Assembly: GCF_025244865.1 (NCBI RefSeq)
Contig: NZ_CP104272.1
Coordinates: 3,224,001 to 3,288,000, forward strand
Reading direction: 5' to 3'
Length of the DNA stretch: 64,000 nucleotides
Source of the DNA: Arthrobacter sp. zg-Y1110
GTDB taxonomy: Bacteria > Actinomycetota > Actinomycetes > Actinomycetales > Micrococcaceae
A model generated the notes under the pieces. That model was given only the letters and a program-made list of their open reading frames with translations, was not told the origin of the DNA and did no database searches. How positions within the stretch are numbered: position 1 is the first letter of the stretch; each line of letters opens with the position of its first letter. Positions 1 through 64,000 of this stretch are shown here, in pieces. The translations under genes were made by a program, and so were the position numbers.

Positions 1-17
1 GAAGTGTCGGGGAGGGG

Positions 18-1535
<1,518 letters not shown>

Positions 1536-1583
1536 GGTTTCCTCTTTCGTGTGTTTCTTTAGATCGGGAGGCTTTAGCTGTTC

Positions 1584-2291
1584 TTAGATCGGGGAAGGCG
1601 GCTGGTGGTTCTGGGCCAGGAACGCGTTGAGCGTGCTGGTGCGGTGCGCGCGGGCGGCGTGTTCGACGTCGGCCGCCGGGGCGCCGGCGTCGATCAGGTC
1701 CAGCAGCGCCTCGTGTTCCTGTACCGAGGCGTGCGCCCGGTCCGGGACGTACCGGAAGACGGAGGAGCGCATGCGGCCCAGCCGGTTCCAGCCGCGGTGG
1801 ACCAGGTCCAGGATGTGCGGATTGGGGCAGCGGGCGTAGAGCAGGGCGTGGAACTCGGTGTTCAGGGCGGTGAAGCGGACCGGGTCGAAGTTGTCGAGGA
1901 CCTCGCGCATCTGGTTGTTCAGTTCCCGGGCCTTAGCCAGTTCCTCGGCGCTGATGCTCGGGGCGGCCAGGGCGGTGGCGGCACCTTCGATAATGCTGAG
2001 GGTCTGCATGGTGTGCAGGTACAGGTCCGGATCGATGCCGGCCACGGTGGCGCCGACGTTGCGGACAAAGTGCACCAGCCCTTCGGCTTCGAGCCGGCGG
2101 ATGGCTTCGCGGACCGGGACCACGCTGAAGCCCATCTCCGTGGCGATGCTGCTGAGCACTAGGCGGTAGCCGGGGCTCATTTCGCCGCCGAGGATGCGGT
2201 CCTTCAGCTGGGTGTAGGCCTGCTCCGACTTGGAGCCGGCGGCGGGGCTGGTTTTCGTGGCTTGCCCGTTGCTGTTGGCTGCTGCGCTCAT
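1584..2291 (-). CDS. GntR-family (FadR/FCD-type) transcriptional regulator
   Basis: 235-residue regulator with an N-terminal winged helix (AYTQLKDRILGG, then VPVREAIRRLEAEGLV, the classic GntR recognition region) and a C-terminal all-helical FCD ligand domain with conserved acidic and histidine residues (TEFHALLY, EHEALLDLI, HAARAH). The start at 2291 is chosen because its ATG overlaps the TGA of the upstream fusion gene in ATGA style, which implies translational coupling; a longer reading to 2330 would overlap that gene by 43 bp. It very likely senses an aromatic-pathway intermediate and controls its own operon through the palindrome at 3768-3793. Lies between the fusion enzyme and hpaE. Confidence 0.88.
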   Translation of the reverse strand: MSAAANSNGQATKTSPAAGSKSEQAYTQLKDRILGGEMSPGYRLVLSSIATEMGFSVVPVREAIRRLEAEGLVHFVRNVGATVAGIDPDLYLHTMQTLSIIEGAATALAAPSISAEELAKARELNNQMREVLDNFDPVRFTALNTEFHALLYARCPNPHILDLVHRGWNRLGRMRSSVFRYVPDRAHASVQEHEALLDLIDAGAPAADVEHAARAHRTSTLNAFLAQNHQPPSPI

Positions 2292-3757
2292 GCCTGTTCC
2301 GCTGCCCAGGCCTCGTACTTTTCCTTCCACGCGGCGTTCATCGGGTACAGCCCGTCGACGCCGTGTCCGGCCTTCACCATTTCGGCGATGAACTCTTCCT
2401 GGTGTTCCTGCCGAATGCAGGCCTCTACCAGCTCCTCCGCGATGGCCGGCGGGATGACGAGGATGCCGTCGTCGTCGGCCACGATGATGTCGCCGGGCTG
2501 CACGGTGGCGCCGCCGCAGGCGATGGTGATGTCGGTGTCCCAGGGGACGTGCTTGCGGCCGAGGACGGCGGGGTGCGGGTTGGCGCAGTAGACGGGCAGG
2601 TCGATGCCGGCCACGGTGGAGTAGTCGCGCACGCCGCCGTCGGTGATGATGGCTGCGGCGCCGTTGTGCTTGGCGCGGAGGGCGAGGATGTCGCCCAGGG
2701 TGCCGGTGCCCTTTTCGCCGCGGGCTTCCATCACGAGGATTTCACCGTCGCCCACGGAGTCGATGGCGCGTTTCTGCGCGTTGTAGCCGCCGCCGTGGGT
2801 TTTGAAGAGGTCCTCGCGGTTGGGGACAAAGCGCAGGGTGCGGGCGGTGCCGACGACCTTGCGGCCGGGGCGGGTGCCGGTGAGGCCGTCGATGGAGACG
2901 TTGTTCAGGCCGCGGGCGCGCATCTGCGAGGACAGGGTGGCGGTGGCGACGGATTCCAGCTTCGCCTTGAGTTCCGGGGAGAGGGTTTTGGCCTGTTCCT
3001 TGGGTGCGAGGCCCGCCTTTTCCGCGGAACCCCAGGCTTCTTCGCGCTGCTTGTCGTCAATCTTGGGCTGTGCGCCGAAGGGGGCCAGCGGCGTCGTGCC
3101 GTCGGTGACGGTGGTGGCGAGGCGGCCGGTGGTTTTGTCCGTGCCAGGGACGTCGACTTCGACTTCGAGGCGGTCGCCGGGGACGGCCACGGAGGCGCCG
3201 GCGGGGGTGCCGGTGAGGATCAGGTCGCCCGGTTCCAGGGAGAGCAGCTGGGAGAGGTCGGCCACCAGCTGGGCGAAGGGGAAGAGCAGGTCTGCGGTGG
3301 TATCTTCCTGGGCGAGTTCGCCGTTGACCCAGGTACGGACGCGCAGTGCGGCGGGGTCGACGTCGGCCGCGTCGAGGATGTGCGGACCGACCGGGGTGAA
3401 ACCGTCGCCGCCCTTGGAGCGGAGGTTGGAGCCTTTGTCTGCCCAGCGCAGGTCGTAGACACCCAGGTCATTGCTGGCGGTCACTCCCCCGACGTAGCTC
3501 CACGCGTCCTCGATCGAAATGCGGCGGGCGGTCCTGCCGATGACCAGGGCGATTTCGCCTTCGAAGCCGAGCAGTTCACAGCCCGCCGGGCGCTCCACGC
3601 TGCCGCCGGTCAGGGCCAGGGAGGAGCTGGGCTTGAGGAAGTAGGAGGGCTGTTCCGGGGTGCGTCCGCGTTCTGCTGCCCGCGAGGGGTAATTGATGTG
3701 GACGGCGATGACCTTGCCGGCCTGCTTCAGCGTGTCCGTGGTGGCGTCGTTGCCCAT
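2288..3757 (-). CDS. Fusion enzyme: FAH-fold isomerase/decarboxylase (HpaG-like) plus RraA/HMG-aldolase-like domain
   Basis: 489 residues. Residues about 10-225 are a fumarylacetoacetate-hydrolase fold (GFEGEIALVIGR with the metal-binding E-x-E, ASNDLGVYDLRWADKG, GDLILTGTPAG), matching the HpaG branch that decarboxylates and isomerises 5-oxopent-3-ene-1,2,5-tricarboxylate. Residues about 265-485 are an RraA-like fold (VATATLSSQMRARG, ITDGGVRDY with the R-D pair used by HMG/CHA aldolases, PGDIIVADDDGI). RraA-fold aldolases cleave 4-hydroxy-2-oxo acids to pyruvate, so this half could replace HpaI, but that is inference. A Shine-Dalgarno AGGAGA sits just upstream of ATG 3757. First gene of the operon; 4-bp overlap with the GntR gene. 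Confidence 0.82.
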   Translation of the reverse strand: MGNDATTDTLKQAGKVIAVHINYPSRAAERGRTPEQPSYFLKPSSSLALTGGSVERPAGCELLGFEGEIALVIGRTARRISIEDAWSYVGGVTASNDLGVYDLRWADKGSNLRSKGGDGFTPVGPHILDAADVDPAALRVRTWVNGELAQEDTTADLLFPFAQLVADLSQLLSLEPGDLILTGTPAGASVAVPGDRLEVEVDVPGTDKTTGRLATTVTDGTTPLAPFGAQPKIDDKQREEAWGSAEKAGLAPKEQAKTLSPELKAKLESVATATLSSQMRARGLNNVSIDGLTGTRPGRKVVGTARTLRFVPNREDLFKTHGGGYNAQKRAIDSVGDGEILVMEARGEKGTGTLGDILALRAKHNGAAAIITDGGVRDYSTVAGIDLPVYCANPHPAVLGRKHVPWDTDITIACGGATVQPGDIIVADDDGILVIPPAIAEELVEACIRQEHQEEFIAEMVKAGHGVDGLYPMNAAWKEKYEAWAAEQA

Positions 3758-3767
3758 GTCTCTCCTG

Positions 3768-3793
3768 GATCAAGTACGAAATCGTATATGATC
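3768..3793. promoter_or_regulatory. 26-bp palindromic operator upstream of the hpa-type operon
   Basis: Nested inverted repeat centred at 3780.5: outer arms GATCA (3768-3772) and TGATC (3789-3793), inner arms TACGA (3775-3779) and TCGTA (3782-3786). Ten of 13 paired positions match. It lies immediately 5' of the Shine-Dalgarno of the fusion gene, so bound protein would block transcription. The GntR protein encoded at 1584-2291 is the obvious candidate ligand-responsive repressor; that link is inference. Confidence 0.7.
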
Positions 3794-3999
3794 AGGGTTA
3801 CATGTGGTGCGGGTCACGTCAAGGGGCTTGGAAGCAACGATTCAATGTTGAGCCCTCGTGTCGTCGGCGATAGCCTTCGGCGGCCAGACATAATGAATCA
3901 CACAGTCGCAGCTATCTGGCGTTTGCATGGAATGACTCGTAACAATGTGTCAACGAATAGCTGGTTTGATGGTCGATGGAGCATCGACTTGGGGGAAAG

Positions 4000-4689
4000 A
4001 TGAAAGACACAAGCAAGGTAGCTGTGGAGCGCTCGCCTCACACCCGGACGCAGCATGCCCTTCGGCTGCTAGTGCTTCTTGACCGCACCGGCGGGGAGGT
4101 TCTTGAGGGGGATCCAGTGGGTGCAGTCAAAGCTGTGCGTAGCGAATTGCGTCTCCAAGCAATGGACTTTTGGATGCGCAACCCTGACTACCTGGCCGAC
4201 GAACTTATTTCGCAGGTTGAAGAAGGAAGGCTCGACTCTCGCTACTTGAACGTGGCGCGTTCCCTGCTGGACGATCCTGAGCCGGATTTGCATTACTATC
4301 CGATGCCCCGGTGGTTCTATGGGGCGTATGAGGCGATCGATGATGCGATGGCTCTACTCGAAACCTACGGGCTGGCAATTTTCCGCCGGTCGGGAGAACC
4401 AGGAACGAGGAGCCTCCGAAACCAGTTGTTCATAACTGATGCGGGTTCGACCGCCGTGACAGAGATCAGTCATGACCCGGTGCTCGGCTGGTACACGCGC
4501 CAGGCAGAACTAGTGGCCGCCGCTGCCGGTGAGACGGTCGGGAGCAAGTTGAAGGAACGGCAGTACGAGCAAGCGACTTACGCCGGCACAGAGTTGGGAT
4601 TGGACATAGCACCAATCGCGGAACGAGTGCGAGAGCACCTTGAGAATGCTGTGTTTCCTGTAGCCAAAACAACCGGAGGTGGACTGTGA
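4000..4689 (+). CDS. Small winged-helix-like component of an ABC-three-component-like module (middle component)
   Basis: 229 residues from ATG 4000, which is preceded by a GGGGGA Shine-Dalgarno; an in-frame ATG at 3976 would add 8 residues with no ribosome site. No catalytic motif is visible. The pattern LVLLDRTGGEVL, LQAMDFWMRNP, AIDDAMALLETYGLA and LFITDAGS looks like two helix-rich stretches around a winged helix, the pattern I associate with the middle component of ABC-3C systems. Its stop overlaps the ATPase start by 4 bp, so the two are co-translated. Codon use is visibly less GC-biased than flanking genes, suggesting transfer. Function within the module is inferred from position, not from a recognised family hit. 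Confidence 0.6.
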   Translation: MKDTSKVAVERSPHTRTQHALRLLVLLDRTGGEVLEGDPVGAVKAVRSELRLQAMDFWMRNPDYLADELISQVEEGRLDSRYLNVARSLLDDPEPDLHYYPMPRWFYGAYEAIDDAMALLETYGLAIFRRSGEPGTRSLRNQLFITDAGSTAVTEISHDPVLGWYTRQAELVAAAAGETVGSKLKERQYEQATYAGTELGLDIAPIAERVREHLENAVFPVAKTTGGGL

Positions 4690-6866
4690 GTCTTCTTGCT
4701 GATGAGATCGTGAAGGTGCTCGGCCGCAGGAGAAAGGGTAACCGTCTTGAGATGAGTTCCGCCCGCGTCGATGAGATTCTCACGGACCTCGGCATCCCGA
4801 CTTCAGCCTCCAAGGGAGTACCGGTGCATCTCCGTGTGGCACGTGTTACTTTCAGGGGGACGAAGCGGCTGGATCCATCGCATCCCGATGCAAAGGGATG
4901 TCAGTTGGAGTCAATGGATGCTGTCAGCAGTCCGCTGCCAGATGGCACTGATCCTGCTACGAATCCGTCCGATTTGACAGTCCCTGGCATGAATTCGGAG
5001 GGCGCTACAAGCGATGGGCCTATTGTGCGCGCACTGGTCCCCTTTGACTTTGTATGGGAGCCGGTTGACGGCGTAAACGGTATTGGCTCAGAACACAACT
5101 TGCGTGGCAAATCGAGCATTATGAACCTCTTGTTATGGTCGCTTTCTGGAAGATGCTCGGAGTTTTCCATTCCAGTGAAGCGGTGGATCGAACACGTCGA
5201 GGTTGACTGGTTCGTTGGGCCCGAGAGGCTGCGAGTAGCCTTCGATGCTGACAATGGCGAAGTCAGAAATGGTACGGTCACCGTTGTCGGAAAAGACGGT
5301 GCAATGGGGACAGCTCTGGTCTCATTCGATAATGACTCCTTCGAGGACGCGATGAGTTCGGTGATGATGAATCGTCTCCGGCTAGAGCCATTCACCGTGT
5401 CGCAGTCTGGGAAATCGGTGACGCACAGATGGTCGTCTTATGTAAACGCGCTGTGGGTTCGCCCTAAGTATTTGAAATCCATCATCGGCAAAGAATCAAC
5501 TCTCAGCGTCCGGCTGATGCAGATGTTTATTGGCACTGACTGGGTGCCAGTTCTGGCAACCGCTGCAACTGTCGCAGGGACACTAGGGTCTGAGCAAAAC
5601 CTCTCGGAAGCCCGGACAAGAACTGCGACCGAAGCTGTGGAGAGCGCCAGAGCTGAGGCCCTTAGGAATGTGGGGGAGGTCAAAGCGAAAATCGGTGCGC
5701 TCCCGACTGACGTTCCCGACGCCGCGAAAACTGCCAGCGCTAACGCTGAGATCAGCGAGCTGATCCGTCAACTACATGACTTGGATACTCAGCTTCTGAA
5801 GCGCTCGATTGCTGCGGATACGGTGCGGCAACAGCTGAAGGTTGCAAAAGCGCATCAGAACACCCAGTATGAGGACGCGCTGCTGAAAAAATTCTTCCAT
5901 CAGATGGCACCAACGGTGTGCCCACGGTGTACTGCAACGGTCACAGCCGAGCGTCGTGCTGCTGAGCCGGAGGAACACAAATGCTCAGTGTGCACCAGTG
6001 ATCTCAATCTGGCGGCGCTTGAGACTGACGTTATCGTGGCCGCCTCTGCTGAGCAGAGCACCTCTAGTGTCTTGGTTGCGTCCGCGGCCTCCGCTCTTGA
6101 CGGGAGCGAAGCAGACGATGCGCCGGTCGACGAGATTGAAGCACTTGAGCGTGCGATGGCGGATATCGAGAACAACATGGATTCTCTACGTTCTCAGATC
6201 AGTGCGCTGCAGGTGCATCGCGATGAACTTGTAGAAGAGACAGAGACAGACGCTTCGCTACTCGCGGCAGCTGAAGAGCGGAGGTTATTAGAAATCGAGC
6301 TGGCTCGGGCTGAGGGAGCTGCCGCGGCTTTGGCTGATCCGGTCCGCCATACGGATGAATCTCGTGTAGACCCGATACACCTTGCTATTGCTGAAGTTGC
6401 GAAAGAGGTCCTCGCTGATTGGGTCAAGGCTCACCAGGATCCTCTGCTTGATCAGATTTCCGCAGAGATCGAGCGATTGGTGGTGAACTTCGGCGCCGAC
6501 AGTTTAAGCAACATAGCGCTCGACGGCGCTGCGAACATGAAACTGCGGCAGAACGGTGATCTGTCAATGTACAGCGCGGTGACGCCTGGCGAGCAGTTGC
6601 GGTTGAAGATCGCGACAGTTATTGCGCTAATCAAACACGGATATGCAGAAAATATTGGCCGCCATCCAGGGTTCCTACTTCTGGACTCGCCCGCGGCGGA
6701 GGAGATGCCTGACGGGGATCTGGCGACAATGGTCTCTGCGCTTCTGGAAGTTGCGGCAGAAGCGCCGATGCAGATCATCGTTGCTACTCGCAGTACCGGC
6801 CCCCTCATGCACCTTCTGCCGAGAGAGAGCCGCCTTATTGCTGACGACAACGCCTTCGTCTGGTGA
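4686..6866 (+). CDS. SMC/Rad50-like ABC ATPase with zinc ribbon (ABC-3C-like)
   Basis: 726 residues, starting at GTG 4686 behind a strong GGAGGT. The N-terminal half carries a Walker A variant with RGKSS at 140-144 inside VNGIGSEHN-LRGKSS. Coiled-coil-like segments follow (about 300-395 and 480-560), separated by a CPRC (412/415) plus CSVC (433/436) zinc ribbon, like the hook of Rad50-type proteins. The C-terminal head has an ABC signature TPGEQLRLK (G635, E636), Walker B FLLLDSP (D667) and an IIVATRS H-loop strand. The LLLDSP form lacks the usual adjacent glutamate but E672/E673 follow closely. This is a DNA-associated head-hinge-head ATPase. Overlaps the upstream gene by 4 bp; 66 bp before the nuclease gene. 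Confidence 0.8.
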   Translation: MSLLADEIVKVLGRRRKGNRLEMSSARVDEILTDLGIPTSASKGVPVHLRVARVTFRGTKRLDPSHPDAKGCQLESMDAVSSPLPDGTDPATNPSDLTVPGMNSEGATSDGPIVRALVPFDFVWEPVDGVNGIGSEHNLRGKSSIMNLLLWSLSGRCSEFSIPVKRWIEHVEVDWFVGPERLRVAFDADNGEVRNGTVTVVGKDGAMGTALVSFDNDSFEDAMSSVMMNRLRLEPFTVSQSGKSVTHRWSSYVNALWVRPKYLKSIIGKESTLSVRLMQMFIGTDWVPVLATAATVAGTLGSEQNLSEARTRTATEAVESARAEALRNVGEVKAKIGALPTDVPDAAKTASANAEISELIRQLHDLDTQLLKRSIAADTVRQQLKVAKAHQNTQYEDALLKKFFHQMAPTVCPRCTATVTAERRAAEPEEHKCSVCTSDLNLAALETDVIVAASAEQSTSSVLVASAASALDGSEADDAPVDEIEALERAMADIENNMDSLRSQISALQVHRDELVEETETDASLLAAAEERRLLEIELARAEGAAAALADPVRHTDESRVDPIHLAIAEVAKEVLADWVKAHQDPLLDQISAEIERLVVNFGADSLSNIALDGAANMKLRQNGDLSMYSAVTPGEQLRLKIATVIALIKHGYAENIGRHPGFLLLDSPAAEEMPDGDLATMVSALLEVAAEAPMQIIVATRSTGPLMHLLPRESRLIADDNAFVW

Positions 6867-6932
6867 TACCGATACGTTCGATCTGTAATCCGAAAACCAT
6901 TATGTGAATCGTCAGTTTATTGAGGAGTCTAA

Positions 6933-9020
6933 ATGAGCTGCCCCGATGCTGAAACGCTCGCTGGCGCTGTGCTGGCCGTAGCTCGGAACTCCCAAGGAAA
7001 ACCCTTTCCAAGCTCTGCGGTCCAAGACCTCGGCGGGTGGGGTCGAATCGCCTCCGGGGCCACCACTCTCATCGGCCAATCTGCACTTCCGATAGTTGCG
7101 AATCTCGTCGCCAGGGATGCGGAGGAAGGGGATGGCGACGCAGCTGCGGCGGTGGAAGCGGTCGCCGACGCAGTTATCGCTACCGAGCAGCCATCCCTAC
7201 TTCGGGACTCGCTTGAAGCGCTGCTGGCGAGCTCTGTCATCACCCAGATTGTCGGTGAAAGGCTCGTCGAGGGCCTTGAGCCGGTAGCTGCCGGATTTCT
7301 TAGACGAGAAAGATCAGAGGTCGCCGACCTGGCATCGGCGGACGCACTCGAGGTCATGACACGGCTCGTTGCGGTTGGGTACGGGTCACACTTCTCATTG
7401 CTGGCGTTGCTCCAGAAATTTGGCGCTCCAACAGTCGCTCCGATGGCGCGAGCTGTCATCCGTTCGGTGAGCATAGCCGTCGATGTCTGGCCTGAAGCTG
7501 ATCGGCTCGTCGAGGTTGTCCGCGTCATAGGTGGCGTTGACGCGGTGGTCGGCGGTGATCCGTCGCTCACCCATGCCGTGGAGTCAGATGCCGCATGGGC
7601 TCTCGCAATGGTGTCCACGGTCCGCTCGTTGAGGGCCGCATCGGTTCAGGAAATGGCCCCGCACCTCCAAGACGCTGCCAGGTTTTTTGCAGTCTCAGCG
7701 CACGCCCATAAACGACCGGATGCACACCCAATGCTCAGCGTTGTCGAAGCTCTCCGCGAACTCGTCGCCGGGATCGTGTCCAGTGACGAGATCGGAGCCA
7801 TGAGCACAGCACCGCTCTCGGGGAATTTATTGACGGTTTTGCGTGAGCAGATACGAAGATTCAGCGTCGACTCCAGCGGCTTAGACCATTGGTACGGCGA
7901 CGCCAAGCGGGTGACACTCACCGCGTGGTCGGCTTTGGCCGATGATCTCGAACGGATGGGTAAGCAACTAGGCAAGGATGGCTTTTATCAGGCTGAAGTC
8001 GTCATCCGGGATCTGCTGGCCATTTATACCAGCGCAAGAACGTTCCCTGTCGGCACCCACAGCATCGACATCTCCGGCGTTCAGGATCTGATTCAGCCGG
8101 TCATCACTAGCGGCTTCGCCAGCAAGGCTAGCCATTTGAGCAACCTTGAGGAGTACGTCGCCGACCTTGCTTCGCGCGGAGCTGGTGGACTCAACGATGA
8201 GGCGTCCGCTCAGCTCCACGCTGCCAATGGCATTATCGAGATCGCTCGGCGGGTGTCGAGGGGAGATGATGCCTCGGAAAAAGCAAGCAGCGGCGTCCTA
8301 TCCACGCCGCTGCCACCTACGCTTAGACTTCTTGTGCCTGCTGGTTCAGTTGACGAATACCAGCTGGCACAGGTCTCGCCGAAGACGCTTACCGATATAG
8401 CGCAACGGCTGGATCACGTAGCGGCCGGTCGCGCACATTTGAATCTTGTACAGCAAGAGCTCTTTGATCAGTTGCGCGAAGCGCTGTCCACCAGCCCGGA
8501 TTACAAAGGTCAAGTCGTATCAGTCGTCGACGAAGTCCTGCTGCTTATCCTCAACTTCCTCGTCAGCAGAACCGCATCCTCGGCTGGGCATTACAAATAC
8601 CTTTTCGATGCCAATGCGAAGGAGGACGCCATCCAGGAAGATCTATACAACTACCTGACAGGCAACCTCGGCGGCCGCGTCGAGTATGAGGTCTCCCATG
8701 TCGGAGGTGGGCGGGTTGACATCAGGCTGAAATTCGATGCCTGCGCGCTCCACGTAGAAATGAAGGTGGATGAAACCAGACTTCCGCTAAGCGATCGAAC
8801 GGCATATCTGAAGCAGACAGTTACATATCAGACGAATGACATTCGGATTGGTTTCTTAGTCGCGCTGCGCCATAAGGCATTCGATCCCACAGGTCCGCCG
8901 CCGCACATCAAGTCTCTAATCGGGCATACCATTTTTGGTATTGACGGCGACTCGGTGCCCCGCCACGTCATTCACGTTGCTGTGCCAGGCAGCAGGACCA
9001 ATCCATCGAGTTCCAGATAA
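6933..9020 (+). CDS. Large helical protein with C-terminal PD-(D/E)XK nuclease-like domain
   Basis: 695 residues; ATG 6933 has GAGGAG upstream. Residues 1 to about 540 are alanine- and leucine-rich helices without a recognised family, consistent with a HEAT/ARM-like scaffold. Residues about 565-670 show a PD-(D/E)XK pattern: D596 in GGRVDIRLKF, E609-x-K611 in LHVEMKVD, and a following Q628 in YLKQTVTYQ, with an upstream helix QEDLYNYL. This would be the nucleic-acid-cutting effector of the module. Known ABC-3C third components usually place the effector before a C-terminal partner-binding domain, whereas here the nuclease is last. AT-richer than the surroundings, like the two preceding genes. 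No function beyond nuclease can be assigned. Confidence 0.72.
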   Translation: MSCPDAETLAGAVLAVARNSQGKPFPSSAVQDLGGWGRIASGATTLIGQSALPIVANLVARDAEEGDGDAAAAVEAVADAVIATEQPSLLRDSLEALLASSVITQIVGERLVEGLEPVAAGFLRRERSEVADLASADALEVMTRLVAVGYGSHFSLLALLQKFGAPTVAPMARAVIRSVSIAVDVWPEADRLVEVVRVIGGVDAVVGGDPSLTHAVESDAAWALAMVSTVRSLRAASVQEMAPHLQDAARFFAVSAHAHKRPDAHPMLSVVEALRELVAGIVSSDEIGAMSTAPLSGNLLTVLREQIRRFSVDSSGLDHWYGDAKRVTLTAWSALADDLERMGKQLGKDGFYQAEVVIRDLLAIYTSARTFPVGTHSIDISGVQDLIQPVITSGFASKASHLSNLEEYVADLASRGAGGLNDEASAQLHAANGIIEIARRVSRGDDASEKASSGVLSTPLPPTLRLLVPAGSVDEYQLAQVSPKTLTDIAQRLDHVAAGRAHLNLVQQELFDQLREALSTSPDYKGQVVSVVDEVLLLILNFLVSRTASSAGHYKYLFDANAKEDAIQEDLYNYLTGNLGGRVEYEVSHVGGGRVDIRLKFDACALHVEMKVDETRLPLSDRTAYLKQTVTYQTNDIRIGFLVALRHKAFDPTGPPPHIKSLIGHTIFGIDGDSVPRHVIHVAVPGSRTNPSSSR

Positions 9021-9286
9021 GTTATGGAAACACGAATAGTGGTTATGGTTTTTGACCTAACTCAGATGCGTAAACCGATCATTAATGCCCATTCATGGCG
9101 CAAGTTGCAGCTGGAAAACAGGCTTTAGAGCTGATGCATCGGGGTGCCGGCGGCAGTGCTAGCACCCGACGCATGTGATGCGCCGCGCCCGTGGAATATC
9201 TGCAGCGGTTCGCGGCGTTGCCACGCTGTAGAACCTTCAGCCCAGGCTCCTCCTGCGCTGAAGCACGCAACAGAAGGAACCACTTA
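9021..9286. other. Intergenic junction between the ATPase/nuclease module and the OYE gene
   Basis: No gene seen. It marks the return from lower-GC module DNA to GC-rich chromosomal DNA. An imperfect hairpin has arms at 9134-9147 (ATGCATCGGGGTGC) and 9162-9174 (GCACCCGACGCAT), one mismatch and one bulge, loop of 14. It is not followed by a T-run, so it could be a module boundary, an operator for OYE, or a terminator without a T tract. Confidence 0.5.
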
Positions 9287-10366
9287 GTGAAACTCTTTAC
9301 CCCCCTCACCGTCGGCACCATGGAACTGCCCAACCGCCTCGTCATGGCACCGATGTCCCGCGTACGCGCCGACCGCAACGGCGTGCCCACCGACATCATG
9401 GTCGAGCACTACCGCCAGCGCGCCTCCATGGGCCTGATCATCACTGACGGCATCTACCCCTCCTTCACCGGCCAGGGCAACGCCCTGATGCCCGGCCTGG
9501 TCACCGAGGAACACGTCGCCGGGTGGAAGCGCGTCACCGACGCCGTCCACGAAGCCGGCGGCCGGATCGTCGCCCAGCTGATGCACTCCGGACGCGTCGC
9601 CCACGAAAACATCAACGGCGGCCGCCCCGTCGTCGCCCCCAGCGCCATCGCGGTTGAAGGCATGGCCCACACCTACGCCGGCAAGCAGCCCTTCCCGGTG
9701 CCGCACGCCCTCACCGAAGCCGAACTCCCCGGCGTCGTGCAGGACTTCGTCTCCGCCGCGCGGAACGCGATGAAGGCCGGGTTCGACGGCGTCGAGCTGC
9801 ACGGTGCCAACGGCTACCTGCTGCAGGAATTCCTCTCCCCCGTCTCCAACACCCGCACCGACAACTACGGCGGATCCCCGGAGAACCGCGCCCGCCTGGT
9901 CATCGAGGCCTTCCGTGCCGTGGCCGAGGCCGTCGGCGCCGAGCACACCGGCATCCGCATCTCCCCGGAACACAACATCCAGGGCGTGCTGGAAACCGAC
10001 CGCGCCGACGTGACCGCCACCTACACCGCCCTGGTGGACGGCATCGCCGATCTGAAGCCGGCCTACCTGAGCATCCTGCACGCCGACCCGGCCGACGAGA
10101 TGGTCCAGGGCCTGCGCCACCGCTTCGGCGGCCCGGTGCTGATGAACACCGGCTTCGGCACGGTCACCAGCCGCGAGGACGCCGTCATGCTGCTCGAGGA
10201 GGACCTGGCCGACGCCGCCGTCGTCGGCCGTCCCGTGATCGCCAACCCGGACCTGGCCCGCCGCTGGCAGGAGGACCACCCGTTGAACGAGATCGACCAG
10301 ACCACCGTTTACACCGACGGTGCCGCCGGCTACACCGACTACCCGGAACTGGCTCCGGTTTCCTAG
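9287..10366 (+). CDS. Old Yellow Enzyme family NAD(P)H:flavin oxidoreductase / alkene reductase
   Basis: 359 residues from GTG 9287, chosen because AGAAGGA lies 8 bases upstream and the protein then begins KLFTPLTVGTMELPNRLVMAPMSR (split here: KLFTPLTVGT, then MELPNRLVMAPMSR), the normal OYE start. FMN-barrel motifs are intact: AQLMHSGR, the substrate-binding H-x-x-N in VELHGANGYLLQEFLSP, YGGSPENRARL, and the phosphate-binding NTGFG near the end. The family reduces activated C=C bonds or nitro groups in the cytoplasm. Followed by a strong hairpin. Decayed fragments of closely similar genes occur at 11561-11686 and 24911-24988. Confidence 0.9.
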   Translation: MKLFTPLTVGTMELPNRLVMAPMSRVRADRNGVPTDIMVEHYRQRASMGLIITDGIYPSFTGQGNALMPGLVTEEHVAGWKRVTDAVHEAGGRIVAQLMHSGRVAHENINGGRPVVAPSAIAVEGMAHTYAGKQPFPVPHALTEAELPGVVQDFVSAARNAMKAGFDGVELHGANGYLLQEFLSPVSNTRTDNYGGSPENRARLVIEAFRAVAEAVGAEHTGIRISPEHNIQGVLETDRADVTATYTALVDGIADLKPAYLSILHADPADEMVQGLRHRFGGPVLMNTGFGTVTSREDAVMLLEEDLADAAVVGRPVIANPDLARRWQEDHPLNEIDQTTVYTDGAAGYTDYPELAPVS

Positions 10367-10380
10367 TCGAAAAACGAACG

Positions 10381-10418
10381 ACGACGGCAGGCCCTCCACG
10401 AGGGAGGCCTGCTGTCGT
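10381..10418 (+). terminator. Hairpin terminator after the OYE gene
   Basis: Arms ACGACGGCAGGCC (10381-10393) and GGCCTGCTGTCGT (10406-10418) pair along 13 positions with one G-T wobble, and the interior partly pairs as well. It begins 14 bases after the stop codon. No long T-run follows, which is common in GC-rich actinobacteria. Confidence 0.7.
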
Positions 10419-10619
10419 CCTGCCAAACAGATGAATTGGGTGCAAACCATAAGCATCGATTCCATCTGAGGACAGTCTTCGGATGGAGAACCCATTAGCT
10501 TAAGGACACTTGGGATAATGAAAACCAAATGAATCTATGTCGGATCGATCGGCAAAGACATCCAGATTTTGCAAAAGATCACAGAAGGCCACGGGGCCCT
10601 GTTATAGATAGGGAAACCG

Positions 10620-11420
10620 CTAGTGTTTTACGGAATCGGTCAAAATTAGATTATATACCGGCTTCCTAAAGGGGAACCTGAGCGGGCTCTTCAGTTCCTC
10701 ATAGAATACCTGCCACTCAAAAACAAGTGAGTCGATAAACATCTTGCCACTGATATAATATAATCGCTGTTCTTTAAAAACTCCGAATGCAGTGTCGCTA
10801 ATTGATTCAGCAAAGTGAACATCCAAGTCCGGAAGAAATACCCGAAGCTCAAATTCCCCCGCTGTCTCAGAAGCAACAAGGTTCTGGAGGGATGTATCCA
10901 AGTGCATACCTAGGTGAATGCCAGGAAGTTCGGCGGCCGGGGAGTTCAAAAAGGCAGCCACGCTCTCGTTCACTTTGAAGCCTTGTTCGGCGATTCTACA
11001 GCCAGCGTGTTTTAGCAAGTATTTACTTAGGTGCAGCACTTCTCGCCGCCAAGTGCTGCGTCCATAGATTTTCCGGAAATCTATGGAACGTTCATCCATG
11101 ATGCGTTCGCGGTGGCGAGCGTAGTAGGCAATGAAATCGGTGTATGCGCGATCAAATGGTTGACTTTGAGCATTGTTACAGACTTTACAGAGGATATTTG
11201 GAAACTTTATCAGTTTACTATCGGGGCCTTGCATAATCCGCAGCTTACTGTTTGTTTCGACTGCTGTAGGACTCAGGAATATTGATTCTGACTCCTTTTT
11301 GTTCGTAAATATGCGGCGGAGGTCTGTTTTCTTAACCTTGTGCTCGCCTGAGTCACCCGGTTTCCCGCACCACCAACATTTTCCTGCGGGGTGCGGTTGC
11401 ACTTTCCTTGCTTCGGTCAT
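10620..11420 (-). CDS. HNH-like (treble-clef) endonuclease candidate, AT-rich and probably acquired
   Basis: 266 residues. The N-terminus has a paired-cysteine zinc site, CWWCGK then CKVCNN about 60 residues later, with GEHKVKK (E-H) between them, the layout of HNH/treble-clef nucleases (CxxC, H, CxxCN). The rest is not recognised; it contains aromatic-rich strands (FELRVFLPDLDVHFAE, VFEWQVFYEEL). Base composition is far more AT-rich than any neighbour, a clear transfer signal. It sits alone, minus strand, between the intact OYE gene and a broken OYE 3' fragment. It might be a stand-alone anti-phage or restriction-type nuclease; that is inference from the motif and isolation. Confidence 0.6.
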   Translation of the reverse strand: MTEARKVQPHPAGKCWWCGKPGDSGEHKVKKTDLRRIFTNKKESESIFLSPTAVETNSKLRIMQGPDSKLIKFPNILCKVCNNAQSQPFDRAYTDFIAYYARHRERIMDERSIDFRKIYGRSTWRREVLHLSKYLLKHAGCRIAEQGFKVNESVAAFLNSPAAELPGIHLGMHLDTSLQNLVASETAGEFELRVFLPDLDVHFAESISDTAFGVFKEQRLYYISGKMFIDSLVFEWQVFYEELKSPLRFPFRKPVYNLILTDSVKH

Positions 11421-11560
11421 CCCTGAAGAATAATTAGTGAGACTGCAGGGAGCAAATGCGACTTCAATTATTTTTGCAGTCGATTGCCGGGGGGGGGGTA
11501 TCCGACTCCCTGACTAATCACCCGCACTCGCACTCGCACCGATAACTATCGCTGATCACG
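11421..11560. other. Intergenic, AT-rich then a G10 tract
   Basis: Upstream region of the HNH-like gene. It holds a run of ten G at 11489-11498, about 70-80 bp upstream of that gene's start. No ORF or RNA gene recognised. Confidence 0.5.
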
Positions 11561-11686
11561 GAGAACCGGGTCCGCCTCCTGTCACTGCCAGGAAGACCAC
11601 CCGCTGCACGAGTTCGCCCGAGGCACCGTCTACGCCGACGGAGCGCCGACTACACGGACTACCCGGAGCTGGCTCCGGTCTCGTAG
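11561..11686 (+). pseudogene. Broken OYE 3' fragment
   Basis: Two collinear pieces of an OYE gene are joined with most of the gene missing. GAGAACCGGGTCCGCCTCCT matches the ENRARL segment of the intact gene. Directly after it, from about 11587, comes the C-terminal end reading QEDHPLHEF, then TVYADG, then TDYPELAPVS and TAG at 11684-11686. A lost base near 11641-11650 shifts the frame between the last two parts. It differs from 9287-10366 by many substitutions, so it is an old paralogue rather than a recent copy. With the intact gene it brackets the AT-rich HNH-like gene. Confidence 0.8.
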
Positions 11687-11700
11687 CCGGCCGGCGAGCG

Positions 11701-12321
11701 TCATTGGCTCCTACCCGGGTCATTTGGAGGTACCGGCCGGCGCGTGCGGGTATTGATGCGGAATTCCGCATTCTGCGGAAGACCGGTCAAATCCACCTCA
11801 GCAACGTCGACATTCCGGTCCGTCCACGCGGTGGCCCTTCTCAGCACCTGCTCCTGGATGTCCTCCAGATGAAGCTTCTCCCCGCCCTCCAGCTGCTCTT
11901 CGATATGGCGTCCCACAACGGTTCCCTCGTCATCGAAAACGGCCAGGCTGACCGTCTTTTTCACGCTGCTGAGAGTCTTTTGGCTGCCGCGGTCGTGGAG
12001 GAGGCCGAACGCCGAGCAGCCCTCGATCCCCTCGGTTTTGAGCACGAAGGTGAGTTCATCGGCGGCTTCCATCCAGACAAAATTGTCGGTTTCCTCATTG
12101 GCCATAGGCCCCCACGGTCCTATGGTTGTTTCCTTTGTCTCGATATAGGTTTTTGCGAACTGCCGCTTGAACGGCTGGAACCTTTCGCCGTTCTGCATGC
12201 TAAGCGCGGTCAATTGGATATGGGCCAGGATGGGACGGGGCTCAAATCTCACCCGGTGGGTTATCCAGTGCAGGTTTTCGCCGCGGCGGACCAGCCAAAC
12301 GGGGTTGAAAACGTTGGACAT
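11701..12321 (-). CDS. Hypothetical protein
   Basis: 206 residues, no family recognised. Soluble, without a signal peptide or membrane segment. Mixed beta-strand and charged helix composition (FVWMEAADELTFVL, KKTVSLAVFDDEG, GEKLHLEDIQEQVL), with a basic proline-rich tail (TRTRRPVPPNDPGRSQ) that may be a read-through into degraded sequence. Start at 12321 is followed by MSNVFNPVWLVRRGENLHW. The gene ends 15 bp after the OYE fragment and is convergent with it. Moderate confidence that it is a real gene: codon use is reasonable on this strand, but a competing open frame exists on the opposite strand (11704-12456). Confidence 0.5.
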   Translation of the reverse strand: MSNVFNPVWLVRRGENLHWITHRVRFEPRPILAHIQLTALSMQNGERFQPFKRQFAKTYIETKETTIGPWGPMANEETDNFVWMEAADELTFVLKTEGIEGCSAFGLLHDRGSQKTLSSVKKTVSLAVFDDEGTVVGRHIEEQLEGGEKLHLEDIQEQVLRRATAWTDRNVDVAEVDLTGLPQNAEFRINTRTRRPVPPNDPGRSQ

Positions 12322-12527
12322 CGTAGATCTCCATTGGCTCTAGGTGAACATCGGCCCTCGAAACCGCCCAAGGTCAGACGGCGGGAGCGCGGAGAGCTGC
12401 GGTCAAGGCTGGTCGTTCGTTCCGTGGCCACATACCAGCGGGCAACACCTTCATAGTGCTCCGTCAGATTAGCGAGCGGTAGGTGGATCGGATTCGAAGC
12501 CGTCGCGGGATATGAAATGATCCGTCA
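12322..12527. other. Intergenic, upstream region of the MOSC gene
   Basis: No gene seen. The last 30 or so bases (GCGGGATATGAAATGATCCG, 12505-12524, and flanks) recur almost exactly at 23472-23491 in front of the MOSC remnant, so both copies share promoter-proximal DNA. Confidence 0.5.
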
Positions 12528-13091
12528 ATGACTGCCAGCTCCAATTCCCAAGGACCGAAAGTGGTCTCGGTCAGTCAAAGCAGCAAGCACAACTTCAGCA
12601 AGGACCGGGTCGAATCGGTTCTGCTGGTGGAAGGGCTGGGCGTTGACGGAGACGCACATTCCGGCAGCACCGTGCAGCATGTGTTCAGAAAGCGATCCCA
12701 TCCGACGGAACCCAACCTCCGGCAGGTGCACCTGATCCATGCGGAACTGTTCGACGAACTGGCGCAGGACGGCTTCGAGCTGCATCCCGGTGACCTCGGG
12801 GAAAACATCACCACCCGCGGCATCGACCTCCTGAACCTGCTCGAGGGGACACTCCTGCGGATCGGACCCGACGCCGTCGTGCAGGTAACCGGGCTGCGGA
12901 ACCCCTGCCGGCAGATTGACCCCTTCCAAACCGGACTGCTCAAAGCGGTGCTGCCCCGCGACAGTGCCGGAAAGATCGTGCGGAAAACCGGAATCATGGG
13001 CATCGTGCTGAGCGGCGGGGCGGTGAACATCGACGACGAGATCCGCGTCGAGCTTCCGGCCGGGCCGCAACGCCGGCTCAAGTGCGTCTGA
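12528..13091 (+). CDS. MOSC domain protein
   Basis: 187 residues covering a complete MOSC domain: VEGLGVDGDAHSG near residue 35, HPGDLGENITTRG near residue 86 and the cysteine motif VTGLRNPCRQI near 125. MOSC proteins (YiiM-like) bind a sulfur-carrying molybdenum cofactor or sulfide at that cysteine and take part in molybdoenzyme-like or detoxifying reductions. It stands alone, with a strong terminator behind it. A 48-codon relic of a paralogue lies at 23495-23641. Confidence 0.9.
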   Translation: MTASSNSQGPKVVSVSQSSKHNFSKDRVESVLLVEGLGVDGDAHSGSTVQHVFRKRSHPTEPNLRQVHLIHAELFDELAQDGFELHPGDLGENITTRGIDLLNLLEGTLLRIGPDAVVQVTGLRNPCRQIDPFQTGLLKAVLPRDSAGKIVRKTGIMGIVLSGGAVNIDDEIRVELPAGPQRRLKCV

Positions 13092-13112
13092 TTCCCCAGT
13101 AAAAGGCCCCAA

Positions 13113-13149
13113 AAAAATCCCCTCAGACCCCGGGTCGGAGGGGATTTTT
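13113..13149 (+). terminator. Intrinsic terminator after the MOSC gene
   Basis: Arms AAAAATCCCCTC (13113-13124) and GAGGGGATTTTT (13138-13149) are perfectly complementary, and the loop itself pairs GACCC with GGGTC. The T-run in the 3' arm makes it a textbook terminator; the A-run on the other side makes it potentially bidirectional. Confidence 0.9.
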
Positions 13150-13156
13150 CCTGCCC

Positions 13157-13239
13157 GTTTACGAAACGTCATGGATCCCGCACACCTCCGCATAGGGTGT
13201 GACGCAGATCGCGCAACCGTTTACGTAAACCGTTTGCGC
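13157..13239. promoter_or_regulatory. LacI-type operators in front of the sugar operon
   Basis: A perfect 12-bp palindrome GTTTACGTAAAC (13219-13230) with the central CG typical of LacI-family sites is flanked by outer arms GCGCAA (13211-13216) and TTGCGC (13234-13239). A second, weaker site GTTTACGAAAC is at 13157-13167, about 60 bp upstream. The main site is 30 bp before the lacI-type gene start, so autoregulation and control of the whole operon are likely. Confidence 0.72.
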
Positions 13240-13268
13240 CCACGGATGAGTCCACGAGGAGGCGGGCC

Positions 13269-14417
13269 ATGGCAACCATCAGGGATGTGGCGAAGTATGC
13301 CGGCGTCTCCCCGGCCACCGTGTCCCGGGTAGTCAACGGTCTGGTGGGCTATTCCGAGGAGACCCGGCGCCGCGTCGAAGAGGCCGTAACCCGCCTCAAC
13401 TACGAGACCGACTTCATGGCCCGCGGGCTAAAGACGCGGCAGACCTCAGTCATCGGGCTCCTCGCGCCTATGGTGTCCGACGCGCTGGCCTCCGAGGTGA
13501 TGCGCGGCGTCGAGGAAGCAGCACGCGAGCAGGGGTACGCCGTGATGCTTGGCCGGACGGGACTGCAGTCCGTCTTTATCGATGGCTACCTGCGGACGCT
13601 GCGGACCTACCGGGCCGCCGGCGTCATCCTGATTTCGGCCGTCATCACACCGGAAATGCGGCAGATCCTCGGTCCGAACATCCCGCTCATTTCCGTCGCC
13701 ATCAGCGACAAGTCCGGCTCCCCCAGCGTCTCCATCGATGACGAGCGGGCCGCCTACGACGCCACCCGGTACCTGCTGTCCCTGGGCCACCGGCGGATCG
13801 GCCTGCTCGCCGGGGATCCGGCATCGGTCTTCGTCGCCCACCCGCGCCAGCGCGGCTACGAACGGGCCATGGCGGAGGCAGGCCACACCTCCGTCGTCGC
13901 CCACGGCACCTTCTTCTACGACAGCGGCGCCCCGGGCCTGGATGAACTGCTTCGGCAGGAACCGGACCTCACCGCCGTCTTCGCGGTCAGCGACGAGATG
14001 GCCGCCGCCGCCGTCAACGAACTGCAGGAGCGCGGCCGCCGCGTGCCCGACGACGTCTCGGTGCTCGGCTTCGACAACACGTCCACGTCCCAGCACGTCC
14101 ACCCTCCGCTGAGCACCGTCGCCCAGCCGCTGGAGGAAATGGGCCGGACGGCGGTCGCCAAACTGCTGCGCACCCGCGACCTCGGGCCACGGATTATGCC
14201 GCACACCCTCATTGCCCGCGGGTCCACCAGCCCGCCCCGAAACCAGCCCGCCCCGAAACCAGCAGCACTGAGACCAGCACTAAAAAGCCAGCACCACTCG
14301 CCACTACAAGGAGCACAGCATGAGGCAACGACGCCACTTTCGACAGATCCTCCTCGGAACAGCAGCACTGACCATCTCCGGCCTGGTCCTCACCGGCTGC
14401 GGCGGAGGAAGCAGTGA
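13269..14417 (+). CDS. LacI-family regulator of alpha-glucoside uptake, with abnormal C-terminal extension
   Basis: Reads as 382 residues. HTH at the N-terminus (ATIRDVAKYAGVSPATVSRV, hinge RGLKTRQTSVIGLL), then a periplasmic-binding-like effector domain ending near LIARGSTSPP at about residue 323. The last 55 or so residues are proline/arginine-rich, unlike the family, and overlap the next gene by 98 bp in another frame. A perfect 16-bp tandem duplication at 14227-14258 explains this: with one copy removed the frame meets TGA and gives a normal protein of 328 residues. Predicted to repress the downstream importer and glucosidase. Confidence 0.85.
   Translation: MATIRDVAKYAGVSPATVSRVVNGLVGYSEETRRRVEEAVTRLNYETDFMARGLKTRQTSVIGLLAPMVSDALASEVMRGVEEAAREQGYAVMLGRTGLQSVFIDGYLRTLRTYRAAGVILISAVITPEMRQILGPNIPLISVAISDKSGSPSVSIDDERAAYDATRYLLSLGHRRIGLLAGDPASVFVAHPRQRGYERAMAEAGHTSVVAHGTFFYDSGAPGLDELLRQEPDLTAVFAVSDEMAAAAVNELQERGRRVPDDVSVLGFDNTSTSQHVHPPLSTVAQPLEEMGRTAVAKLLRTRDLGPRIMPHTLIARGSTSPPRNQPAPKPAALRPALKSQHHSPLQGAQHEATTPLSTDPPRNSSTDHLRPGPHRLRRRKQ
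14227..14258 (+). repeat. 16-bp perfect tandem duplication at the 3' end of the lacI-type gene
   Basis: The unit CCAGCCCGCCCCGAAA occurs twice in direct succession (14227-14242 and 14243-14258). Sixteen is not a multiple of three, so the second copy shifts the frame away from the TGA that would otherwise end the regulator. Confidence 0.9.
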
Positions 14418-15642
14418 AGAACCCGAAGCGCAGCAGGACGCGGCCGCAGCGTTCGAGGGCCGGGGACCCATCAACTATGTCTCCTCCCGGGATGCCTCCG
14501 GCGCCGCGCAGGACACCATCGACAAATGGAACGCCGAGCACCCGGAGGAGCAGGTGACGTTCGTCGAACTGCCCGATTCCGCGGACCAGCAGCGCCAGCA
14601 GCTGGTGCAAAACGCCCAGATCAAGTCGGAGACCTTCAGCGTCCTGAACCTCGACGTCGTCTGGACCTCCGAGTTCGCCGCGAACCGGTGGATCCTTCCG
14701 CTGCCCGAGGACGCACTGCCCACGGACACCATGGTCCCAGCCGCAGTGGAGACCGCAACCTACCGCGGCACGCTGTACGGCGCCCCGTACTACACGGACG
14801 GCGCTCTGCTCTACCACCGCACGGACCTCCTCCAGGCGGCCGGCATCGACGCCCCGCCCACCAACTGGGAAGAGATGACGGCGGCGTGCGAGAAGGTCCT
14901 CGCCCTCCCCGAGGCCGAGGGCATGTCCTGCTACGCGGGCCAGTTCGACAAAAACGAGGCCCTGACGGTGAACTTCACTGAAGCCGTCGGATCAGCCGGC
15001 GGCCAGGTCTTCGACGATGAGGGCGCCCCGACGGTGGACACCCCCGAGGCCCTCGCCGGACTCACCCAGCTCACCGACGCCTTCAACGAGGGCCTGGTTC
15101 CCAGTGACGCCATCACCTACATCGAGGAGCAGGGCCGCCGCGCCTTCCAGGAAGGCGATCTCGTGTTCCTGCGCAACTGGCCGTTCGTCTACTCCTCGCT
15201 GACCGCCACGGACGGCTCAAGCGCCGTTGTGGACAAATTCGGCATCAGCTCGGTTCCCGGCATCGGCGACAATCCGGGGGTCTCCACGCTTGGCGGCCGG
15301 AACCTCGCCGTCTCACCGTTCACGGAGAACAAGGCAACGGCCCTGGACTTCATCAAGTTCTTCACCAGCGAGGAAGAGTCGAAAGCACGCCTGGACAAGA
15401 GTTCGCGGGCTCCCGTCTACCCCTCACTGCTCGAGGATCCCGCCGTCGTAGAAAAGCGCCCGTTCTATCCCACGCTCCTGGAATCGCTGGAGAACGCGCA
15501 GGCGCGCCCGCAGGTCGTCAAGTACGGCGCGACGACGACGGCAATTCAGGAAGAGGCGTACGCGGCCCTCACCGGGGAGAAGGATCCGGAAACCGCCCTC
15601 GCCGACATGCAGGCAAAGCTCGAAGAGCTCTCGGCCGAATAG
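14320..15642 (+). CDS. Sugar ABC transporter substrate-binding lipoprotein (family 1)
   Basis: 440 residues; ATG 14320 has AAGGAG 7 bases upstream. The N-terminus is a lipoprotein signal: basic MRQRRHF, a hydrophobic core, then the lipobox LTGC with the lipidated cysteine near residue 27. The mature part is a family 1 solute-binding protein of maltose/trehalose type (VVWTSEFAANRWILPL, YYTDGALLYHRTDLLQAAGI, FLRNWPFVYSS, TLGGRNLAVSPFTENKATAL). It captures an oligosaccharide outside the membrane and hands it to the two permeases downstream. Gene order with a GH13 glucosidase points to an alpha-glucoside such as trehalose or maltose. Confidence 0.9.
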   Translation: MRQRRHFRQILLGTAALTISGLVLTGCGGGSSEEPEAQQDAAAAFEGRGPINYVSSRDASGAAQDTIDKWNAEHPEEQVTFVELPDSADQQRQQLVQNAQIKSETFSVLNLDVVWTSEFAANRWILPLPEDALPTDTMVPAAVETATYRGTLYGAPYYTDGALLYHRTDLLQAAGIDAPPTNWEEMTAACEKVLALPEAEGMSCYAGQFDKNEALTVNFTEAVGSAGGQVFDDEGAPTVDTPEALAGLTQLTDAFNEGLVPSDAITYIEEQGRRAFQEGDLVFLRNWPFVYSSLTATDGSSAVVDKFGISSVPGIGDNPGVSTLGGRNLAVSPFTENKATALDFIKFFTSEEESKARLDKSSRAPVYPSLLEDPAVVEKRPFYPTLLESLENAQARPQVVKYGATTTAIQEEAYAALTGEKDPETALADMQAKLEELSAE

Positions 15643-15677
15643 GCCGCCGGCGGCCGCCGACGTCGGTGCCGGCGGCC
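15642..15677 (+). promoter_or_regulatory. GC-rich hairpin between binding protein and permease genes
   Basis: Arms GGCCGCCGGC (15642-15651) and GCCGGCGGCC (15668-15677) pair perfectly, and the 16-base loop contains a further CCGACGTCGG palindrome. Such hairpins after binding-protein genes commonly protect the upstream message and lower permease expression; that role is inferred. Confidence 0.65.
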
Positions 15678-15722
15678 GCCTCCGCAGCTTGATTCCCATT
15701 CCCGTGCACAGTTAGGAACTCC

Positions 15723-16730
15723 ATGAGTACCAGCACCGCTGCGCCCCCGCGCCGTCCCGACGGCCAGCCTCCTGGAAAACGCAAACCCGACTCCCGAACC
15801 TCCGGCGAAGGCAGGATGGCGGCGCTGCTGCTGTCCCCCACCCTGCTGGTCCTTGCCCTGGTGATCGCCTACCCCCTGGTGTCCGCCCTCTACCAGTCGC
15901 TCTTCCGGGAAGAATCCGGGCTCGACGAGAACGGGTTCGTCGCCGAAGGCGAGACCTTCGTCGGGCTGGCCAACTACACCGACCTCCTTGTCGGAGAGTC
16001 CGGTGAACGGTTCCTGAACGCCCTCGCCAACACCACCTTCTTCACCCTCACCACCGTCACCCTCGAGACCGTGCTCGGCCTGTGCCTGGCCCTGGCCATG
16101 AACCGGGCGTTCCGGGGACGGGGCCTGCTGCGCGCCAGCATCCTCATCCCGTGGGCTGTCCCCACCGCAGTCTCGGGACTCCTGTGGCGCTGGATCTTCC
16201 AGTCGGACGGCATCGCCAACACCCTGATCGGTACGGAGATCCTCTGGACCGCCGAAGGTTTCCAGGCGAAAGCCGCGGTGATCATCGCCGAAGTCTGGAA
16301 GACGGCACCGTTCATCGGCCTGCTCGTCCTCGCCGGGATGCAGGTGATCCCGGAAGAGGTGTACGAGGCCGCACGTATCGACGGCGCCGGCTGGTGGCGC
16401 ACGCTGGGTTCAATCACGCTCCCGCTCGTGAAGCCGACGCTGCTCGTCGCCGTCCTCTTCCGTCTCCTCGACGCCCTGCGGATGTTTGACCTGCCGTTCG
16501 TCCTGATCGGCCCCGGCAAACAATCCGTGGAGACCCTCTCCATGCTCGCTTGGGATGAATCCAACCAGCTGCGCTACGGCTCGGCGTCGGCGTTCGCCGT
16601 CGTCCTGTTCCTCTACGTTGCCCTGGTCGCGATCGTCTTCGTGAAGCTGCTCGGCGCCGACGTCGCCGGAGCCAAGGAGATGCGCTCCCTCCGCAAGACC
16701 GGCCGCTCCCGGAAGGCAAAGGCACTCTGA
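15723..16730 (+). CDS. Sugar ABC transporter permease (MalF-like)
   Basis: 335-residue inner-membrane permease with about six membrane segments after a proline-rich cytoplasmic N-terminus. The coupling motif for the ATPase is the EAA loop, here EEVYEAARIDGAGWWRTLGSITLPLVKP near residue 215 (core EAARIDGAGWWRTL). ATG 15723 follows AGGAACTCC. Pairs with the next gene to form the channel; the stop overlaps the next start by one base, TGATG. Confidence 0.9.
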   Translation: MSTSTAAPPRRPDGQPPGKRKPDSRTSGEGRMAALLLSPTLLVLALVIAYPLVSALYQSLFREESGLDENGFVAEGETFVGLANYTDLLVGESGERFLNALANTTFFTLTTVTLETVLGLCLALAMNRAFRGRGLLRASILIPWAVPTAVSGLLWRWIFQSDGIANTLIGTEILWTAEGFQAKAAVIIAEVWKTAPFIGLLVLAGMQVIPEEVYEAARIDGAGWWRTLGSITLPLVKPTLLVAVLFRLLDALRMFDLPFVLIGPGKQSVETLSMLAWDESNQLRYGSASAFAVVLFLYVALVAIVFVKLLGADVAGAKEMRSLRKTGRSRKAKAL

Positions 16731-17620
16731 TGACCCAGATTCCCGTCCTGACACGCGCGGACACCCCTGACGACGCCCCGCAGCGGAAACCCAAGAAGCG
16801 CGGCACGAAGAGCTACCTCACGTACCTCGGCCTCGCGGCGATCTTCGTGTACTGCCTGTCCCCGTTTTACTGGATGCTGGTCTCCAGCTTCCGCCGCACG
16901 GCAGACATCTTCGACAACAGCCTCATTCCCCAGCCCTTCTCACTCGAGAACTACCTGAAGGTCTTCGACGGATCCACGATGTTCGGCCAGGCCCTGCTGA
17001 ACAGCCTGATCGTCGCCGGCATCACCACGACGGCGGCACTGGTCCTCGGGATCTTCGCCGCCTATGCCATCTCCCGGCTGAACTTCCGGTTCAAGTCCGT
17101 GATCCTCGGCCTCGTTATTGCCACCTCCATGTTCCCGGGCATCTCCGTGGTGGTGCCGTTGCTGCGCCTGTTCACGGACATCGGCTGGATCAACACCTAC
17201 CAGGCGATGATCGTGCCCAACCTGTCCTTCGCCATCCCGCTTGCCGTCTGGAACCTCACCACCTTCATGAAGGCGCTTCCCTTCGACCTGGAGGAGGCGG
17301 CGATGATTGACGGCTGCACCAAGTGGCAGGCGTTCCGGAAGATCCTCCTGCCGTTGGCAGCGCCCGGCGTCTTCACGACGGCGATCCTCACGTTCATCCA
17401 CAGCTGGAACGAGTTCATCATCGCGCTGTCGATGATCAATGATCCCGAACGGCAGACTGCCACGGTCGCCATTTCCAAGTTCACCGGGGCCACGGAGTTC
17501 CAGGCACCCTTCGGTGAGCAAATGGCAGCGGGAGTGATCGTCACCGTCCCGCTGGTGATCATGGTTCTCATCTTCCAGCGGCGGATCGTCGAGGGACTCA
17601 CCTCGGGTGCCACCAAATGA
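16730..17620 (+). CDS. Sugar ABC transporter permease (MalG-like)
   Basis: 296 residues, about six membrane segments, ending in the typical MalG tail QRRIVEGLTSGATK. The EAA loop DLEEAAMIDGCTKWQAFRKI (near residue 185) contacts the ATPase. Start and stop overlap both neighbours (TGATG and ATGA), indicating tight coupling. No ATPase gene accompanies the importer; actinobacterial importers of this class usually share MsiK encoded elsewhere. Confidence 0.92.
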   Translation: MTQIPVLTRADTPDDAPQRKPKKRGTKSYLTYLGLAAIFVYCLSPFYWMLVSSFRRTADIFDNSLIPQPFSLENYLKVFDGSTMFGQALLNSLIVAGITTTAALVLGIFAAYAISRLNFRFKSVILGLVIATSMFPGISVVVPLLRLFTDIGWINTYQAMIVPNLSFAIPLAVWNLTTFMKALPFDLEEAAMIDGCTKWQAFRKILLPLAAPGVFTTAILTFIHSWNEFIIALSMINDPERQTATVAISKFTGATEFQAPFGEQMAAGVIVTVPLVIMVLIFQRRIVEGLTSGATK

Positions 17621-19230
17621 GCCGGCCGACCGTCCGGGGACAGAGGCCCGGCTGGTGGCAGGACGCCGTCATCTACCAGGTCTATCCACGCTCCTTCGCC
17701 GACGGCGACGGTGACGGGGTAGGCGATCTTGCGGGCCTGCTGGACCGTCTGCCTTACATTGCCTCCCTCGGCGTAGACGGCATCTGGATGACCCCGTTCC
17801 AGCCCTCCCCGCAGGTGGACCAGGGCTACGACGTCAGCGACTACTGCGCGGTCGATCCCCTCTTCGGCACCATGGAACAATTCGACCAAGTGCTCGAGGC
17901 GGCGCACGCTCTGGGGCTTCGGATCTTCCTCGACGTGGTGCCCAACCACTGCTCATCGGAGCATCCCCTGTTCCAAGCTGCCGTCGCCGCCGATTCAGGC
18001 TCACCTGAACGGGCGATGTTCCACTTCGAGAACGGCGTTGATGACGACACCCCGCCGAACAACTGGCAGAGCGTTTTCGGCGGCCGCGCCTGGAGCCGGG
18101 TGAATCCTGGCTCGGACACGGACAAGGAGTGGTACCTGCACCTCTTTTCCCCGGAGCAGCCGGACTGGAACTGGCGCAACCCCGCAGTGGGCGACTACTT
18201 CGAGGGCGTGCTCCGGTTCTGGTTCGACAAGGGCGTGGACGGCCTGCGGATCGACGTCGCACACGCCCTGTTCAAGGCCGACGGCCTGCCGGACACCGCC
18301 AGCACCGACGGCGTCGTCAACGGCCTGCGCTCCAACCCGCAGGTCTCCGACCAGGATGAAGTGCACGAGGTGTACCGGCGCTGGCGCCGCGTTGCCGACT
18401 CCTACTCCCCCACCCGGGTGCTGGTAGGCGAGGTGAACCTGGAACCGCACCGCGCTGCCCGGTACACCCGGCATGACGAGATGCATCAGGCATTCGCGTT
18501 TGCCTTCGTGAAGCTGGGCTGGGATGCCGCTGCATGGGCCGCAGTCGGCACTGAACTCGAAGCCGCTCGGAAAGAGCACGGGGCGCCGCTGACCTGGGCA
18601 CTGGAGAACCACGACATTGTCCGCTCCGTGACACGGTTCGGCGGCGGTGAACGCGGAACCCTCCGTGCGCGTGCGGGCCTGCTCGCCATCCTGGGACTGC
18701 CCGGTGGCGCGTACATCTACCAGGGCCAGGAGCTCAACCTGCCCGAAGCTGAAGTGCCGCTCCACGCCCGAGCGGATCCCATGTGGACCCGGGCCGGGGT
18801 ATCCCGTGACGGGGCCCGTGTCCCGCTGCCGTGGACGGTCGCAGCCGAGAACACCTACGGGTTCTCACCCGCCGGGGCAGCAGATCCGTGGCTGCCGGTA
18901 CCGGCGGCCTGGGGATCCAGGTCGGTTCAGATGCAGCTGGATGATCCGGCGTCGACCCTGCAGCTGGTGACCGAGGCGCTGAGGGTGCGCAGGGAACTGA
19001 TCGAGAAGGAGATCCTGTCGCCCGACGATGCAACCACCTGGCACGTCCAGGACAACGGATTGCTCCTCTGCGAGCGCGGGGACCGGTTCCTGCTTGCCGT
19101 GGCCATGGGTGAGGAGCCCTGTGCCCTTCCGCAAGGCAGCGTTGTGTTGGCATCATCGCCCCTGACCGATGCGGGACTGCTTCCCGCGGACAGTGCGGTC
19201 TGGCTCCTCAGGGAGGAGTCCCGCACCTGA
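17617..19230 (+). CDS. GH13 alpha-glucosidase
   Basis: 537 residues, cytoplasmic (no signal peptide). GH13 landmarks are complete: DVVPNHCSSEHP, nucleophile D213 in GLRIDVAHALF, acid/base E272 in VGEVNL, and the transition-state aspartate D333 in ENHDIVRSVTRFGG. The QVYPRSFADGDGDGVGDLAG opening is typical of oligo-1,6-/alpha-1,4-glucosidases. It would hydrolyse the imported alpha-glucoside to glucose. Overlaps the permease gene by 4 bp and is closed by a terminator, so it is the last gene of the operon. Confidence 0.92.
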   Translation: MSRPTVRGQRPGWWQDAVIYQVYPRSFADGDGDGVGDLAGLLDRLPYIASLGVDGIWMTPFQPSPQVDQGYDVSDYCAVDPLFGTMEQFDQVLEAAHALGLRIFLDVVPNHCSSEHPLFQAAVAADSGSPERAMFHFENGVDDDTPPNNWQSVFGGRAWSRVNPGSDTDKEWYLHLFSPEQPDWNWRNPAVGDYFEGVLRFWFDKGVDGLRIDVAHALFKADGLPDTASTDGVVNGLRSNPQVSDQDEVHEVYRRWRRVADSYSPTRVLVGEVNLEPHRAARYTRHDEMHQAFAFAFVKLGWDAAAWAAVGTELEAARKEHGAPLTWALENHDIVRSVTRFGGGERGTLRARAGLLAILGLPGGAYIYQGQELNLPEAEVPLHARADPMWTRAGVSRDGARVPLPWTVAAENTYGFSPAGAADPWLPVPAAWGSRSVQMQLDDPASTLQLVTEALRVRRELIEKEILSPDDATTWHVQDNGLLLCERGDRFLLAVAMGEEPCALPQGSVVLASSPLTDAGLLPADSAVWLLREESRT

Positions 19231-19242
19231 CCGGGCAAAGGA

Positions 19243-19274
19243 ATAGCCAGAAGCAACCGTGCGCTTCTGGCTAT
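19243..19274 (+). terminator. Terminator of the alpha-glucoside operon
   Basis: Perfect 12-bp arms ATAGCCAGAAGC (19243-19254) and GCTTCTGGCTAT (19263-19274) with an 8-base loop, 12 bases after the glucosidase stop. It lies between convergent genes and may serve both. Confidence 0.88.
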
Positions 19275-19309
19275 TTCCATAAAGGTGCCGGGGCTCCGGC
19301 GGAATCAGG

Positions 19310-20077
19310 CTACTTCAGGTTCTGAATGGCGTAGTCGGCTTCCTCCGGGGTGAACTTCTCCCCGTATTCACTGACGAGCATGTGGTGGATCTCCTCGGGG
19401 GAGTCGCCCCACTCCTTGTACTCCTGGGCCTTCTTCAGCGCATGTTCCTTGAAGTCCACGCCCAGGTTGTCCACTGCGTACTGGGCCTCCTCCGGGGAGT
19501 AGCCCGTGTAGACCAGCTTGTCGATCATGTCAGCCTTACTCAGGGACATGTAGGTAAAGCCCTGAGCGCTCTGCATAACCTCCTGGTACTCCTTCGGAAC
19601 GGAGGGGTCCAGGGTGGGCGCATCGGACACGAAGGGAATGTACGTCTCAGCCGGAGTCGCGGTCGGAGCCGGAGCCTCGACTACCGTGCCGCTGTCCTCC
19701 TGGGACACTGCCTGGCTGTTCTCGACGGCCGAGCCGACTGCCAGCGCTCCGGTGAGGAGCATGATCAGCGAAACGACGACGCCGAGAACCCAGACGACGG
19801 CGGTGACGATCCACGCCGTCTTCTTGCTCTCCTGGTAGCCGGCGAGAGGCTGACCGTGCTTATCCTTCTGGTTTCCGGTCAGGGTGATGATCAGGTCGAC
19901 CAACGCCCAGATACCGAAACCGCCACCCGTCAGGAGCTTCAGGACGCCTGTCCCGATCTTGCCCAGGTAGAAGCGATCGGCGCCCAGCGTGCCCAGGAAG
20001 AGTGCGAGCAGCCAGGTCACAACGAAGGACTTCTTGGTGGCGGTAGTGGTCATATAACTTGTGTCGGTGGTGCTCAT
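19310..20077 (-). CDS. TM2-Ltp membrane protein, copy 1
   Basis: 255 residues. Residues about 15-70 are a TM2 domain ([25 protein letters not shown], in pieces: LLALFLGTLGADRFYLGK and GGGFGIWALVDLI). A third membrane helix is near 88-115. An acidic, proline-rich linker follows, then two Ltp-type helical repeats at about 175-255 ([18 protein letters not shown] and [18 protein letters not shown]). Ltp domains are known from a phage superinfection-exclusion lipoprotein and from many actinobacterial surface proteins. The Ltp part should face outward. Closely related to the gene at 28229-28996, including its 5' leader. Confidence 0.85.
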   Translation of the reverse strand: MSTTDTSYMTTTATKKSFVVTWLLALFLGTLGADRFYLGKIGTGVLKLLTGGGFGIWALVDLIITLTGNQKDKHGQPLAGYQESKKTAWIVTAVVWVLGVVVSLIMLLTGALAVGSAVENSQAVSQEDSGTVVEAPAPTATPAETYIPFVSDAPTLDPSVPKEYQEVMQSAQGFTYMSLSKADMIDKLVYTGYSPEEAQYAVDNLGVDFKEHALKKAQEYKEWGDSPEEIHHMLVSEYGEKFTPEEADYAIQNLK

Positions 20078-20394
20078 TAACGGGCTTGCCTTTTCTGTGA
20101 TCAGGGTCGTTTCTGTTTATCGAAGGGAATCCTGCCATGTGGTTCCGGTTAGGCGAAATCCGGCGGCCCGACGCATATTCGCCGGTGGAAAACCCGCGGC
20201 TTTCCGCACCGAAAGAAATTGCGGCAACTGGAATGTTGTATCGCGGTCAGCAATGCTGAATCAGGGAAATACCGAGCTTCCTTCCTCAAGCCATCCCGGC
20301 GGAACTCAGTGAGGGAGCCTTAGCAGGCCGTCAGTCCACCCGGTCCCCCGCCGCGTATATCCAGAACCGGAAACCTTCGATAGCATCCGGCCCC
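20078..20394. other. Intergenic with leader of TM2-Ltp copy 1 and a decayed lipoprotein-gene start
   Basis: Bases 20078-20111 match the leader of the second TM2-Ltp gene (28997-29030) almost exactly (shared core TGCCTTTTCTGT and ATCAGGGTCGT). Farther out, around 20200-20300, pieces such as AATCAGGG and CCTCAAGCC align with 29232-29272, where the second copy has a divergent lipoprotein gene. Here that gene is gone and only its upstream traces remain. No intact gene is seen. Confidence 0.55.
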
Positions 20395-21396
20395 ATGGAA
20401 ATCCTTGAGTACCACCCGCGTCCGGACCAGCTGGTCTACACCTTCGGCGGGGCCGAGCCCGTGATGAAGGTTCGACCGGGAACCGCCTTGAAGCTCTGGT
20501 CGGAGGACGCCTTCAACAACGCACTGACCACGGTCGAGGACCTGTCCAGCGAGAAGGTCGACCTCAACTTCGTAAACCCGCAGACCGGACCGTTCTACGT
20601 TGAAGGCGCCGAACCCGGCGATACCCTCGCCCTGCACATCGTGGAGCTGACCCCGGCGCGGAGCTACGGCGCCTCCGCCACCATCCCGTTCTTCGGCGGA
20701 CTCACCAGCACCGACCGCACCGCGTTCCTGCAGGATCCGTTGCCGGACACCACCTGGATCTACCACGTGGACTCCGCCCGCTCCACCGTCGGTTTCTCCG
20801 CCCGGTTCGGGGACTTTGAAGTGGCCCTGCCGCTGGAACCCATGCTGGGAACGGTCGGGGTGGCTCCTCCCGGCGGGGAGGTCCGCTCCTCCCTGGTCCC
20901 CGAACGCTTCGGCGGAAACATGGACGCCCCGGAGGTGAAGGCCGGCACCACCGTGTACCTCGGGGTGAACCAGCCGGGCGCGCTGTTCTCCATCGGCGAC
21001 GGGCATTACCGCCAGGGCGAAGGTGAAGCCTGCGGCACCGCCGTGGAAGGGGCCATGCATTCCACGATCCTGGTGGACCTGATCAAGGGCGGCGCACCCG
21101 CCTGGCCGAGGCTGGAGACCGACGCAGAGTGGATGGCCGTCGGCTCGTCCCGGCCCATGGAGGATTCCTGGCGCATCGGCCAGGTGGAGATGGTGCGCTG
21201 GTTCGGCGAGCTCTTCGGCCTGCACCAGATGGATGCCTACCAGTTGCTCACCCAGACGGCGCAGGCACCGATCGCCAACGCCGTGGACGCCAATTACTCC
21301 GTGGTGGTCAAGGCACGCAAGGCCCTGTTCCCGTCCGCCGCTGCCTACGACGGGCTGCACGCAGACCTGCGCCGGCGCAGCGAAGAACTTCTCTAA
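20395..21396 (+). CDS. Acetamidase/formamidase family amidohydrolase
   Basis: 333 residues matching the FmdA/AmdA fold: an early LSSEKVDLNFVNPQTGPFYV segment (core VNPQTGPFYVEGAEPGD), the central glycine-rich MLGTVGVAPPGGE, RFGGNMD, and the late GDGHYRQGEGEACGTAVEG catalytic region (core GDGHYRQGEGE). The enzyme hydrolyses short-chain amides to ammonia and acid in the cytoplasm. Followed at 26 bp by an SDR gene that may be co-transcribed. Substrate cannot be read from sequence. Confidence 0.88.
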   Translation: MEILEYHPRPDQLVYTFGGAEPVMKVRPGTALKLWSEDAFNNALTTVEDLSSEKVDLNFVNPQTGPFYVEGAEPGDTLALHIVELTPARSYGASATIPFFGGLTSTDRTAFLQDPLPDTTWIYHVDSARSTVGFSARFGDFEVALPLEPMLGTVGVAPPGGEVRSSLVPERFGGNMDAPEVKAGTTVYLGVNQPGALFSIGDGHYRQGEGEACGTAVEGAMHSTILVDLIKGGAPAWPRLETDAEWMAVGSSRPMEDSWRIGQVEMVRWFGELFGLHQMDAYQLLTQTAQAPIANAVDANYSVVVKARKALFPSAAAYDGLHADLRRRSEELL

Positions 21397-21422
21397 CCCC
21401 GACAACCCGCTCCGGAGGAACG

Positions 21423-22184
21423 ATGGATCTGCAGTTGAACGGCAAGACGGCACTGGTCACCGGCGGCACCCGCGGGATTGGGCGGGCGATCGTGGAAGCG
21501 TTCGCCGCGGAAGGGGCCAACGTTGCCTTCTGCGCCCGGAACAAGGCGGAAATCACAGCCACCGAAACGGCATTGGCCGGCACCGGGGTCAAGGTGGAAG
21601 GCGCAGTCCTGGACGTGGGCGACGGCGACGCCGTGGCCGCCTGGGTGGATGCCGTCGCCGGGCGCTTCGGCGGATTGGACGCGGTGGTCAGCAACGTCAG
21701 CGCCCTGGCCATCGATGACAGTGCCGAATCGTGGGAGGCGTGCCTGCGGGTAGACCTGATGGGGACCGTACGCCTGATGCAGGCGGCGGTCCCGCACGTT
21801 GGGCGCAGCGAGTCGCCGTCGCTGGTGGCCATCTCCAGCGTTTCCGGCCGGGAGGTGGATTTCGCGTCCGGTCCGTACGGCACGGTCAAGTCGGCGCTGA
21901 TCGCCTATATGGCCGGGCTGGCCTTCCAGTTGGCCGGGACCGGGATCCGCGCCAACACAGTGTCGCCGGGCAACACCTATCACGACGGCGGCGTCTGGCA
22001 GAGCATGGAACGGAACAGTCCGGAGATGTTTGCCTCGTCCATGGCGCTGAATCCCACCGGGCGGATGGGCAGCGCGCAGGAGGTGGCCGACGTCGTTGTG
22101 TTCGTCTCCAGCCCGCGCGCCTCCCGGATGACCGGAGCGAACGTTCTGGCGGACGGTGCCCTCTCACGGGGGATCCAGTTCTAG
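21423..22184 (+). CDS. SDR-family oxidoreductase
   Basis: 253 residues from ATG 21423, set by GGAGGAACG directly upstream. NAD(P)-binding TGGTRGIGRAI near residue 14 and the catalytic set S (AISSVSGRE) and Y-x-x-x-K (YGTVK) are intact; the C-terminal DGALSRGIQF is typical. Probably co-transcribed with the formamidase gene. Substrate unknown. Confidence 0.88.
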   Translation: MDLQLNGKTALVTGGTRGIGRAIVEAFAAEGANVAFCARNKAEITATETALAGTGVKVEGAVLDVGDGDAVAAWVDAVAGRFGGLDAVVSNVSALAIDDSAESWEACLRVDLMGTVRLMQAAVPHVGRSESPSLVAISSVSGREVDFASGPYGTVKSALIAYMAGLAFQLAGTGIRANTVSPGNTYHDGGVWQSMERNSPEMFASSMALNPTGRMGSAQEVADVVVFVSSPRASRMTGANVLADGALSRGIQF

Positions 22185-22267
22185 GAGAACGCGGTCCGGG
22201 CATAAGCGGCGGCTACTGCCAGGTGCCGCCTACGCCGCCATTTCTTACCCTGTTTTGACGGCTGCGG

Positions 22268-23245
22268 CTAATGCTCCTCACCGGAATACTGCGCTTCAAT
22301 TTCTTTACTCCATGCACGCGCGTATAGGCCAAGGGTCGCCTGCTCCCTGAGCGCGAATCCCAGCCCGTTGAGTGCGTGCTGGCTAGCCCCCATTGCCAGT
22401 TGCTGCGCACTGCGGCTGACGCGTTGTTTGTCTGCCCGGTACAAATACTCATCCATGGCCCTCGCCCACCGCTTCCGCCAGATATCCACTGCCTGCTCTG
22501 AGGCAAGAGCGGCCATCACCCGATGTGCGGGCATAACCCGGGGTGCAATCCGGGCCATCATTGCCCTGCGCGCTTGCGCAGCGTTCGGGCCAAAAGAACC
22601 TGTGCAGGCGTGCAGATGAGCGTTCCAGTAGAAGTCCCAGCTAGTGGTTCTGCGGTCGGGCCAAACAGAGGACCGGGGGCCCCGCATCATGGCGTGGCCG
22701 GCGTCGAAGAGAAGCAGGGCAACCAGCATCGAGCGCGTGTTGAGGCTGGGAAAGCGATTGACCGCCCACAAAGTCAGATCCATGGAGACCTCGCCAATCT
22801 CAGTTACCAGGTCCAAGCCCTTTGGCCCACCGAACCGTGCAAATGCCGCTTCCACCACCTCAGGTACCGGTTCGCCCGGCAGCGGCGGATAAACGAGCCC
22901 CGGCGAGTGGGAGATCTTCACAGTACCCAGCGTGGCAACGTTTTCGTCCGCCAGCGCGTGCGCAAACTTCCATAGGCGCTTAGCGACGTCGTCGGTGGCA
23001 AGCAAATGCAGGAGCACGGCGTGACGGTCGGATTCCGGGCTGCGTGACAACCGAAACCGGTTCCCCTCCCCGGCCCGCAGTTGGGAAGACAAAGGGGAAA
23101 CAACATGGCGGATAATGTCGTCGCCGGCATTCTTACGCTCCGGCTCAATAGTCAGGATGGACCACAGGGTTGTGCTGGGGTGCTGCTTCCCAGGGCGGGA
23201 AGCTGCACCTCGATGAACAGTATTCGACTGCATTACGCGGCTCAT
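22268..23245 (-). CDS. Stand-alone SpaB_C-like (thiopeptide/lanthipeptide-type) protein, copy 1
   Basis: 325 residues. The layout resembles the C-terminal LanB/thiopeptide-type domain: an opening strand LWSILTIEPE, RFRLSRSPESDRHAVLLHLL, then EAAFARFGGPKGLDLVTEIG (compare the family's ERYGG signature), a helical middle and a closing HALNGLGFALREQ helix. In the parent families this domain removes glutamate during dehydration or builds thiopeptide rings. Here it is alone, with no dehydratase, cyclase or transporter gene beside it, so its partner is unknown. ATG 23245 has GGGGA upstream. Tandem paralogue at 23763-24737. The assignment is by pattern, not a search. Confidence 0.6.
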   Translation of the reverse strand: MSRVMQSNTVHRGAASRPGKQHPSTTLWSILTIEPERKNAGDDIIRHVVSPLSSQLRAGEGNRFRLSRSPESDRHAVLLHLLATDDVAKRLWKFAHALADENVATLGTVKISHSPGLVYPPLPGEPVPEVVEAAFARFGGPKGLDLVTEIGEVSMDLTLWAVNRFPSLNTRSMLVALLLFDAGHAMMRGPRSSVWPDRRTTSWDFYWNAHLHACTGSFGPNAAQARRAMMARIAPRVMPAHRVMAALASEQAVDIWRKRWARAMDEYLYRADKQRVSRSAQQLAMGASQHALNGLGFALREQATLGLYARAWSKEIEAQYSGEEH

Positions 23246-23494
23246 TTCATCCCCAAGAATGATTGGCTGACATGGGTACTTTTGCTGTGTTTATCCTGTG
23301 TTCCCAAAACGTGTAAGTCCATACCGCCCCCCCCCCCCAAATCATTACCTGTTCGCGTCCTATTGGGCCGGTGCGCACCGAATGCCGGGAGGTACACGGT
23401 CTAGGTCGAGTTGGGAAAAACCGACTTCCCGTCACGGTTGGCGTGCTCCGGGGCCCTTTCCGAAGGCCGTGGCGGGATATGAAATGATCCGTCA
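23246..23494. other. Upstream region of SpaB_C-like copy 1: conserved promoter block, C12 tract, possible small peptide
   Basis: A block at 23297-23324 matches 24800-24827 in front of copy 2 at 25 of 28 positions (core CCAAAACGTG and GTCCATAC). Read toward the genes it gives a TGGACT-type -35 and a plausible -10. Twelve C occupy 23327-23338. A 32-codon frame on the minus strand from 23345 to 23247 (MIWGGGAV, then VWTYTFWEH) stops next to the ATG of copy 1 and includes the homopolymer; whether it is translated is unclear. Confidence 0.45.
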
Positions 23495-23641
23495 ATGACT
23501 GCCATCCGCAATCCCGAAGGATCGAAAGTGCTCTCGGCCAGTCAAAGCAGCAAGCACAACTTCAGCAAGGACCAGAGCGTCCGCGACGAAATCCGCGTCG
23601 AGGTTCCGGTCGGGCCGCGTCGCCAGCTCAAGTGCGTCTGA
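23495..23641 (+). pseudogene. MOSC gene remnant with large in-frame deletion
   Basis: A 48-codon frame keeps the first 26 or so residues of the MOSC gene at 12528-13091 (SKVLSASQSSKHNFSKDQ) joined to its last 20 or so (RDEIRVEVPVGPRRQLKCV), with everything between deleted, including the catalytic cysteine region. The 30 bases upstream are also shared with the intact gene. The frame is still open and ends with TGA, but no MOSC function is possible. Confidence 0.85.
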
Positions 23642-23762
23642 CCCGGATCCATCAACCGGCTCTCAGCTGGCGTCTTTGGCGCCGGAGGCCAGTACGCTAA
23701 CCCGTGGCCACTAGCCGGCGCCGCCGACGCCGTCATTCCTTACCTTGCTTTGGCGGGAGCGA
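23642..23762. other. Short intergenic, 3' flank shared by both SpaB_C-like genes
   Basis: The bases around 23715-23765 resemble those at 22222-22270 just after the stop of copy 1 (shared TTCTTACC/TTCCTTACC and GACGCCG pieces), so the duplicated unit includes 3' flanking DNA. Confidence 0.4.
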
Positions 23763-24737
23763 CTAATGCTCCTCACCGGAATACCGCGCTTCAATATCCT
23801 TGCTCCAGGCACGCGCGTATATCCCAAGGGCCCCCTGTTCCCGGGGTGGAAAGCCCAGCCGGTTGAGTGCCAGCCCGCTAGCCCCCATAGCCAGCTGCTG
23901 CGCACTGCGACTGATGCGTTGCTTGTCTGCCCGGTACAAATACTCATCGATGGCCCTTGCCCAGCGCTTCCGCCAGATATCCACTGCCGACTCCGAGGCA
24001 AGGGCGGCCATCACCCTATGCGCAGGCATAACCCGGGGTGCCATCTGGGCCATCATTGCCGTGCGTGCCTGCCCGGAGTGCGAACCAAAAGAACCTGTAC
24101 AGGCGTGCAGATGAGCATTCCAGTAGTAGTCCCAGCTAGTGGTTCTGCGGTCGGGCCACACAGCGGACCGCGGCCCGCGCATCATGGCGTGCCCGGTGTC
24201 GAAGAGAAGCAGGGCGGCCAGCATCGAGCGCATGTTGAGGCGGGGAAAGCGGTTGACTGCCCACAAAGCCAGGTCCGAGGACAAGTCGGCAACCTCAGAA
24301 ACCAGTTCCAAGCCCTTCCGTCCACCGAACCGGGCAAATGCCGCTTCCATTACTTCGTGCACCGGCTCGCCTGATCGTGGTGGATAAGTGATGTCCGGCC
24401 ACCGGGAGATCTTCACGGGACCCAGTGAGGCAGCGCTTTCGTCTGCCAACGCGTACACAAACTTCCAAAGCCGCTTAACAACGTCGTCGGCGGCACGCAC
24501 ATGCAGGTGCACGGCCGGATGGGCGGATTCCAGCCTGCGGGAAAAGCCAAACCAGCGCTCTCCCCCGGTCCTCGTTCCGGACATCAGCGGAGCAACAATA
24601 CGGCGGACTATTTCATCACCCGCATCCCTGTGCTCCGGCTCTACAGTCAACATGGACCACACAGCCGTGCTGTCGTGCTGCACAGGACGGGTAGCTGCCT
24701 CACGATGACCAGTGTTCGATTGCACTACGCGGCTCAT
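23763..24737 (-). CDS. Stand-alone SpaB_C-like protein, copy 2
   Basis: 324 residues from ATG 24737, aligned end to end with copy 1 (same MSRV start and YSGEEH end). It shows the pattern more clearly: LWSMLTVEPEH-like opening (here VWSMLTVEPEH), EAAFARFGGRKGLELVSEV, and ALNRLGFPPREQGALGIYAR near the end, like the NRLG helix of SpaB_C proteins. An in-frame extension upstream (MENFLEPVWTFTFWQH) is open but has no good ribosome site and covers the conserved promoter block, so the shorter start is preferred. Function unknown; no RiPP partner genes adjoin. Confidence 0.6.
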   Translation of the reverse strand: MSRVVQSNTGHREAATRPVQHDSTAVWSMLTVEPEHRDAGDEIVRRIVAPLMSGTRTGGERWFGFSRRLESAHPAVHLHVRAADDVVKRLWKFVYALADESAASLGPVKISRWPDITYPPRSGEPVHEVMEAAFARFGGRKGLELVSEVADLSSDLALWAVNRFPRLNMRSMLAALLLFDTGHAMMRGPRSAVWPDRRTTSWDYYWNAHLHACTGSFGSHSGQARTAMMAQMAPRVMPAHRVMAALASESAVDIWRKRWARAIDEYLYRADKQRISRSAQQLAMGASGLALNRLGFPPREQGALGIYARAWSKDIEARYSGEEH

Positions 24738-25090
24738 ATCATCCCCAAAATGATCGTCTTGACTTCGGTAGGTGTGTTCCCAACAGTGCGTTCGAACAGT
24801 GTGTTGCCAAAACGTGAATGTCCATACGGGTTCTAAGAAATTTTCCATTTGTGTCAGGGACTCTTTTCCTGCGCACGCTGGCCGACTATGGGTTTTGCGA
24901 ACCAGCGACGCGCACTGCACCACACCGGCTTCGGCACCGTCACCACGTGTAGCAATGCCACCGCCTTGCTTTGGGAGGAGCTGGCACACACTTTTAGAAG
25001 CGACAGCGGATTCCGTCCCCCAACCACCGGGCTCTGATGCCGACTCCCGCGTACGCCGCCGGCCGCAGAGCGCCCTGCCATACTCTGACC
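24738..25090. other. Intergenic with promoter block of copy 2 and an OYE fragment
   Basis: 24800-24827 repeats the promoter block of copy 1. Nearby, GTTCGAAC at 24790-24797 and repeated TGTTCCCAACAG-like half sites suggest protein binding. An OYE relic follows at 24911-24988. The rest shows nothing recognisable before the SRPBCC gene. Confidence 0.5.
24911..24988 (+). pseudogene. Internal OYE gene fragment
   Basis: Reads HTGFGTVTT, then ALLWEELAH, and aligns with NTGFGTVTSREDAVMLLEED near the phosphate-binding end of the OYE at 9287-10366. Nucleotide matching is clear over ACCGGCTTCGGCACCGTCAC. Only about 25 codons survive. It is a different part of the gene from the fragment at 11561-11686. 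Confidence 0.7.
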
Positions 25091-25546
25091 ATGACCGTCT
25101 ACTTCGAGTGCACCACCCGGACAGCCCTGCCCGCATCGGAGCTGTTTGACCGTGCCCGGAGCATTGATGCGCACAAGGACTCGATGGCGCGGTCCCGGGA
25201 AGAGGCGGTCGGCGGCGTGACGTCGGGCCTCATCTCCCTGGGTGAGGACGTCACCTGGCGGGCCTGGCATTTCGGTGTTCCGCTGCGGATGACTAGCCGG
25301 ATCACCGAGATGGAGGCGCCGGACCGTTTCGTCGATGAGCAGGTCAGGGGCCCGTTCCGGCGGTTCCGGCACGTCCACGAGTTCCGTCAGGATCCCGCGG
25401 GCAGCACCATGGTTGACCGCATCGAGTTCGAGGCGCCGTTCGGCGTCGTCGGGCGCCTGGTCGAGAAACTGGTGCTGGCCCGCTACCTCCGGAAGCTCAT
25501 TGAGTCGCGGAACCGCTACCTCGCCGGGGAGCTCACCTCCAGCTAG
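25091..25546 (+). CDS. SRPBCC-fold (polyketide cyclase/START-like) protein
   Basis: 151 residues from ATG 25091. The order of short strands and the closing helix (YFECTTRTALPASELFDRAR, FRRFRHVHEFRQ, VEKLVLARYLRKLIESRNRYL) fit the helix-grip SRPBCC fold that binds small hydrophobic ligands. No catalytic residue can be named. 31 bp upstream of a methyltransferase gene on the same strand, possibly one transcript. Confidence 0.75.
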   Translation: MTVYFECTTRTALPASELFDRARSIDAHKDSMARSREEAVGGVTSGLISLGEDVTWRAWHFGVPLRMTSRITEMEAPDRFVDEQVRGPFRRFRHVHEFRQDPAGSTMVDRIEFEAPFGVVGRLVEKLVLARYLRKLIESRNRYLAGELTSS

Positions 25547-25577
25547 CCCCGGCCCGGCCCGGGACTACGCTGGAACA

Positions 25578-26216
25578 ATGACACACAGCTTCGACAAGGA
25601 CTACTGGGAGCAGCACTGGCACGAGGCTCCGGACACCGATCCGGCCGCGAACCACCAGCCGCCGGCCAACCCCTATGTGGCCCGCCTCGCGGCGGAGCTC
25701 CCGGCAGGCATCGCGCTGGACGCCGGCTGCGGCACCGGCGCGGAAGCCCTGGAACTGGCAGCGCACGGCTGGACGGTAGTGGGTACGGACGTATCGGCAT
25801 CTGCCCTGGCCGCAGCGTCCCGGCGTGCCGAAGCGCAGACCCTGTCCGGCAGTGTGGACTGGATCGAGGCCGACCTGGTCTCCTGGGAACCGGGACGCCG
25901 CTTTGACCTGGTCACCACCAACTACGCCCACCCGGCGATGCCGCAGCTGGCGTTCTATGCCCGGGTCGCGGAGTGGGTGGCCCCGGGCGGCACCCTCCTG
26001 ATTGTCGGGCACGCCCACGACGACGAGGCGACGACGGCGCACGGGCACCATCCGCCGGCCGAAGCGACCGTGACGGCCCGGGACATCCAAGCACTGCTGG
26101 ATCCGTCCGCGTGGTCCATCACCGTCGCCGAGGAGCATCCGCGCTCCATGACCGCACCGGACGGCAGCCAGGTCACCCTGCGCGACGTCGTCGTCCAGGC
26201 CGTCCGCCAGCGCTAA
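25578..26216 (+). CDS. Class I SAM-dependent methyltransferase
   Basis: 212 residues. The SAM-binding motif LDAGCGTGAEAL is at about residue 48, motif II acidic GTDVSASAL near 70, and motif IV DLVTTNYAHP near 115, with GGTLLIVGH after it. The N-terminal DKDYWEQHWHEAP matches tellurite-resistance/TehB-like or small-molecule methyltransferases. Substrate unknown. Confidence 0.85.
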   Translation: MTHSFDKDYWEQHWHEAPDTDPAANHQPPANPYVARLAAELPAGIALDAGCGTGAEALELAAHGWTVVGTDVSASALAAASRRAEAQTLSGSVDWIEADLVSWEPGRRFDLVTTNYAHPAMPQLAFYARVAEWVAPGGTLLIVGHAHDDEATTAHGHHPPAEATVTARDIQALLDPSAWSITVAEEHPRSMTAPDGSQVTLRDVVVQAVRQR

Positions 26217-26229
26217 TCCGGAACTGCCT

Positions 26230-27378
26230 CTAGGTCGCGTTCCTTCCGGGTGCTTCCGGACCGGTGGGCCAGCGCAGCAGCGCGGCGACGCCGGCTCCGC
26301 CGGGCAGGACGCCGTCGGGCACCAGGAGAAGCTTGGAATCGGTCAGGGCCGCGGCGCGAAGCAGGGCCACAGTCGCGGAAACCTTGCCCAGCACGTCCGC
26401 GCCGAGTGCCTGTTCCTCCGCGGTGGCTACCCACGGCTCGGCACCGAGTGCCAGCAGCGGGTGGTCGGCGAGCGCGGTGTCATTCAGGATCAGCACGTCC
26501 ACCTGAGCCTGTTGGAGCGCCTGGACAACAGCGCCGATGCCGGTGGTCGACTCGGGGTTGGCCTGCCCTTGCTGCAGGGCAAGGCGGTCCATGATCTGTT
26601 CCTGCTCGTCCGCCCACTGCAGGGCAATCAGTTCCTGGACGCGGTCCTCAAAACCCTCATGATGGGCGCCGCCGGTACGGGTATGCGAATCGAGCATGCG
26701 GACCAGGGGCCGGTGCGCTTCGGCGAGCTGGTCCTGCACCAGTCCGCGGGCACGGACATCACCCGCGAGCACGATCAGCCGGGCACCGCTGCTATCCACG
26801 ATGCTGTCGATCTGTCCGGCGACCTCGTCCGCGTTCCGGCGCCAGATATCTTCGGTCCTGCGCTGCTGCTTGTCCTGCGCCCAGCCGTCGCCGACGGAGA
26901 GTTTGCGGATATCCTCACTGGAGCCTGCAACATCAGAGATGCTGGCGGGACCGGGGCGGCCCACATATTCCAGCCGGATCTCGGCGCCTTCCCGCGACAC
27001 TTCCGCAACGATGTACGGGAATTCTTCGGGGCGGTGCTTGAGCAGCGGCAGCAGGTCCGGAACTATTCCCGCGGAAAGGTGCTTCGGGCCCATCAGCGGG
27101 CCGGGCAGGAGTTCGTTCAGTTCCACCGTTCCCTGCCGGACGAGGACGAAGCGCGACACCGGGGCGGGTACTCCGTAAGCAGGAGCCACCGCGGCTTCCA
27201 TGGCCTCAAGGTCCGCCGGCGAGGCCCCCTTTTCCGCCAGCGCCGTCCGGACGTTGCCCGGGCGGACTTCAGCGGCTTCGCGGCCTTCCACGGTTCCGGC
27301 CCCGGCATCGACATAAGCGGCACACCAGGGTCCTTGTTTCCGGTAGAGGTCAGCGAATTTGTGGAGATGCTCGGTCAT
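26230..27378 (-). CDS. Rv2629-like / bacterial eRF1-family protein (Balon-related hibernation factor candidate)
   Basis: 382 residues from ATG 27378, set by AAGGAG 7 bases upstream. Domain order matches mycobacterial Rv2629: an N-terminal mixed domain (FADLYRKQGPWCAAYVD), a central RNase-H-like release-factor domain (ARLIVLAGDVRARGLVQDQL, LDSHTRTGGAHHEGFEDRVQEL, given in pieces), and a C-terminal L7Ae-like domain (VDVLILNDTALADHPLLALG). The family is related to archaeal/eukaryal eRF1-Pelota, and Balon-type members bind the ribosomal A site in dormancy. Role in this organism is inferred from family. Stands alone on its strand. Confidence 0.75.
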   Translation of the reverse strand: MTEHLHKFADLYRKQGPWCAAYVDAGAGTVEGREAAEVRPGNVRTALAEKGASPADLEAMEAAVAPAYGVPAPVSRFVLVRQGTVELNELLPGPLMGPKHLSAGIVPDLLPLLKHRPEEFPYIVAEVSREGAEIRLEYVGRPGPASISDVAGSSEDIRKLSVGDGWAQDKQQRRTEDIWRRNADEVAGQIDSIVDSSGARLIVLAGDVRARGLVQDQLAEAHRPLVRMLDSHTRTGGAHHEGFEDRVQELIALQWADEQEQIMDRLALQQGQANPESTTGIGAVVQALQQAQVDVLILNDTALADHPLLALGAEPWVATAEEQALGADVLGKVSATVALLRAAALTDSKLLLVPDGVLPGGAGVAALLRWPTGPEAPGRNAT

Positions 27379-27495
27379 GGCGATCTCCTTCCCGTGCGGG
27401 TGTTCCCGCACATCGATTCAATCCGTGCCTCTAGCTAACACCGGCGTCCGCGGCAACTAAAGGGTTGCGCACGCCGCACGCCTGCCACGGCCGGT

Positions 27496-28065
27496 CTAAT
27501 CCGCGAGTGAACGGATAACCCGGGCAGGTGACCCGACGGCGAGGGACCGCGCCGGAACGTCCTTGGTGACGACGGCGCCGGCGGCCACCACGGAATCGTC
27601 GCCGATGGTCACACCCGGCAACACCGTGACGTTGGAACCGAGCCAGACATTCCGGCCCAGTGTGACCGGCGCCGGATGCATGTCCGCCCGGCGCACCGGC
27701 GACAGATCATGGTTGAGCGTGGCCAGGACAACGTTGTGGCCGATCAGGCAGTCATCGCCGATGCGGATCCCGCCCTGGTCCTGGAACCGGCAGCCGGCGT
27801 TGATGAACACCCGTTTCCCCAGGCTGATGTTCTTCCCGAAGTCGGAGGAAAACGGCGGGAACAGGGCCCCGGATTCGTCCACCGGCCTCCCGGTCAGCCG
27901 GGAGAGCAGCTCCCGCACCCGGGCCGGTTCGTGGTAGCCGCTGTTGATCTCGCCGGTAATCTGCAGGGCGGCCTGGCTGGCGTGATGCATGGCCTCATGC
28001 AGGGGCGATCCGGCGGTAATGGTCTCGCCTGCGTTGAGCGCCGCGAGCAGTTCCTCGAGGTCCAT
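27496..28065 (-). CDS. Sugar O-acetyltransferase (maltose/galactoside type, left-handed beta-helix)
   Basis: 189 residues from ATG 28065. Helical N-terminus, then hexapeptide repeats (ISLGKRVFINAGCRFQDQ, IGDDCLIGHNVVLATLNHD, WLGSNVTVLPGVTIGDDSVV) ending in AVGSPARVIRSL, the normal end of the family. The catalytic histidine is in LNHDLSP. It transfers acetyl from acetyl-CoA to a sugar hydroxyl in the cytoplasm. Confidence 0.88.
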   Translation of the reverse strand: MDLEELLAALNAGETITAGSPLHEAMHHASQAALQITGEINSGYHEPARVRELLSRLTGRPVDESGALFPPFSSDFGKNISLGKRVFINAGCRFQDQGGIRIGDDCLIGHNVVLATLNHDLSPVRRADMHPAPVTLGRNVWLGSNVTVLPGVTIGDDSVVAAGAVVTKDVPARSLAVGSPARVIRSLAD

Positions 28066-28228
28066 GGTGCCCCTAGTCGGTTGGCCTACTCGTCCTACCG
28101 TCGCACCGGGGCGGCGGGGTGGCAACAGCTCCCGGATCGGCGGGACGGATGCCGCGGCACCGTCCCGCCGTCGTCGTCCGTCGGATCGCCTGCCGCCGGC
28201 CAGCATCGGAGTCTTGCGGGGAAGGGGA

Positions 28229-28996
28229 CTACTTCAGGTTCTGAATGGCGTAGTCGGCTTCCTCCTGGGTGAACATTGCGCCGTACATATCGGTGCTGGC
28301 GAGGTAATCCCGCAGCTCATCCAGGGGCATCGGGTTTTCCTTCTGCAAAGACTTCGCGGCTTCCAGCGCGTTGGTCTTGTAATCGGCCTTGAGGTTATCG
28401 ACGGCGTACTGCGCGGCCTCCGGGGTGTACTGGCCGTATTCCCCACCCAGCTGCTCCTGGATGGCTGCCTTGCTCATGTGCAGGGAGTCGCTGTAGAACG
28501 TGGCACTGTTCAGCGCCTGCAGATTGTCATCGTTCTTTGGAACGGCAGGAGCAGCGGGGGCCTCCTCGGTCGGCGCGGAGTAGACCGGAGCCGGGCTCGA
28601 CTGCGTAGTGCTGTTCGTCTCCGATGCCTTCTGGCTTTCCTCAATGGCCGCTCCGATCACCGCCATCATGGTGGTCGCCATGACCACAGACAGGATCACA
28701 TTGAGAACCCAGACGACGGCGGTGACGATCCACGCCGTCTTCTTATTCTCCTTGTAGCCGTCCAGCGGGCGGCCCTGCTTGTCCTTCTGGTTCCCGGTCA
28801 GGGTGATGATCAGGTCGACCAGCGTCCAGATACCGAAACCGCCACCCGTCAGGAGCTTCAGGACGCCGGTCCCGATCTTGCCCAGGTAGAACCGGTCGAT
28901 ACCCAGCCCGCCCAGGAAGAGCGCGAGCAGCCATGTCACGACAAAGGACTTCCCGGTGCCGGTAACGGGCTTATAGCTTGTTTCGGTAGTGCTCAT
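28229..28996 (-). CDS. TM2-Ltp membrane protein, copy 2
   Basis: 255 residues, the same length and plan as 19310-20077: TM2 domain ([18 protein letters not shown]), extra helix, acidic-proline linker, two Ltp-type repeats ([17 protein letters not shown] and [14 protein letters not shown]). The TM2 half is almost identical between the copies, while linker and first Ltp repeat have diverged, which suggests selection on the outward-facing part. The 5' leader is also shared. Divergent from a lipoprotein gene 259 bp away. Confidence 0.85.
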
Positions 28997-29255
28997 TAAG
29001 GGGTATGCCTTTTCTGTTATCAGGGTCGTGCTTCAGTAGTTGACGATGTCAAAGCGTCATATCTTCGCCGCAGCGGAGATTGCAACTACGGTCGAATCCG
29101 CAGTTTCCGCACACCGGAACAATTAGGTCGACCCGGACATATTATCCGACGGAGCACCCCTGCTCTCACGTCGAAAGCGCGGGATCTCCTATAAATTACT
29201 GATTATCGGAGTTTCATGTTGCGATCAGCGACAAAATCAGGGGATATTGAAATCC

Positions 29256-29999
29256 ATGCCTCAAAGCCACCGTATTATTCAACCGGCAATCGCTGTGCTT
29301 GCCGTACTGTTTCTGGGGGCTTGCGCTCCGTCAGTCCCGGATGCCGAGACTGCGGGACCGGGGCCGACCGAAACACAAACCGCTGCGGCTGAGTCCCCTT
29401 CGAAGGAACAGGACCTACCCCAACCGGCGGTCTCCACACCCCAGGTTTCGACGTACATCACCCCCGACGGCATGTTCGAGTTCGATTACCCCTCCGAATG
29501 GTCAGTACTCTCCAATCCCGCCTCGAGCCCGAACGAAGTGTCCACGTCCCTCATCGTGCAGGACGCGCAAGGAAGGCAGATGGCTGCTTTTGTCGCAGGT
29601 TTTCCTGCAGTCAATGACTCGGTGGTCGCCGGGCCTACCGCACCTGTTCCGCTCGAATATCAGAAAATTCCGGGTGAGCAGATTGCCCCAACCCATGAAG
29701 GGACGGCAATCGCTTATCACTATGAAACAAGGTTCAACCCGGTCCGTGGTGAAGTGGGTGCTGAGATGAGTATCAATACTTTCAAGTCAGACTTCCCGAT
29801 CTCGTCCTCCCTGCCCGGCTTCAATATTGACTCAACAACCGGCGCAGCATTCTCCCGGTGGATTAGCCCTTCAGAGGACCTTCCTGATATCGATCCGAGC
29901 CTCAAAGCTGCCGGGAGCAGCAGTTTTTTCGAGGCGTATCAGCGCACTGCTGAGTATCAAGCCGTCAAAGAAATGATGATCTCGCTCCGCCGAACCTAG
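29256..29999 (+). CDS. Secreted lipoprotein of unknown function
   Basis: 247 residues from ATG 29256; a TTG at 29247 is a possible alternative, but AGGGGA would then be too close. The signal IIQPAIAVLAVLFLGAC carries a lipobox with cysteine near residue 23, then a threonine/proline-rich linker. The mature domain (TYITPDGMFEFDYPSEWSV) resembles PsbP-like actinobacterial lipoproteins that start with a D-G-x-F-x-F-x-Y-P motif. Ends 4 bp into the convergent TetR gene. Its upstream region is partly duplicated at 20200-20300. Confidence 0.75.
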   Translation: MPQSHRIIQPAIAVLAVLFLGACAPSVPDAETAGPGPTETQTAAAESPSKEQDLPQPAVSTPQVSTYITPDGMFEFDYPSEWSVLSNPASSPNEVSTSLIVQDAQGRQMAAFVAGFPAVNDSVVAGPTAPVPLEYQKIPGEQIAPTHEGTAIAYHYETRFNPVRGEVGAEMSINTFKSDFPISSSLPGFNIDSTTGAAFSRWISPSEDLPDIDPSLKAAGSSSFFEAYQRTAEYQAVKEMMISLRRT

Positions 30000-30697
30000 C
30001 CGTCGCGCCAGGAGCTCCGCAGAGTTTCGATGCCGTCCAGCAGGACGTCGAGCCCGACGTTGAATTCGGCGTCATAGTCATAGCCTTCCTTCGCCAGCTC
30101 GCCCACCACTTCGAGCAGGTACGGATACAAGGCCGCGGCCTCCGCCGATTCCCCGTTGAGGGTGTCGGCGGCAGCCTCGGCCGACTCCTCCGGGGTTTCA
30201 AAGGACAGGGTCTTCTGCTGCAGGGCAAAGCCGTATACGTAGGCATCCAGCAGGCTCATGACGTGGACGGTAGTGCGGAACGAGAATCCGCTCTGCCGCA
30301 GGCAGCCCAGCATCGCGTTGTGCTGGCGCAGGCTCTCCGGTCCCGGCCGGCCGGCCGCTTCCATCCGTCCCACGGCCCAGCGGTGCCGGACCAGTGCGGC
30401 CCAGAGGGAGACGGCGCGGCCGCGCATGGCTTGTTTCCAGCCGCGCCCGCTGTCCGGTTCCGTGACCTCGGCCCAGACCAGGTCCACCATGCCCTCGAGC
30501 AGTTCCTGCTTGTTGGCCACGTGTTTGTACAGCGCCATGGGAACCACGCCGAGTTCGTCCGCCAGCGTGCGCATAGTGAAACCGTCAGTGCCCACCTGAT
30601 CAGCCAGCACGACGCCGGCGCGCAGCACGGCGTCCCGGTTCAGGCGCGGACGCCGCGCGGACGGTTCCTGCTGCCGCGCCTTGGGTACCTGTCCCAC
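29996..30697 (-). CDS. TetR-family repressor (TetR_C type)
   Basis: 233 residues from GTG 30697, preceded by GGAAGG. The HTH is clear (LADQVGTDGFTMRTLADELGV, given as TMRTLADELGV and ALYKHVANKQELLEGM). The C-terminal part resembles TetR_C dimer/ligand domains (WAALVRHRWAVGRM). It faces the DUF4386 gene across 102 bp that contain two inverted-repeat operators and a promoter, so it most likely represses both itself and that gene. Confidence 0.88.
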   Translation of the reverse strand: MGQVPKARQQEPSARRPRLNRDAVLRAGVVLADQVGTDGFTMRTLADELGVVPMALYKHVANKQELLEGMVDLVWAEVTEPDSGRGWKQAMRGRAVSLWAALVRHRWAVGRMEAAGRPGPESLRQHNAMLGCLRQSGFSFRTTVHVMSLLDAYVYGFALQQKTLSFETPEESAEAAADTLNGESAEAAALYPYLLEVVGELAKEGYDYDAEFNVGLDVLLDGIETLRSSWRDG

Positions 30698-30723
30698 AGT
30701 GCCACCTTCCCGGGAAGAGATCC

Positions 30724-30780
30724 TTGACAAAGTGTACGACATACACCTAGGTTCATCGCATCCGGTGTACGCAGTACACC
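30724..30780 (+). promoter_or_regulatory. Promoter with paired TetR operators
   Basis: -35 TTGACA (30724-30729) and -10 TAGGTT (30748-30753) with an 18-bp spacer. Operator 1, GTGTACGACATACAC (30732-30746), lies inside the spacer. Operator 2 has perfect arms GGTGTAC (30764-30770) and GTACACC (30774-30780). Their centres are 33 bp apart, three helical turns. Confidence 0.8.
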
Positions 30781-30799
30781 TTTGGCTGACAGGAGCGTC

Positions 30800-31510
30800 A
30801 TGCAGACCTCTAACCGCACGGCCCGGACCGCCGGGATCCTCTTCCTCCTCACCTTCGCCTCCGCCATCGCCGGGGCTGCCCTGTACGCACCGCTGCTCAC
30901 CGACCCCAACTACCTCGCCGGACCCGGTGCGGACACCCGGATCCTGCTCGGCGCCGTCTGCGAACTGGTGCTGATCGTGACCAACATCGGCACCGCCGTC
31001 GTGCTGTTTCCCGTGCTGCGGCGCTACAGCGAGACCGCCGCGGTCGGCTATGTTGCGGCCCGGATCATGGAGTGCGCGCTTATTGCCGTCGGAATTCTCA
31101 GCGTGCTCACCGTGGTGACGCTGCGGCAGACCGCGGGTGCCGACGCCGGGGAGTACCTGCCCGTAGCCCGGGCGCTGGTGGCGGTGCACGGCTGGACGTT
31201 CCTGCTCGGCCCGGGGTTCGTGGTGGGCATCGGCAACGGGCTGCTGCTCGGGTTCCTGATGTACCGCTCGCACCTGGTGCCGCGGCCGATGGCACTGTTC
31301 GGCCTGATCGGCGGCCCGCTGATGTCGCTGTCCGGCCTTGCCGTGCTTTTCGGAGCCTACGGGCAGACCTCGGTTCCCTCGGCCCTGGCCACCCTTCCGG
31401 AGATCATCTGGGAGGCGTCGCTGGGGATTTACCTGACGGCCGTCGGCTTCCGGCGGCCGCGGGAAACCGCTGCCGAGACCGACGTCGACAGCAGGCAGCA
31501 GACGGCGTAG
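30800..31510 (+). CDS. DUF4386-family membrane protein
   Basis: 236 residues from ATG 30800 (AGGAG upstream). Six or so membrane helices: opening ARTAGILFLLTFASAIAG, then LLGAVCELVLIVTNIGTAVVLFP (core), ECALIAVGILSVL, WTFLLGPGFVVGIGNGLLLG, and PRPMALFGLIGGPL. This family is common in actinobacteria next to TetR genes; its role is unknown. Predicted to be induced when the neighbouring repressor is released. Confidence 0.85.
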   Translation: MQTSNRTARTAGILFLLTFASAIAGAALYAPLLTDPNYLAGPGADTRILLGAVCELVLIVTNIGTAVVLFPVLRRYSETAAVGYVAARIMECALIAVGILSVLTVVTLRQTAGADAGEYLPVARALVAVHGWTFLLGPGFVVGIGNGLLLGFLMYRSHLVPRPMALFGLIGGPLMSLSGLAVLFGAYGQTSVPSALATLPEIIWEASLGIYLTAVGFRRPRETAAETDVDSRQQTA

Positions 31511-31591
31511 ATTCCGCCTTGGGTGGGATCACCGTCAGACAGTGGCCGCCCCCGAGCCTGCGGCAGCCGGACCATTGATGAGGAGACACCC

Positions 31592-32632
31592 ATGCGCGGT
31601 TCAGCACTGATCGTCGGAGCGGGCATCGGGGGAACCGCCGTTGCGCGGGGACTGCTGCGCGCAGGATGGTCGGTCCAGGTGCTCGAACGCGGCGCAAACC
31701 TGCCCGGCAGCGGAACGGCACTGGCCATGTGGCCCGAGGCGATGCGCGCCCTCGACGCGTTGGGCGCCGGTGACGCAGTCCGCGCCGGTTCGGTGGAAGA
31801 GCGCGGCGCACGGATTCTGAAACCTGACGGCAGCCAGATCGCAGCCATGGGCCGCGGCCGGACCGCTCGCCTTGTTCCACGCACCGTCCTGCTCGAGGCC
31901 CTGGCCGGGGACTTTCCTGCCGGGGTTATCGAATGGGATTCACCGGTCGCCGAACCCTCAACCCTGCCTTCTGCCGATGTTGTCGTGGCCGCCGACGGAA
32001 TCTTCAGCCGCCTGCGCACCGCCGGCAACGGAGTATCGCCCCGGGCACTGGGAACAGTGGCCTTTCGGGGCGTTGTCCCCGGCCCGGCCCGCGGAGTCAG
32101 CGAGACCTGGGGGCGCGGCCGCCTGTTCGGCATTACGCCGCTGGATGCCGGCAGCACTAACTGGTTTGCCTGCCTCCGCTCCACAGACCTTCCCGCGCTG
32201 GGCTCCCCGGAGGCTATCGGCGCCCAGGGGGCCGACCTGCTGCGCAGCCTCTACCGCGGGTGGCATCCGGATATCGCCCAGGTCCTGGGGAAACTGGACG
32301 GGAGCCCGATAGATTACCGGGAACTGTTCGACATTCCGCCGCTCCCGTCCTACATTTCCGGCAACTTGGCGCTGCTCGGCGACGCGGCGCACGGTATGGC
32401 GCCGAACCTTGGCCGCGGCGCCTGCGAGGCACTTCTGGACGCGGTTGCCCTGGTCGACGCACTAACCGCGGCTCCCGACGTTGCCGCCGGCCTGCAGCGC
32501 TACGACGCCGGCCGGCGTCGGCGGGGAAACCTCATGGTCCGCGCGGCACGGCTGCTGAACCGTGTCGGCACGGCCGAACACTTCACCGGAGCTCGAAACC
32601 TCGCAATGTCCGCCGGGTCACGGCTCGCCTAA
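31592..32632 (+). CDS. FAD-dependent monooxygenase
   Basis: 346 residues from ATG 31592 with GAGGAG upstream. Dinucleotide-binding VGAGIGGTAVARGLL at residue 7, the DG motif in DVVVAADGIFSRLR, and the FAD-ribose GDAAHGMAPNLGRGA near 270. This is a single-component aromatic or polyketide hydroxylase fold. Substrate unknown. Follows the DUF4386 gene by 81 bp and may be read from the same promoter. Confidence 0.88.
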   Translation: MRGSALIVGAGIGGTAVARGLLRAGWSVQVLERGANLPGSGTALAMWPEAMRALDALGAGDAVRAGSVEERGARILKPDGSQIAAMGRGRTARLVPRTVLLEALAGDFPAGVIEWDSPVAEPSTLPSADVVVAADGIFSRLRTAGNGVSPRALGTVAFRGVVPGPARGVSETWGRGRLFGITPLDAGSTNWFACLRSTDLPALGSPEAIGAQGADLLRSLYRGWHPDIAQVLGKLDGSPIDYRELFDIPPLPSYISGNLALLGDAAHGMAPNLGRGACEALLDAVALVDALTAAPDVAAGLQRYDAGRRRRGNLMVRAARLLNRVGTAEHFTGARNLAMSAGSRLA

Positions 32633-32770
32633 CACTTCCGCCGCCCGGGAGCACCCGCAGGGGCGCCGCCGCCCGGGGGAATTCCTCCGCAGCAGCGGCA
32701 GTTGCCTCCTTTAGGGGCTGCCGGAGGACACCCGCGCCAGTCCAGCCGAACATTATCGAAGGGATACGCA

Positions 32771-33487
32771 ATGCCGACATTGGGCATCATTGGAAGCGGG
32801 AACATCGGATCCGCAGTCGCGCGGCTCGCGGTTGCGGCGGGCATGAACGTCGTTATTGCCAACTCGAGGGGACCTGAAACGCTCTCGGAACTGGTGGCCG
32901 ACCTCGGGCCGCTGGCCCAGGCCGGAACGGTGGAAGACGCCGCGAAACTCGGTGACGCCGTCGTGCTGTCCATTCCACTGAACGCGGTTTCCGCTCTTCC
33001 GGACGGACTCCTGGCCGGCAAGATCGTCCTGGACACCAGCAATTACTATCCGTCCCGGGACGGGCGCATCGCCGAGCTCGATGACAGCACGGTGACCACC
33101 AGCGAACTGGTGCAGAGCCGGCTTCCCGGGGCGCAGTACGTCAAGGCCTTCAATAACGTCCTGGCCCACCACATTCCGCTTCTGGCCCGCCCCGCCGGGT
33201 CCGCTGAGCGCTCCGCTCTGCCCATCGCTTCCGACGACGATTCGGCCAAGGCTGAGGCGGCCGCACTCATCGACGGGCTGGGCTATGACGTCGTCGAGGC
33301 GGGCACCCTCGCCGAGAGCTGGAGGTTTGAGCCGGACTCCGCTGGCTACACCCGTCTGTACCTCGCGGATGCCAGCATCCCCGACGACCAGCTGATGAGC
33401 TCGGTTCCGGGCACAACACCCAAGGCGAAGGTCGAGTCCGCACTGGCGTCGGCCACCCGGGTGAACGTGGCGGAACGCCTCTTCTAA
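32771..33487 (+). CDS. NADPH-dependent F420 reductase-like / NAD(P)-binding protein
   Basis: 238 residues from ATG 32771. Rossmann start LGIIGSGNIGSAVARLAV followed by the NADP-type NSRGPETL loop; VVLSIPLNAVSALP and LDTSNYYPSRDG match the FNO/YedA-like NADP oxidoreductase coenzyme-F420 family. Substrate cannot be decided. The late EAGTLAESWRFEPDSAGY segment is typical of this branch. Confidence 0.82.
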   Translation: MPTLGIIGSGNIGSAVARLAVAAGMNVVIANSRGPETLSELVADLGPLAQAGTVEDAAKLGDAVVLSIPLNAVSALPDGLLAGKIVLDTSNYYPSRDGRIAELDDSTVTTSELVQSRLPGAQYVKAFNNVLAHHIPLLARPAGSAERSALPIASDDDSAKAEAAALIDGLGYDVVEAGTLAESWRFEPDSAGYTRLYLADASIPDDQLMSSVPGTTPKAKVESALASATRVNVAERLF

Positions 33488-33554
33488 GCAGTAGACGGGT
33501 GCAGGGTGCGCGGCGGTTAGATCCGATCCGGCCGCCGCGCGGGGAAGCATCGCC

Positions 33555-34106
33555 TCAGCCCACGGCGTAGGTCACCCGGACTCCCCCGTTGTCGAGGCGT
33601 TGTTCCCGCAGCAGGCGAAGGTCCAGTGGCACCCCGTCGGGCAGGGCCCGCTGACCGCCGCCGGCAATTACCGGACAGATCACCAGCGACACAATGTCCA
33701 CCAACCCCATGCGCATGGCGCTCTTAGCCAGTTCCGGTCCGCCGATCATGACGTTTCCCGCGGCTTTGGCCCGCTCCACGGCTTCCGGGGTCAGGGTGGG
33801 TTCCAACGATGTCCGGCCGGTGAAAACATCCTGCAGTGTGGAGGAAAACACCACCTTGGGCACCGCCGACCAGGCGTCCGCGAACCTGTCAGTCCCCGGA
33901 AGGCCAACTGACGCGGCGCGGTCGGTCTCCCACACGGACAGGGTTTCGTACATCCGTCGCCCGTAGAGCACGGCGGCCGCGTCCTCCAGGTCCTCGGAAT
34001 GTGAGGCAAGAAAATCTTCGGTCGGCTCCAACCAGGCGAAGTTACCGTCAGCGTCGGCGCTGTACCCGTCCAGTGAGCAGTTCATGGAGTACGTAAGGGA
34101 TCCCAT
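33555..34106 (-). CDS. Dihydrofolate reductase-family protein (RibD C-terminal type)
   Basis: 183 residues from ATG 34106. YSMNCSLDGYSADADG at the start, VLYGRRMYETLSVWE near residue 50 and the late NVMIGGPELAKSAMR are standard for the YyaP/RibD_C group. These proteins bind NADPH, but physiological substrates are mostly unknown. An in-frame upstream start at 34166 lacks family sequence and is not used. Confidence 0.85.
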   Translation of the reverse strand: MGSLTYSMNCSLDGYSADADGNFAWLEPTEDFLASHSEDLEDAAAVLYGRRMYETLSVWETDRAASVGLPGTDRFADAWSAVPKVVFSSTLQDVFTGRTSLEPTLTPEAVERAKAAGNVMIGGPELAKSAMRMGLVDIVSLVICPVIAGGGQRALPDGVPLDLRLLREQRLDNGGVRVTYAVG

Positions 34107-34205
34107 TCCCCAACTCAACTCTCCGGGTTTCCGCTGCACAAGGGTGCAGGTGCGCAGGGCACGCATGCGTCGCTAAGCAGTGCTCACGCAGGGCCTGGAA
34201 CGGGC

Positions 34206-34520
34206 CTAGTGGAGCGACTTCAGCCCGATCACGCCGCCCACGATCATCGCCAGGAACACGATCTTCAGCAGGGACACGGATTCCGCGCCGGTGGCCATGG
34301 CGTAGATGACGGTCAGTGTCGCGCCGATCCCTACCCAGACGGCGTACGAGGTGCCCAGCGGCAGTTCCCGCATGGCGTAGGCGAGCCCGGCCATGCTGGC
34401 GATAAGGGCGGTAACGAAAATGGCCGACGGCCAGAACCGGCTGAATCCCTGCGATTTGTCCAGGGCGGTGGCCCATACTGCTTCCAGGACGCCGGACAGC
34501 ACCAGAACAATCCATGACAT
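34206..34520 (-). CDS. Small multidrug resistance (SMR) transporter, SugE/Gdx-like
   Basis: 104 residues with four membrane helices. The essential glutamate is in LSGVLEAVWATAL (E13), followed by the tryptophan-rich start typical of SugE/Gdx rather than EmrE, and TSYAVWVGIGA in helix 3. SugE-type proteins export guanidinium in exchange for protons. No guanidine riboswitch could be confirmed upstream. Confidence 0.85.
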   Translation of the reverse strand: MSWIVLVLSGVLEAVWATALDKSQGFSRFWPSAIFVTALIASMAGLAYAMRELPLGTSYAVWVGIGATLTVIYAMATGAESVSLLKIVFLAMIVGGVIGLKSLH

Positions 34521-34675
34521 GAGAGTCTCCCTCGGGCCGTCTTGTCGCACACCGGGTACGGCACCCCTCGTCCGGGAGACCGTGTCGCGGCCTCCCCTCC
34601 ACGGTCGCACGTCCGGTTTTCCGGGGCAACCTGGCTTCGCGGCGGGTGAACCCGGGAGCTACTAGAGTGGCGCCC

Positions 34676-34876
34676 ATGCTGCAACTGATTGCCCCCGACG
34701 CCGCCTGGCAGGACTCCTGGCGCGAGGCGCACGCCGAATGGGGTCCGGGACAGCATGAGGACGGCTTTGGGCTCCTGCCCGGCGACGACGTCGAGGCACC
34801 GGACGGGTTCGACGCGCCGGTACGCCGCTACCGGCTCACCGCTGAGCCCGCGGGGATATTTCCGGCCGGCCGGTAA
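34676..34876 (+). pseudogene. Truncated GNAT acetyltransferase start
   Basis: 66 codons. The first 45 or so (MLQLIAPDAAWQDSWREAHA in pieces: LIAPDAAWQDSW, EWGPGQHEDGFGLLPGDDV) match the N-terminus of an actinobacterial GNAT subfamily that normally continues for about 120 more residues with the acetyl-CoA motif. Here the frame runs into an unrelated arginine-rich tail and stops, so the catalytic part is missing. It may be a relic after deletion. Confidence 0.6.
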
Positions 34877-34929
34877 CCGGGAAGCGGCGGCCGTCGACCA
34901 ACCGGCCCGAAAGTGCCAGAGTTTTAGCC

Positions 34930-35169
34930 ATGACTTATGAACAGTTTGAGCGCGATGACCTGGACATTGCCCTCTGGTGGCCGATGCTCACCGCCGAGTC
35001 CCGCGAGTGGCTGACCGCCAATAACGGTGACGCCGTAGAGCCGTGGGTGGTGGAGGAAATCTCCCGCAGCCGCGGCATGGCTTCCGACGGCAGCGGAGCC
35101 TACTACCTGCCGGATGCCGCCGTGGACTGGATTGAGGCCCGGGCAAACGGCGAACTGCCGGGGCTATGA
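34930..35169 (+). CDS. Small hypothetical protein
   Basis: 79 residues, acidic, soluble (FERDDLDIALWWPMLTAES, AVDWIEARANGELPGL in the tail). Family not recognised, although short proteins of this kind are common in Micrococcaceae. Reading frame has good GC3 codon use. Its stop is 8 bp before the next start, suggesting a shared transcript. Confidence 0.6.
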   Translation: MTYEQFERDDLDIALWWPMLTAESREWLTANNGDAVEPWVVEEISRSRGMASDGSGAYYLPDAAVDWIEARANGELPGL

Positions 35170-35176
35170 CTTCCGG

Positions 35177-36481
35177 ATGACCCAGCCGGGCACCGCAGCG
35201 GAGTCCGACGGCGGGCCGGCGGCAACCGCCGTCGACTGGGCTTTCTTTACGTTCAGCGGCATCGGTGCAGCCTGGTTCGCCGTGCTGCTGCTGGAGGAGA
35301 GCCTGCAGCAGCGGCATATCTGGTTCCTGGTGGTGTTCTGGGCCGCGCTGGCGTACTTGGTGCTGCCGCGCCTGGACCGGGTCCTGACACAGATTTTCAT
35401 TCCCAACTACTTCATGGGCCGCACCCGCACCAATGCCGGCCTGTTCGGCGACGCCGTCAACCTCGCCTTTCTGGGCAGCGAGGCGCAGTTGCGGGGCGCC
35501 TTGGAAAAGGCCGGCTGGCACCTCGCGGACCCGGTGACCCTGGCCAGCAGCTGGCGCATTGTCTCCTCCACCCTGCTGCATCGCAGCTATGTCCAGGCCC
35601 CGGTGAGCCCCCTGCTCCTGTTCGACCGGCAGCAGGATTTTGCCTACGAGCAGGAAATGCACGGCAACCCGCGGCAGCGCCACCATGTCCGTTTCTGGCG
35701 CTGCCCCGAGGGCTGGATGCTCCCCGGCGGCATTGCCGCGGACTGGCTGGGCGCCGCGTCCTTTGACCGTGCCGTCGGTTTGTCCCTGTTCACCCTGCAG
35801 GTCACGCACCGGGTCGGAGAGAACATCGACGCCGAACGGGACTACCTGATCAGCTCTCTCCGGGAAGCCTCCCCCGCGGTGTCCGTGGAGGTCATCAAGA
35901 ACTTCTCCACCGGATACCACTCCCGCAACGGCGGCGGGGACTCGATTGTCACCGACGGGGACCTGCCGGTGGCGGACCTGAGCAGTCTCCCGGACATCGG
36001 CCCGACCGTGCCCATCGGCGCAGCTGCTGCCCGGGACCGGCCGCCGGCCGCGGTTATTTTGGGTGCCGTTCTGGTGTTCCTGCGCGGATTCGCCTCCCTG
36101 GCGATGGCGGCGCCCTTCCTGGTCCACTTGGCCGATATCTCCCCGGTGATCAACCTGCTGGGCACCCAGAGCCGTGGGATTGCCGAGCTGGGCAGTGCCT
36201 ACGCTCCCACCAGCGTCTCGCTCACCGTTTTCGCCGGGGTGGAGGCGGTGCTGGCCGTGCTCATACTGCGCGGCAGTAACAGGGCCCGGATCACCGCGAT
36301 GTGCCTGAGCTCAGTCGCCATGGCCCTGCAGGTGGCCGCCGTGTCCGCCGGACCCGAGGCGGCGCTGCGGACCAACTTGTTCGGCTACGCCTTTGACGTC
36401 CTGCTGATCCTCGCCCTGTCCGGCGATCAGGCTCGGATCTACGCCCACTCCCGCCGTCGTCGTCCGGCCAGCGCGAGCTAA
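35177..36481 (+). CDS. Membrane protein with LssY C-terminal-like domain
   Basis: 434 residues. Two membrane helices at about 15-60, then a soluble part with the LssY_C pattern: LRGALEKAGWHLADPVTLASS, RSYVQAPVSPLLLFDRQQDFAYEQ (in pieces), RQRHHVRFWRC. Four further helices fill about 300-425. LssY_C domains occur in PAP2-phosphatase-associated and stand-alone membrane proteins of unknown role. Weak ribosome site at ATG 35177, possibly coupled to the small gene upstream. Ends overlapping the convergent AraC gene by 4 bp. Confidence 0.7.
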   Translation: MTQPGTAAESDGGPAATAVDWAFFTFSGIGAAWFAVLLLEESLQQRHIWFLVVFWAALAYLVLPRLDRVLTQIFIPNYFMGRTRTNAGLFGDAVNLAFLGSEAQLRGALEKAGWHLADPVTLASSWRIVSSTLLHRSYVQAPVSPLLLFDRQQDFAYEQEMHGNPRQRHHVRFWRCPEGWMLPGGIAADWLGAASFDRAVGLSLFTLQVTHRVGENIDAERDYLISSLREASPAVSVEVIKNFSTGYHSRNGGGDSIVTDGDLPVADLSSLPDIGPTVPIGAAAARDRPPAAVILGAVLVFLRGFASLAMAAPFLVHLADISPVINLLGTQSRGIAELGSAYAPTSVSLTVFAGVEAVLAVLILRGSNRARITAMCLSSVAMALQVAAVSAGPEAALRTNLFGYAFDVLLILALSGDQARIYAHSRRRRPASAS

Positions 36482-37410
36482 TCCACCGGCTCCAGCGCCC
36501 GCACCCGGGACCGGTAATGCAGCGGCGATTCGCCCACACTGCGCTTGAACGCCGTACTGAAGGCGCTCTCGGAGGAGAAACCCAGGTCCAACGCCAATGA
36601 ACGGATCCGGGTATCCCCGGACCTCAGTTCCCGCTGCGCTACGAGCATGCGCCAGTTATTCAGGTAGGACCGCGGCGGAGAGCCGGCAACTTCCCTAAAC
36701 CGTTCGGTGAAGGCGGTGCGCGACATGGCCACGGCACCGGCCATGTCCTCCAGGCTCGGAGGCCGGGTCCCCTGGGCGTGGATCAACGCCAGCGCCGGCC
36801 GCAGCCGTTCGTCGGCAAGCAGTTTCAGCCATCCCGGCGGCAGTGCCGCATCGGTGATGAATGCACGCAACACCTCCAGCAACAGCAGCTGGCCGTACTG
36901 TCGTGCCGCAAACCCCGACCCGACCCGCTGCCCGGACACCTCCTCGAACAGCCGCTCGACGAGTCCGTGCAGGTGCGGCGCGGCGTCGGTTCCGGAACGT
37001 ATGTGGGCCACGGGCGGCAGGGCCCGCAGCAGCAGTTCACGCCCGGTGGCGTTCACAGCCACTCGGCCGCCGATGACGATGTCCTCGGTGCCCGGTGCAC
37101 CCTCCCCCACCCGGACGAACGTCCCGCTGGCCGGCGGTTTCAGGCGCAGCGGCGAGGCGTCCCCGCTGCCGCCCTCCAGCTTGAGCCAGCGGCGGCCGTT
37201 GAGGAGGGCAACATCGCCAGCCTCCAGGATCAGGGGCATGTCCGGCCCGTCGGTCGAGAGCCGCATCCTGCCCTGCACAACCGCGAAGAACTTCAGGTCC
37301 TCATCGAGACTGCTTTCGGTTTCCCACCGCCCGGACACCGCAGTGCTGCCCGAAATAATGCTCCTGACCTCTATCAGGTCGAGGACTTCCGATAACCGGT
37401 CATTCACCAT
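36478..37410 (-). CDS. AraC-family regulator (cupin_6 type)
   Basis: 310 residues from ATG 37410. The N-terminal cupin-like ligand domain (FAVVQGRMRLSTDG, LEAGDVALLNGRRWLK) is followed by a double HTH: SLEDMAGAVAMSRTAFTERF and SLALDLGFSSESAFSTAFKR, then SPLHYR. The start is uncertain because no ribosome site is visible. It is divergent from an SDR gene 114 bp away, the usual arrangement for a regulator and its target. Confidence 0.87.
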   Translation of the reverse strand: MVNDRLSEVLDLIEVRSIISGSTAVSGRWETESSLDEDLKFFAVVQGRMRLSTDGPDMPLILEAGDVALLNGRRWLKLEGGSGDASPLRLKPPASGTFVRVGEGAPGTEDIVIGGRVAVNATGRELLLRALPPVAHIRSGTDAAPHLHGLVERLFEEVSGQRVGSGFAARQYGQLLLLEVLRAFITDAALPPGWLKLLADERLRPALALIHAQGTRPPSLEDMAGAVAMSRTAFTERFREVAGSPPRSYLNNWRMLVAQRELRSGDTRIRSLALDLGFSSESAFSTAFKRSVGESPLHYRSRVRALEPVD

Positions 37411-37524
37411 CTTTGTACTGTAGAGCAAAAAATACGGACTTTTCGTTATTCCAAGTACACGCCCCTGCGGACAGACTGAAAGTGCCTTCCCGGTCGGGTT
37501 GGCCGTGTTTTCTCTAGGAGTCCC

Positions 37525-38262
37525 ATGAATAACAGCATGATTTCCCTCGTCACCGGCGCCAACAAAGGTATCGGGCGCGAGATTGCCGGCCAGCTGGCGG
37601 CGCTCGGCCACACCGTGGTGGTAGCCGCACGGAACGCCGACGCCGGTGAGCGGGCTGCTGCGGAGGTGCGCGCGGAGGGTGGAGACGCCGTCGCCGTCGT
37701 CCTCGATGTGACCGATCCGGCCTCGGTGGCGGCCGCTGCGGACGAGGTAAAGCGCCGCTTCGGGCGGCTGGATGCCCTGATCAACAACGCCGGGATTGTG
37801 GCGACGCCGGGAGTCAGCTTTGCTGCCCAACAGCCGGGCTCGGCCGACGTGAATGAAATCCGCTCGGTCTTCGAGACCAACTTCTTCGGCGTCATCTCCG
37901 TGACGGCGGCCTTCCTGCCGCTGCTGCGCCTCTCCGAGGCCCCTCGGATCGTCAACGTCTCCAGCGTGGCCGGATCCCTCGCCGCAGTATCCAATCCGGC
38001 CAACACCGACCCGATCGCCGCCGGGTACGCGCCGTCCAAAACCGCCCTGACCTCCCTGACGCTGCAGTATGCGAAGGGACTTGCTCCGGAAGGCATCCTG
38101 ATTAATGCGGTCTGTCCGGGTTTTGTTGCCACCGATCTGAACGGTTTCCGGGGAACACGCACACCGGAGCAGGGCGCCAGGGCAGCCGTCCGGATGGCCA
38201 CGATCCCGGCGGACGGGCCCACCGGCACCTTCAGCGATGAGGACGGTCCCCTGCCCTGGTAA
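37525..38262 (+). CDS. SDR-family oxidoreductase
   Basis: 245 residues. NAD(P)-binding TGANKGIGREIAGQL, NNAG, serine in VSSVAGSLA and Y-x-x-x-K as YAPSK are intact. Its resemblance is to carbonyl-reductase-like actinobacterial SDRs (ANKGIG variant). Likely regulated by the divergent AraC-type protein. Ends DEDGPLPW, a common end in this branch. Confidence 0.88.
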   Translation: MNNSMISLVTGANKGIGREIAGQLAALGHTVVVAARNADAGERAAAEVRAEGGDAVAVVLDVTDPASVAAAADEVKRRFGRLDALINNAGIVATPGVSFAAQQPGSADVNEIRSVFETNFFGVISVTAAFLPLLRLSEAPRIVNVSSVAGSLAAVSNPANTDPIAAGYAPSKTALTSLTLQYAKGLAPEGILINAVCPGFVATDLNGFRGTRTPEQGARAAVRMATIPADGPTGTFSDEDGPLPW

Positions 38263-38365
38263 CGCGCACCCGCGCCTGGGCGGGTTAGCCCCGGCCGGCT
38301 CGCCAAAAATGCGGCTATCCCCCCGGCCCGTGCTGAGCTATGGTCTGCGTAGACCGGGGGGACAC

Positions 38366-38992
38366 ATGAAAACTCGATTTACCGCAGCGATGGGCGTTGC
38401 CGCAGCCGGCGCCCTGTTTACCGGCGTGCTCGCCGGTTGCGGAACCACCGACGCGGAAAGCAACGAGGCGTTGGCCCGCGCGGAGGCCAGCGCCCGTCCC
38501 ACGCCGGAGCCCACCATGACCCTACGGCCCTGCCCGGGCGGCGAAATTATGCGGATCGACCCGGCCGGGGGCTACGTGAGCATCAAACCCGATTGCTTCG
38601 ACCAGGCGGTGGCGGAAGCCATCGCCGAGTTCCCGGAGCCGCTGCCGGCCGGTATGGATTGGCGGATCGAACTCAGCAACTTCAGCGACCCCGCGGCCGG
38701 AACCCAGCAGGGACAGATCAGCATCCAGGACGGAGTCCAGGACACCACGGTCGCCGGCTACTGGCTCTGCGCCTGGATGGATTCCTACCTCCAGGCCCTC
38801 GACAGCGGAGACGCGGCCGGCCAGGGACACAGCATGGAGTACCTGGCCAAGTACACATCCCTGCCCGCAATACAGGAACACATGGTCAACCCCGAGGTCT
38901 TTGATGCCTCCGTCATTGCCCCGGCACGGGCCGGAGATCCCGCTCTGTTGCGGGAGTATTTCAAGGGCAGCTGTTCATCCTTCACCCGATAG
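38366..38992 (+). CDS. Secreted lipoprotein of unknown function
   Basis: 208 residues from ATG 38366. Signal FTAAMGVAAAGALFTGVLAGC has a lipobox with cysteine near residue 25. The mature protein is acidic with paired cysteines (LRPCPGG, KPDCFDQ, WLCAWMDSYL, KGSCSS) suggesting disulfides outside the cell. No family recognised. Convergent with the ASCH gene, overlapping by 11 bp. Confidence 0.75.
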   Translation: MKTRFTAAMGVAAAGALFTGVLAGCGTTDAESNEALARAEASARPTPEPTMTLRPCPGGEIMRIDPAGGYVSIKPDCFDQAVAEAIAEFPEPLPAGMDWRIELSNFSDPAAGTQQGQISIQDGVQDTTVAGYWLCAWMDSYLQALDSGDAAGQGHSMEYLAKYTSLPAIQEHMVNPEVFDASVIAPARAGDPALLREYFKGSCSSFTR

Positions 38993-39482
38993 GCCAGACC
39001 ACCTCGAAGCGTTCGAACACCAGCTCGTCCTCCTCTGACCAGCTGCCACCGCGCGCTGCGGCCGTGCGTTCCCAGAACTTCCGGTGCTCGCGCTGCCAGG
39101 ACGCCAGGCTCCGGTCATCTTCACCCTCGTCGTAGGCGAAAGCCTCATCCGCGTCGGCAAAGGTCCCGAGCCGCAGTTCGGTGGTGCGCAGGATCGCTTT
39201 CGGCGCACCGGCGCCGTCGCAGACAATCCAGTGGATGCCGATGCGCGGAAGCGGTTCGCCTTCCGCGACATACTCAGCGACGTGCGAGGAGGTGGCCCGC
39301 TTGCGGCCATCCAGGACCAGGGCCAGCAGTTCATCGGCCAGTGCCGGGGAATCGCCGAAGGTTTCCACGGTGTATTCCCCGGCGGCCGCAGCCCGGGCGG
39401 GGAATGCCGCGGCGTAGGCGTCCCAAAGGAGCGCGGCGGCGTTGAAGTCGAGCGTGATTTCGGAAGGGTCGGAGCTGTCCAT
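38982..39482 (-). CDS. ASCH-domain protein
   Basis: 166 residues from ATG 39482. The ASCH core is readable: DELLALVLDGRKRATSSHVAE (core LVLDGRKRATSS), the G-x-K-x-R-like region, GIHWIVCDGAGAPKAILRT and the E-rich end SLASWQREHRKFWER. ASCH domains are PUA-like and bind RNA or modified nucleosides; some are nucleoside amidases. Specific role unknown. Confidence 0.85.
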   Translation of the reverse strand: MDSSDPSEITLDFNAAALLWDAYAAAFPARAAAAGEYTVETFGDSPALADELLALVLDGRKRATSSHVAEYVAEGEPLPRIGIHWIVCDGAGAPKAILRTTELRLGTFADADEAFAYDEGEDDRSLASWQREHRKFWERTAAARGGSWSEEDELVFERFEVVWPIG

Positions 39483-39568
39483 ACTGGTCAGTCTGCCAGC
39501 CCTGCCGCCGTTAACGCGGGACGACGGCGGCACCTAAGGCGCCGCCGTCGTCGTGCGTTGGGAACCGG

Positions 39569-41464
39569 TTACGCCTGCTGGCGGGCCGGCAGCAGGGGTG
39601 CGAAGAACCCCGCGAGCTCCGCGGTGGCCGTCAGCGGCAGCACGTTGGCGACGTACTGGTCCGGGCGGACCACCACCACCGCGCCGTTCCGGGAAATTCC
39701 GCGCTGCTCGAAGATGTCGGCGGTCGGGTCGGCGCCGTAGACCTTCGCCAGGTCGTCGAGCTGGAACGGTCCGACCTGCGGCTTGAACACCGCCGGCACG
39801 GCACCCAGATCAATGCCCGTGTGGTCCTGCTGGTAGATCACCTTGACGTCGAACCAGGCATCCCGGTCCGCTCCTTCCGGCGTGGCCGCGAGCGGGGAGT
39901 CCGGCGCGGTGTCCAGCCAGTCCGCCAGCTCGGCCACCGGCGAGGGCGTGCCTGCAGCCGCGGCGTCGGCGAAGACGTAGATCCGCCACTTGCCGTCCGC
40001 CCGCGCCTGGTGGCCCAGCTGCACCGGGTTGGTGTCGCACACGCGGAGCACAGGCGCGGACTTGAAGCGCTTGCCGATGGGGAAGCCGGCGGCCAGGTCC
40101 TGGTGCTTCGGCTCGGCAATGAGCATGGAGGGGGTGTACTCGGTCATGAACCCGGCCGGGAACTCGGCGGTGCGGACGTAGAAGTCCTCCAGGTCCGAGG
40201 GGTTCTCGAACTCTTCGGGCTTCTTCGCCATGAGCGTGGACCACTCTTTGTCGAAGTCGATGAGGTTCTTTGCCACCACCTGGCGTTCCGCAGAGTAGGT
40301 GGAGAGCAGGGTTTCCGGGCTGCGGCCGTCCAGCACGTGGCCGAGCTTCCAGCCCAGGTTGAAGCCGTCCTGCATGGAGACGTTCATGCCCTGGCCGGCC
40401 TTGGCGCTGTGCGTATGGCAGGCGTCGCCGGTAATGAAGACGCGCGGGGTGCGGGTGCCGAGGTCCTCGGGCACAACGTCGTCGAACCGATCGGTGAGCC
40501 GGTGGCCCACCTCGTACACGCTGTGCCAGGCGACGTTGCGGACGTCGAGCGTGTAGGGGGCCATGATGCCGTTGGCCTTGGCGATGATCTGGTCAATGGA
40601 GGTCTTGCGGACGGCACCATTGTCGCCTTCGGGCACAACACCGAGGTCAACGTACATGCGGAACAGGTGGCCGCCCTCGCGCGGGATGAGCAGGATGCTG
40701 CCGCCGTTGGAGGACTGGATGGCGCACTTGGTGCGGATGTCGGGGAAGTCGGTGTTGGCCAGCACATCCATCACGCCCCAGGCGTGGTTGGCCTTGTCTC
40801 CGGCCAGGGTGCAGCCGATGGAGTCGCGGACCTTGCTGCGGGCGCCGTCGGAGCCGACCACGTACTTGGCTTTAACCGTGCGCTCCGTGCCTTCATCCGT
40901 GCCGGCCGTGGACAGGAGGGTGACGGTGACCGGGTACTCGGCGTCGTCGTCGACCTCCAGACCGCGGAATTCGAACCCGTAGTCGGGCTGCATACGGGTG
41001 GGCGAGTTGGCCATGAACCGGGCGAAGTAGTCCAGCACGCGGGCCTGGTTGACGATCAGGTGCGGGAATTCGCTGATTCCGGCGGGGTCATCCAGGGCGC
41101 GGCCGGAACGGACGATATTCTCCGGATTTTCGGGGTCCGGGCGCCAGAAGCACATCTCGGTAATGCGGTAGGCCTCGGCGGTGATTTCCTCGGCGAAGCC
41201 GAATGCCTGGAAGGTTTCCACGCTGCGGGCCTGGATGCCGTCCGCCTGGCCGATGGCGAGGCGGCTGTCCCGCCGCTCCACGATCCGGGTGGTGACACTG
41301 GGGAACTGCGACAGCTGCGCGGCGGTGAGCATCCCGGCGGGACCGGAGCCGACGATCAGCACGTCCACTTTGTCGGGCAGGTCGGCGGGGCGGTCGACGC
41401 CGGTGCCGGCGGCGGGCTGGATGCGGGGGTCACCGGATACGTAGCCGTGGTGGTGGAACTGCAC
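39569..41464 (-). CDS. FAD-dependent aromatic hydroxylase, 3-hydroxybenzoate 4-monooxygenase-like
   Basis: 631 residues, the length of MobA/phenol-hydroxylase-type flavoproteins. FAD motifs: VDVLIVGSGPAGMLTAAQL (G-x-G-x-x-G near residue 37), the DG motif VVGSDGARSKVRDSIG, and ITGDACHTHSAKAGQGMN near 345. A C-terminal thioredoxin-fold dimerisation domain covers about 450-631. The start HHHGYVSGDPRIQPA and overall plan resemble 3-hydroxybenzoate 4-hydroxylase; phenol 2-monooxygenase is the alternative. Single gene behind IclR-like boxes. Confidence 0.82.
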   Translation of the reverse strand: MQFHHHGYVSGDPRIQPAAGTGVDRPADLPDKVDVLIVGSGPAGMLTAAQLSQFPSVTTRIVERRDSRLAIGQADGIQARSVETFQAFGFAEEITAEAYRITEMCFWRPDPENPENIVRSGRALDDPAGISEFPHLIVNQARVLDYFARFMANSPTRMQPDYGFEFRGLEVDDDAEYPVTVTLLSTAGTDEGTERTVKAKYVVGSDGARSKVRDSIGCTLAGDKANHAWGVMDVLANTDFPDIRTKCAIQSSNGGSILLIPREGGHLFRMYVDLGVVPEGDNGAVRKTSIDQIIAKANGIMAPYTLDVRNVAWHSVYEVGHRLTDRFDDVVPEDLGTRTPRVFITGDACHTHSAKAGQGMNVSMQDGFNLGWKLGHVLDGRSPETLLSTYSAERQVVAKNLIDFDKEWSTLMAKKPEEFENPSDLEDFYVRTAEFPAGFMTEYTPSMLIAEPKHQDLAAGFPIGKRFKSAPVLRVCDTNPVQLGHQARADGKWRIYVFADAAAAGTPSPVAELADWLDTAPDSPLAATPEGADRDAWFDVKVIYQQDHTGIDLGAVPAVFKPQVGPFQLDDLAKVYGADPTADIFEQRGISRNGAVVVVRPDQYVANVLPLTATAELAGFFAPLLPARQQA

Positions 41465-41505
41465 GGGGTCCTCACTTCGTTGTGCCGTTGGTGGCCGCCG
41501 ATCGT

Positions 41506-41540
41506 GTTCGTTATTTGAACAGAACGTTCGATAGTCGAAC
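41506..41540 (-). promoter_or_regulatory. Two IclR-type operator boxes upstream of the aromatic hydroxylase gene
   Basis: Box A GTTCGTTATTTGAAC (41506-41520) and box B GTTCGATAGTCGAAC (41526-41540) share a 5-N5-5 inverted-repeat plan; B is perfect and A has one mismatch. Centres are 20 bp apart. Both lie 42-76 bp upstream of ATG 41464. The plan resembles PcaR/PobR-type IclR sites. No IclR gene adjoins. Confidence 0.7.
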
Positions 41541-41857
41541 CGCCGGCGGTGTAGTCACCGTACCGGAGACATGACGTGGGTCACAAGCGGAACGGTTCGG
41601 TGTGACGGTTCAATATTCAGCCGGGCCGGATGCCGGTTTGCGAAAGATCCTGCGCTTTGTCGCAATTCCTGCGCCGCGCGACGCAGGAATTGTCACAAAC
41701 TGCAGGGATCACGACAAACCGTAGGAATTCCCGAATTTCACGGACGTCGGAGTCCAGCCCATCCGACCGCGGCCGGACATTGTCGACGCCGCGGAACGTT
41801 TGGCTTTTCGACCGCATTATCTTCTAGGCGGGGCCACGGACTTCTATTCTTTGTGGC
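41541..41857. other. Intergenic with strong hairpin and three 19-bp-spaced direct repeats
   Basis: Hairpin arms CAATTCCTGCG (41663-41673) and CGCAGGAATTG (41682-41692) are perfect with an 8-base loop. The octamer GCAGGAAT at 41683, GCAGGGAT at 41702 and GTAGGAAT at 41721 recur with exactly 19-bp spacing. No gene is credible here; function is unknown. Confidence 0.55.
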
Positions 41858-43087
41858 ATGCCGCATCTGCCGCGCCCGCCGCTTCCTGCTGCCCGCATCT
41901 CGGATGAAACGCACCGGGTGACCACCTTCGAGTTGTTCTTTGACCTGGTGTTCGTGTTCGCCTTCACCCAGGTCACCGGATTCATGGTGCACGAGCATTC
42001 ATTCCTGGGCGTGTTGCAGGGGATGGTCATCCTGGTCCTGCTCTGGTGGTCCTGGGCCCCCTTTTCCTGGCTCGCCAACCAGGCACACGTCGACGAGGGG
42101 TTGATGCGGTTCGGCCTGTCCGCCGTGATGGTGGCGGCCTTTATCGCCGCCCTGGCTATTCCGGAAGCGTTCGAAGACCTCGACGGCGGCCTCCACGGCC
42201 CGATGGTCCTTGCCCTGGCCTATTCTGCGGTCCGGATCCTGCACCTGGTCCTGTACGTGTATGCGTCCGGGAACGATCGGCCGCTGCGCCGGCAGATAGC
42301 CAAGCTGACCTTCACCGCCGTCCTGGGAGCGGCGCTGGTCGTCACCGGGGCGCTGCTGGGCGGCACCGCACAGACCTGGTTCTGGCTGGCCGGCATGGTG
42401 CTGGACACCGGCCTCACCTTCCTCATCTCGTGGCACGGCAACTGGCGGATCCACTCGGCGGCGCACTGGACCGAACGGTATGCACTCGTGGTCATCCTCG
42501 CACTCGGCGAATCCATCGTGTCCATCGGCGTCGGTGCCTCCGAACTGCCCGTGAGCGTGCCGGTGCTGACCGGTGCGGCGGCGGGAATCTGTCTGTCCAT
42601 CGGGCTTTGGTGGCTCTACTTCGACGTCACGGCCGTCGCGGCCGAACACCGCTTCGCCGCTCTGCGCGGATCCGCCCGGTCTTCCGCCGCCGTCGTCGCA
42701 TACACCTACCTGCACCTACCCCTCGTAGCCGGCATTGTGCTCACGGCCCTGGGCGTCGAGGACGTGTTGGCGCATGTGGAGGAGGGGAAGGGCCTGAGCA
42801 GCGTTGGGGTTTTCGCGTTGTTCGGCGGCCCGGCACTGTACCTGCTGGGCACCGCTGCCTTCTGGCGGAGGATGGGCGGCGGATGGAAGAAGTGGCGGCT
42901 GGGTACGGCCGCGCTGCTGCTGGCGTTGGTGGCCGCTGGTCCGCCGTTGACCTCCTTGGCGGCGCTTCTCCTCGTTACCGCCCTGGTTGCGGGGCTGGTT
43001 ACCGTGGAGAGCCTGCTGTACCGCGAGGTCCGGCACCGGGTGCGGGGTGCGCAGGCGGCCGGGCCCGGCGGCGACCAGACCCGGTAA
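41858..43087 (+). CDS. Low-temperature-requirement protein A (LtrA) family membrane protein
   Basis: 409 residues with ten or so membrane helices. The LtrA signature start is present: VTTFELFFDLVFVFAFTQVT (residue about 24), followed by WWSWAPFSWLANQAHVDEG and the mid-protein RYALVVILALGESIVSIG. Family function is poorly defined (named from a Listeria cold-growth gene). Isolated gene. Confidence 0.9.
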   Translation: MPHLPRPPLPAARISDETHRVTTFELFFDLVFVFAFTQVTGFMVHEHSFLGVLQGMVILVLLWWSWAPFSWLANQAHVDEGLMRFGLSAVMVAAFIAALAIPEAFEDLDGGLHGPMVLALAYSAVRILHLVLYVYASGNDRPLRRQIAKLTFTAVLGAALVVTGALLGGTAQTWFWLAGMVLDTGLTFLISWHGNWRIHSAAHWTERYALVVILALGESIVSIGVGASELPVSVPVLTGAAAGICLSIGLWWLYFDVTAVAAEHRFAALRGSARSSAAVVAYTYLHLPLVAGIVLTALGVEDVLAHVEEGKGLSSVGVFALFGGPALYLLGTAAFWRRMGGGWKKWRLGTAALLLALVAAGPPLTSLAALLLVTALVAGLVTVESLLYREVRHRVRGAQAAGPGGDQTR

Positions 43088-43186
43088 CGGGGCGGCGGGT
43101 GACGTTTCCCTCCGCACCGGACGACCCTTGACGCAGCACGGGTTGGATTCCCTGCGTTTTGGGCAAAACCCTGCAGGATGGATGCC

Positions 43187-43528
43187 ATGACCATTGCAAA
43201 AACCGTCCTCCTGTTCCTCCTGGCGGCTGCCGCCGAAATCGGCGGAGCCTGGCTGGTGTGGCAGTCCGTGCGGGAGGACCGGGCGTGGTGGTGGGCGGGT
43301 CTGGGCGTGATGGCCCTGGGCGCCTACGGATTTGTGGCCACGCTGCAGCCGGACGCGCACTTTGGGCGGATCCTGGCCGCCTATGGTGGAGTGTTCGTGG
43401 CCGGGTCGCTGGCCTGGGGCATGGTCTTCGACGGCTTCCGGCCCGACCGGTGGGACATCCTCGGGTCGCTGATCTGCCTGGCGGGCGTCGCCGTGATCAT
43501 GTTCGCACCCCGCAGCCCGGTGTCGTAA
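43187..43528 (+). CDS. UPF0060 (YnfA-like) small membrane protein
   Basis: 113 residues with four helices: [53 protein letters not shown], and [15 protein letters not shown] at the end. The AEIGG-W and YGG-F motifs are diagnostic of UPF0060, which is related to SMR transporters. An ATG at 43178 would add 3 residues; 43187 is preferred by family comparison. Confidence 0.88.
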
Positions 43529-43547
43529 CTGCTTCCGCATCCGGATA

Positions 43548-44738
43548 CTACTTTCCGGGATTGGCCTCGGACCAGCGGTGGTAGGCAGCCACGAGCGGCT
43601 TGGCCGAAAGCCCATGCGCGAAGACACTCAGGCCTACCGTGACAACCACCGTCGTCAGGAGCGTGGTTGCCGCCGGGATTCCCCCCTCAAAGGCCAGCAG
43701 GCCGAACACCACGGAGGCCAGCCCCCGGGGGCCGAACCACCCCATGAACACCTGGGTTTGCCACCGCACACCGCTGCCGGCCAGGGCGACGGCGACCGGC
43801 AGCATCCGCACGACGGTGAGGCTCAGCACGGCGTAGGCCACAACCTGCCAGGTGATGTGCGGGACGGCGGTCAGGACCGCGACCGCGCCGAAAATCATCC
43901 AAGTGGCCGCGGCGAGAACACTCCCCACCTCGGCGGTGAAGGAAGTCGTGTCGATGTTCCCTGCACGGCTGGACAGGCGGAACGCCATTCCTCCCACAAA
44001 CGCCGCGATGAACACACTGCCGCCGAGCGAACCCGCCGCCGCGTAGGCGCCGAGGGCAACGGCCAGCGTGAACGGCTGGCGCCACTGCGTTTCAATCCGT
44101 CCGGCAGCGGCCCGCAACAGGTACCCGCCTGCTCCCCCGACACCGACCCCGGCCAGCAGCCCCCATCCGATTTGCTCCGCGATGGCATCCACGACAGCCG
44201 ACGGTACGCTGCCGTCAAGCGTCGCCAACGAGATGTCCAGCGACACCAGAAAGAACGGCACCGCGATGCCATCGTTCAGGCCGCTTTCCACAGTCAGTGC
44301 CTGGCGCACGCGCCCCGGCACCGCGGTATCCTCGACGACCCTCTGCCCCAGCGCGGCGTCGGTCGAGCAGAGCATCGCGGACAGGAGGAAAACACTGGCC
44401 AGGGGAAGTTCGGGGAAGAGGAGCAGCCCGGCCCCGAAGCCAAGGACAAGGGTCAGCGGCAGCCCGATCAGCAGCAACCGCCCCGGCCACCCGAGAGTTC
44501 GGCGCAGGATTCCAAGATCGAGCCGGGCGGCGTCGGTGAAGAGAAGGAACACAAGGGCCAGTTCGGTGACCCGCTCGACGGCGTGGCTTTCCAGGGTGGG
44601 TGATCCGCCCAACGCCGCCGCGAGGACAGTCCCGGCGAGCACGAACGCCATGGCACTCGTCACCCCTCGGCGGCTCAGCGGCGCCGAAAAAGCACCGAAA
44701 ACTATCAGCACCGCGGCTCCGAGCAGTAGCGGAATCAT
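43548..44738 (-). CDS. Sodium/proton antiporter of the CPA1 (NhaP-like) type
   Basis: 396 residues from ATG 44738, with about twelve membrane helices. The ion-binding region LSAMLCSTDAALGQRVVED (T-D near residue 124) and the following VESGLNDGIAVPFFLV (N-D near 153) are the paired motifs of CPA1 exchangers; WFGPRGLASVVFGLL near 335 is also typical. No C-terminal regulatory domain. It likely exchanges Na+ or K+ for protons. Confidence 0.88.
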   Translation of the reverse strand: MIPLLLGAAVLIVFGAFSAPLSRRGVTSAMAFVLAGTVLAAALGGSPTLESHAVERVTELALVFLLFTDAARLDLGILRRTLGWPGRLLLIGLPLTLVLGFGAGLLLFPELPLASVFLLSAMLCSTDAALGQRVVEDTAVPGRVRQALTVESGLNDGIAVPFFLVSLDISLATLDGSVPSAVVDAIAEQIGWGLLAGVGVGGAGGYLLRAAAGRIETQWRQPFTLAVALGAYAAAGSLGGSVFIAAFVGGMAFRLSSRAGNIDTTSFTAEVGSVLAAATWMIFGAVAVLTAVPHITWQVVAYAVLSLTVVRMLPVAVALAGSGVRWQTQVFMGWFGPRGLASVVFGLLAFEGGIPAATTLLTTVVVTVGLSVFAHGLSAKPLVAAYHRWSEANPGK

Positions 44739-45028
44739 CCTGTTCCTCCCCGTACCTGTCACAGCGGCGGCGGTCCTTGCCGTTGGGGTATGACCACGAC
44801 TCAAATTACGAGATAGTGCCGTGGCCGTCGAGAGCGGGCAGCCAGCGGGCCGCCGGAGCAGCCCCGGAAGACGGCGGCGAAACGGGAGGCGGGGCCCTCC
44901 CCGGACGCCGGACCCATCCCCTCGGGGAAGGCAACCCGATATTCTATGGACGTCAGCCGCCGTACAAAGTCTGACCCCGCAGGACCTGCCGGATGGCGCA
45001 AAACGCCGTTGTAGAGAGGTCGCCGATC
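44739..45028. other. Intergenic between antiporter and DUF2252 genes
   Basis: About 290 bases with nothing recognisable beyond the two divergent upstream regions; a ribosome-site-like AGAGAGG occurs just before 45029. Confidence 0.4.
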
Positions 45029-46465
45029 ATGGCCAGTATCGAGGTCACGCACCCGAGCGTTACGGAACGCGTGGCAGCAGGCAAGGACCGCCGGGAGACA
45101 ACACCCGTCTCCGCCCATCAAGGGTGGGTTCCAGCAGCCGACCGCCCGGACCCCGTCGCGCTCATCGAAGAACAGAACCTCACCCGCGATGCGGACCTCG
45201 TGCCGGTGCGCCACGGCCGGATGCTTGACTCTCCGTTTACCTTCTACCGGGGTGCAGCCAAGGTCATGGCCGCCGACCTCAAGGACACACCGAGATCCGG
45301 CCTGACCGCCCAGCTCTGCGGCGACGCCCATTTGTCGAACTTCGGGGTATTCGCCTCACCCGAGCGGATCCTGCTGTTCGACCTCAATGACTTCGACGAA
45401 ACACTTCCGGGTCCGTTCGAGTACGACGTGCTGCGGATGTCCGCGAGTTTCACCATTGCGGCCAGGAACAACTCCTTCACCAACGAAGAGGCGCGCTCGG
45501 CAACCCTTGCCGCGGTTCGGGGTTACCGCGAAGCGATGCGCGAGTTCGCACAAATGGGAACCATGGACATCTGGTACGCGCGTCTGACGGAACAGGATAT
45601 TTTGTCCACGATCCAGCTGGGGGCGGACAACGGGAAGGGCAAGGTGGAGAAAAAGGCAGCGAAGCAGATCGAAAAGAGGGCGCAACAGGCCGTCCGGAAG
45701 GCGCGTTCCCGGGACAGCCTGCAGGCACTGTCCAAGCTGGCCGAGCGCGTGGACGGGAAGTACCGAATCGTCAGCCAACCGCCGATCGTCATCCCGCTCA
45801 GGGAGTTCGGTGATTCATACGGTTTATCCGCGGACCAGATGTGGGAGGAATCCCGCGAACAGCTCCGGTCCTACCGGGCCACGTTGCAGGACGACAGGCG
45901 CGACCTCCTCGAGCGCTTCGAAATCGTCGATATCGCCCGCAAGGTGGTGGGTGTGGGCAGCGTCGGCACCCGGGGCTTTATCGCGTTGCTTCAGGGCCGC
46001 GATTCAGATGACCCGCTGTTCCTGCAGGTCAAGGAAGCAACACGGTCAGTCCTTGAGGACCACCTGCCCAAAAGCAGATACCGCCAGCCGGGCCAGCGCG
46101 TAGTGCAGGGCCAGCGAAGGATGCAGGCCGCCAGCGACATCTTCCTGGGCTGGACCAAGGGCGTGCAGGAAAACCGGTACCTGTACTGGCGCCAGCTGCG
46201 GGACATGAAGGGCTCAGTGGTCGTGGAAACGATGAAACCCCGCGGGATGGAGTTTTACGCCCGCACCTGCGGCTGGACATTGGCCCGGGCCCACGCCAGA
46301 TCAGGAGACCCGGTCGCGATCGCCGCCTATCTTGGCAAGAGCGAGAAGTTCGATAACTCGATCACCGACTTCTGCGAGCGGTACGCAGATCAAAACGAGC
46401 GGGACTATCAAGCCTTCGCCGATGCGGTACGTTCCGGGCGCCTGCCCGCGGTCGAAGGGGTCTAG
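45029..46465 (+). CDS. DUF2252-family protein
   Basis: 478 residues from ATG 45029 (44993 is a weaker alternative). The kinase-like fold of this family shows as FYRGAAKVMAADL, LCGDAHLSNFGVF with the H-N pair near residue 105, and LLFDLNDFDETLPGPFEYD with an acidic DFD. The pattern resembles aminoglycoside-phosphotransferase catalytic loops, but no DUF2252 activity is established. Convergent with the UvrA-like gene after 7 bp. Confidence 0.88.
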   Translation: MASIEVTHPSVTERVAAGKDRRETTPVSAHQGWVPAADRPDPVALIEEQNLTRDADLVPVRHGRMLDSPFTFYRGAAKVMAADLKDTPRSGLTAQLCGDAHLSNFGVFASPERILLFDLNDFDETLPGPFEYDVLRMSASFTIAARNNSFTNEEARSATLAAVRGYREAMREFAQMGTMDIWYARLTEQDILSTIQLGADNGKGKVEKKAAKQIEKRAQQAVRKARSRDSLQALSKLAERVDGKYRIVSQPPIVIPLREFGDSYGLSADQMWEESREQLRSYRATLQDDRRDLLERFEIVDIARKVVGVGSVGTRGFIALLQGRDSDDPLFLQVKEATRSVLEDHLPKSRYRQPGQRVVQGQRRMQAASDIFLGWTKGVQENRYLYWRQLRDMKGSVVVETMKPRGMEFYARTCGWTLARAHARSGDPVAIAAYLGKSEKFDNSITDFCERYADQNERDYQAFADAVRSGRLPAVEGV

Positions 46466-46472
46466 CCCCAGA

Positions 46473-48869
46473 TCACCCCGCCACGTAGGCGGCCAGATGC
46501 TCTCCGGTCAGCGTGGACGCGTCCGCCACCAGATCCGCCGGGGTCCCCTCGAACACGATGCGCCCGCCGTCCCGCCCGGCACCGGGGCCCAGGTCGATGA
46601 TCCAGTCCGCATGCGCCATCACCGCCTGGTGGTGCTCGATCACGATCACGGACTTCCCGGAATCCACCAGCCGGTCCAGCAGGGCCAGCAGTTGTTCGAC
46701 GTCGGCCAGGTGCAGGCCGGTGGTCGGCTCGTCCAGCACAAAGACGGCTTCCTTGCCGCCCATATGGGTGGCCAGCTTCAGCCGCTGCCGTTCGCCGCCG
46801 GAAAGCGTGGTCAGCGGCTGTCCCAGATGAAGGTATCCGAGTCCGACGTCGGCCAGCTGGCTCAGGATCTTATGTGCGGCCGGGGTGCGGGCTTCGCCGT
46901 CGCCGAAGAACTCCTGCGCCTCGGCCACTGACAGGGCCAGCACCTCGGCAATATCCTTCCCGCCCAACGTGTATTCCAGCACCGAGGCTTGGAAGCGGCG
47001 GCCCTCGCAGTCCTCGCATACCGATTCCACCGTGGCCATCACGCCCAGCTCGGTGTAGATCACCCCGGCGCCGTTGCAGGACGGGCACGCCCCCTCGGAG
47101 TTGGAGGAAAACAGGGCGGGCTTCACGCCGTTGGCCTTCGCGAACGCCTTGCGGATCGGTTCCAGCAGACCGGTGTAGGTGGCCGGGTTGCTGCGCCGGG
47201 AACCGCGGATGGCGGCCTGGTCCACTGTCACCACGCCTTCCCGCCCGGACACCGACCCGGTGATCAGCGAGCTCTTGCCGGAGCCGGCCACCCCGGTGAG
47301 GACCACCAGGACACCCAGCGGAATGTCGACGTCGACGTCGCGCAGGTTGTTGGTGGCGGCACCGCGCACTTCCAGGGACGACGACGCCTGCCGCACCGAA
47401 TCCTTGAGCCGCGCCCGGTCCCCGAGGTGGCGGCCGGTCAGCGTGCCGCTCTTCCGCAGTCCCTCCAGCGGTCCCTCGAAGGTAACCGTGCCGCCCCCGG
47501 CGCCGGCGCCCGGGCCCAGGTCCACCACGTGGTCCGCAATCGCGATGGTTTCCGGTTTGTGTTCCACCACCAGCACCGTGTTCCCCTTGTCCCGCAGCTG
47601 CAGCAGCAGCTGATTCATCCGGGCAATGTCGTGCGGATGCAGGCCGATGGTCGGTTCGTCGAAAACGTAGGTGACGTCGGTCAGCGAGGAGCCCAGGTGG
47701 CGGATCATCTTGGTCCGCTGCGACTCGCCGCCGGACAGGGTGCCCGAGGGGCGGTCCAGGGACAGGTAGCCCAGCCCGATTTCCGCGAAGGCGTCCAGCA
47801 GGTGCTGCAGCCCGGCCAGCAGCGGCGCCACCGAGGGTTCCTTCAGCCCGCGGACCCAGCCGGCGAGGTCGCTGATCTGCATGGCACAGACGTCGGCGAT
47901 GTTGAGGCCGCCGATCTTCGAGGACCGTGCCTCCGGGCTGATCCGGGTGCCGTCGCATTCGGGGCAGGTGCTGAAGGTGATGGCGCGATCCACGAAGGCG
48001 CGGATGTGCGGCTGCATGGCTTCGGGGTCCTTGGACAGCATGGACTTGGAGATCTTCGGAATCAGCCCTTCATAGGTGAGGTTGATGCCTTCCACTTTGA
48101 TCTTGGTGGGCTCCTTGTACAGCAGGTCATGCAGCTCGCGCTTATTGAACTTTGCAATCGGCTTGTCCATGTTGAAGAACCCGGAGCCGGCGTAGATCCG
48201 CCCGAACCAGCCGTCCATGCTGTAGCCCGGCACCGTGATGGCGCCTTCGGACAGTGATTTCGCGCCGTCGAACAGTGCCGTGAGGTCGAAGTCGGTGACC
48301 GCTCCCGTCCCCTCACAGCGCGGGCACATGCCGCCGAGCCGGTTGAACACCGCCTTTTCCGCCCGGGTCTTCCCGTCGCCCCGCTCCACCGTGATGGCGC
48401 CGGAGGCCTTCACGGACGGGACGTTGAAGGAATACGCGTTGGGCGGGCCGATGTTCGGCTGCCCCAGCCGGCTGAACAGGATCCGCAGCATCGCGTTCGC
48501 ATCGGTGGCGGTGCCCACGGTGGAGCGCGGGTTCGAACCCATCCGTTCCTGGTCAACAATGATCGCGGTGGTCAGCCCCTCCAGCAGGTCCACCTCCGGC
48601 CGGGCCAGGGAGGGCATAAACCCCTGCACAAAGGCACTGTAGGTCTCGTTGATCAGCCGCTGGGATTCGGCCGCCACGGTTCCGAATACCAGCGAGCTCT
48701 TGCCGGAGCCGGACACGCCGGTAAACACCGTCAGCCGACGCTTGGGAATCTCGATGCTGATGTCACGCAGGTTGTTCACCCGCGCACCCTGCACCCGGAT
48801 CACGTCATGGCTGTCCGCGGCGTGCGACGCCTGCCCGGTGCCGGTGCTCGTCGTAGTGTCCGTGCTCAT
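46473..48869 (-). CDS. Short UvrA-like ABC ATPase (UvrA2/DrrC class)
   Basis: 798 residues, shorter than housekeeping UvrA (about 950). It has two ABC units, with Walker [10 protein letters not shown] near residue 54 and GVAGSGKSS near 528, two LSGGE signatures, and three zinc-type CxxC pairs ([30 protein letters not shown]). The shortfall suggests loss of the UvrB-contact insert, as in UvrA2/DrrC proteins linked to drug tolerance rather than general repair. Single gene. Confidence 0.87.
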
Positions 48870-49067
48870 TGCCGCTCCATCCGCCCGGGTCGGTCCCGTG
48901 CCTCATTGTCCCGCGCCTTCACCGACGGTCCGATTCTGCCCGGTCGCTCCCGGCGCGGCAACGGCTAACGGGAACGACGACGGCGGGTCCCGGCAGGCGC
49001 GGCCTTTCCGCACTCACGGAAGGCCTGGCCGATCCTGCAAATCGGCGCCTGAGCTACACTCGGCCGC

Positions 49068-49475
49068 ATGCCCGCACACGCTGCACCCCCTCCCCAGGCA
49101 CCGCTGACCTTGGGCATGACCGTGTGGGCCATCTGCGGGGTACCGGCCCTGATCGGGGCGGTCCTGGCTGCAGCTTCCCTCCAGTCCGCCCTCGCCGGGA
49201 CGGGCGCCACCCGGGACCAGGCTCTGCGCTTCCTGCCGTTTCTTCTCACGTTTTTCGGGGCGGTAGCTGCCTATATCGTGTTGCGGCGCGCCACCTCTGC
49301 GGGCCAGGCCTGGCTGTGTTCAACGCTCACCGGGACGTTGCTCCTTGTGGGTGCGCTTCCCGTTACGCTGAGCCTCGGCGGGGCATTGGTGAGCGAGTGG
49401 TGCGAGGATGCCCCGGGCGGCCGGGGGTACAGCCCGTCCGGAGCAGCGGAGGAAGTTCCCTGGCTGTGCCGGTAA
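49068..49475 (+). CDS. Small membrane protein, hypothetical
   Basis: 135 residues with three or four hydrophobic helices (MTVWAICGVPALIGAVLAAA, FLPFLLTFFGAVAAYIVL, TGTLLLVGALPVTLSLGGAL). Family not recognised. Followed at 19 bp by an esterase gene, possibly one transcript. Confidence 0.65.
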   Translation: MPAHAAPPPQAPLTLGMTVWAICGVPALIGAVLAAASLQSALAGTGATRDQALRFLPFLLTFFGAVAAYIVLRRATSAGQAWLCSTLTGTLLLVGALPVTLSLGGALVSEWCEDAPGGRGYSPSGAAEEVPWLCR

Positions 49476-49494
49476 GCAGAAGAAAGGCACGAAG

Positions 49495-50457
49495 ATGGCA
49501 AAGCTTGATCTCCGGGTACGGCTGGTGGGCAAGGTGCTGGCGCGCTTCTCCGTGGCCCGCAAGAGCGAGGAACAGATTCTCGCTGACCAGCAGCGCACCA
49601 TCAAGCACAACCCGGTTCTGGACTGGGTGCTGGGCGGCGTCGCATCCGGCGTAAAAATGACGGACGACACCGCCGCGGGTGCGGAGGGCCGGATCCCCGT
49701 CCGGGTGTACCGGCCGAAGGACGCCGATGGAACCTTGCCCCTGGTGGTCCTGATCCACGGCGGCGGCTGGACCGTCGGCAACCTGGACATCTATGACTCG
49801 CTGGCCAGCACTATCGCCCGGGACGCACGCGCCGTCGTCGTTTCCCTCGAGTACCGGCTGGCGCCGACGCATCCCTGGCCAGCCGCCGCGGAGGACTGCT
49901 ATGCGGCGCTGGTCGAGGTGGCCGGACGCGCTGCCGATTGGGAGGCCGACGCCGGCCGGCTCGCCGTGGTGGGCGACAGTGCCGGAGGCAACCTGGCGGC
50001 GGTGCTGACGCTGATGTCCCGGGACCGGTCCGGTCCCGCCATCGCGTTCCAGGGGCTGATCTACCCCGCTACCGACCTGACCTTGGGCAGCCCGTCAATC
50101 GAGGAGAACGCCAACGCGCCCATCCTCACCAAGGAGGAGATTCTCCGCTACGGCAGCCTCTACGTTCCCGATCTGGCAGACCGCAGCAACCCGTATGCCT
50201 CGCCGCTGCTGGCCCTGGACCACACCGGGCTGCCGCCGGCACTGATCCAGGTAGCCGAACACGACCCCATCCGCGACGACGGGCTGCGGTACGCCGAAGC
50301 GCTGCGCAAGGCCGGCGTTCCGGTTCGCGTCACCACGTATGTGGGAATGCCGCACGGTTACCTGGCCTTCCCGCGGCTGTGCCGCAGCGCCCCGCAGGCG
50401 CTGGCGGAACTGTGTGCGGAGCTGCGGCGGCAACTCGTACCGGCAACGGTGCGGTAA
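49495..50457 (+). CDS. Alpha/beta hydrolase of the HSL (family IV) esterase type
   Basis: 320 residues from ATG 49495. Oxyanion motif VLIHGGGWTVG near residue 87, nucleophile elbow VVGDSAGGNLA near 160, acid in EHDPIRDDG near 258 and histidine in GMPHGYLAFP near 288. Cytoplasmic; would hydrolyse short acyl esters. Shares a transcript direction with the small membrane gene upstream. Confidence 0.9.
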   Translation: MAKLDLRVRLVGKVLARFSVARKSEEQILADQQRTIKHNPVLDWVLGGVASGVKMTDDTAAGAEGRIPVRVYRPKDADGTLPLVVLIHGGGWTVGNLDIYDSLASTIARDARAVVVSLEYRLAPTHPWPAAAEDCYAALVEVAGRAADWEADAGRLAVVGDSAGGNLAAVLTLMSRDRSGPAIAFQGLIYPATDLTLGSPSIEENANAPILTKEEILRYGSLYVPDLADRSNPYASPLLALDHTGLPPALIQVAEHDPIRDDGLRYAEALRKAGVPVRVTTYVGMPHGYLAFPRLCRSAPQALAELCAELRRQLVPATVR

Positions 50458-50514
50458 CTTCCCGCACCCTCCGCTGCCGGATCCGGCTTGAGGATGGCGG
50501 GGTACCCTCGCTGC

Positions 50515-51681
50515 ATGGGGAACTCTGCCGCAGGCTTGAAACCGCTGCTTCTGCCCGCCGTCGTCGCCGCCCTCTGGCTGATTTCCGGCTGGGCCTTCGA
50601 AGCGCTGCTGACCGCAGGGAACGGCCGGATACCGATCTTCCTGGCTTCACTGGTCTCCCCGGACACTATGCCGGTCCGCATCAAGTCTCTCCTGGACGGT
50701 TCCGGCCTGGTGCTGGTGGCCGGGTTAACAGCCCTGGCCGTGGCCGCGTTCACCTTGGTGCTCCTGCCCGATAGCAGGAAGACCGGCACCCGGGGCGCGC
50801 TCTTCCTAGCCAACTGGATGAGCGTGACGCTGGCGGCCGTGGCCGGTTCAGCGGTGCTGGCCGTGGCTTCGGTCCTGGCCCAATGGCCCCTGGGCAGGGC
50901 ACAGTGGATTTTTGACCTGCTTGGGCCCTCACTGCTCACCGGAGCGTATTGGGGGGTTGCATGGGGCTGGGTGCCGGCCCTCGTGGCCACCTTCCTTTCC
51001 GCCCGCGCTTCCGACGGGGCGGGTTCCCATCTGCCGGAGAAACGTCACGCAGCCCGAGTTCCGGAGGAACCCGCTCCCACCGCCCGGGTTCGGCAGCGTG
51101 GCTGGGCCCTGGGCGCATTCGTGCTGTTCTCGGCGGCCGTGCTGGTTGCACTGCCGCTCACCGCCCGCAATCCCTCGCAGCCTGTTCCGGAGCCTGCCGC
51201 GACGCCCACTCCGGAGCCAACGGTTTACGGTGCCGAGCCGGTGGGTGCCGCCCTCTCCGAGCCGGATCCGCTGTGGTGCACCGGTGAAGAAGTCGAGTCC
51301 TCGATCGGCGGGTGGGATGCAGCCATGGGCCACCGGGCAGCGCAGATCACTGTGCGAAACACGGGAACACGGTCCTGCACGGTGCAGGGCTACCCGGATC
51401 TGGACTTCGAGAGCAGCGACGGCTGGGTCATGGGCATCACTGCGGTGCACGGCGGCTCCCACATGACCGAGGATTCTCCAGTGCAGCCGGTGACGCTGAC
51501 CCCCGGGGAAGCAGCCACGGCCTCGATCGGCTGGCGCGGTACCGCCGGGGCGGGCATGGTTCGGGTAGGCACCTTGCTGGTGGCCCCCTACTCCGGGACC
51601 GTGCGCCAGGAACTGGAGGCGGACATCGACTTGGCGGAGCCCGGCTTCCTGACGGTCACAGCCTGGGAGGCCGCAGGCTAG
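50515..51681 (+). CDS. Membrane-anchored DUF4232 protein
   Basis: 388 residues from ATG 50515. Four or five helices in the first 225 residues, then a proline-rich linker and an exported DUF4232 domain (WCTGEEVESSIGGWDAAMGH, NTGTRSCTVQGYPDL, with the paired cysteines). DUF4232 domains are beta-sandwiches usually found on actinobacterial surface lipoproteins; the multi-helix N-terminus here is less common. Function unknown. Overlaps the convergent repeat-peptide gene by 4 bp. Confidence 0.78.
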   Translation: MGNSAAGLKPLLLPAVVAALWLISGWAFEALLTAGNGRIPIFLASLVSPDTMPVRIKSLLDGSGLVLVAGLTALAVAAFTLVLLPDSRKTGTRGALFLANWMSVTLAAVAGSAVLAVASVLAQWPLGRAQWIFDLLGPSLLTGAYWGVAWGWVPALVATFLSARASDGAGSHLPEKRHAARVPEEPAPTARVRQRGWALGAFVLFSAAVLVALPLTARNPSQPVPEPAATPTPEPTVYGAEPVGAALSEPDPLWCTGEEVESSIGGWDAAMGHRAAQITVRNTGTRSCTVQGYPDLDFESSDGWVMGITAVHGGSHMTEDSPVQPVTLTPGEAATASIGWRGTAGAGMVRVGTLLVAPYSGTVRQELEADIDLAEPGFLTVTAWEAAG

Positions 51682-51920
51682 GCCTTGCCGGCGGCCATGA
51701 CCCCGGCCTTGGACCGCAAAGACATGATGGACCCGACGGATAGCCAGGACATCACCGCCACCGCGGACAACGCCGATCCGATGGACAGCGCCGAGCCAAA
51801 GGACCCGATCGAGCCGATGGAGCACGCCGACCCCACGCTGCCGATCGACAGCACCGAGTTCTTCGACCCGATGGACAGCACCGACCCGGATGACCACAAC
51901 GACAGCACCGAACGTTCCAC
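51678..51920 (-). CDS. Short serine-rich repeat protein with LSIGS motifs
   Basis: 80 residues from GTG 51920, which has AGGAG at 51926-51930. About half the protein is a serial repeat of the form (S/G)SxLSIGS: SSGSVLSIGSKNSVLSIGS, then GSACSIGSIGS, GSALSIGSALS. A hydrophobic stretch AVAVMSWLSVGSIMSLRS follows. Such repeats could form a short beta-solenoid or a membrane-associated stack. Similar short proteins occur in other actinobacteria, as I recall, without known function. The ribosome site is preceded by an AGAAG microsatellite. Confidence 0.65.
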   Translation of the reverse strand: MERSVLSLWSSGSVLSIGSKNSVLSIGSVGSACSIGSIGSFGSALSIGSALSAVAVMSWLSVGSIMSLRSKAGVMAAGKA

Positions 51921-51925
51921 GTCTG

Positions 51926-51955
51926 CTCCTCTTCTCTTCTCTTCTCTTCTCTTCT
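51926..51955 (-). repeat. Pentanucleotide microsatellite abutting a ribosome site
   Basis: Five perfect CTTCT units (51931-51955), AGAAG on the coding strand of the repeat-peptide gene, run straight into its AGGAG ribosome site (51926-51930). Length change here would alter spacing upstream of the site. Confidence 0.85.
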
Positions 51956-52045
51956 CTCCAGTGCACCGCTGATGGCGCACCAATCCCTGCACCCTAGCCG
52001 CCGCGGATCCCCGATACGCGAGTACCGGAAGCCGAATCAAGAAAG

Positions 52046-52092
52046 TGTCAACAAATCCTTGACGTTTCGAAGATGTCAAGCTTTGATTGACA
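52046..52092 (+). promoter_or_regulatory. Leaderless promoter overlapped by two TGTCAA-N7-TTGAC operators
   Basis: Operator 1: TGTCAA (52046-52051), 7 bases, TTGACG (52059-52064). Operator 2: TGTCAA (52074-52079), 7 bases, TTGACA (52087-52092). TTGACG also serves as a -35 with TTTGAT (52082-52087) as -10 at 17 bp, placing the start of transcription at about 52094, the first codon of the next gene. Confidence 0.75.
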
Positions 52093-52094
52093 CC

Positions 52095-52340
52095 ATGAGA
52101 ACTTTCCGCATCTTCACCGCCGTTTACGCCGCAGTGATGTTTCTGGTTGGCGTTGCACTATTTGCCCTCTGGTTGCTGCTCGACCTGCATGGATTCCCCA
52201 AGGGCCTCTGCCAGGGTGCCGGCGGCGCCCTGATCGTGGGCAGCGTGTACCTTGCCGTCGCGCACGTCCGGCGGAGAAGCACGGACAGCAGCGGCAGGGA
52301 GTACTGGCTGCCCAGCCGCGACGCCGGTGAACAGCCGTGA
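52095..52340 (+). CDS. Small membrane protein, probably leaderless
   Basis: 81 residues. Two helices (TAVYAAVMFLVGVALFALWLLL and GALIVGSVYLAVAHV) and a charged tail. There is no ribosome site before ATG 52095, and the predicted transcription start falls on it. Its stop overlaps the next GTG by 4 bp, so the HTH protein downstream is translationally coupled. Function unknown. Confidence 0.7.
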   Translation: MRTFRIFTAVYAAVMFLVGVALFALWLLLDLHGFPKGLCQGAGGALIVGSVYLAVAHVRRRSTDSSGREYWLPSRDAGEQP

Positions 52341-52882
52341 CCCGCGGTCCGGTCACCGACCTGCAGGAGCAGATCGGCGCACTGATCCTCGGCGACTACG
52401 ACGACGCCGGGACCCTCACCGAGGAGGACCACCTCGCCCTCGTGGCTCGGGCAGGGGCAGCCGAGCAGGCAAGCCAGCAGCTGCAGCACCGGGCGGTCGC
52501 GGCGGCCCGGAGCGCGGGAGTCAGCTGGGCTGCACTGGGCCGCGAGCTGGGGATGACCCGGCAGGCGGTACAGCAGCGTTTCGGTACGCGCCCGGAGGAA
52601 CAGGCCCCCGGTTCCCGCGAGCGCTGGCTCGGCCCGGTCACGGCCTTCGATGAAATGCCCGAGCTGGAACTGGCCGGGCGGATGGGCTGGCGCACCATCG
52701 GCGTCGACATGCTCCGGCACCGGATGCTGCAGACGGACACCCAGTGGGAACACCGCCGTGTGCTCTGGACCCGGCCTTCCTCCCACTACGAAACGGACGG
52801 CTGGCAGGTGGGGAGCCGGTCCTTCCCGTGGCTCTACCTCGTGCGGGACCTGCATCGGGCGCCCGAACCTACTCCAAAGTGA
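52337..52882 (+). CDS. HTH-containing regulator-like protein
   Basis: 181 residues from GTG 52337. A helix-turn-helix is visible at about 55-80 ([20 protein letters not shown], then QAVQQRFG). The rest ([34 protein letters not shown]) is unrecognised. It may bind the two operators in front of the small membrane gene. Overlaps the end of the convergent aldo/keto reductase gene by 14 bp. Confidence 0.75.
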
Positions 52883-53714
52883 CCCCGCTCAAGCGGGCCA
52901 CGGCCTTGGGGTCCCGGTGGTCGAAAAACATGGACTTCCCGGTATCGAGGTCGGCTATGGAGGCCATTTCCTGTGGGCTGAGCTCGAAGTCGAACACATC
53001 GAAGTTCTCCGCCATCCGGTCCGGGCGGACCGATTTCGGGATCACCACTATTCGGCGTTGAATCAGCCAGCGGAGCACCACCTGGGGAATGGACTTCCCG
53101 TGGGTGTCGCCGACGGCCGAGAGCGTGGGATCGGAGAAGAGATTGTTCTTACCCTCGGCGAAGGGCGCCCAGGACTCGTGCCGGACGCCGTGGTCGCTCA
53201 TCAACTGGTTTTCGACCGCCCGCTGGTAGAACGGGTTGGTTTCAATCTGGTTCACGGCCGGAACCACGTCGTGGTGCATGATCAGATCGATCAACCGGTC
53301 CGGGGCGAAGTTCGAAACACCGATGGCCCGCGCGGCGCCGTCGTTGTAGAGCTGTTCCATTACCCGCCACTCGCCGTAGACGTCACCGAAGGGCTGGTGG
53401 ATCAGGTACAGATCCACATACTCCATGCCTAGGTTCTGCAACGAGTTCTCGAAGGCGCGTGTGGTGGTGGCCTCGCCGTTGTCCTGGATCCAGAGCTTGG
53501 TGGTGATGAACAGTTCGTTGCGTGCCAGGCCGCTCTTCTGCACCGCACGTCCCACGGCGTCTTCGTTTTGGTACGCCGCGGCGGTGTCCAGCGAGCGGTA
53601 TCCCGCAGCCAGCGCGTTGGTCACGGCCTCTTCGGTCTCATCCGGCGGGACCTGATACACGCCGAAGCCCAGGATCGGCATTTCGACGCCGTTGTTTAAG
53701 GTGACGTTCTCCAT
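52869..53714 (-). CDS. Aldo/keto reductase
   Basis: 281 residues, AKR5-like. Catalytic tetrad readable: D in [14 protein letters not shown] in the same segment, K in [10 protein letters not shown] and H in [21 protein letters not shown] and the late [20 protein letters not shown] bind NADPH. Reduces aldehydes such as 2,5-diketogluconate or methylglyoxal; exact substrate unknown. Confidence 0.92.
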
Positions 53715-53840
53715 CGGCTTTCCTCTCGGTGGTCTTCCGGAATACAGTCCCCGACACTACGCGTGACGACCCGCCGGACGGGAGGGTCTTGTCCCAGTCC
53801 CAGCCACCCCCGGCCTAACCCGAGCCCAGGATGCCTGCCC

Positions 53841-54233
53841 CTAGGCGGACGCCCGGCGCTCCTCGTCGCTGCGCAGGATGCAGAATTCGTTGCCCTCCGG
53901 ATCTGCGAGCACCACCCACCCGGTGCCGTCCGCGTTGCGCCGGTCGTCGACTTCGCGGGCGCCCAGCCCCAGAAGGCGCTCGAGTTCCTGGTCGCGGGTA
54001 CCTTCGGCGGGCTTCAAGTCCAGATGGACGCGGTTCTTGATCTGCTTGGCGTCCGGAACCTCAATGAACAGCAGCCGCTGCGTGCCGTCCTGGGAGAAGA
54101 TCATGCATTCCTCCTCGCCCGGCCGGTTCGGGTCCTCCGGGTCTTCCCGGAAGCCGAGGATCCGCCGCCAGAACACGGACTGACCGTAGGCGTCGAGGCT
54201 GTCGAAGGATGTGTGGGAGATCAGGGATGCCAT
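53841..54233 (-). CDS. VOC-superfamily (glyoxalase-like) protein
   Basis: 130 residues from ATG 54233. Typical opening ISHTSFDSLDAYGQSVFWRRILGF (in pieces), central NRVHLDLKPAEG and the closing WVVLADPEGNEFCIL. This matches the Glyoxalase_6 group, common in actinobacteria, often without assigned reaction. Confidence 0.87.
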   Translation of the reverse strand: MASLISHTSFDSLDAYGQSVFWRRILGFREDPEDPNRPGEEECMIFSQDGTQRLLFIEVPDAKQIKNRVHLDLKPAEGTRDQELERLLGLGAREVDDRRNADGTGWVVLADPEGNEFCILRSDEERRASA

Positions 54234-54398
54234 GGTGAGGAGCCTAAAGGGTTTCCTGCGCATATGACACTGCCCACAACGGGGCCCCTCCCGCGGATTT
54301 TGCCCGATTCCGCCGCCGTACGATCGGAAATGGGCCCCGCCCCACCACAGCGCCGAACGTGCCGTGGGAACCGGCAATCCAACCAGGAGGATCCAACC

Positions 54399-55151
54399 GT
54401 GAGCGAACGACTCAAAGACAAAGTATCCCTGATTACCGGCGCAGCCAGCGGTATGGGCGCCTCCCACGCACGGGCTTTCGTGCGTGAAGGCGCCAAGGTG
54501 ATGATCGCCGACATCAACGACGACGCCGGTGCCGCCCTGGCCGCGGAACTGGGCGACGCCGCACGCTACGTGCATCTGAATGTCACCAGCGCCGAGGACT
54601 GGGCCGCCGCCGTGGCAGCCACGCTCGAAACCTTCGGCGGCCTCAATATCCTGGTGAACAACGCCGGCATCCTCGACGGCGGTCCGCTCGGCCAATATCC
54701 GGCGGAGCGCTGGCAGCGGGCACTGGACATCAACCTGACCGGCCCCTTCCTCGGCATGTCCGCAGCAGTCGAGGCGCTCAAGGCGTCCGCGCCGTCGTCG
54801 GTCATCAACATTTCCTCCACCGCCGGACTGGAGGGCATTGCCGGAATGCACGGCTACACGGCGTCGAAGTTCGGCCTGCGCGGACTGACGAAGTCCACCG
54901 CGCTGGAACTCGCCGCATCCCACGTGCGGGTCAACTCGGTGCACCCGGGGTCCATCCAGACGCCGATGACCGCCGTGATGGGCAGGCAGAAGCCGATCGA
55001 CTTCACCGAAACCACCCTCACCCGGCCGGCCGCTCCGGAAGAGGTCACCAGTGTTGTCCTCTTCCTGGCCAGCGACGAGTCAAGCTTCTCCACGGGTGCC
55101 GAGTTTGTGGTCGACGGCGGGATCACCGCCGGGAAGATCTACAACGTCTAA
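54399..55151 (+). CDS. SDR-family dehydrogenase (hydroxysteroid/cyclohexanol type)
   Basis: 250 residues from GTG 54399 behind AGGAGG. Cofactor motif TGAASGMGASHARAF with ADIND following (NAD preference), NNAGI, S in NISSTAGLEG and Y-x-x-x-K as YTASK. Similar to 3-alpha/20-beta-hydroxysteroid and cyclohexanol dehydrogenases. Isolated. Confidence 0.9.
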   Translation: MSERLKDKVSLITGAASGMGASHARAFVREGAKVMIADINDDAGAALAAELGDAARYVHLNVTSAEDWAAAVAATLETFGGLNILVNNAGILDGGPLGQYPAERWQRALDINLTGPFLGMSAAVEALKASAPSSVINISSTAGLEGIAGMHGYTASKFGLRGLTKSTALELAASHVRVNSVHPGSIQTPMTAVMGRQKPIDFTETTLTRPAAPEEVTSVVLFLASDESSFSTGAEFVVDGGITAGKIYNV

Positions 55152-55289
55152 ACCGGCGGTGTTCCGCGGACCGGCACACGCGGTGCCGGTCCGCGGTCCC
55201 CTTACGCCGGCTGGGATATCAAGGCTGTCGACGGAGGTGCGGGAGATCAGGGAGGCCGGGGGGAAGAACCTAAGGACCGTGGTGACCGA

Positions 55290-57074
55290 CTAGTCGCGCA
55301 GGAACAACCCGAGCACTTGATTGATGATTCCGGGAGTGGTTCCCCGGGACAGGTCCAGTGCAGCATTCCTTCGGTAGTACGGCGAAAGGTCCAACCCGAC
55401 ACCGAGCCCAATTATCTCCACTCCGCCGCTAACCTCGTGCGACGAAACGATGCTTTGCAAGTGTTGTTCCAGATAGTGGTCGTCGTTGGCAAGGGACGTG
55501 GCCCCGTCCATCGGACTGCCGTCGGAAAGAACCATCAGGATCCGCCGCCCTGAACCGCCGTCGCCGGCGGAACCATGCCCCTCCGAGGAATCCGCGAGCC
55601 GCCGGCAGGCCCAATCGACGGCTTCGCCATCCACGCCTTCCCGGAATAACTCCTTCTTCATCAGCCCTGCGATGCCCGGACGGGCCTGCCGCCAGGGGGT
55701 GTCGCCATCCTTGAACACCAAATGCTGCACCTCATTGAGGCGCCCGGGGTTCGGGGGCCGTCCGGCACCGATCCAGTCCTTCCCTACGCGGCCGCCGTTC
55801 CAGGTACCCGTCGTGAACCCAAGGACTTCACAGCGCGCGCCGACAAGGTCCAAGGCGCGTGCATAGACATCAACGAGGGCTGCAATAGCAGCACTGTGCT
55901 CTTTCATGGATCCGGAGCAGTCCACCAGGAAAGTGACTCGGACCTCGCTTCGGGATTGGATCCGATCCGTCCGGAAAACCCGATGGTCTCCGGAAGACGT
56001 AACAATCCGGGCGAGCCTGCTGCCGTCTAAGCGTCCTTCGAGGGCGTCGCCGTCCCAGCCGTCCGGGATGGCTGAGGACAGCACCGCGGCAAGACTGGAT
56101 CCCAGCCTGTGAACGTTGATGCCCTGCCCGGCGATACTCTCATCCAACTGCTGCCGGTAGTGGCGGAGCAGCCCAGTGCGGACCAGGTCCGTTGCCATGA
56201 GCTCGCGGTCATAGGCTCTGGTGAAGCAGCGATATCCGGTGCCACCGGATTCCAGCGCCTGGCTGTTCCCATAGCTGGCAACCGGGATGGCATCCCCGCT
56301 GCTTTCCTGGTCGAAGAGCAGAGGAAACGAAGCACTCCGGCCACCTCGGGATGGCCTTTTCCCCGCCACGATCATGTGCTCTATAGTGGCGGCGATAGCC
56401 TCGGCGATGGCAAGAGCATGGCCTGCGAACACCCGCTGAGATGCCCTCTCCCGCCGAAGGGCAGCCAGATGCACACCGAGGCGAGGAGCCAGCCGGGCCC
56501 AGATGGATTCGATTCGGTCCTCATATTCCGGACAGATGGGGTCCAGCGTGATTCTCGCACGGCAGACCTGCGACACCGCAAAGACGATGACTCCCAAGTC
56601 GGTCCCGGACAAGGTGGACCCGTAAAACTCCCTAGACCACTGCTGGAAGCGCCGATTCAGGTTGACCCGGATACCTGGCATCTCCGGGTCGCTCAGGGAT
56701 TCAACCCGGAACTGTTCGAGCATTTCAAAAACGAGCATGCGGGCTGGTTCTGTTGGACAGAGATATCGGTGCAAAACCGGGTCACTGTGCCGAAGCCGTA
56801 GGGCCATGCCGTCAGCCACGCCGCGGACGTCTTCCAAGGCCGGGGGGTCCTCCCCCATGTGGAGGTGCGGTGCAGGCATCGACAGTGAAGTGCTGCCCCT
56901 GTACAGCGTGGCGCCTCGAAAGTGCACGTCGGGCTGACCGGAAAGGGAACGTATGACCGCCGCGCAGAGCTCAAATGTCTGTTTTTGGCGGCGGAGCGCG
57001 GCTACAGCGCCTTCCCCGGAAACCGCAGGGTCGCGATCCTCCAGACCGGGTCCGGCATGCACGACGGGATCCAT
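55290..57074 (-). CDS. CobT-like VWA protein
   Basis: 594 residues from ATG 57074. N-terminal helical region of cobaltochelatase-CobT type (FRGATLYRGSTSLSMPAPHL, EMLEQFRVESL, AGHALAIAEAIA) and a C-terminal von Willebrand A domain with an intact MIDAS: DCSGSM near residue 395, then the T in GFTTGTWNG and the late DGSPMDGAT aspartate. CobT works with the AAA ATPase CobS to drive metal insertion by CobN. No CobN is visible, and the location beside xsc suggests a non-cobalamin client. Third gene of the IclR-cobS-cobT operon. Confidence 0.82.
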   Translation of the reverse strand: MDPVVHAGPGLEDRDPAVSGEGAVAALRRQKQTFELCAAVIRSLSGQPDVHFRGATLYRGSTSLSMPAPHLHMGEDPPALEDVRGVADGMALRLRHSDPVLHRYLCPTEPARMLVFEMLEQFRVESLSDPEMPGIRVNLNRRFQQWSREFYGSTLSGTDLGVIVFAVSQVCRARITLDPICPEYEDRIESIWARLAPRLGVHLAALRRERASQRVFAGHALAIAEAIAATIEHMIVAGKRPSRGGRSASFPLLFDQESSGDAIPVASYGNSQALESGGTGYRCFTRAYDRELMATDLVRTGLLRHYRQQLDESIAGQGINVHRLGSSLAAVLSSAIPDGWDGDALEGRLDGSRLARIVTSSGDHRVFRTDRIQSRSEVRVTFLVDCSGSMKEHSAAIAALVDVYARALDLVGARCEVLGFTTGTWNGGRVGKDWIGAGRPPNPGRLNEVQHLVFKDGDTPWRQARPGIAGLMKKELFREGVDGEAVDWACRRLADSSEGHGSAGDGGSGRRILMVLSDGSPMDGATSLANDDHYLEQHLQSIVSSHEVSGGVEIIGLGVGLDLSPYYRRNAALDLSRGTTPGIINQVLGLFLRD

Positions 57075-57087
57075 AGGTGGGTGGGCC

Positions 57088-58095
57088 TTAGCTAGCCATA
57101 ACGGGTGAGTGGTTGCGCTTGGGCGGCACTGGTCCAGACGCCGGCGGGGCCAATTCGCGGTCGAAACAGCGCTGGAAGTATTCCGCAAGGAGAGTTTGCT
57201 CGGCCTCGTCACACCTGTTGGCGAAGGACAACCGGAATGCCTTGCCGGCATCGCCGAAGACGCCGACATTCTCGGCCCAGGTAATCACTGTCCGCGGAGA
57301 CATCAGTGTGGAGAGGTCGCCTACGCGGAACCCCTCGCGTGTCAGGTTGGCCACTGCCACCATGGATGCCACCAGTTTTCGGCCGGCGGCATCCTCCAGT
57401 TCGGGCACCTGAGCCAAAACGATCCCGGCCTCTTCCGCCGCGCTGGGATGGTTTAGCGAAGCGATGATGTTCCAGCGGTCCATTTGGGCGTGGTTCAGCC
57501 GTTGAACGCCATGGTACATACCGTTGAGGTTCCCCAAACCCACCGTGTTGGCTGTGGCGAAGAGCCGGAACCCGGGGTGCACGTCGAGGACCCGGTTCTG
57601 ATCCAGCATCGTTAACTTGCCGTCGCGCTCCAAGAGCCGCTGGATCACGAACATCACATCCGGCCGTCCGGCATCGTACTCATCCAAAATCAGGGCCATC
57701 GGACGTTGAACTGCCCATGGAACGATTCCTTCTTGGAACTCCGTGACTTGTTTGCCCTCCTTGAGTACCACCCCATCCCGCCCTATCAGGTCGAGTCTGC
57801 TGATATGGCCATCCAGATTCACGCGCACACAACCCCAGTTCAGGCGTGCCGCCACCTGTTCGATATGTGTCGACTTGCCCGTTCCATGCAGCCCCTGAAG
57901 CAGCATCCGCCGGTTCCGGGTGAACGCCACCAGGATGGCTAATGTGACTTCTTCGTTAAAGAGATAGGCGGGATCTATTCGGGGGACATGCTCACCGCCT
58001 TCCCGGAATGCCGGCACCATAAGGTCCGAGTCGACGCCGAATACGTCACGGACAGACACCATGTGGTCCGGCATCACGCAGTTCAGCTGGTCCAC
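57088..58095 (-). CDS. CobS-like AAA+ ATPase (MoxR class)
   Basis: 335 residues from GTG 58095, with GGAGGGGGA upstream; it overlaps the IclR gene by 13 bp. Walker A GLHGTGKSTH near residue 92, Walker B LILDEYDAG near 155, and sensor ATANTVGLGN near 205. The zinc-free CobS layout and length match cobaltochelatase CobS. With the VWA partner 13 bp downstream it forms a CobS-CobT chaperone pair. Confidence 0.85.
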   Translation of the reverse strand: MDQLNCVMPDHMVSVRDVFGVDSDLMVPAFREGGEHVPRIDPAYLFNEEVTLAILVAFTRNRRMLLQGLHGTGKSTHIEQVAARLNWGCVRVNLDGHISRLDLIGRDGVVLKEGKQVTEFQEGIVPWAVQRPMALILDEYDAGRPDVMFVIQRLLERDGKLTMLDQNRVLDVHPGFRLFATANTVGLGNLNGMYHGVQRLNHAQMDRWNIIASLNHPSAAEEAGIVLAQVPELEDAAGRKLVASMVAVANLTREGFRVGDLSTLMSPRTVITWAENVGVFGDAGKAFRLSFANRCDEAEQTLLAEYFQRCFDRELAPPASGPVPPKRNHSPVMAS

Positions 58096-58958
58096 AACCC
58101 GTCCCCCTCCGCCAAGCCTGCGTCGTTGCCGCCCTTACCGCTTCCATCAGGGGCGGAAGAACCTAATTCAATCTCGCCAAGCGCCGCAGCAGCACGGTGC
58201 AGGGCGGGAAGAAGCTTCAATCCCTTCTCGGGGGTGAGCCGCATGGCTGGCGCCTGTACTGCCACACATAGGTTGGAAACCGGATTCCCGGTCGGAACCA
58301 ACACGGCCACGCACACCAGACCTGGGAGGAATTCCTCGTCGTCGATGGCGTAGCCATCCCGGCGGACGAGTTGAAGTTCCTCGTCGATTAGGTCCGGGTC
58401 CGTCATGGTCTTATCTGTGTAGCGTTCCAACGGCGCGGCGGAGATCAGGCGCCTGCGCTGGGCGGGGCTGAGCTGGGAGAGGATCATCTTTCCACTGGCT
58501 GAACAGTGCACCGGGACGCGGGAACCAGGCTGGAGCGTTATCCTCAACGGCTCAGGGGTTTCAATGCGGTCTAGGTAGACCACCTCGCTGCCAGACACGG
58601 TTGTGACGTTGCAGCTTTCGCCCAATTCCCTCACGAGATCGCGCAGGACAGCATGTCTGGCCCCGTGATGTATGTCGTTGATTAGCAGTTTCTCCGCCAT
58701 CCGGCGCAGCCTGGCCCCGGTGCCATAGTGCCGACCGTTATTTTCCCGAACCAACAGCCCTGAGCCCTCGAGTTGCTGAAGCATGCGATGAAGAGTCGGC
58801 TTGGGGGTTCCTGTTTCCTCCACCAAGCCCTGAAGCGTAAAGAGCTGATCTTTCGTGGCGATTAACTCCAAGAGGGAGAACAACCGCATGGTGGGGGTGT
58901 CGCCAACGAGTTCAGACGGTACCGGAGCAGATTCCCCGAGCCTGCGAATTTCTGCCAT
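58083..58958 (-). CDS. IclR-family regulator
   Basis: 291 residues from ATG 58958 with GGAGA upstream. Winged HTH at about 20-85 (LFSLLELIATKDQLFTLQGL, GTPKPTLHRMLQQLEGSGLL) and the IclR effector domain (VPVHCSASGKMILSQL, GYAIDDEEFLPGLVCVAVLV). Divergent from xsc by about 200 bp. It likely controls xsc-pta through the GGAACA/TGTTCC site and also its own operon. Confidence 0.9.
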   Translation of the reverse strand: MAEIRRLGESAPVPSELVGDTPTMRLFSLLELIATKDQLFTLQGLVEETGTPKPTLHRMLQQLEGSGLLVRENNGRHYGTGARLRRMAEKLLINDIHHGARHAVLRDLVRELGESCNVTTVSGSEVVYLDRIETPEPLRITLQPGSRVPVHCSASGKMILSQLSPAQRRRLISAAPLERYTDKTMTDPDLIDEELQLVRRDGYAIDDEEFLPGLVCVAVLVPTGNPVSNLCVAVQAPAMRLTPEKGLKLLPALHRAAAALGEIELGSSAPDGSGKGGNDAGLAEGDGLWTS

Positions 58959-59044
58959 TCGATTGTCTCCGATCACGTAGTAGGCAACATACTGCCACAT
59001 ATAGCGAAATGCTGTACATCACGTTTCAACTATTTAAATTTCCG

Positions 59045-59108
59045 TTGACGGTTCGTCGTCCTTGGCATACTCTCGGCTCCAGTACCGAAAACAGGAACAT
59101 TTTGTTCC
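59045..59108 (+). promoter_or_regulatory. xsc promoter with downstream IclR-type operator
   Basis: -35 TTGACG (59045-59050), 17-bp spacer, -10 TACTCT (59068-59073). A perfect palindrome with arms GGAACA (59094-59099) and TGTTCC (59103-59108) lies about 15-30 bases after the expected start of transcription, a position suited to repression by the adjacent IclR protein. Confidence 0.75.
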
Positions 59109-59154
59109 ATTTTTCTCAAAAGTCTGGGTGAACGCCTGGAGGAGGAGCATCATC

Positions 59155-61056
59155 ATGGTCGACCTTTTTCCTGTTGCCGAAGACGGCACAACAGCTGCAC
59201 CCGATACCGGTTCATCCGCGGTAGGGACCACAGGCCCACAGAAGCTGGCTGCGCCACAGAAATCCCCCAGGGAAGCCATCAAGGGGATGCAAAAAATGAC
59301 CCCCTCAGAGGCTTTCGTTGAAACCTTGGTTGCCAACGACGTAACTGACATTTTCGGCATTATGGGATCGGCCTTCATGGATGCCATGGACATCTTTGCT
59401 CCGGCGGGCATACGGCTGGTTCCGGTCGTACATGAGCAGGGGGCCGCCCATATGGCGGACGGTTATGCCCGCGCTAGCGGGCGCCATGGTGTGGTCATCG
59501 GCCAGAATGGCCCCGGCATCAGCAACTGTGTCACTGGTATCGCTGCAGCATTCTGGGCGCATAGCCCCGTCGTCATCGTGACACCGGAGGCAGGCACCAC
59601 GGGCATCGGCCTCGGTGGTTTCCAAGAGGCCAAACAGCTGCCCATGTTTCAGGAGTTCACAAAATACCAAGGCCACGTGACCCATCCAGCCCGGATGGCC
59701 GAGTACACCGGGCGGTGCTTCGACCGCGCCATGTCCGAAAACGGCCCGACCCAGCTCAACATTCCCCGCGATTACTTCTACGGTGAAATTACTGCTGAAA
59801 TCCCTGAACCTCGCCGGGTTGACCGCGGCGCCGGCGGCTCCAAGACCTTGGATGAAGCGGCAGCATTGATCGCTTCCGCCAAGTTCCCGGTCATTGTTTC
59901 CGGCGGTGGGGTGGTAATGGCAGACGGTATCGAGGAATGCAAGGCTCTGGCAGAACGCTTGGGCGCTCCCGTGGTGAACAGCTACCAGCACAACGATTCG
60001 TTCCCGGCCAGCCACCCCCTTTGGGCCGGACCGCTCGGCTACCAGGGTTCCAAGGCGGGCATGAAGCTCATCTCGCAGGCCGACGTCGTCATTGCTCTCG
60101 GTACCCGGCTTGGCCCGTTCGGTACCCTGCCGCAGTATGGTCAGGCCTACTGGCCTACCGAGGCCAAGATCATCCAGATCGATGCCGACCATACGATGCT
60201 CGGCCTGGTCAAGAAGATCAGTGTCGGCATTTGCGGCGATGCCAAGGCAGTTGCCATCGAACTCATTCGACGACTCGATCAAGTCGTTCTGGACTGCGAT
60301 GCGACCAAGACTGAACGTGCGACCGCCATCAAGGCTGAAAAGGAAGCCTGGGAAGAGGAACTGATTGCATGGACCCACGAAACTGACGAGTACAGCCTTG
60401 ACATGCTCGAAGAGCACAAAAACGAGGAGGGCAACTGGTTGTCGCCTCGGCAGGTACTACGTGAACTTGAGAAGGCCATGCCGGAAGATGTCATGATCTC
60501 CACCGACATAGGCAACATCAACTCCGTGGCACACAGCTACCTGCGCTTTGAAAAGCCGCGCAGTTTCTTCGCTCCCATGAGCTTCGGTAACTGCGGCTAC
60601 GCGTTGCCAACCATCATTGGAGCAAAAGCGGCTGCCATGGAGCGTCCCGCTGTTGCCTACGCGGGTGACGGGGCTTGGGCTATGAGCATGGGCGAAGTGC
60701 TCACCGCGGTCCGGCACGACATCCCGGTTACTGCGGTCGTTTTTCGCAACCGGCAGTGGGGTGCCGAAAAAAAGAACCAGGTCGAATTCTACAACCGCCG
60801 GTTTGTTGCCGGTGAACTGGACAACGAGAACGAGAGCTTTGCCGCCATGGCGCAAACCATGGGGGCAGAGGGCATTGTGGTGGACCGCTTGGACGAAGTC
60901 GGACCAGCACTTAAACGCGCGCTTGCTGCCCAGCTGAACGAGGGAAAAACCACCGTCATCGAAATCATGTGCACTCGGGAGCTCGGTGACCCGTTCAGGC
61001 GCGACGCCCTCGCCAAACCGATCCGCCTGCTCGACAAGTACAAGGATTACGTATAA
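59155..61056 (+). CDS. xsc: Sulfoacetaldehyde acetyltransferase
   Basis: 633 residues. ThDP-enzyme motifs: VVHEQGAAHMADGYARA with the catalytic glutamate near residue 92, IGQNGPGISN, GGFQEAKQLPMFQEF (an Xsc hallmark), and the ThDP-binding YAGDGAWAMSM then RQWGAEKKNQVEFY. It converts sulfoacetaldehyde and phosphate to acetyl phosphate and sulfite. ATG 59155 is fixed by GGAGGAGG; this adds about 45 residues before MTPSEAF, where other Xsc proteins begin. Next gene is pta, as in many C2-sulfonate clusters. Confidence 0.93.
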   Translation: MVDLFPVAEDGTTAAPDTGSSAVGTTGPQKLAAPQKSPREAIKGMQKMTPSEAFVETLVANDVTDIFGIMGSAFMDAMDIFAPAGIRLVPVVHEQGAAHMADGYARASGRHGVVIGQNGPGISNCVTGIAAAFWAHSPVVIVTPEAGTTGIGLGGFQEAKQLPMFQEFTKYQGHVTHPARMAEYTGRCFDRAMSENGPTQLNIPRDYFYGEITAEIPEPRRVDRGAGGSKTLDEAAALIASAKFPVIVSGGGVVMADGIEECKALAERLGAPVVNSYQHNDSFPASHPLWAGPLGYQGSKAGMKLISQADVVIALGTRLGPFGTLPQYGQAYWPTEAKIIQIDADHTMLGLVKKISVGICGDAKAVAIELIRRLDQVVLDCDATKTERATAIKAEKEAWEEELIAWTHETDEYSLDMLEEHKNEEGNWLSPRQVLRELEKAMPEDVMISTDIGNINSVAHSYLRFEKPRSFFAPMSFGNCGYALPTIIGAKAAAMERPAVAYAGDGAWAMSMGEVLTAVRHDIPVTAVVFRNRQWGAEKKNQVEFYNRRFVAGELDNENESFAAMAQTMGAEGIVVDRLDEVGPALKRALAAQLNEGKTTVIEIMCTRELGDPFRRDALAKPIRLLDKYKDYV

Positions 61057-61080
61057 ATCCCTGGCTCCTGAAATCTGCGC

Positions 61081-61111
61081 CCTGCGGAGGCCTCCTGAAG
61101 GCCTCCGCAGG
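61081..61111 (+). promoter_or_regulatory. Perfect hairpin between xsc and pta
   Basis: Arms CCTGCGGAGGCCT (61081-61093) and AGGCCTCCGCAGG (61099-61111) pair over 13 bp with a 5-base loop, 24 bases after the xsc stop and 16 before pta. No T-run follows, so partial attenuation or mRNA 3' protection is more likely than full termination. Confidence 0.8.
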
Positions 61112-61127
61112 CAACTTACGAGAGGGT

Positions 61128-62168
61128 ATGCCCGTGACGGCAGAAATCGCCGGGAGGCCGGAACTTCGGACAGGGGAGTCCGTTGCGAGCACCGTGTTTG
61201 ACCGTTGGAGGCAGGAACTGTCCGGCCATGACCGAACCGTCGGCTTCGCTGACGGTGAGGACCCGAGAGCCATACGCGCCGCCGCCGTCCTTGGATCCCA
61301 GGGGATTCTCCTCCCCCGATTGGTGGGTAGGAGCGCAGAAATCCAGCGGCTAGCGCAACAGCTCGGATGTGAGGTTCCGCGCGGATGGATACTCGACGTC
61401 GGCGAACTAGCCGGGGACAGCGCCATCGACCGCATCGTCTCTAGTATTCGTATCCGGAAGCCCGAGCAGCTGGAGCAGGTTAGACAGGATCCCGTCTACC
61501 TGGCCGCTGCTGCACTGAAGGCCGGCTGCGTCGACGCATGCGTCGCGGGCGCGGGCTCCCCAACGGCTCTGGTCCTGCGGGCCGCGCTACGGGTTGTGGG
61601 GTTGTCGCGCGGCTGCAGCACCCTGAGCAGTTCTTTCCTGATGCTGCTGCCGAACGGCCGGCAGATAACCTTCGGAGATTGTGCTGTCGTCCCCGATCCT
61701 TCAGCCGAGGAATTGGCGGATATCGCCGCATCAGCAGCGATGATGCACCAGACGCTAACCGGAGAGCGCGCCAAGGTAGCGCTCTTATCGTTCTCAACCC
61801 GGGACAGTGCCGTTCACCCGCATGTAGACAAGATCAAAAACGCCATGGTAGTCCTCCGGGCCCGCCACCCGTCGCTGCAAGCGGATGGAGAACTGCAGCT
61901 AGATGCTGCTTTAGTACCCCAGATCGGCATGTTGAAGGCGCCCGGTTCAGCTGTTGCGGGCCACGCCAACGTACTCATTTTTCCTACCCTCGATGCGGCC
62001 AATATCGGTTACAAAATCACCGAACGGTTGGGCGGAGCCCTGGCTTTGGGCCCCCTCCTTCAGGGACTGGCGGCGCCAATGAACGACCTGTCCCGTGGCT
62101 GCACCACAGATGACATCTACTCCATGGGTCTCCTGAGCGCCAGGCAGTCCCTAGATCTGAACCGCTGA
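61128..62168 (+). CDS. pta: Phosphate acetyltransferase
   Basis: 346 residues, the short Pta form without the N-terminal DRTGG domain. Active-site segments: DACVAGAGSPTALVLRAALR (core), SSSFLMLLPNGRQITFGDCAV, ALLSFSTRDSA, and PTLDAANIGYKITERLGG near the end. It converts acetyl phosphate from Xsc to acetyl-CoA. An extra N-terminal 25 residues precede the family start. Confidence 0.92.
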   Translation: MPVTAEIAGRPELRTGESVASTVFDRWRQELSGHDRTVGFADGEDPRAIRAAAVLGSQGILLPRLVGRSAEIQRLAQQLGCEVPRGWILDVGELAGDSAIDRIVSSIRIRKPEQLEQVRQDPVYLAAAALKAGCVDACVAGAGSPTALVLRAALRVVGLSRGCSTLSSSFLMLLPNGRQITFGDCAVVPDPSAEELADIAASAAMMHQTLTGERAKVALLSFSTRDSAVHPHVDKIKNAMVVLRARHPSLQADGELQLDAALVPQIGMLKAPGSAVAGHANVLIFPTLDAANIGYKITERLGGALALGPLLQGLAAPMNDLSRGCTTDDIYSMGLLSARQSLDLNR

Positions 62169-62263
62169 TATTCCGAGTCCGCGGTACGTTCCACAACCTG
62201 CGCCAGAGAAAGGAAATCCGGCATGGGTCCGGCAGCTGCCGGACCAGCCTGGGCCAAATCGCT

Positions 62264-63358
62264 ATGAGAAGAGACGGTGCCGTGTCCTCCCCAAACCCCA
62301 GCCAGCGAACACTTCCCCGCGGGTTCCGGAGCCCACTGCTGCCTGGCCTGGCGGTGGCTGCGATCGCCGTATCATCCGCATGGCTCATACACTTGGCCGT
62401 TCCCGTGATCCCTTTCCTCACAGCGGCCGTCATACTGGGCATCCTCAGCGCCAACCTGCCCGGGATCAGCACCGCCGTTGAAGGAATCCTGCAGCCGGGG
62501 CTGACGCTTTCCGCCAAACGGTTCATGCGGCTGGGAATTGTCCTGCTTGGCCTCAAGCTCAGCCTCGTGGATGTGGCTGAGTTGGGCTGGAAAACGCTAG
62601 GCATAGTGGTCGCAATCGTGGTGCTGACCTTTGCGGGCACGCTGATCCTCGGTAAGGCGCTGAGGCTCCCGGGCGACCAGCCCATACTGCTTGCAGCGGG
62701 GTTTTCCATCTGCGGTGCCTCCGCGATTGGGGCCATGGGTGGAGTAACCAGAGCCGACCACCGCGCTACGGTGGTGCCTATTGCGCTTGTCACTTTGTGC
62801 GGAACGCTCGCCATTGCAGCCCTACCTGCCCTGAAGGGGCCACTGGGCCTGGACACTGTGACGTTCGGATATTGGGTCGGGGCCAGCGTTCATGACGTAG
62901 GCCAGGTCGTAGCGACAGCACAAACGGCAGGACCGACCGCCCTCGCGGCCGCGCTGATCATCAAACTGACGCGTGTGCTGCTGCTGGCTCCGATGGTCAC
63001 CGGGGCATCTGTGGTGGACCGGTACCGCCGTCGGCATAAAGCGAACGCTCCCATGGACCGTGGCACTCCCACCAAGGCTGTTGTAGCCCCCGGGATCAAG
63101 CTACCGCCGCTTATCCCGCTTTTCGTCGCGGGTTTCATGCTGATGATCGTTGTACGTACCCTGGGTTTACTTCCTTCCTCAGCCCTCGAAGCGGCCGGCA
63201 TAGTCCAGGACCTGCTCCTCGCCGCAGCCCTCTTCGGCCTCGGAGCCTCGGTGCGGCTCCGGTCGATGCTTCGCACAAGCGGTCGGGCCATTGTGGCGGC
63301 CATGCTCTCATGGGCACTCATCGCCGTCCTGGCTTTTGTCGGCGTGCAACTCATCTGA
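62264..63358 (+). CDS. YeiH/UPF0324 family membrane protein, possible sulfite/sulfate exporter
   Basis: 364 residues with about ten helices. UPF0324 motifs: LGIVLLGLKLSLVDVAELGW near residue 90, LLAAGFSICGASAIGAMGGV near 145, and WVGASVHDVGQVVATAQTAG near 205. The family is predicted to export sulfate or sulfite. Position after xsc and pta supports sulfite removal here. The start could be GTG 62282 instead of ATG 62264. Confidence 0.85.
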   Translation: MRRDGAVSSPNPSQRTLPRGFRSPLLPGLAVAAIAVSSAWLIHLAVPVIPFLTAAVILGILSANLPGISTAVEGILQPGLTLSAKRFMRLGIVLLGLKLSLVDVAELGWKTLGIVVAIVVLTFAGTLILGKALRLPGDQPILLAAGFSICGASAIGAMGGVTRADHRATVVPIALVTLCGTLAIAALPALKGPLGLDTVTFGYWVGASVHDVGQVVATAQTAGPTALAAALIIKLTRVLLLAPMVTGASVVDRYRRRHKANAPMDRGTPTKAVVAPGIKLPPLIPLFVAGFMLMIVVRTLGLLPSSALEAAGIVQDLLLAAALFGLGASVRLRSMLRTSGRAIVAAMLSWALIAVLAFVGVQLI

Positions 63359-63384
63359 CCAAGATGGGCATTTCAAGGCTGCTG

Positions 63385-64000
63385 TTAAGTGGCCTCATCC
63401 AGGATCTGGGCCAGGTGCAGCCCACGTCGGTCAGTCAGGTCTTCCAGCTGCGTCCGGCACGAGTAACCGTCCGCAAGCACCAGGGCATCGGGGGCTGCGG
63501 CCTGGACTGCAGGAAGTAACTGCTGCTCGGCGACAGCGACGGAAATGTCGTAGTGCCCTTTCTCGACTCCGAAGTTCCCTGCAAGGCCGCAGCAGCCGCC
63601 CAGCTGTTCGAGTTCCGCACCAGCATCCTTAAGAAGCTTTGCATCCGCGCTCCAGCCCATCACCGCGTGGTGGTGGCAGTGCGGCTGGGCTACCACGGGT
63701 TGCCCGGCCAGGGACGGCGGGCTGTAGTCCGGGAGCGACCCGAGGTACTCGGCGAGGGTATGGGTGGCGTTGGCAACCTTTGCCGCGGCATCCCCACCCA
63801 CCAGTTCGAGCGCGTCCGATCGCATAACGGCAGTGCAGGACGGTTCGATGCCCACGATTTGGATGCCATTCACCGCCGCGGCGGCAAGCGTCTCCACAGT
63901 CTGACTCAGAATTCTTCGGGCGCTGTCCAATTGACCGGTTGAAATCCAGGTGAGCCCGCAGCACAGCGGTTCAGCAGGAACGATGACTCGGGCTCCGCTC
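63385..64000 (-). CDS. FAD-binding and Fe-S oxidoreductase, C-terminal part (runs off the window)
   Basis: About 205 residues of C-terminus; the frame stays open past 64000 (PLCCGLTWISTGQLDSARRI in pieces: PLCCGLTW, STGQLDSARR). Contains the two CCG-type redox motifs PHCHHH and LGGCCGLAGNFG followed by GYSCRTQ, as in GlcD/GlcF fusions and Dld-type D-2-hydroxyacid dehydrogenases of about 900-1000 residues. Convergent with the exporter gene. Substrate unknown; a 2-hydroxyacid such as a sulfonated one would fit the neighbourhood, but that is speculation. Confidence 0.75.
   Translation of the reverse strand, partial: SGARVIVPAEPLCCGLTWISTGQLDSARRILSQTVETLAAAAVNGIQIVGIEPSCTAVMRSDALELVGGDAAAKVANATHTLAEYLGSLPDYSPPSLAGQPVVAQPHCHHHAVMGWSADAKLLKDAGAELEQLGGCCGLAGNFGVEKGHYDISVAVAEQQLLPAVQAAAPDALVLADGYSCRTQLEDLTDRRGLHLAQILDEAT

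Follow-up and report, generated by a model that had tools for sequence, protein, structure and literature searches.

A Lamassu-type operon with a predicted C-terminal LmuA nuclease in a variable genomic slot of Arthrobacter sp. zg-Y1110

The closest described relatives of the locus reported here are the Lamassu systems, a superfamily that, according to the available part of PMC10586767, includes ABC-3C and has LmuB as the component common to all. In that text, LmuA carries an N-terminal effector domain and a variable C-terminal part, with PD-(D/E)XK among the effector kinds, LmuC is absent from some systems, and the Walker B glutamate is replaced by glutamine. In the Lamassu systems studied, all components are needed wherever this was tested, LmuA becomes free and assembles into a tetramer, and the outcome is abortive (PMC10586767 and PMC12409362, in the portions available); DNA-end and hairpin sensing are also listed for Lamassu in the accessible part of PMC12904381.

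The window, a 64,000-nucleotide stretch of Arthrobacter sp. zg-Y1110 DNA to which the coordinates below refer, contains at 4000-9020 three genes that profile searches identify as a Lamassu-type operon, a kind of system already known. The first, lmuC (4000..4689, + strand), codes for a 229-aa small partner predicted to be a winged-helix protein; lmuB (4686..6866, + strand) starts with GTG and codes for a 726-aa SMC/Rad50-like ATPase; and lmuA (6933..9020, + strand) codes for a 695-aa effector with a predicted C-terminal PD-(D/E)XK nuclease. The open reading frames of this co-directional trio, described in an earlier note made from the sequence alone, are confirmed, with genes 1 and 2 sharing 4 nt and gene 3 beginning 66 nt later. 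The mechanical ORF list also has an ATG at 3976 in the lmuC frame, upstream of 4000, and the start at 4000 is preferred because most of the listed relatives are 227 to 231 aa long. The GC content of the trio is 0.57, whereas its two neighboring genes have 0.686 and 0.685. Of 236 sliding 5-kb windows, 3 reach so low a value, and these may be the ones that cover the trio itself. The statement that the trio is lower in GC than all its flanks thus holds for the immediate neighbors but not for the gene at 10620-11420 (0.468).

All three products have nearly full-length matches to PADLOC models, LmuC to PDLC03872 (E = 1.6e-71), LmuB to PDLC03864 (E = 3e-192), and LmuA to PDLC03853 (E = 1.1e-139), and the trio is therefore of Lamassu type. 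After PDLC03864, LmuB scores best with further LmuB models of PADLOC (E = 5.5e-15 and 1.6e-14). The three models come without any description, and the cataloging of this branch in PADLOC makes the kind of system a known one; the tests made brought out no feature distinguishing the window trio from that branch. In Pfam and NCBIfam, none of the trio proteins has a match above family cut-offs, and the Pfam search for ABC-3C proposed in the earlier note returned no ABC-3C model among the trio's matches at E values up to 1; Pfam, we presume, contains such models. The ABC-3C systems of Krishnan et al. (2020) reportedly carry their small component mid-operon. They share with the window trio an ABC ATPase, a small component, and an effector, whereas in the trio the small component comes first and no exchange of effectors was seen in its branch. 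The suggestion that the trio is an ABC-3C member or variant is nonetheless upheld at the level of the superfamily, which includes ABC-3C in the available text of PMC10586767.

Other matches of LmuB are to SMC-related proteins at large, the SbcC-like phrog_77 in PHROGs (E = 4e-8) and the archaeal SMC-related NF045487 in NCBIfam (E = 8.8e-4, far under the family cut-off), and the LmuB model finds matches in 6 of 14 control genomes; the LmuA model matches in one of the 14 (Methanosarcina acetivorans). The LmuB matches would suit a DNA-repair or chromosome-maintenance complex of the Rad50/Mre11 type with no role in defense. Rad50-Mre11 and SbcCD likewise pair a coiled-coil ABC ATPase with a nuclease, but the window nuclease is PD-(D/E)XK-like rather than Mre11, the system adds LmuC and has lost the Walker B glutamate, and LmuB has four cysteines per protomer as opposed to a single CxxC hook. 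We regard a repair complex as very improbable, given that the best LmuB matches are LmuB models, that LmuB is patchy (found by protein search in 3 of 148 relatives' genomes, the window's own included), that it has relatives on plasmids, and that the trio sits in a slot with exchanged cargo.

This slot (3826..9262, approximate homology borders against 13 congeners) lies between genes that we take, from their sequences, to be FAH/RraA-like (2288-3757, - strand) and OYE-like (9191-10366, + strand), each matched in 29 of 29 genus genomes with the window's own included. Slots were compared in the 13 of 28 other congeners whose flanks lie close together. Homology to their DNA stops at 3823-3834 in 13/13 and resumes at 9216-9288 in 12/13 (in L108 only from 9414), which bears out the description of the trio as inserted between metabolic genes; two further congeners (L109 and L110) match at one border only. 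Neither a tRNA nor clear repeats were found at the slot ends. The cargo differs from the window's trio in all 13 congeners, and its genes are mostly of low GC content, L107 being an exception and L105 a partial one.

PADLOC was run at an E value of 0.001 on 20 proteins from 11 of the 13 slots (L106 and L107 being outside the set), and 8 of the 11 have a match, some of these being broad ATPase matches. They are to TIR-type PDC-S35 (L096 and L105), an OLD/Gabija-like ATPase (L099), NsnB/HEC-03B (L100), PDC-S06 (L101), HEC-06 (L102), LmuB (L103, E = 2.6e-43), and PDC-M32A (L108); the L097, L098, and L104 slots gave no PADLOC match. In a control set of 10 other window genes, two match PADLOC models, one coding for a LacI-like regulator that matches over 22 residues and the other for a GlgB-like enzyme, neither match being defense-specific. 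Set against these generic matches, the slot looks like a defense hotspot of the genus.

Some of the neighboring cargo is of interest in its own right. In the L103 slot (2732-7022, - strand), a SIR2-like gene that falls under the Pfam cut-off is accompanied by a gene for a 212-aa protein and an LmuB-like gene; together they may form a Lamassu-like set that has a different effector. The TIR-type PDC-S35 candidates lie at L096:2703-5565 and L105:3371-4336; L096 has two, with a 185-aa frame between them. Within the window, the low-GC gene at 10620-11420 (- strand) has a CWWC pattern near its start and no family match, is present only in the window's genome among 29 of the genus, and is probably a second insertion just past the OYE-like gene; two window genes at 10620-12321 have no PADLOC match.

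The trio recurs well beyond the genus. Among 394 genomes of the class, at an E value of 0.001, LmuA matches occur in 17 and LmuB matches, mostly weak, in 76, and the strong LmuB genes (E = 6.7e-165 or better) adjoin LmuA in 9 of 9 cases. The 17 LmuA genomes comprise 9 with a strong LmuB, 2 with a strong LmuA and no LmuB, and 6 with weak or partial matches. The two with strong LmuA (G426 and G347) carry neither LmuB nor LmuC in the 18 kb read, and G347 has only a 153-aa piece; these LmuA-like genes, which lack both partners within the 18 kb, are at L057:7935-9830 (- strand) and L060:9239-9700 (+ strand), the latter a 153-aa C-terminal piece. Eleven loci on genome contigs come from named actinomycetes (Modestobacter, Nocardia, Mycobacterium, Mycolicibacterium, Actinocatenispora, Kutzneria, Actinokineospora, two Amycolatopsis, Frankia, and Phytoactinopolyspora), and 10 of them have the trio in the order C-B-A, the eleventh having an LmuA piece only. 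The C-B-A trio is also present in genomes G003 and G082, in which LmuB is 26 and 28% identical, respectively.

Plasmids are a second setting, with an LmuB relative in 34 plasmid records and the C-B-A trio in all 10 examined, including an alphaproteobacterial plasmid of Sphingomonas aerolata (L120). In the three plasmid trios tested (L117, L119, and L120), all three proteins match the same PADLOC models, and the trio genes are annotated "hypothetical protein" in all eight annotated plasmid records read. No LmuB relative was found in phage records and viral contigs. Several Streptomyces plasmid matches (among H3, H5, H10, and H12) lie near record ends, one of them only 5.4 kb into a 1.7-Mb linear plasmid, echoing the enrichment of Lamassu at the ends of linear replicons given in the available part of PMC10482375. 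The plasmid records, together with the conjugative plasmid L119, where a gene of the zeta toxin family precedes the trio by a few genes, invite a reading of the trio as an addiction-like module carried by mobile DNA, with LmuB and LmuC merely restraining a toxic nuclease. Its probability is very slim, however, as an SMC-like ATPase in which the P-loop is conserved and four cysteines are invariant is far oversized for toxin blocking, and related systems defend (PMC10586767 and PMC8565338, in the portions available).

The three genes are co-conserved, recurring in the order C-B-A with LmuA adjacent to and co-directional with LmuB and LmuC in the trios read, and their distance matrices agree. In 28 trios spanning lowest pairwise identities of 19% (LmuA), 20% (LmuB), and 29% (LmuC), the Mantel correlation is 0.981 for A-B, 0.939 for A-C, and 0.935 for B-C (0 of 5,000 permutations each), values that overstate independence because close relatives sit among the 28. 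The set omits L072, L053, and L078 (on the same contigs as L055, L077, and L060, respectively), L057 and L060 (LmuA without LmuB or LmuC), and L051, whose LmuA is too diverged for single-sequence phmmer; the L051 LmuA matches in PADLOC (E = 2.3e-179) and has the nuclease motif in an open frame. Variable effectors, which the earlier note expected, were not seen, and all 28 trios, as well as L051, carry the same nuclease signature. Six further loci, L061 to L065 and L068, are not of the window's Lamassu branch. Two of these, L062:8424-12734 (- strand) and L063:5529-9743 (+ strand), code for proteins of 1,436 and 1,404 aa that have no Pfam match and whose similarity to the LmuA model is confined to its positions 516-654 and 444-653 (E = 1e-11 and 1.1e-10); to judge from these matches, an LmuA-type nuclease may serve another system there.

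LmuB has each motif where it was first read, RGKSS at 140, CPRC at 412, CSVC at 433, GEQLRL at 635, and LLLDSP at 664. The P-loop (N138..G141-K142), the CPRC/CSVC cysteines (412-436), and GEQLRL (635-640) are reflected in the residues kept across the 28 trios: N138, G141, K142, C412, C415, C433, C436, G635, E636, and D667. In the Walker B motif LLLDSP, Ser668 occupies the position expected for the catalytic glutamate, and this position is Ser in 27 trios, Ala in one, and Glu in none. Absence of this glutamate suggests that ATP hydrolysis by LmuB would be slow or nil. The glutamate is also substituted in the Lamassu systems of PMC10586767, although by Gln in the text available rather than by the Ser or Ala of the window's branch.

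The sensor and small partner extend across the Lamassu divide to the Cap4/DUF4297-type systems (type II, DdmABC kind) of L064, L065, and L068, which likewise combine an SMC-like sensor, a small component, and a nuclease effector. PDLC03864 matches their LmuBs (E = 3e-34, 2.9e-28, and 4.3e-29, respectively), and PDLC03872 matches both LmuCs tested (L068, E = 1.8e-6; L064, E = 1.8e-5). All three LmuBs also have CPRC..CxxC and a D-S-P Walker B, and these features are therefore not peculiar to the window's branch. In contrast, the gene order is A-C-B there and C-B-A in the window, their LmuAs have a DUF4297 stretch that is near the N terminus in two of three and after about 180 residues in L064, and none of the three LmuAs matches PDLC03853 at an E value of 0.01. 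The branch thus has a sensor and a small partner that are homologs of the ordinary Lamassu components, but an effector with no detectable homology to theirs, and a mechanism is not transferable through homology of LmuA.

The residues D596, E609-x-K611, and Q628 picked out in gene 3 are in place and do not vary among 46 aligned sequences, of which the window LmuA is one, or among the 28 more diverged trios, and are therefore not there by chance. The full set invariant in 28 of 28 trios is E564, E586, G593, R594, D596, E609, K611, Q628, and Y632, encoded at 8622..8828 (+ strand, codons E564 to Y632), and by sequence E564, D596, E609-x-K611, and Q628-xxx-Y632 form a PD-(D/E)XK signature. An AF2 model of LmuA (pLDDT 76.9, pTM 0.62) predicts the order helix 564-582, strand 584-588, strand 595-600, strand 605-612, helix 623-631, and strand 639-646, placing D596 and the E609/K611 pair in the strands expected for the motif and E564 and Q628 within the first and last helices. 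Pfam gives PDDEXK_9 at an E value of 0.28 in 1 of 14 homologues, and a structure search with the whole model returned match lists filled by the helical part. That part (about 1-545), predicted to be solenoid-like in look, precedes the predicted nuclease (about 560-688), so the nuclease residues (564-632 of 695) are C-terminal; in the 26 trios listed, the motif starts 100 to 117 residues before the LmuA C terminus.

Compared with Lamassu generally, the window trio has the full complement of LmuB, LmuC, and an LmuA in the same operon. It departs from the available description in PMC10586767 in its C-B-A order and in having its nuclease C-terminal, behind a helical part, rather than an N-terminal effector domain; the effector variety described there is that of the superfamily as a whole, whereas one nuclease kind is found within the window's branch. 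A search of the literature covering titles and abstract openings, with several key Lamassu and ABC-3C papers outside this scope, found neither a C-terminal LmuA nuclease nor a C-B-A order described. It also found no paper pairing PDDEXK with Lamassu by those terms, and the available text of PMC10586767 lists a PD-(D/E)XK effector as such.

The data establish the identity of the genes by profile, an unchanging gene order across the sample, co-evolution, conservation of the active-site residues, and a slot rich in defense-family genes. Our preferred reading, which we think fairly probable, is that the trio is a Lamassu-type immune operon whose LmuB and LmuC sense DNA and trigger DNA cutting by LmuA. 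For complex formation, trigger, release, oligomerization, DNA substrate, and cell outcome, we infer the following course. By analogy with studied relatives, LmuB would probably dimerize and, with LmuC, sense abnormal or foreign DNA such as ends, hairpins, or stalled replication. Resting LmuA would be held inactive on LmuB and LmuC, probably through its helical N terminus, and on sensing would be set free or would rearrange, probably to form an oligomer. Its C-terminal PD-(D/E)XK nuclease would then cut DNA and stop the invader, with host death or arrest the probable outcome.

The main rival, which we consider rather unlikely, is that LmuA is not released and that its helical part tethers the nuclease to the SMC-like sensor, where it cuts only the sensed DNA in place, without abortive infection, as in Rad50-Mre11 or Wadjet. 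Such cutting is favored by an effector that does not vary across the sample and whose evolution closely tracks that of LmuB (r = 0.981), unlike exchangeable effectors. Nucleases of the QxxxY type often work in DNA-end machines, which also points this way. The solenoid-like LmuA N terminus and the winged-helix-like LmuC, both predicted, would further be of the fold kinds of SMC accessory proteins (HAWK and KITE, in the available part of PMC10586767). A related and still more doubtful proposal is that of a separate Lamassu branch whose effector would be a built-in subunit rather than an exchangeable one, an alpha-solenoid joined to a nuclease of the RecB type (QxxxY); together with a winged-helix protein it would ride on the SMC-like sensor and cut DNA where the sensor stalls. 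If true, it would make the system a minimal defense parallel of SMC-HAWK-KITE machines and a bridge between released-effector Lamassu and the in-place cutters Wadjet and Rad50-Mre11.

For Arthrobacter, the trio marks a sharply bordered slot in which congeners carry different, often defense-related genes. For the family, it belongs to a Lamassu branch whose effector polarity is reversed and for which the sample revealed no exchange of effectors; the branch occurs in actinomycetes, and at least one plasmid of an alphaproteobacterium (Sphingomonas, L120) carries it. Under either the preferred reading or its main rival an SMC-like sensor would command a nuclease, and this branch can separate the two models of how it does so, by release and oligomerization or by cutting in place.
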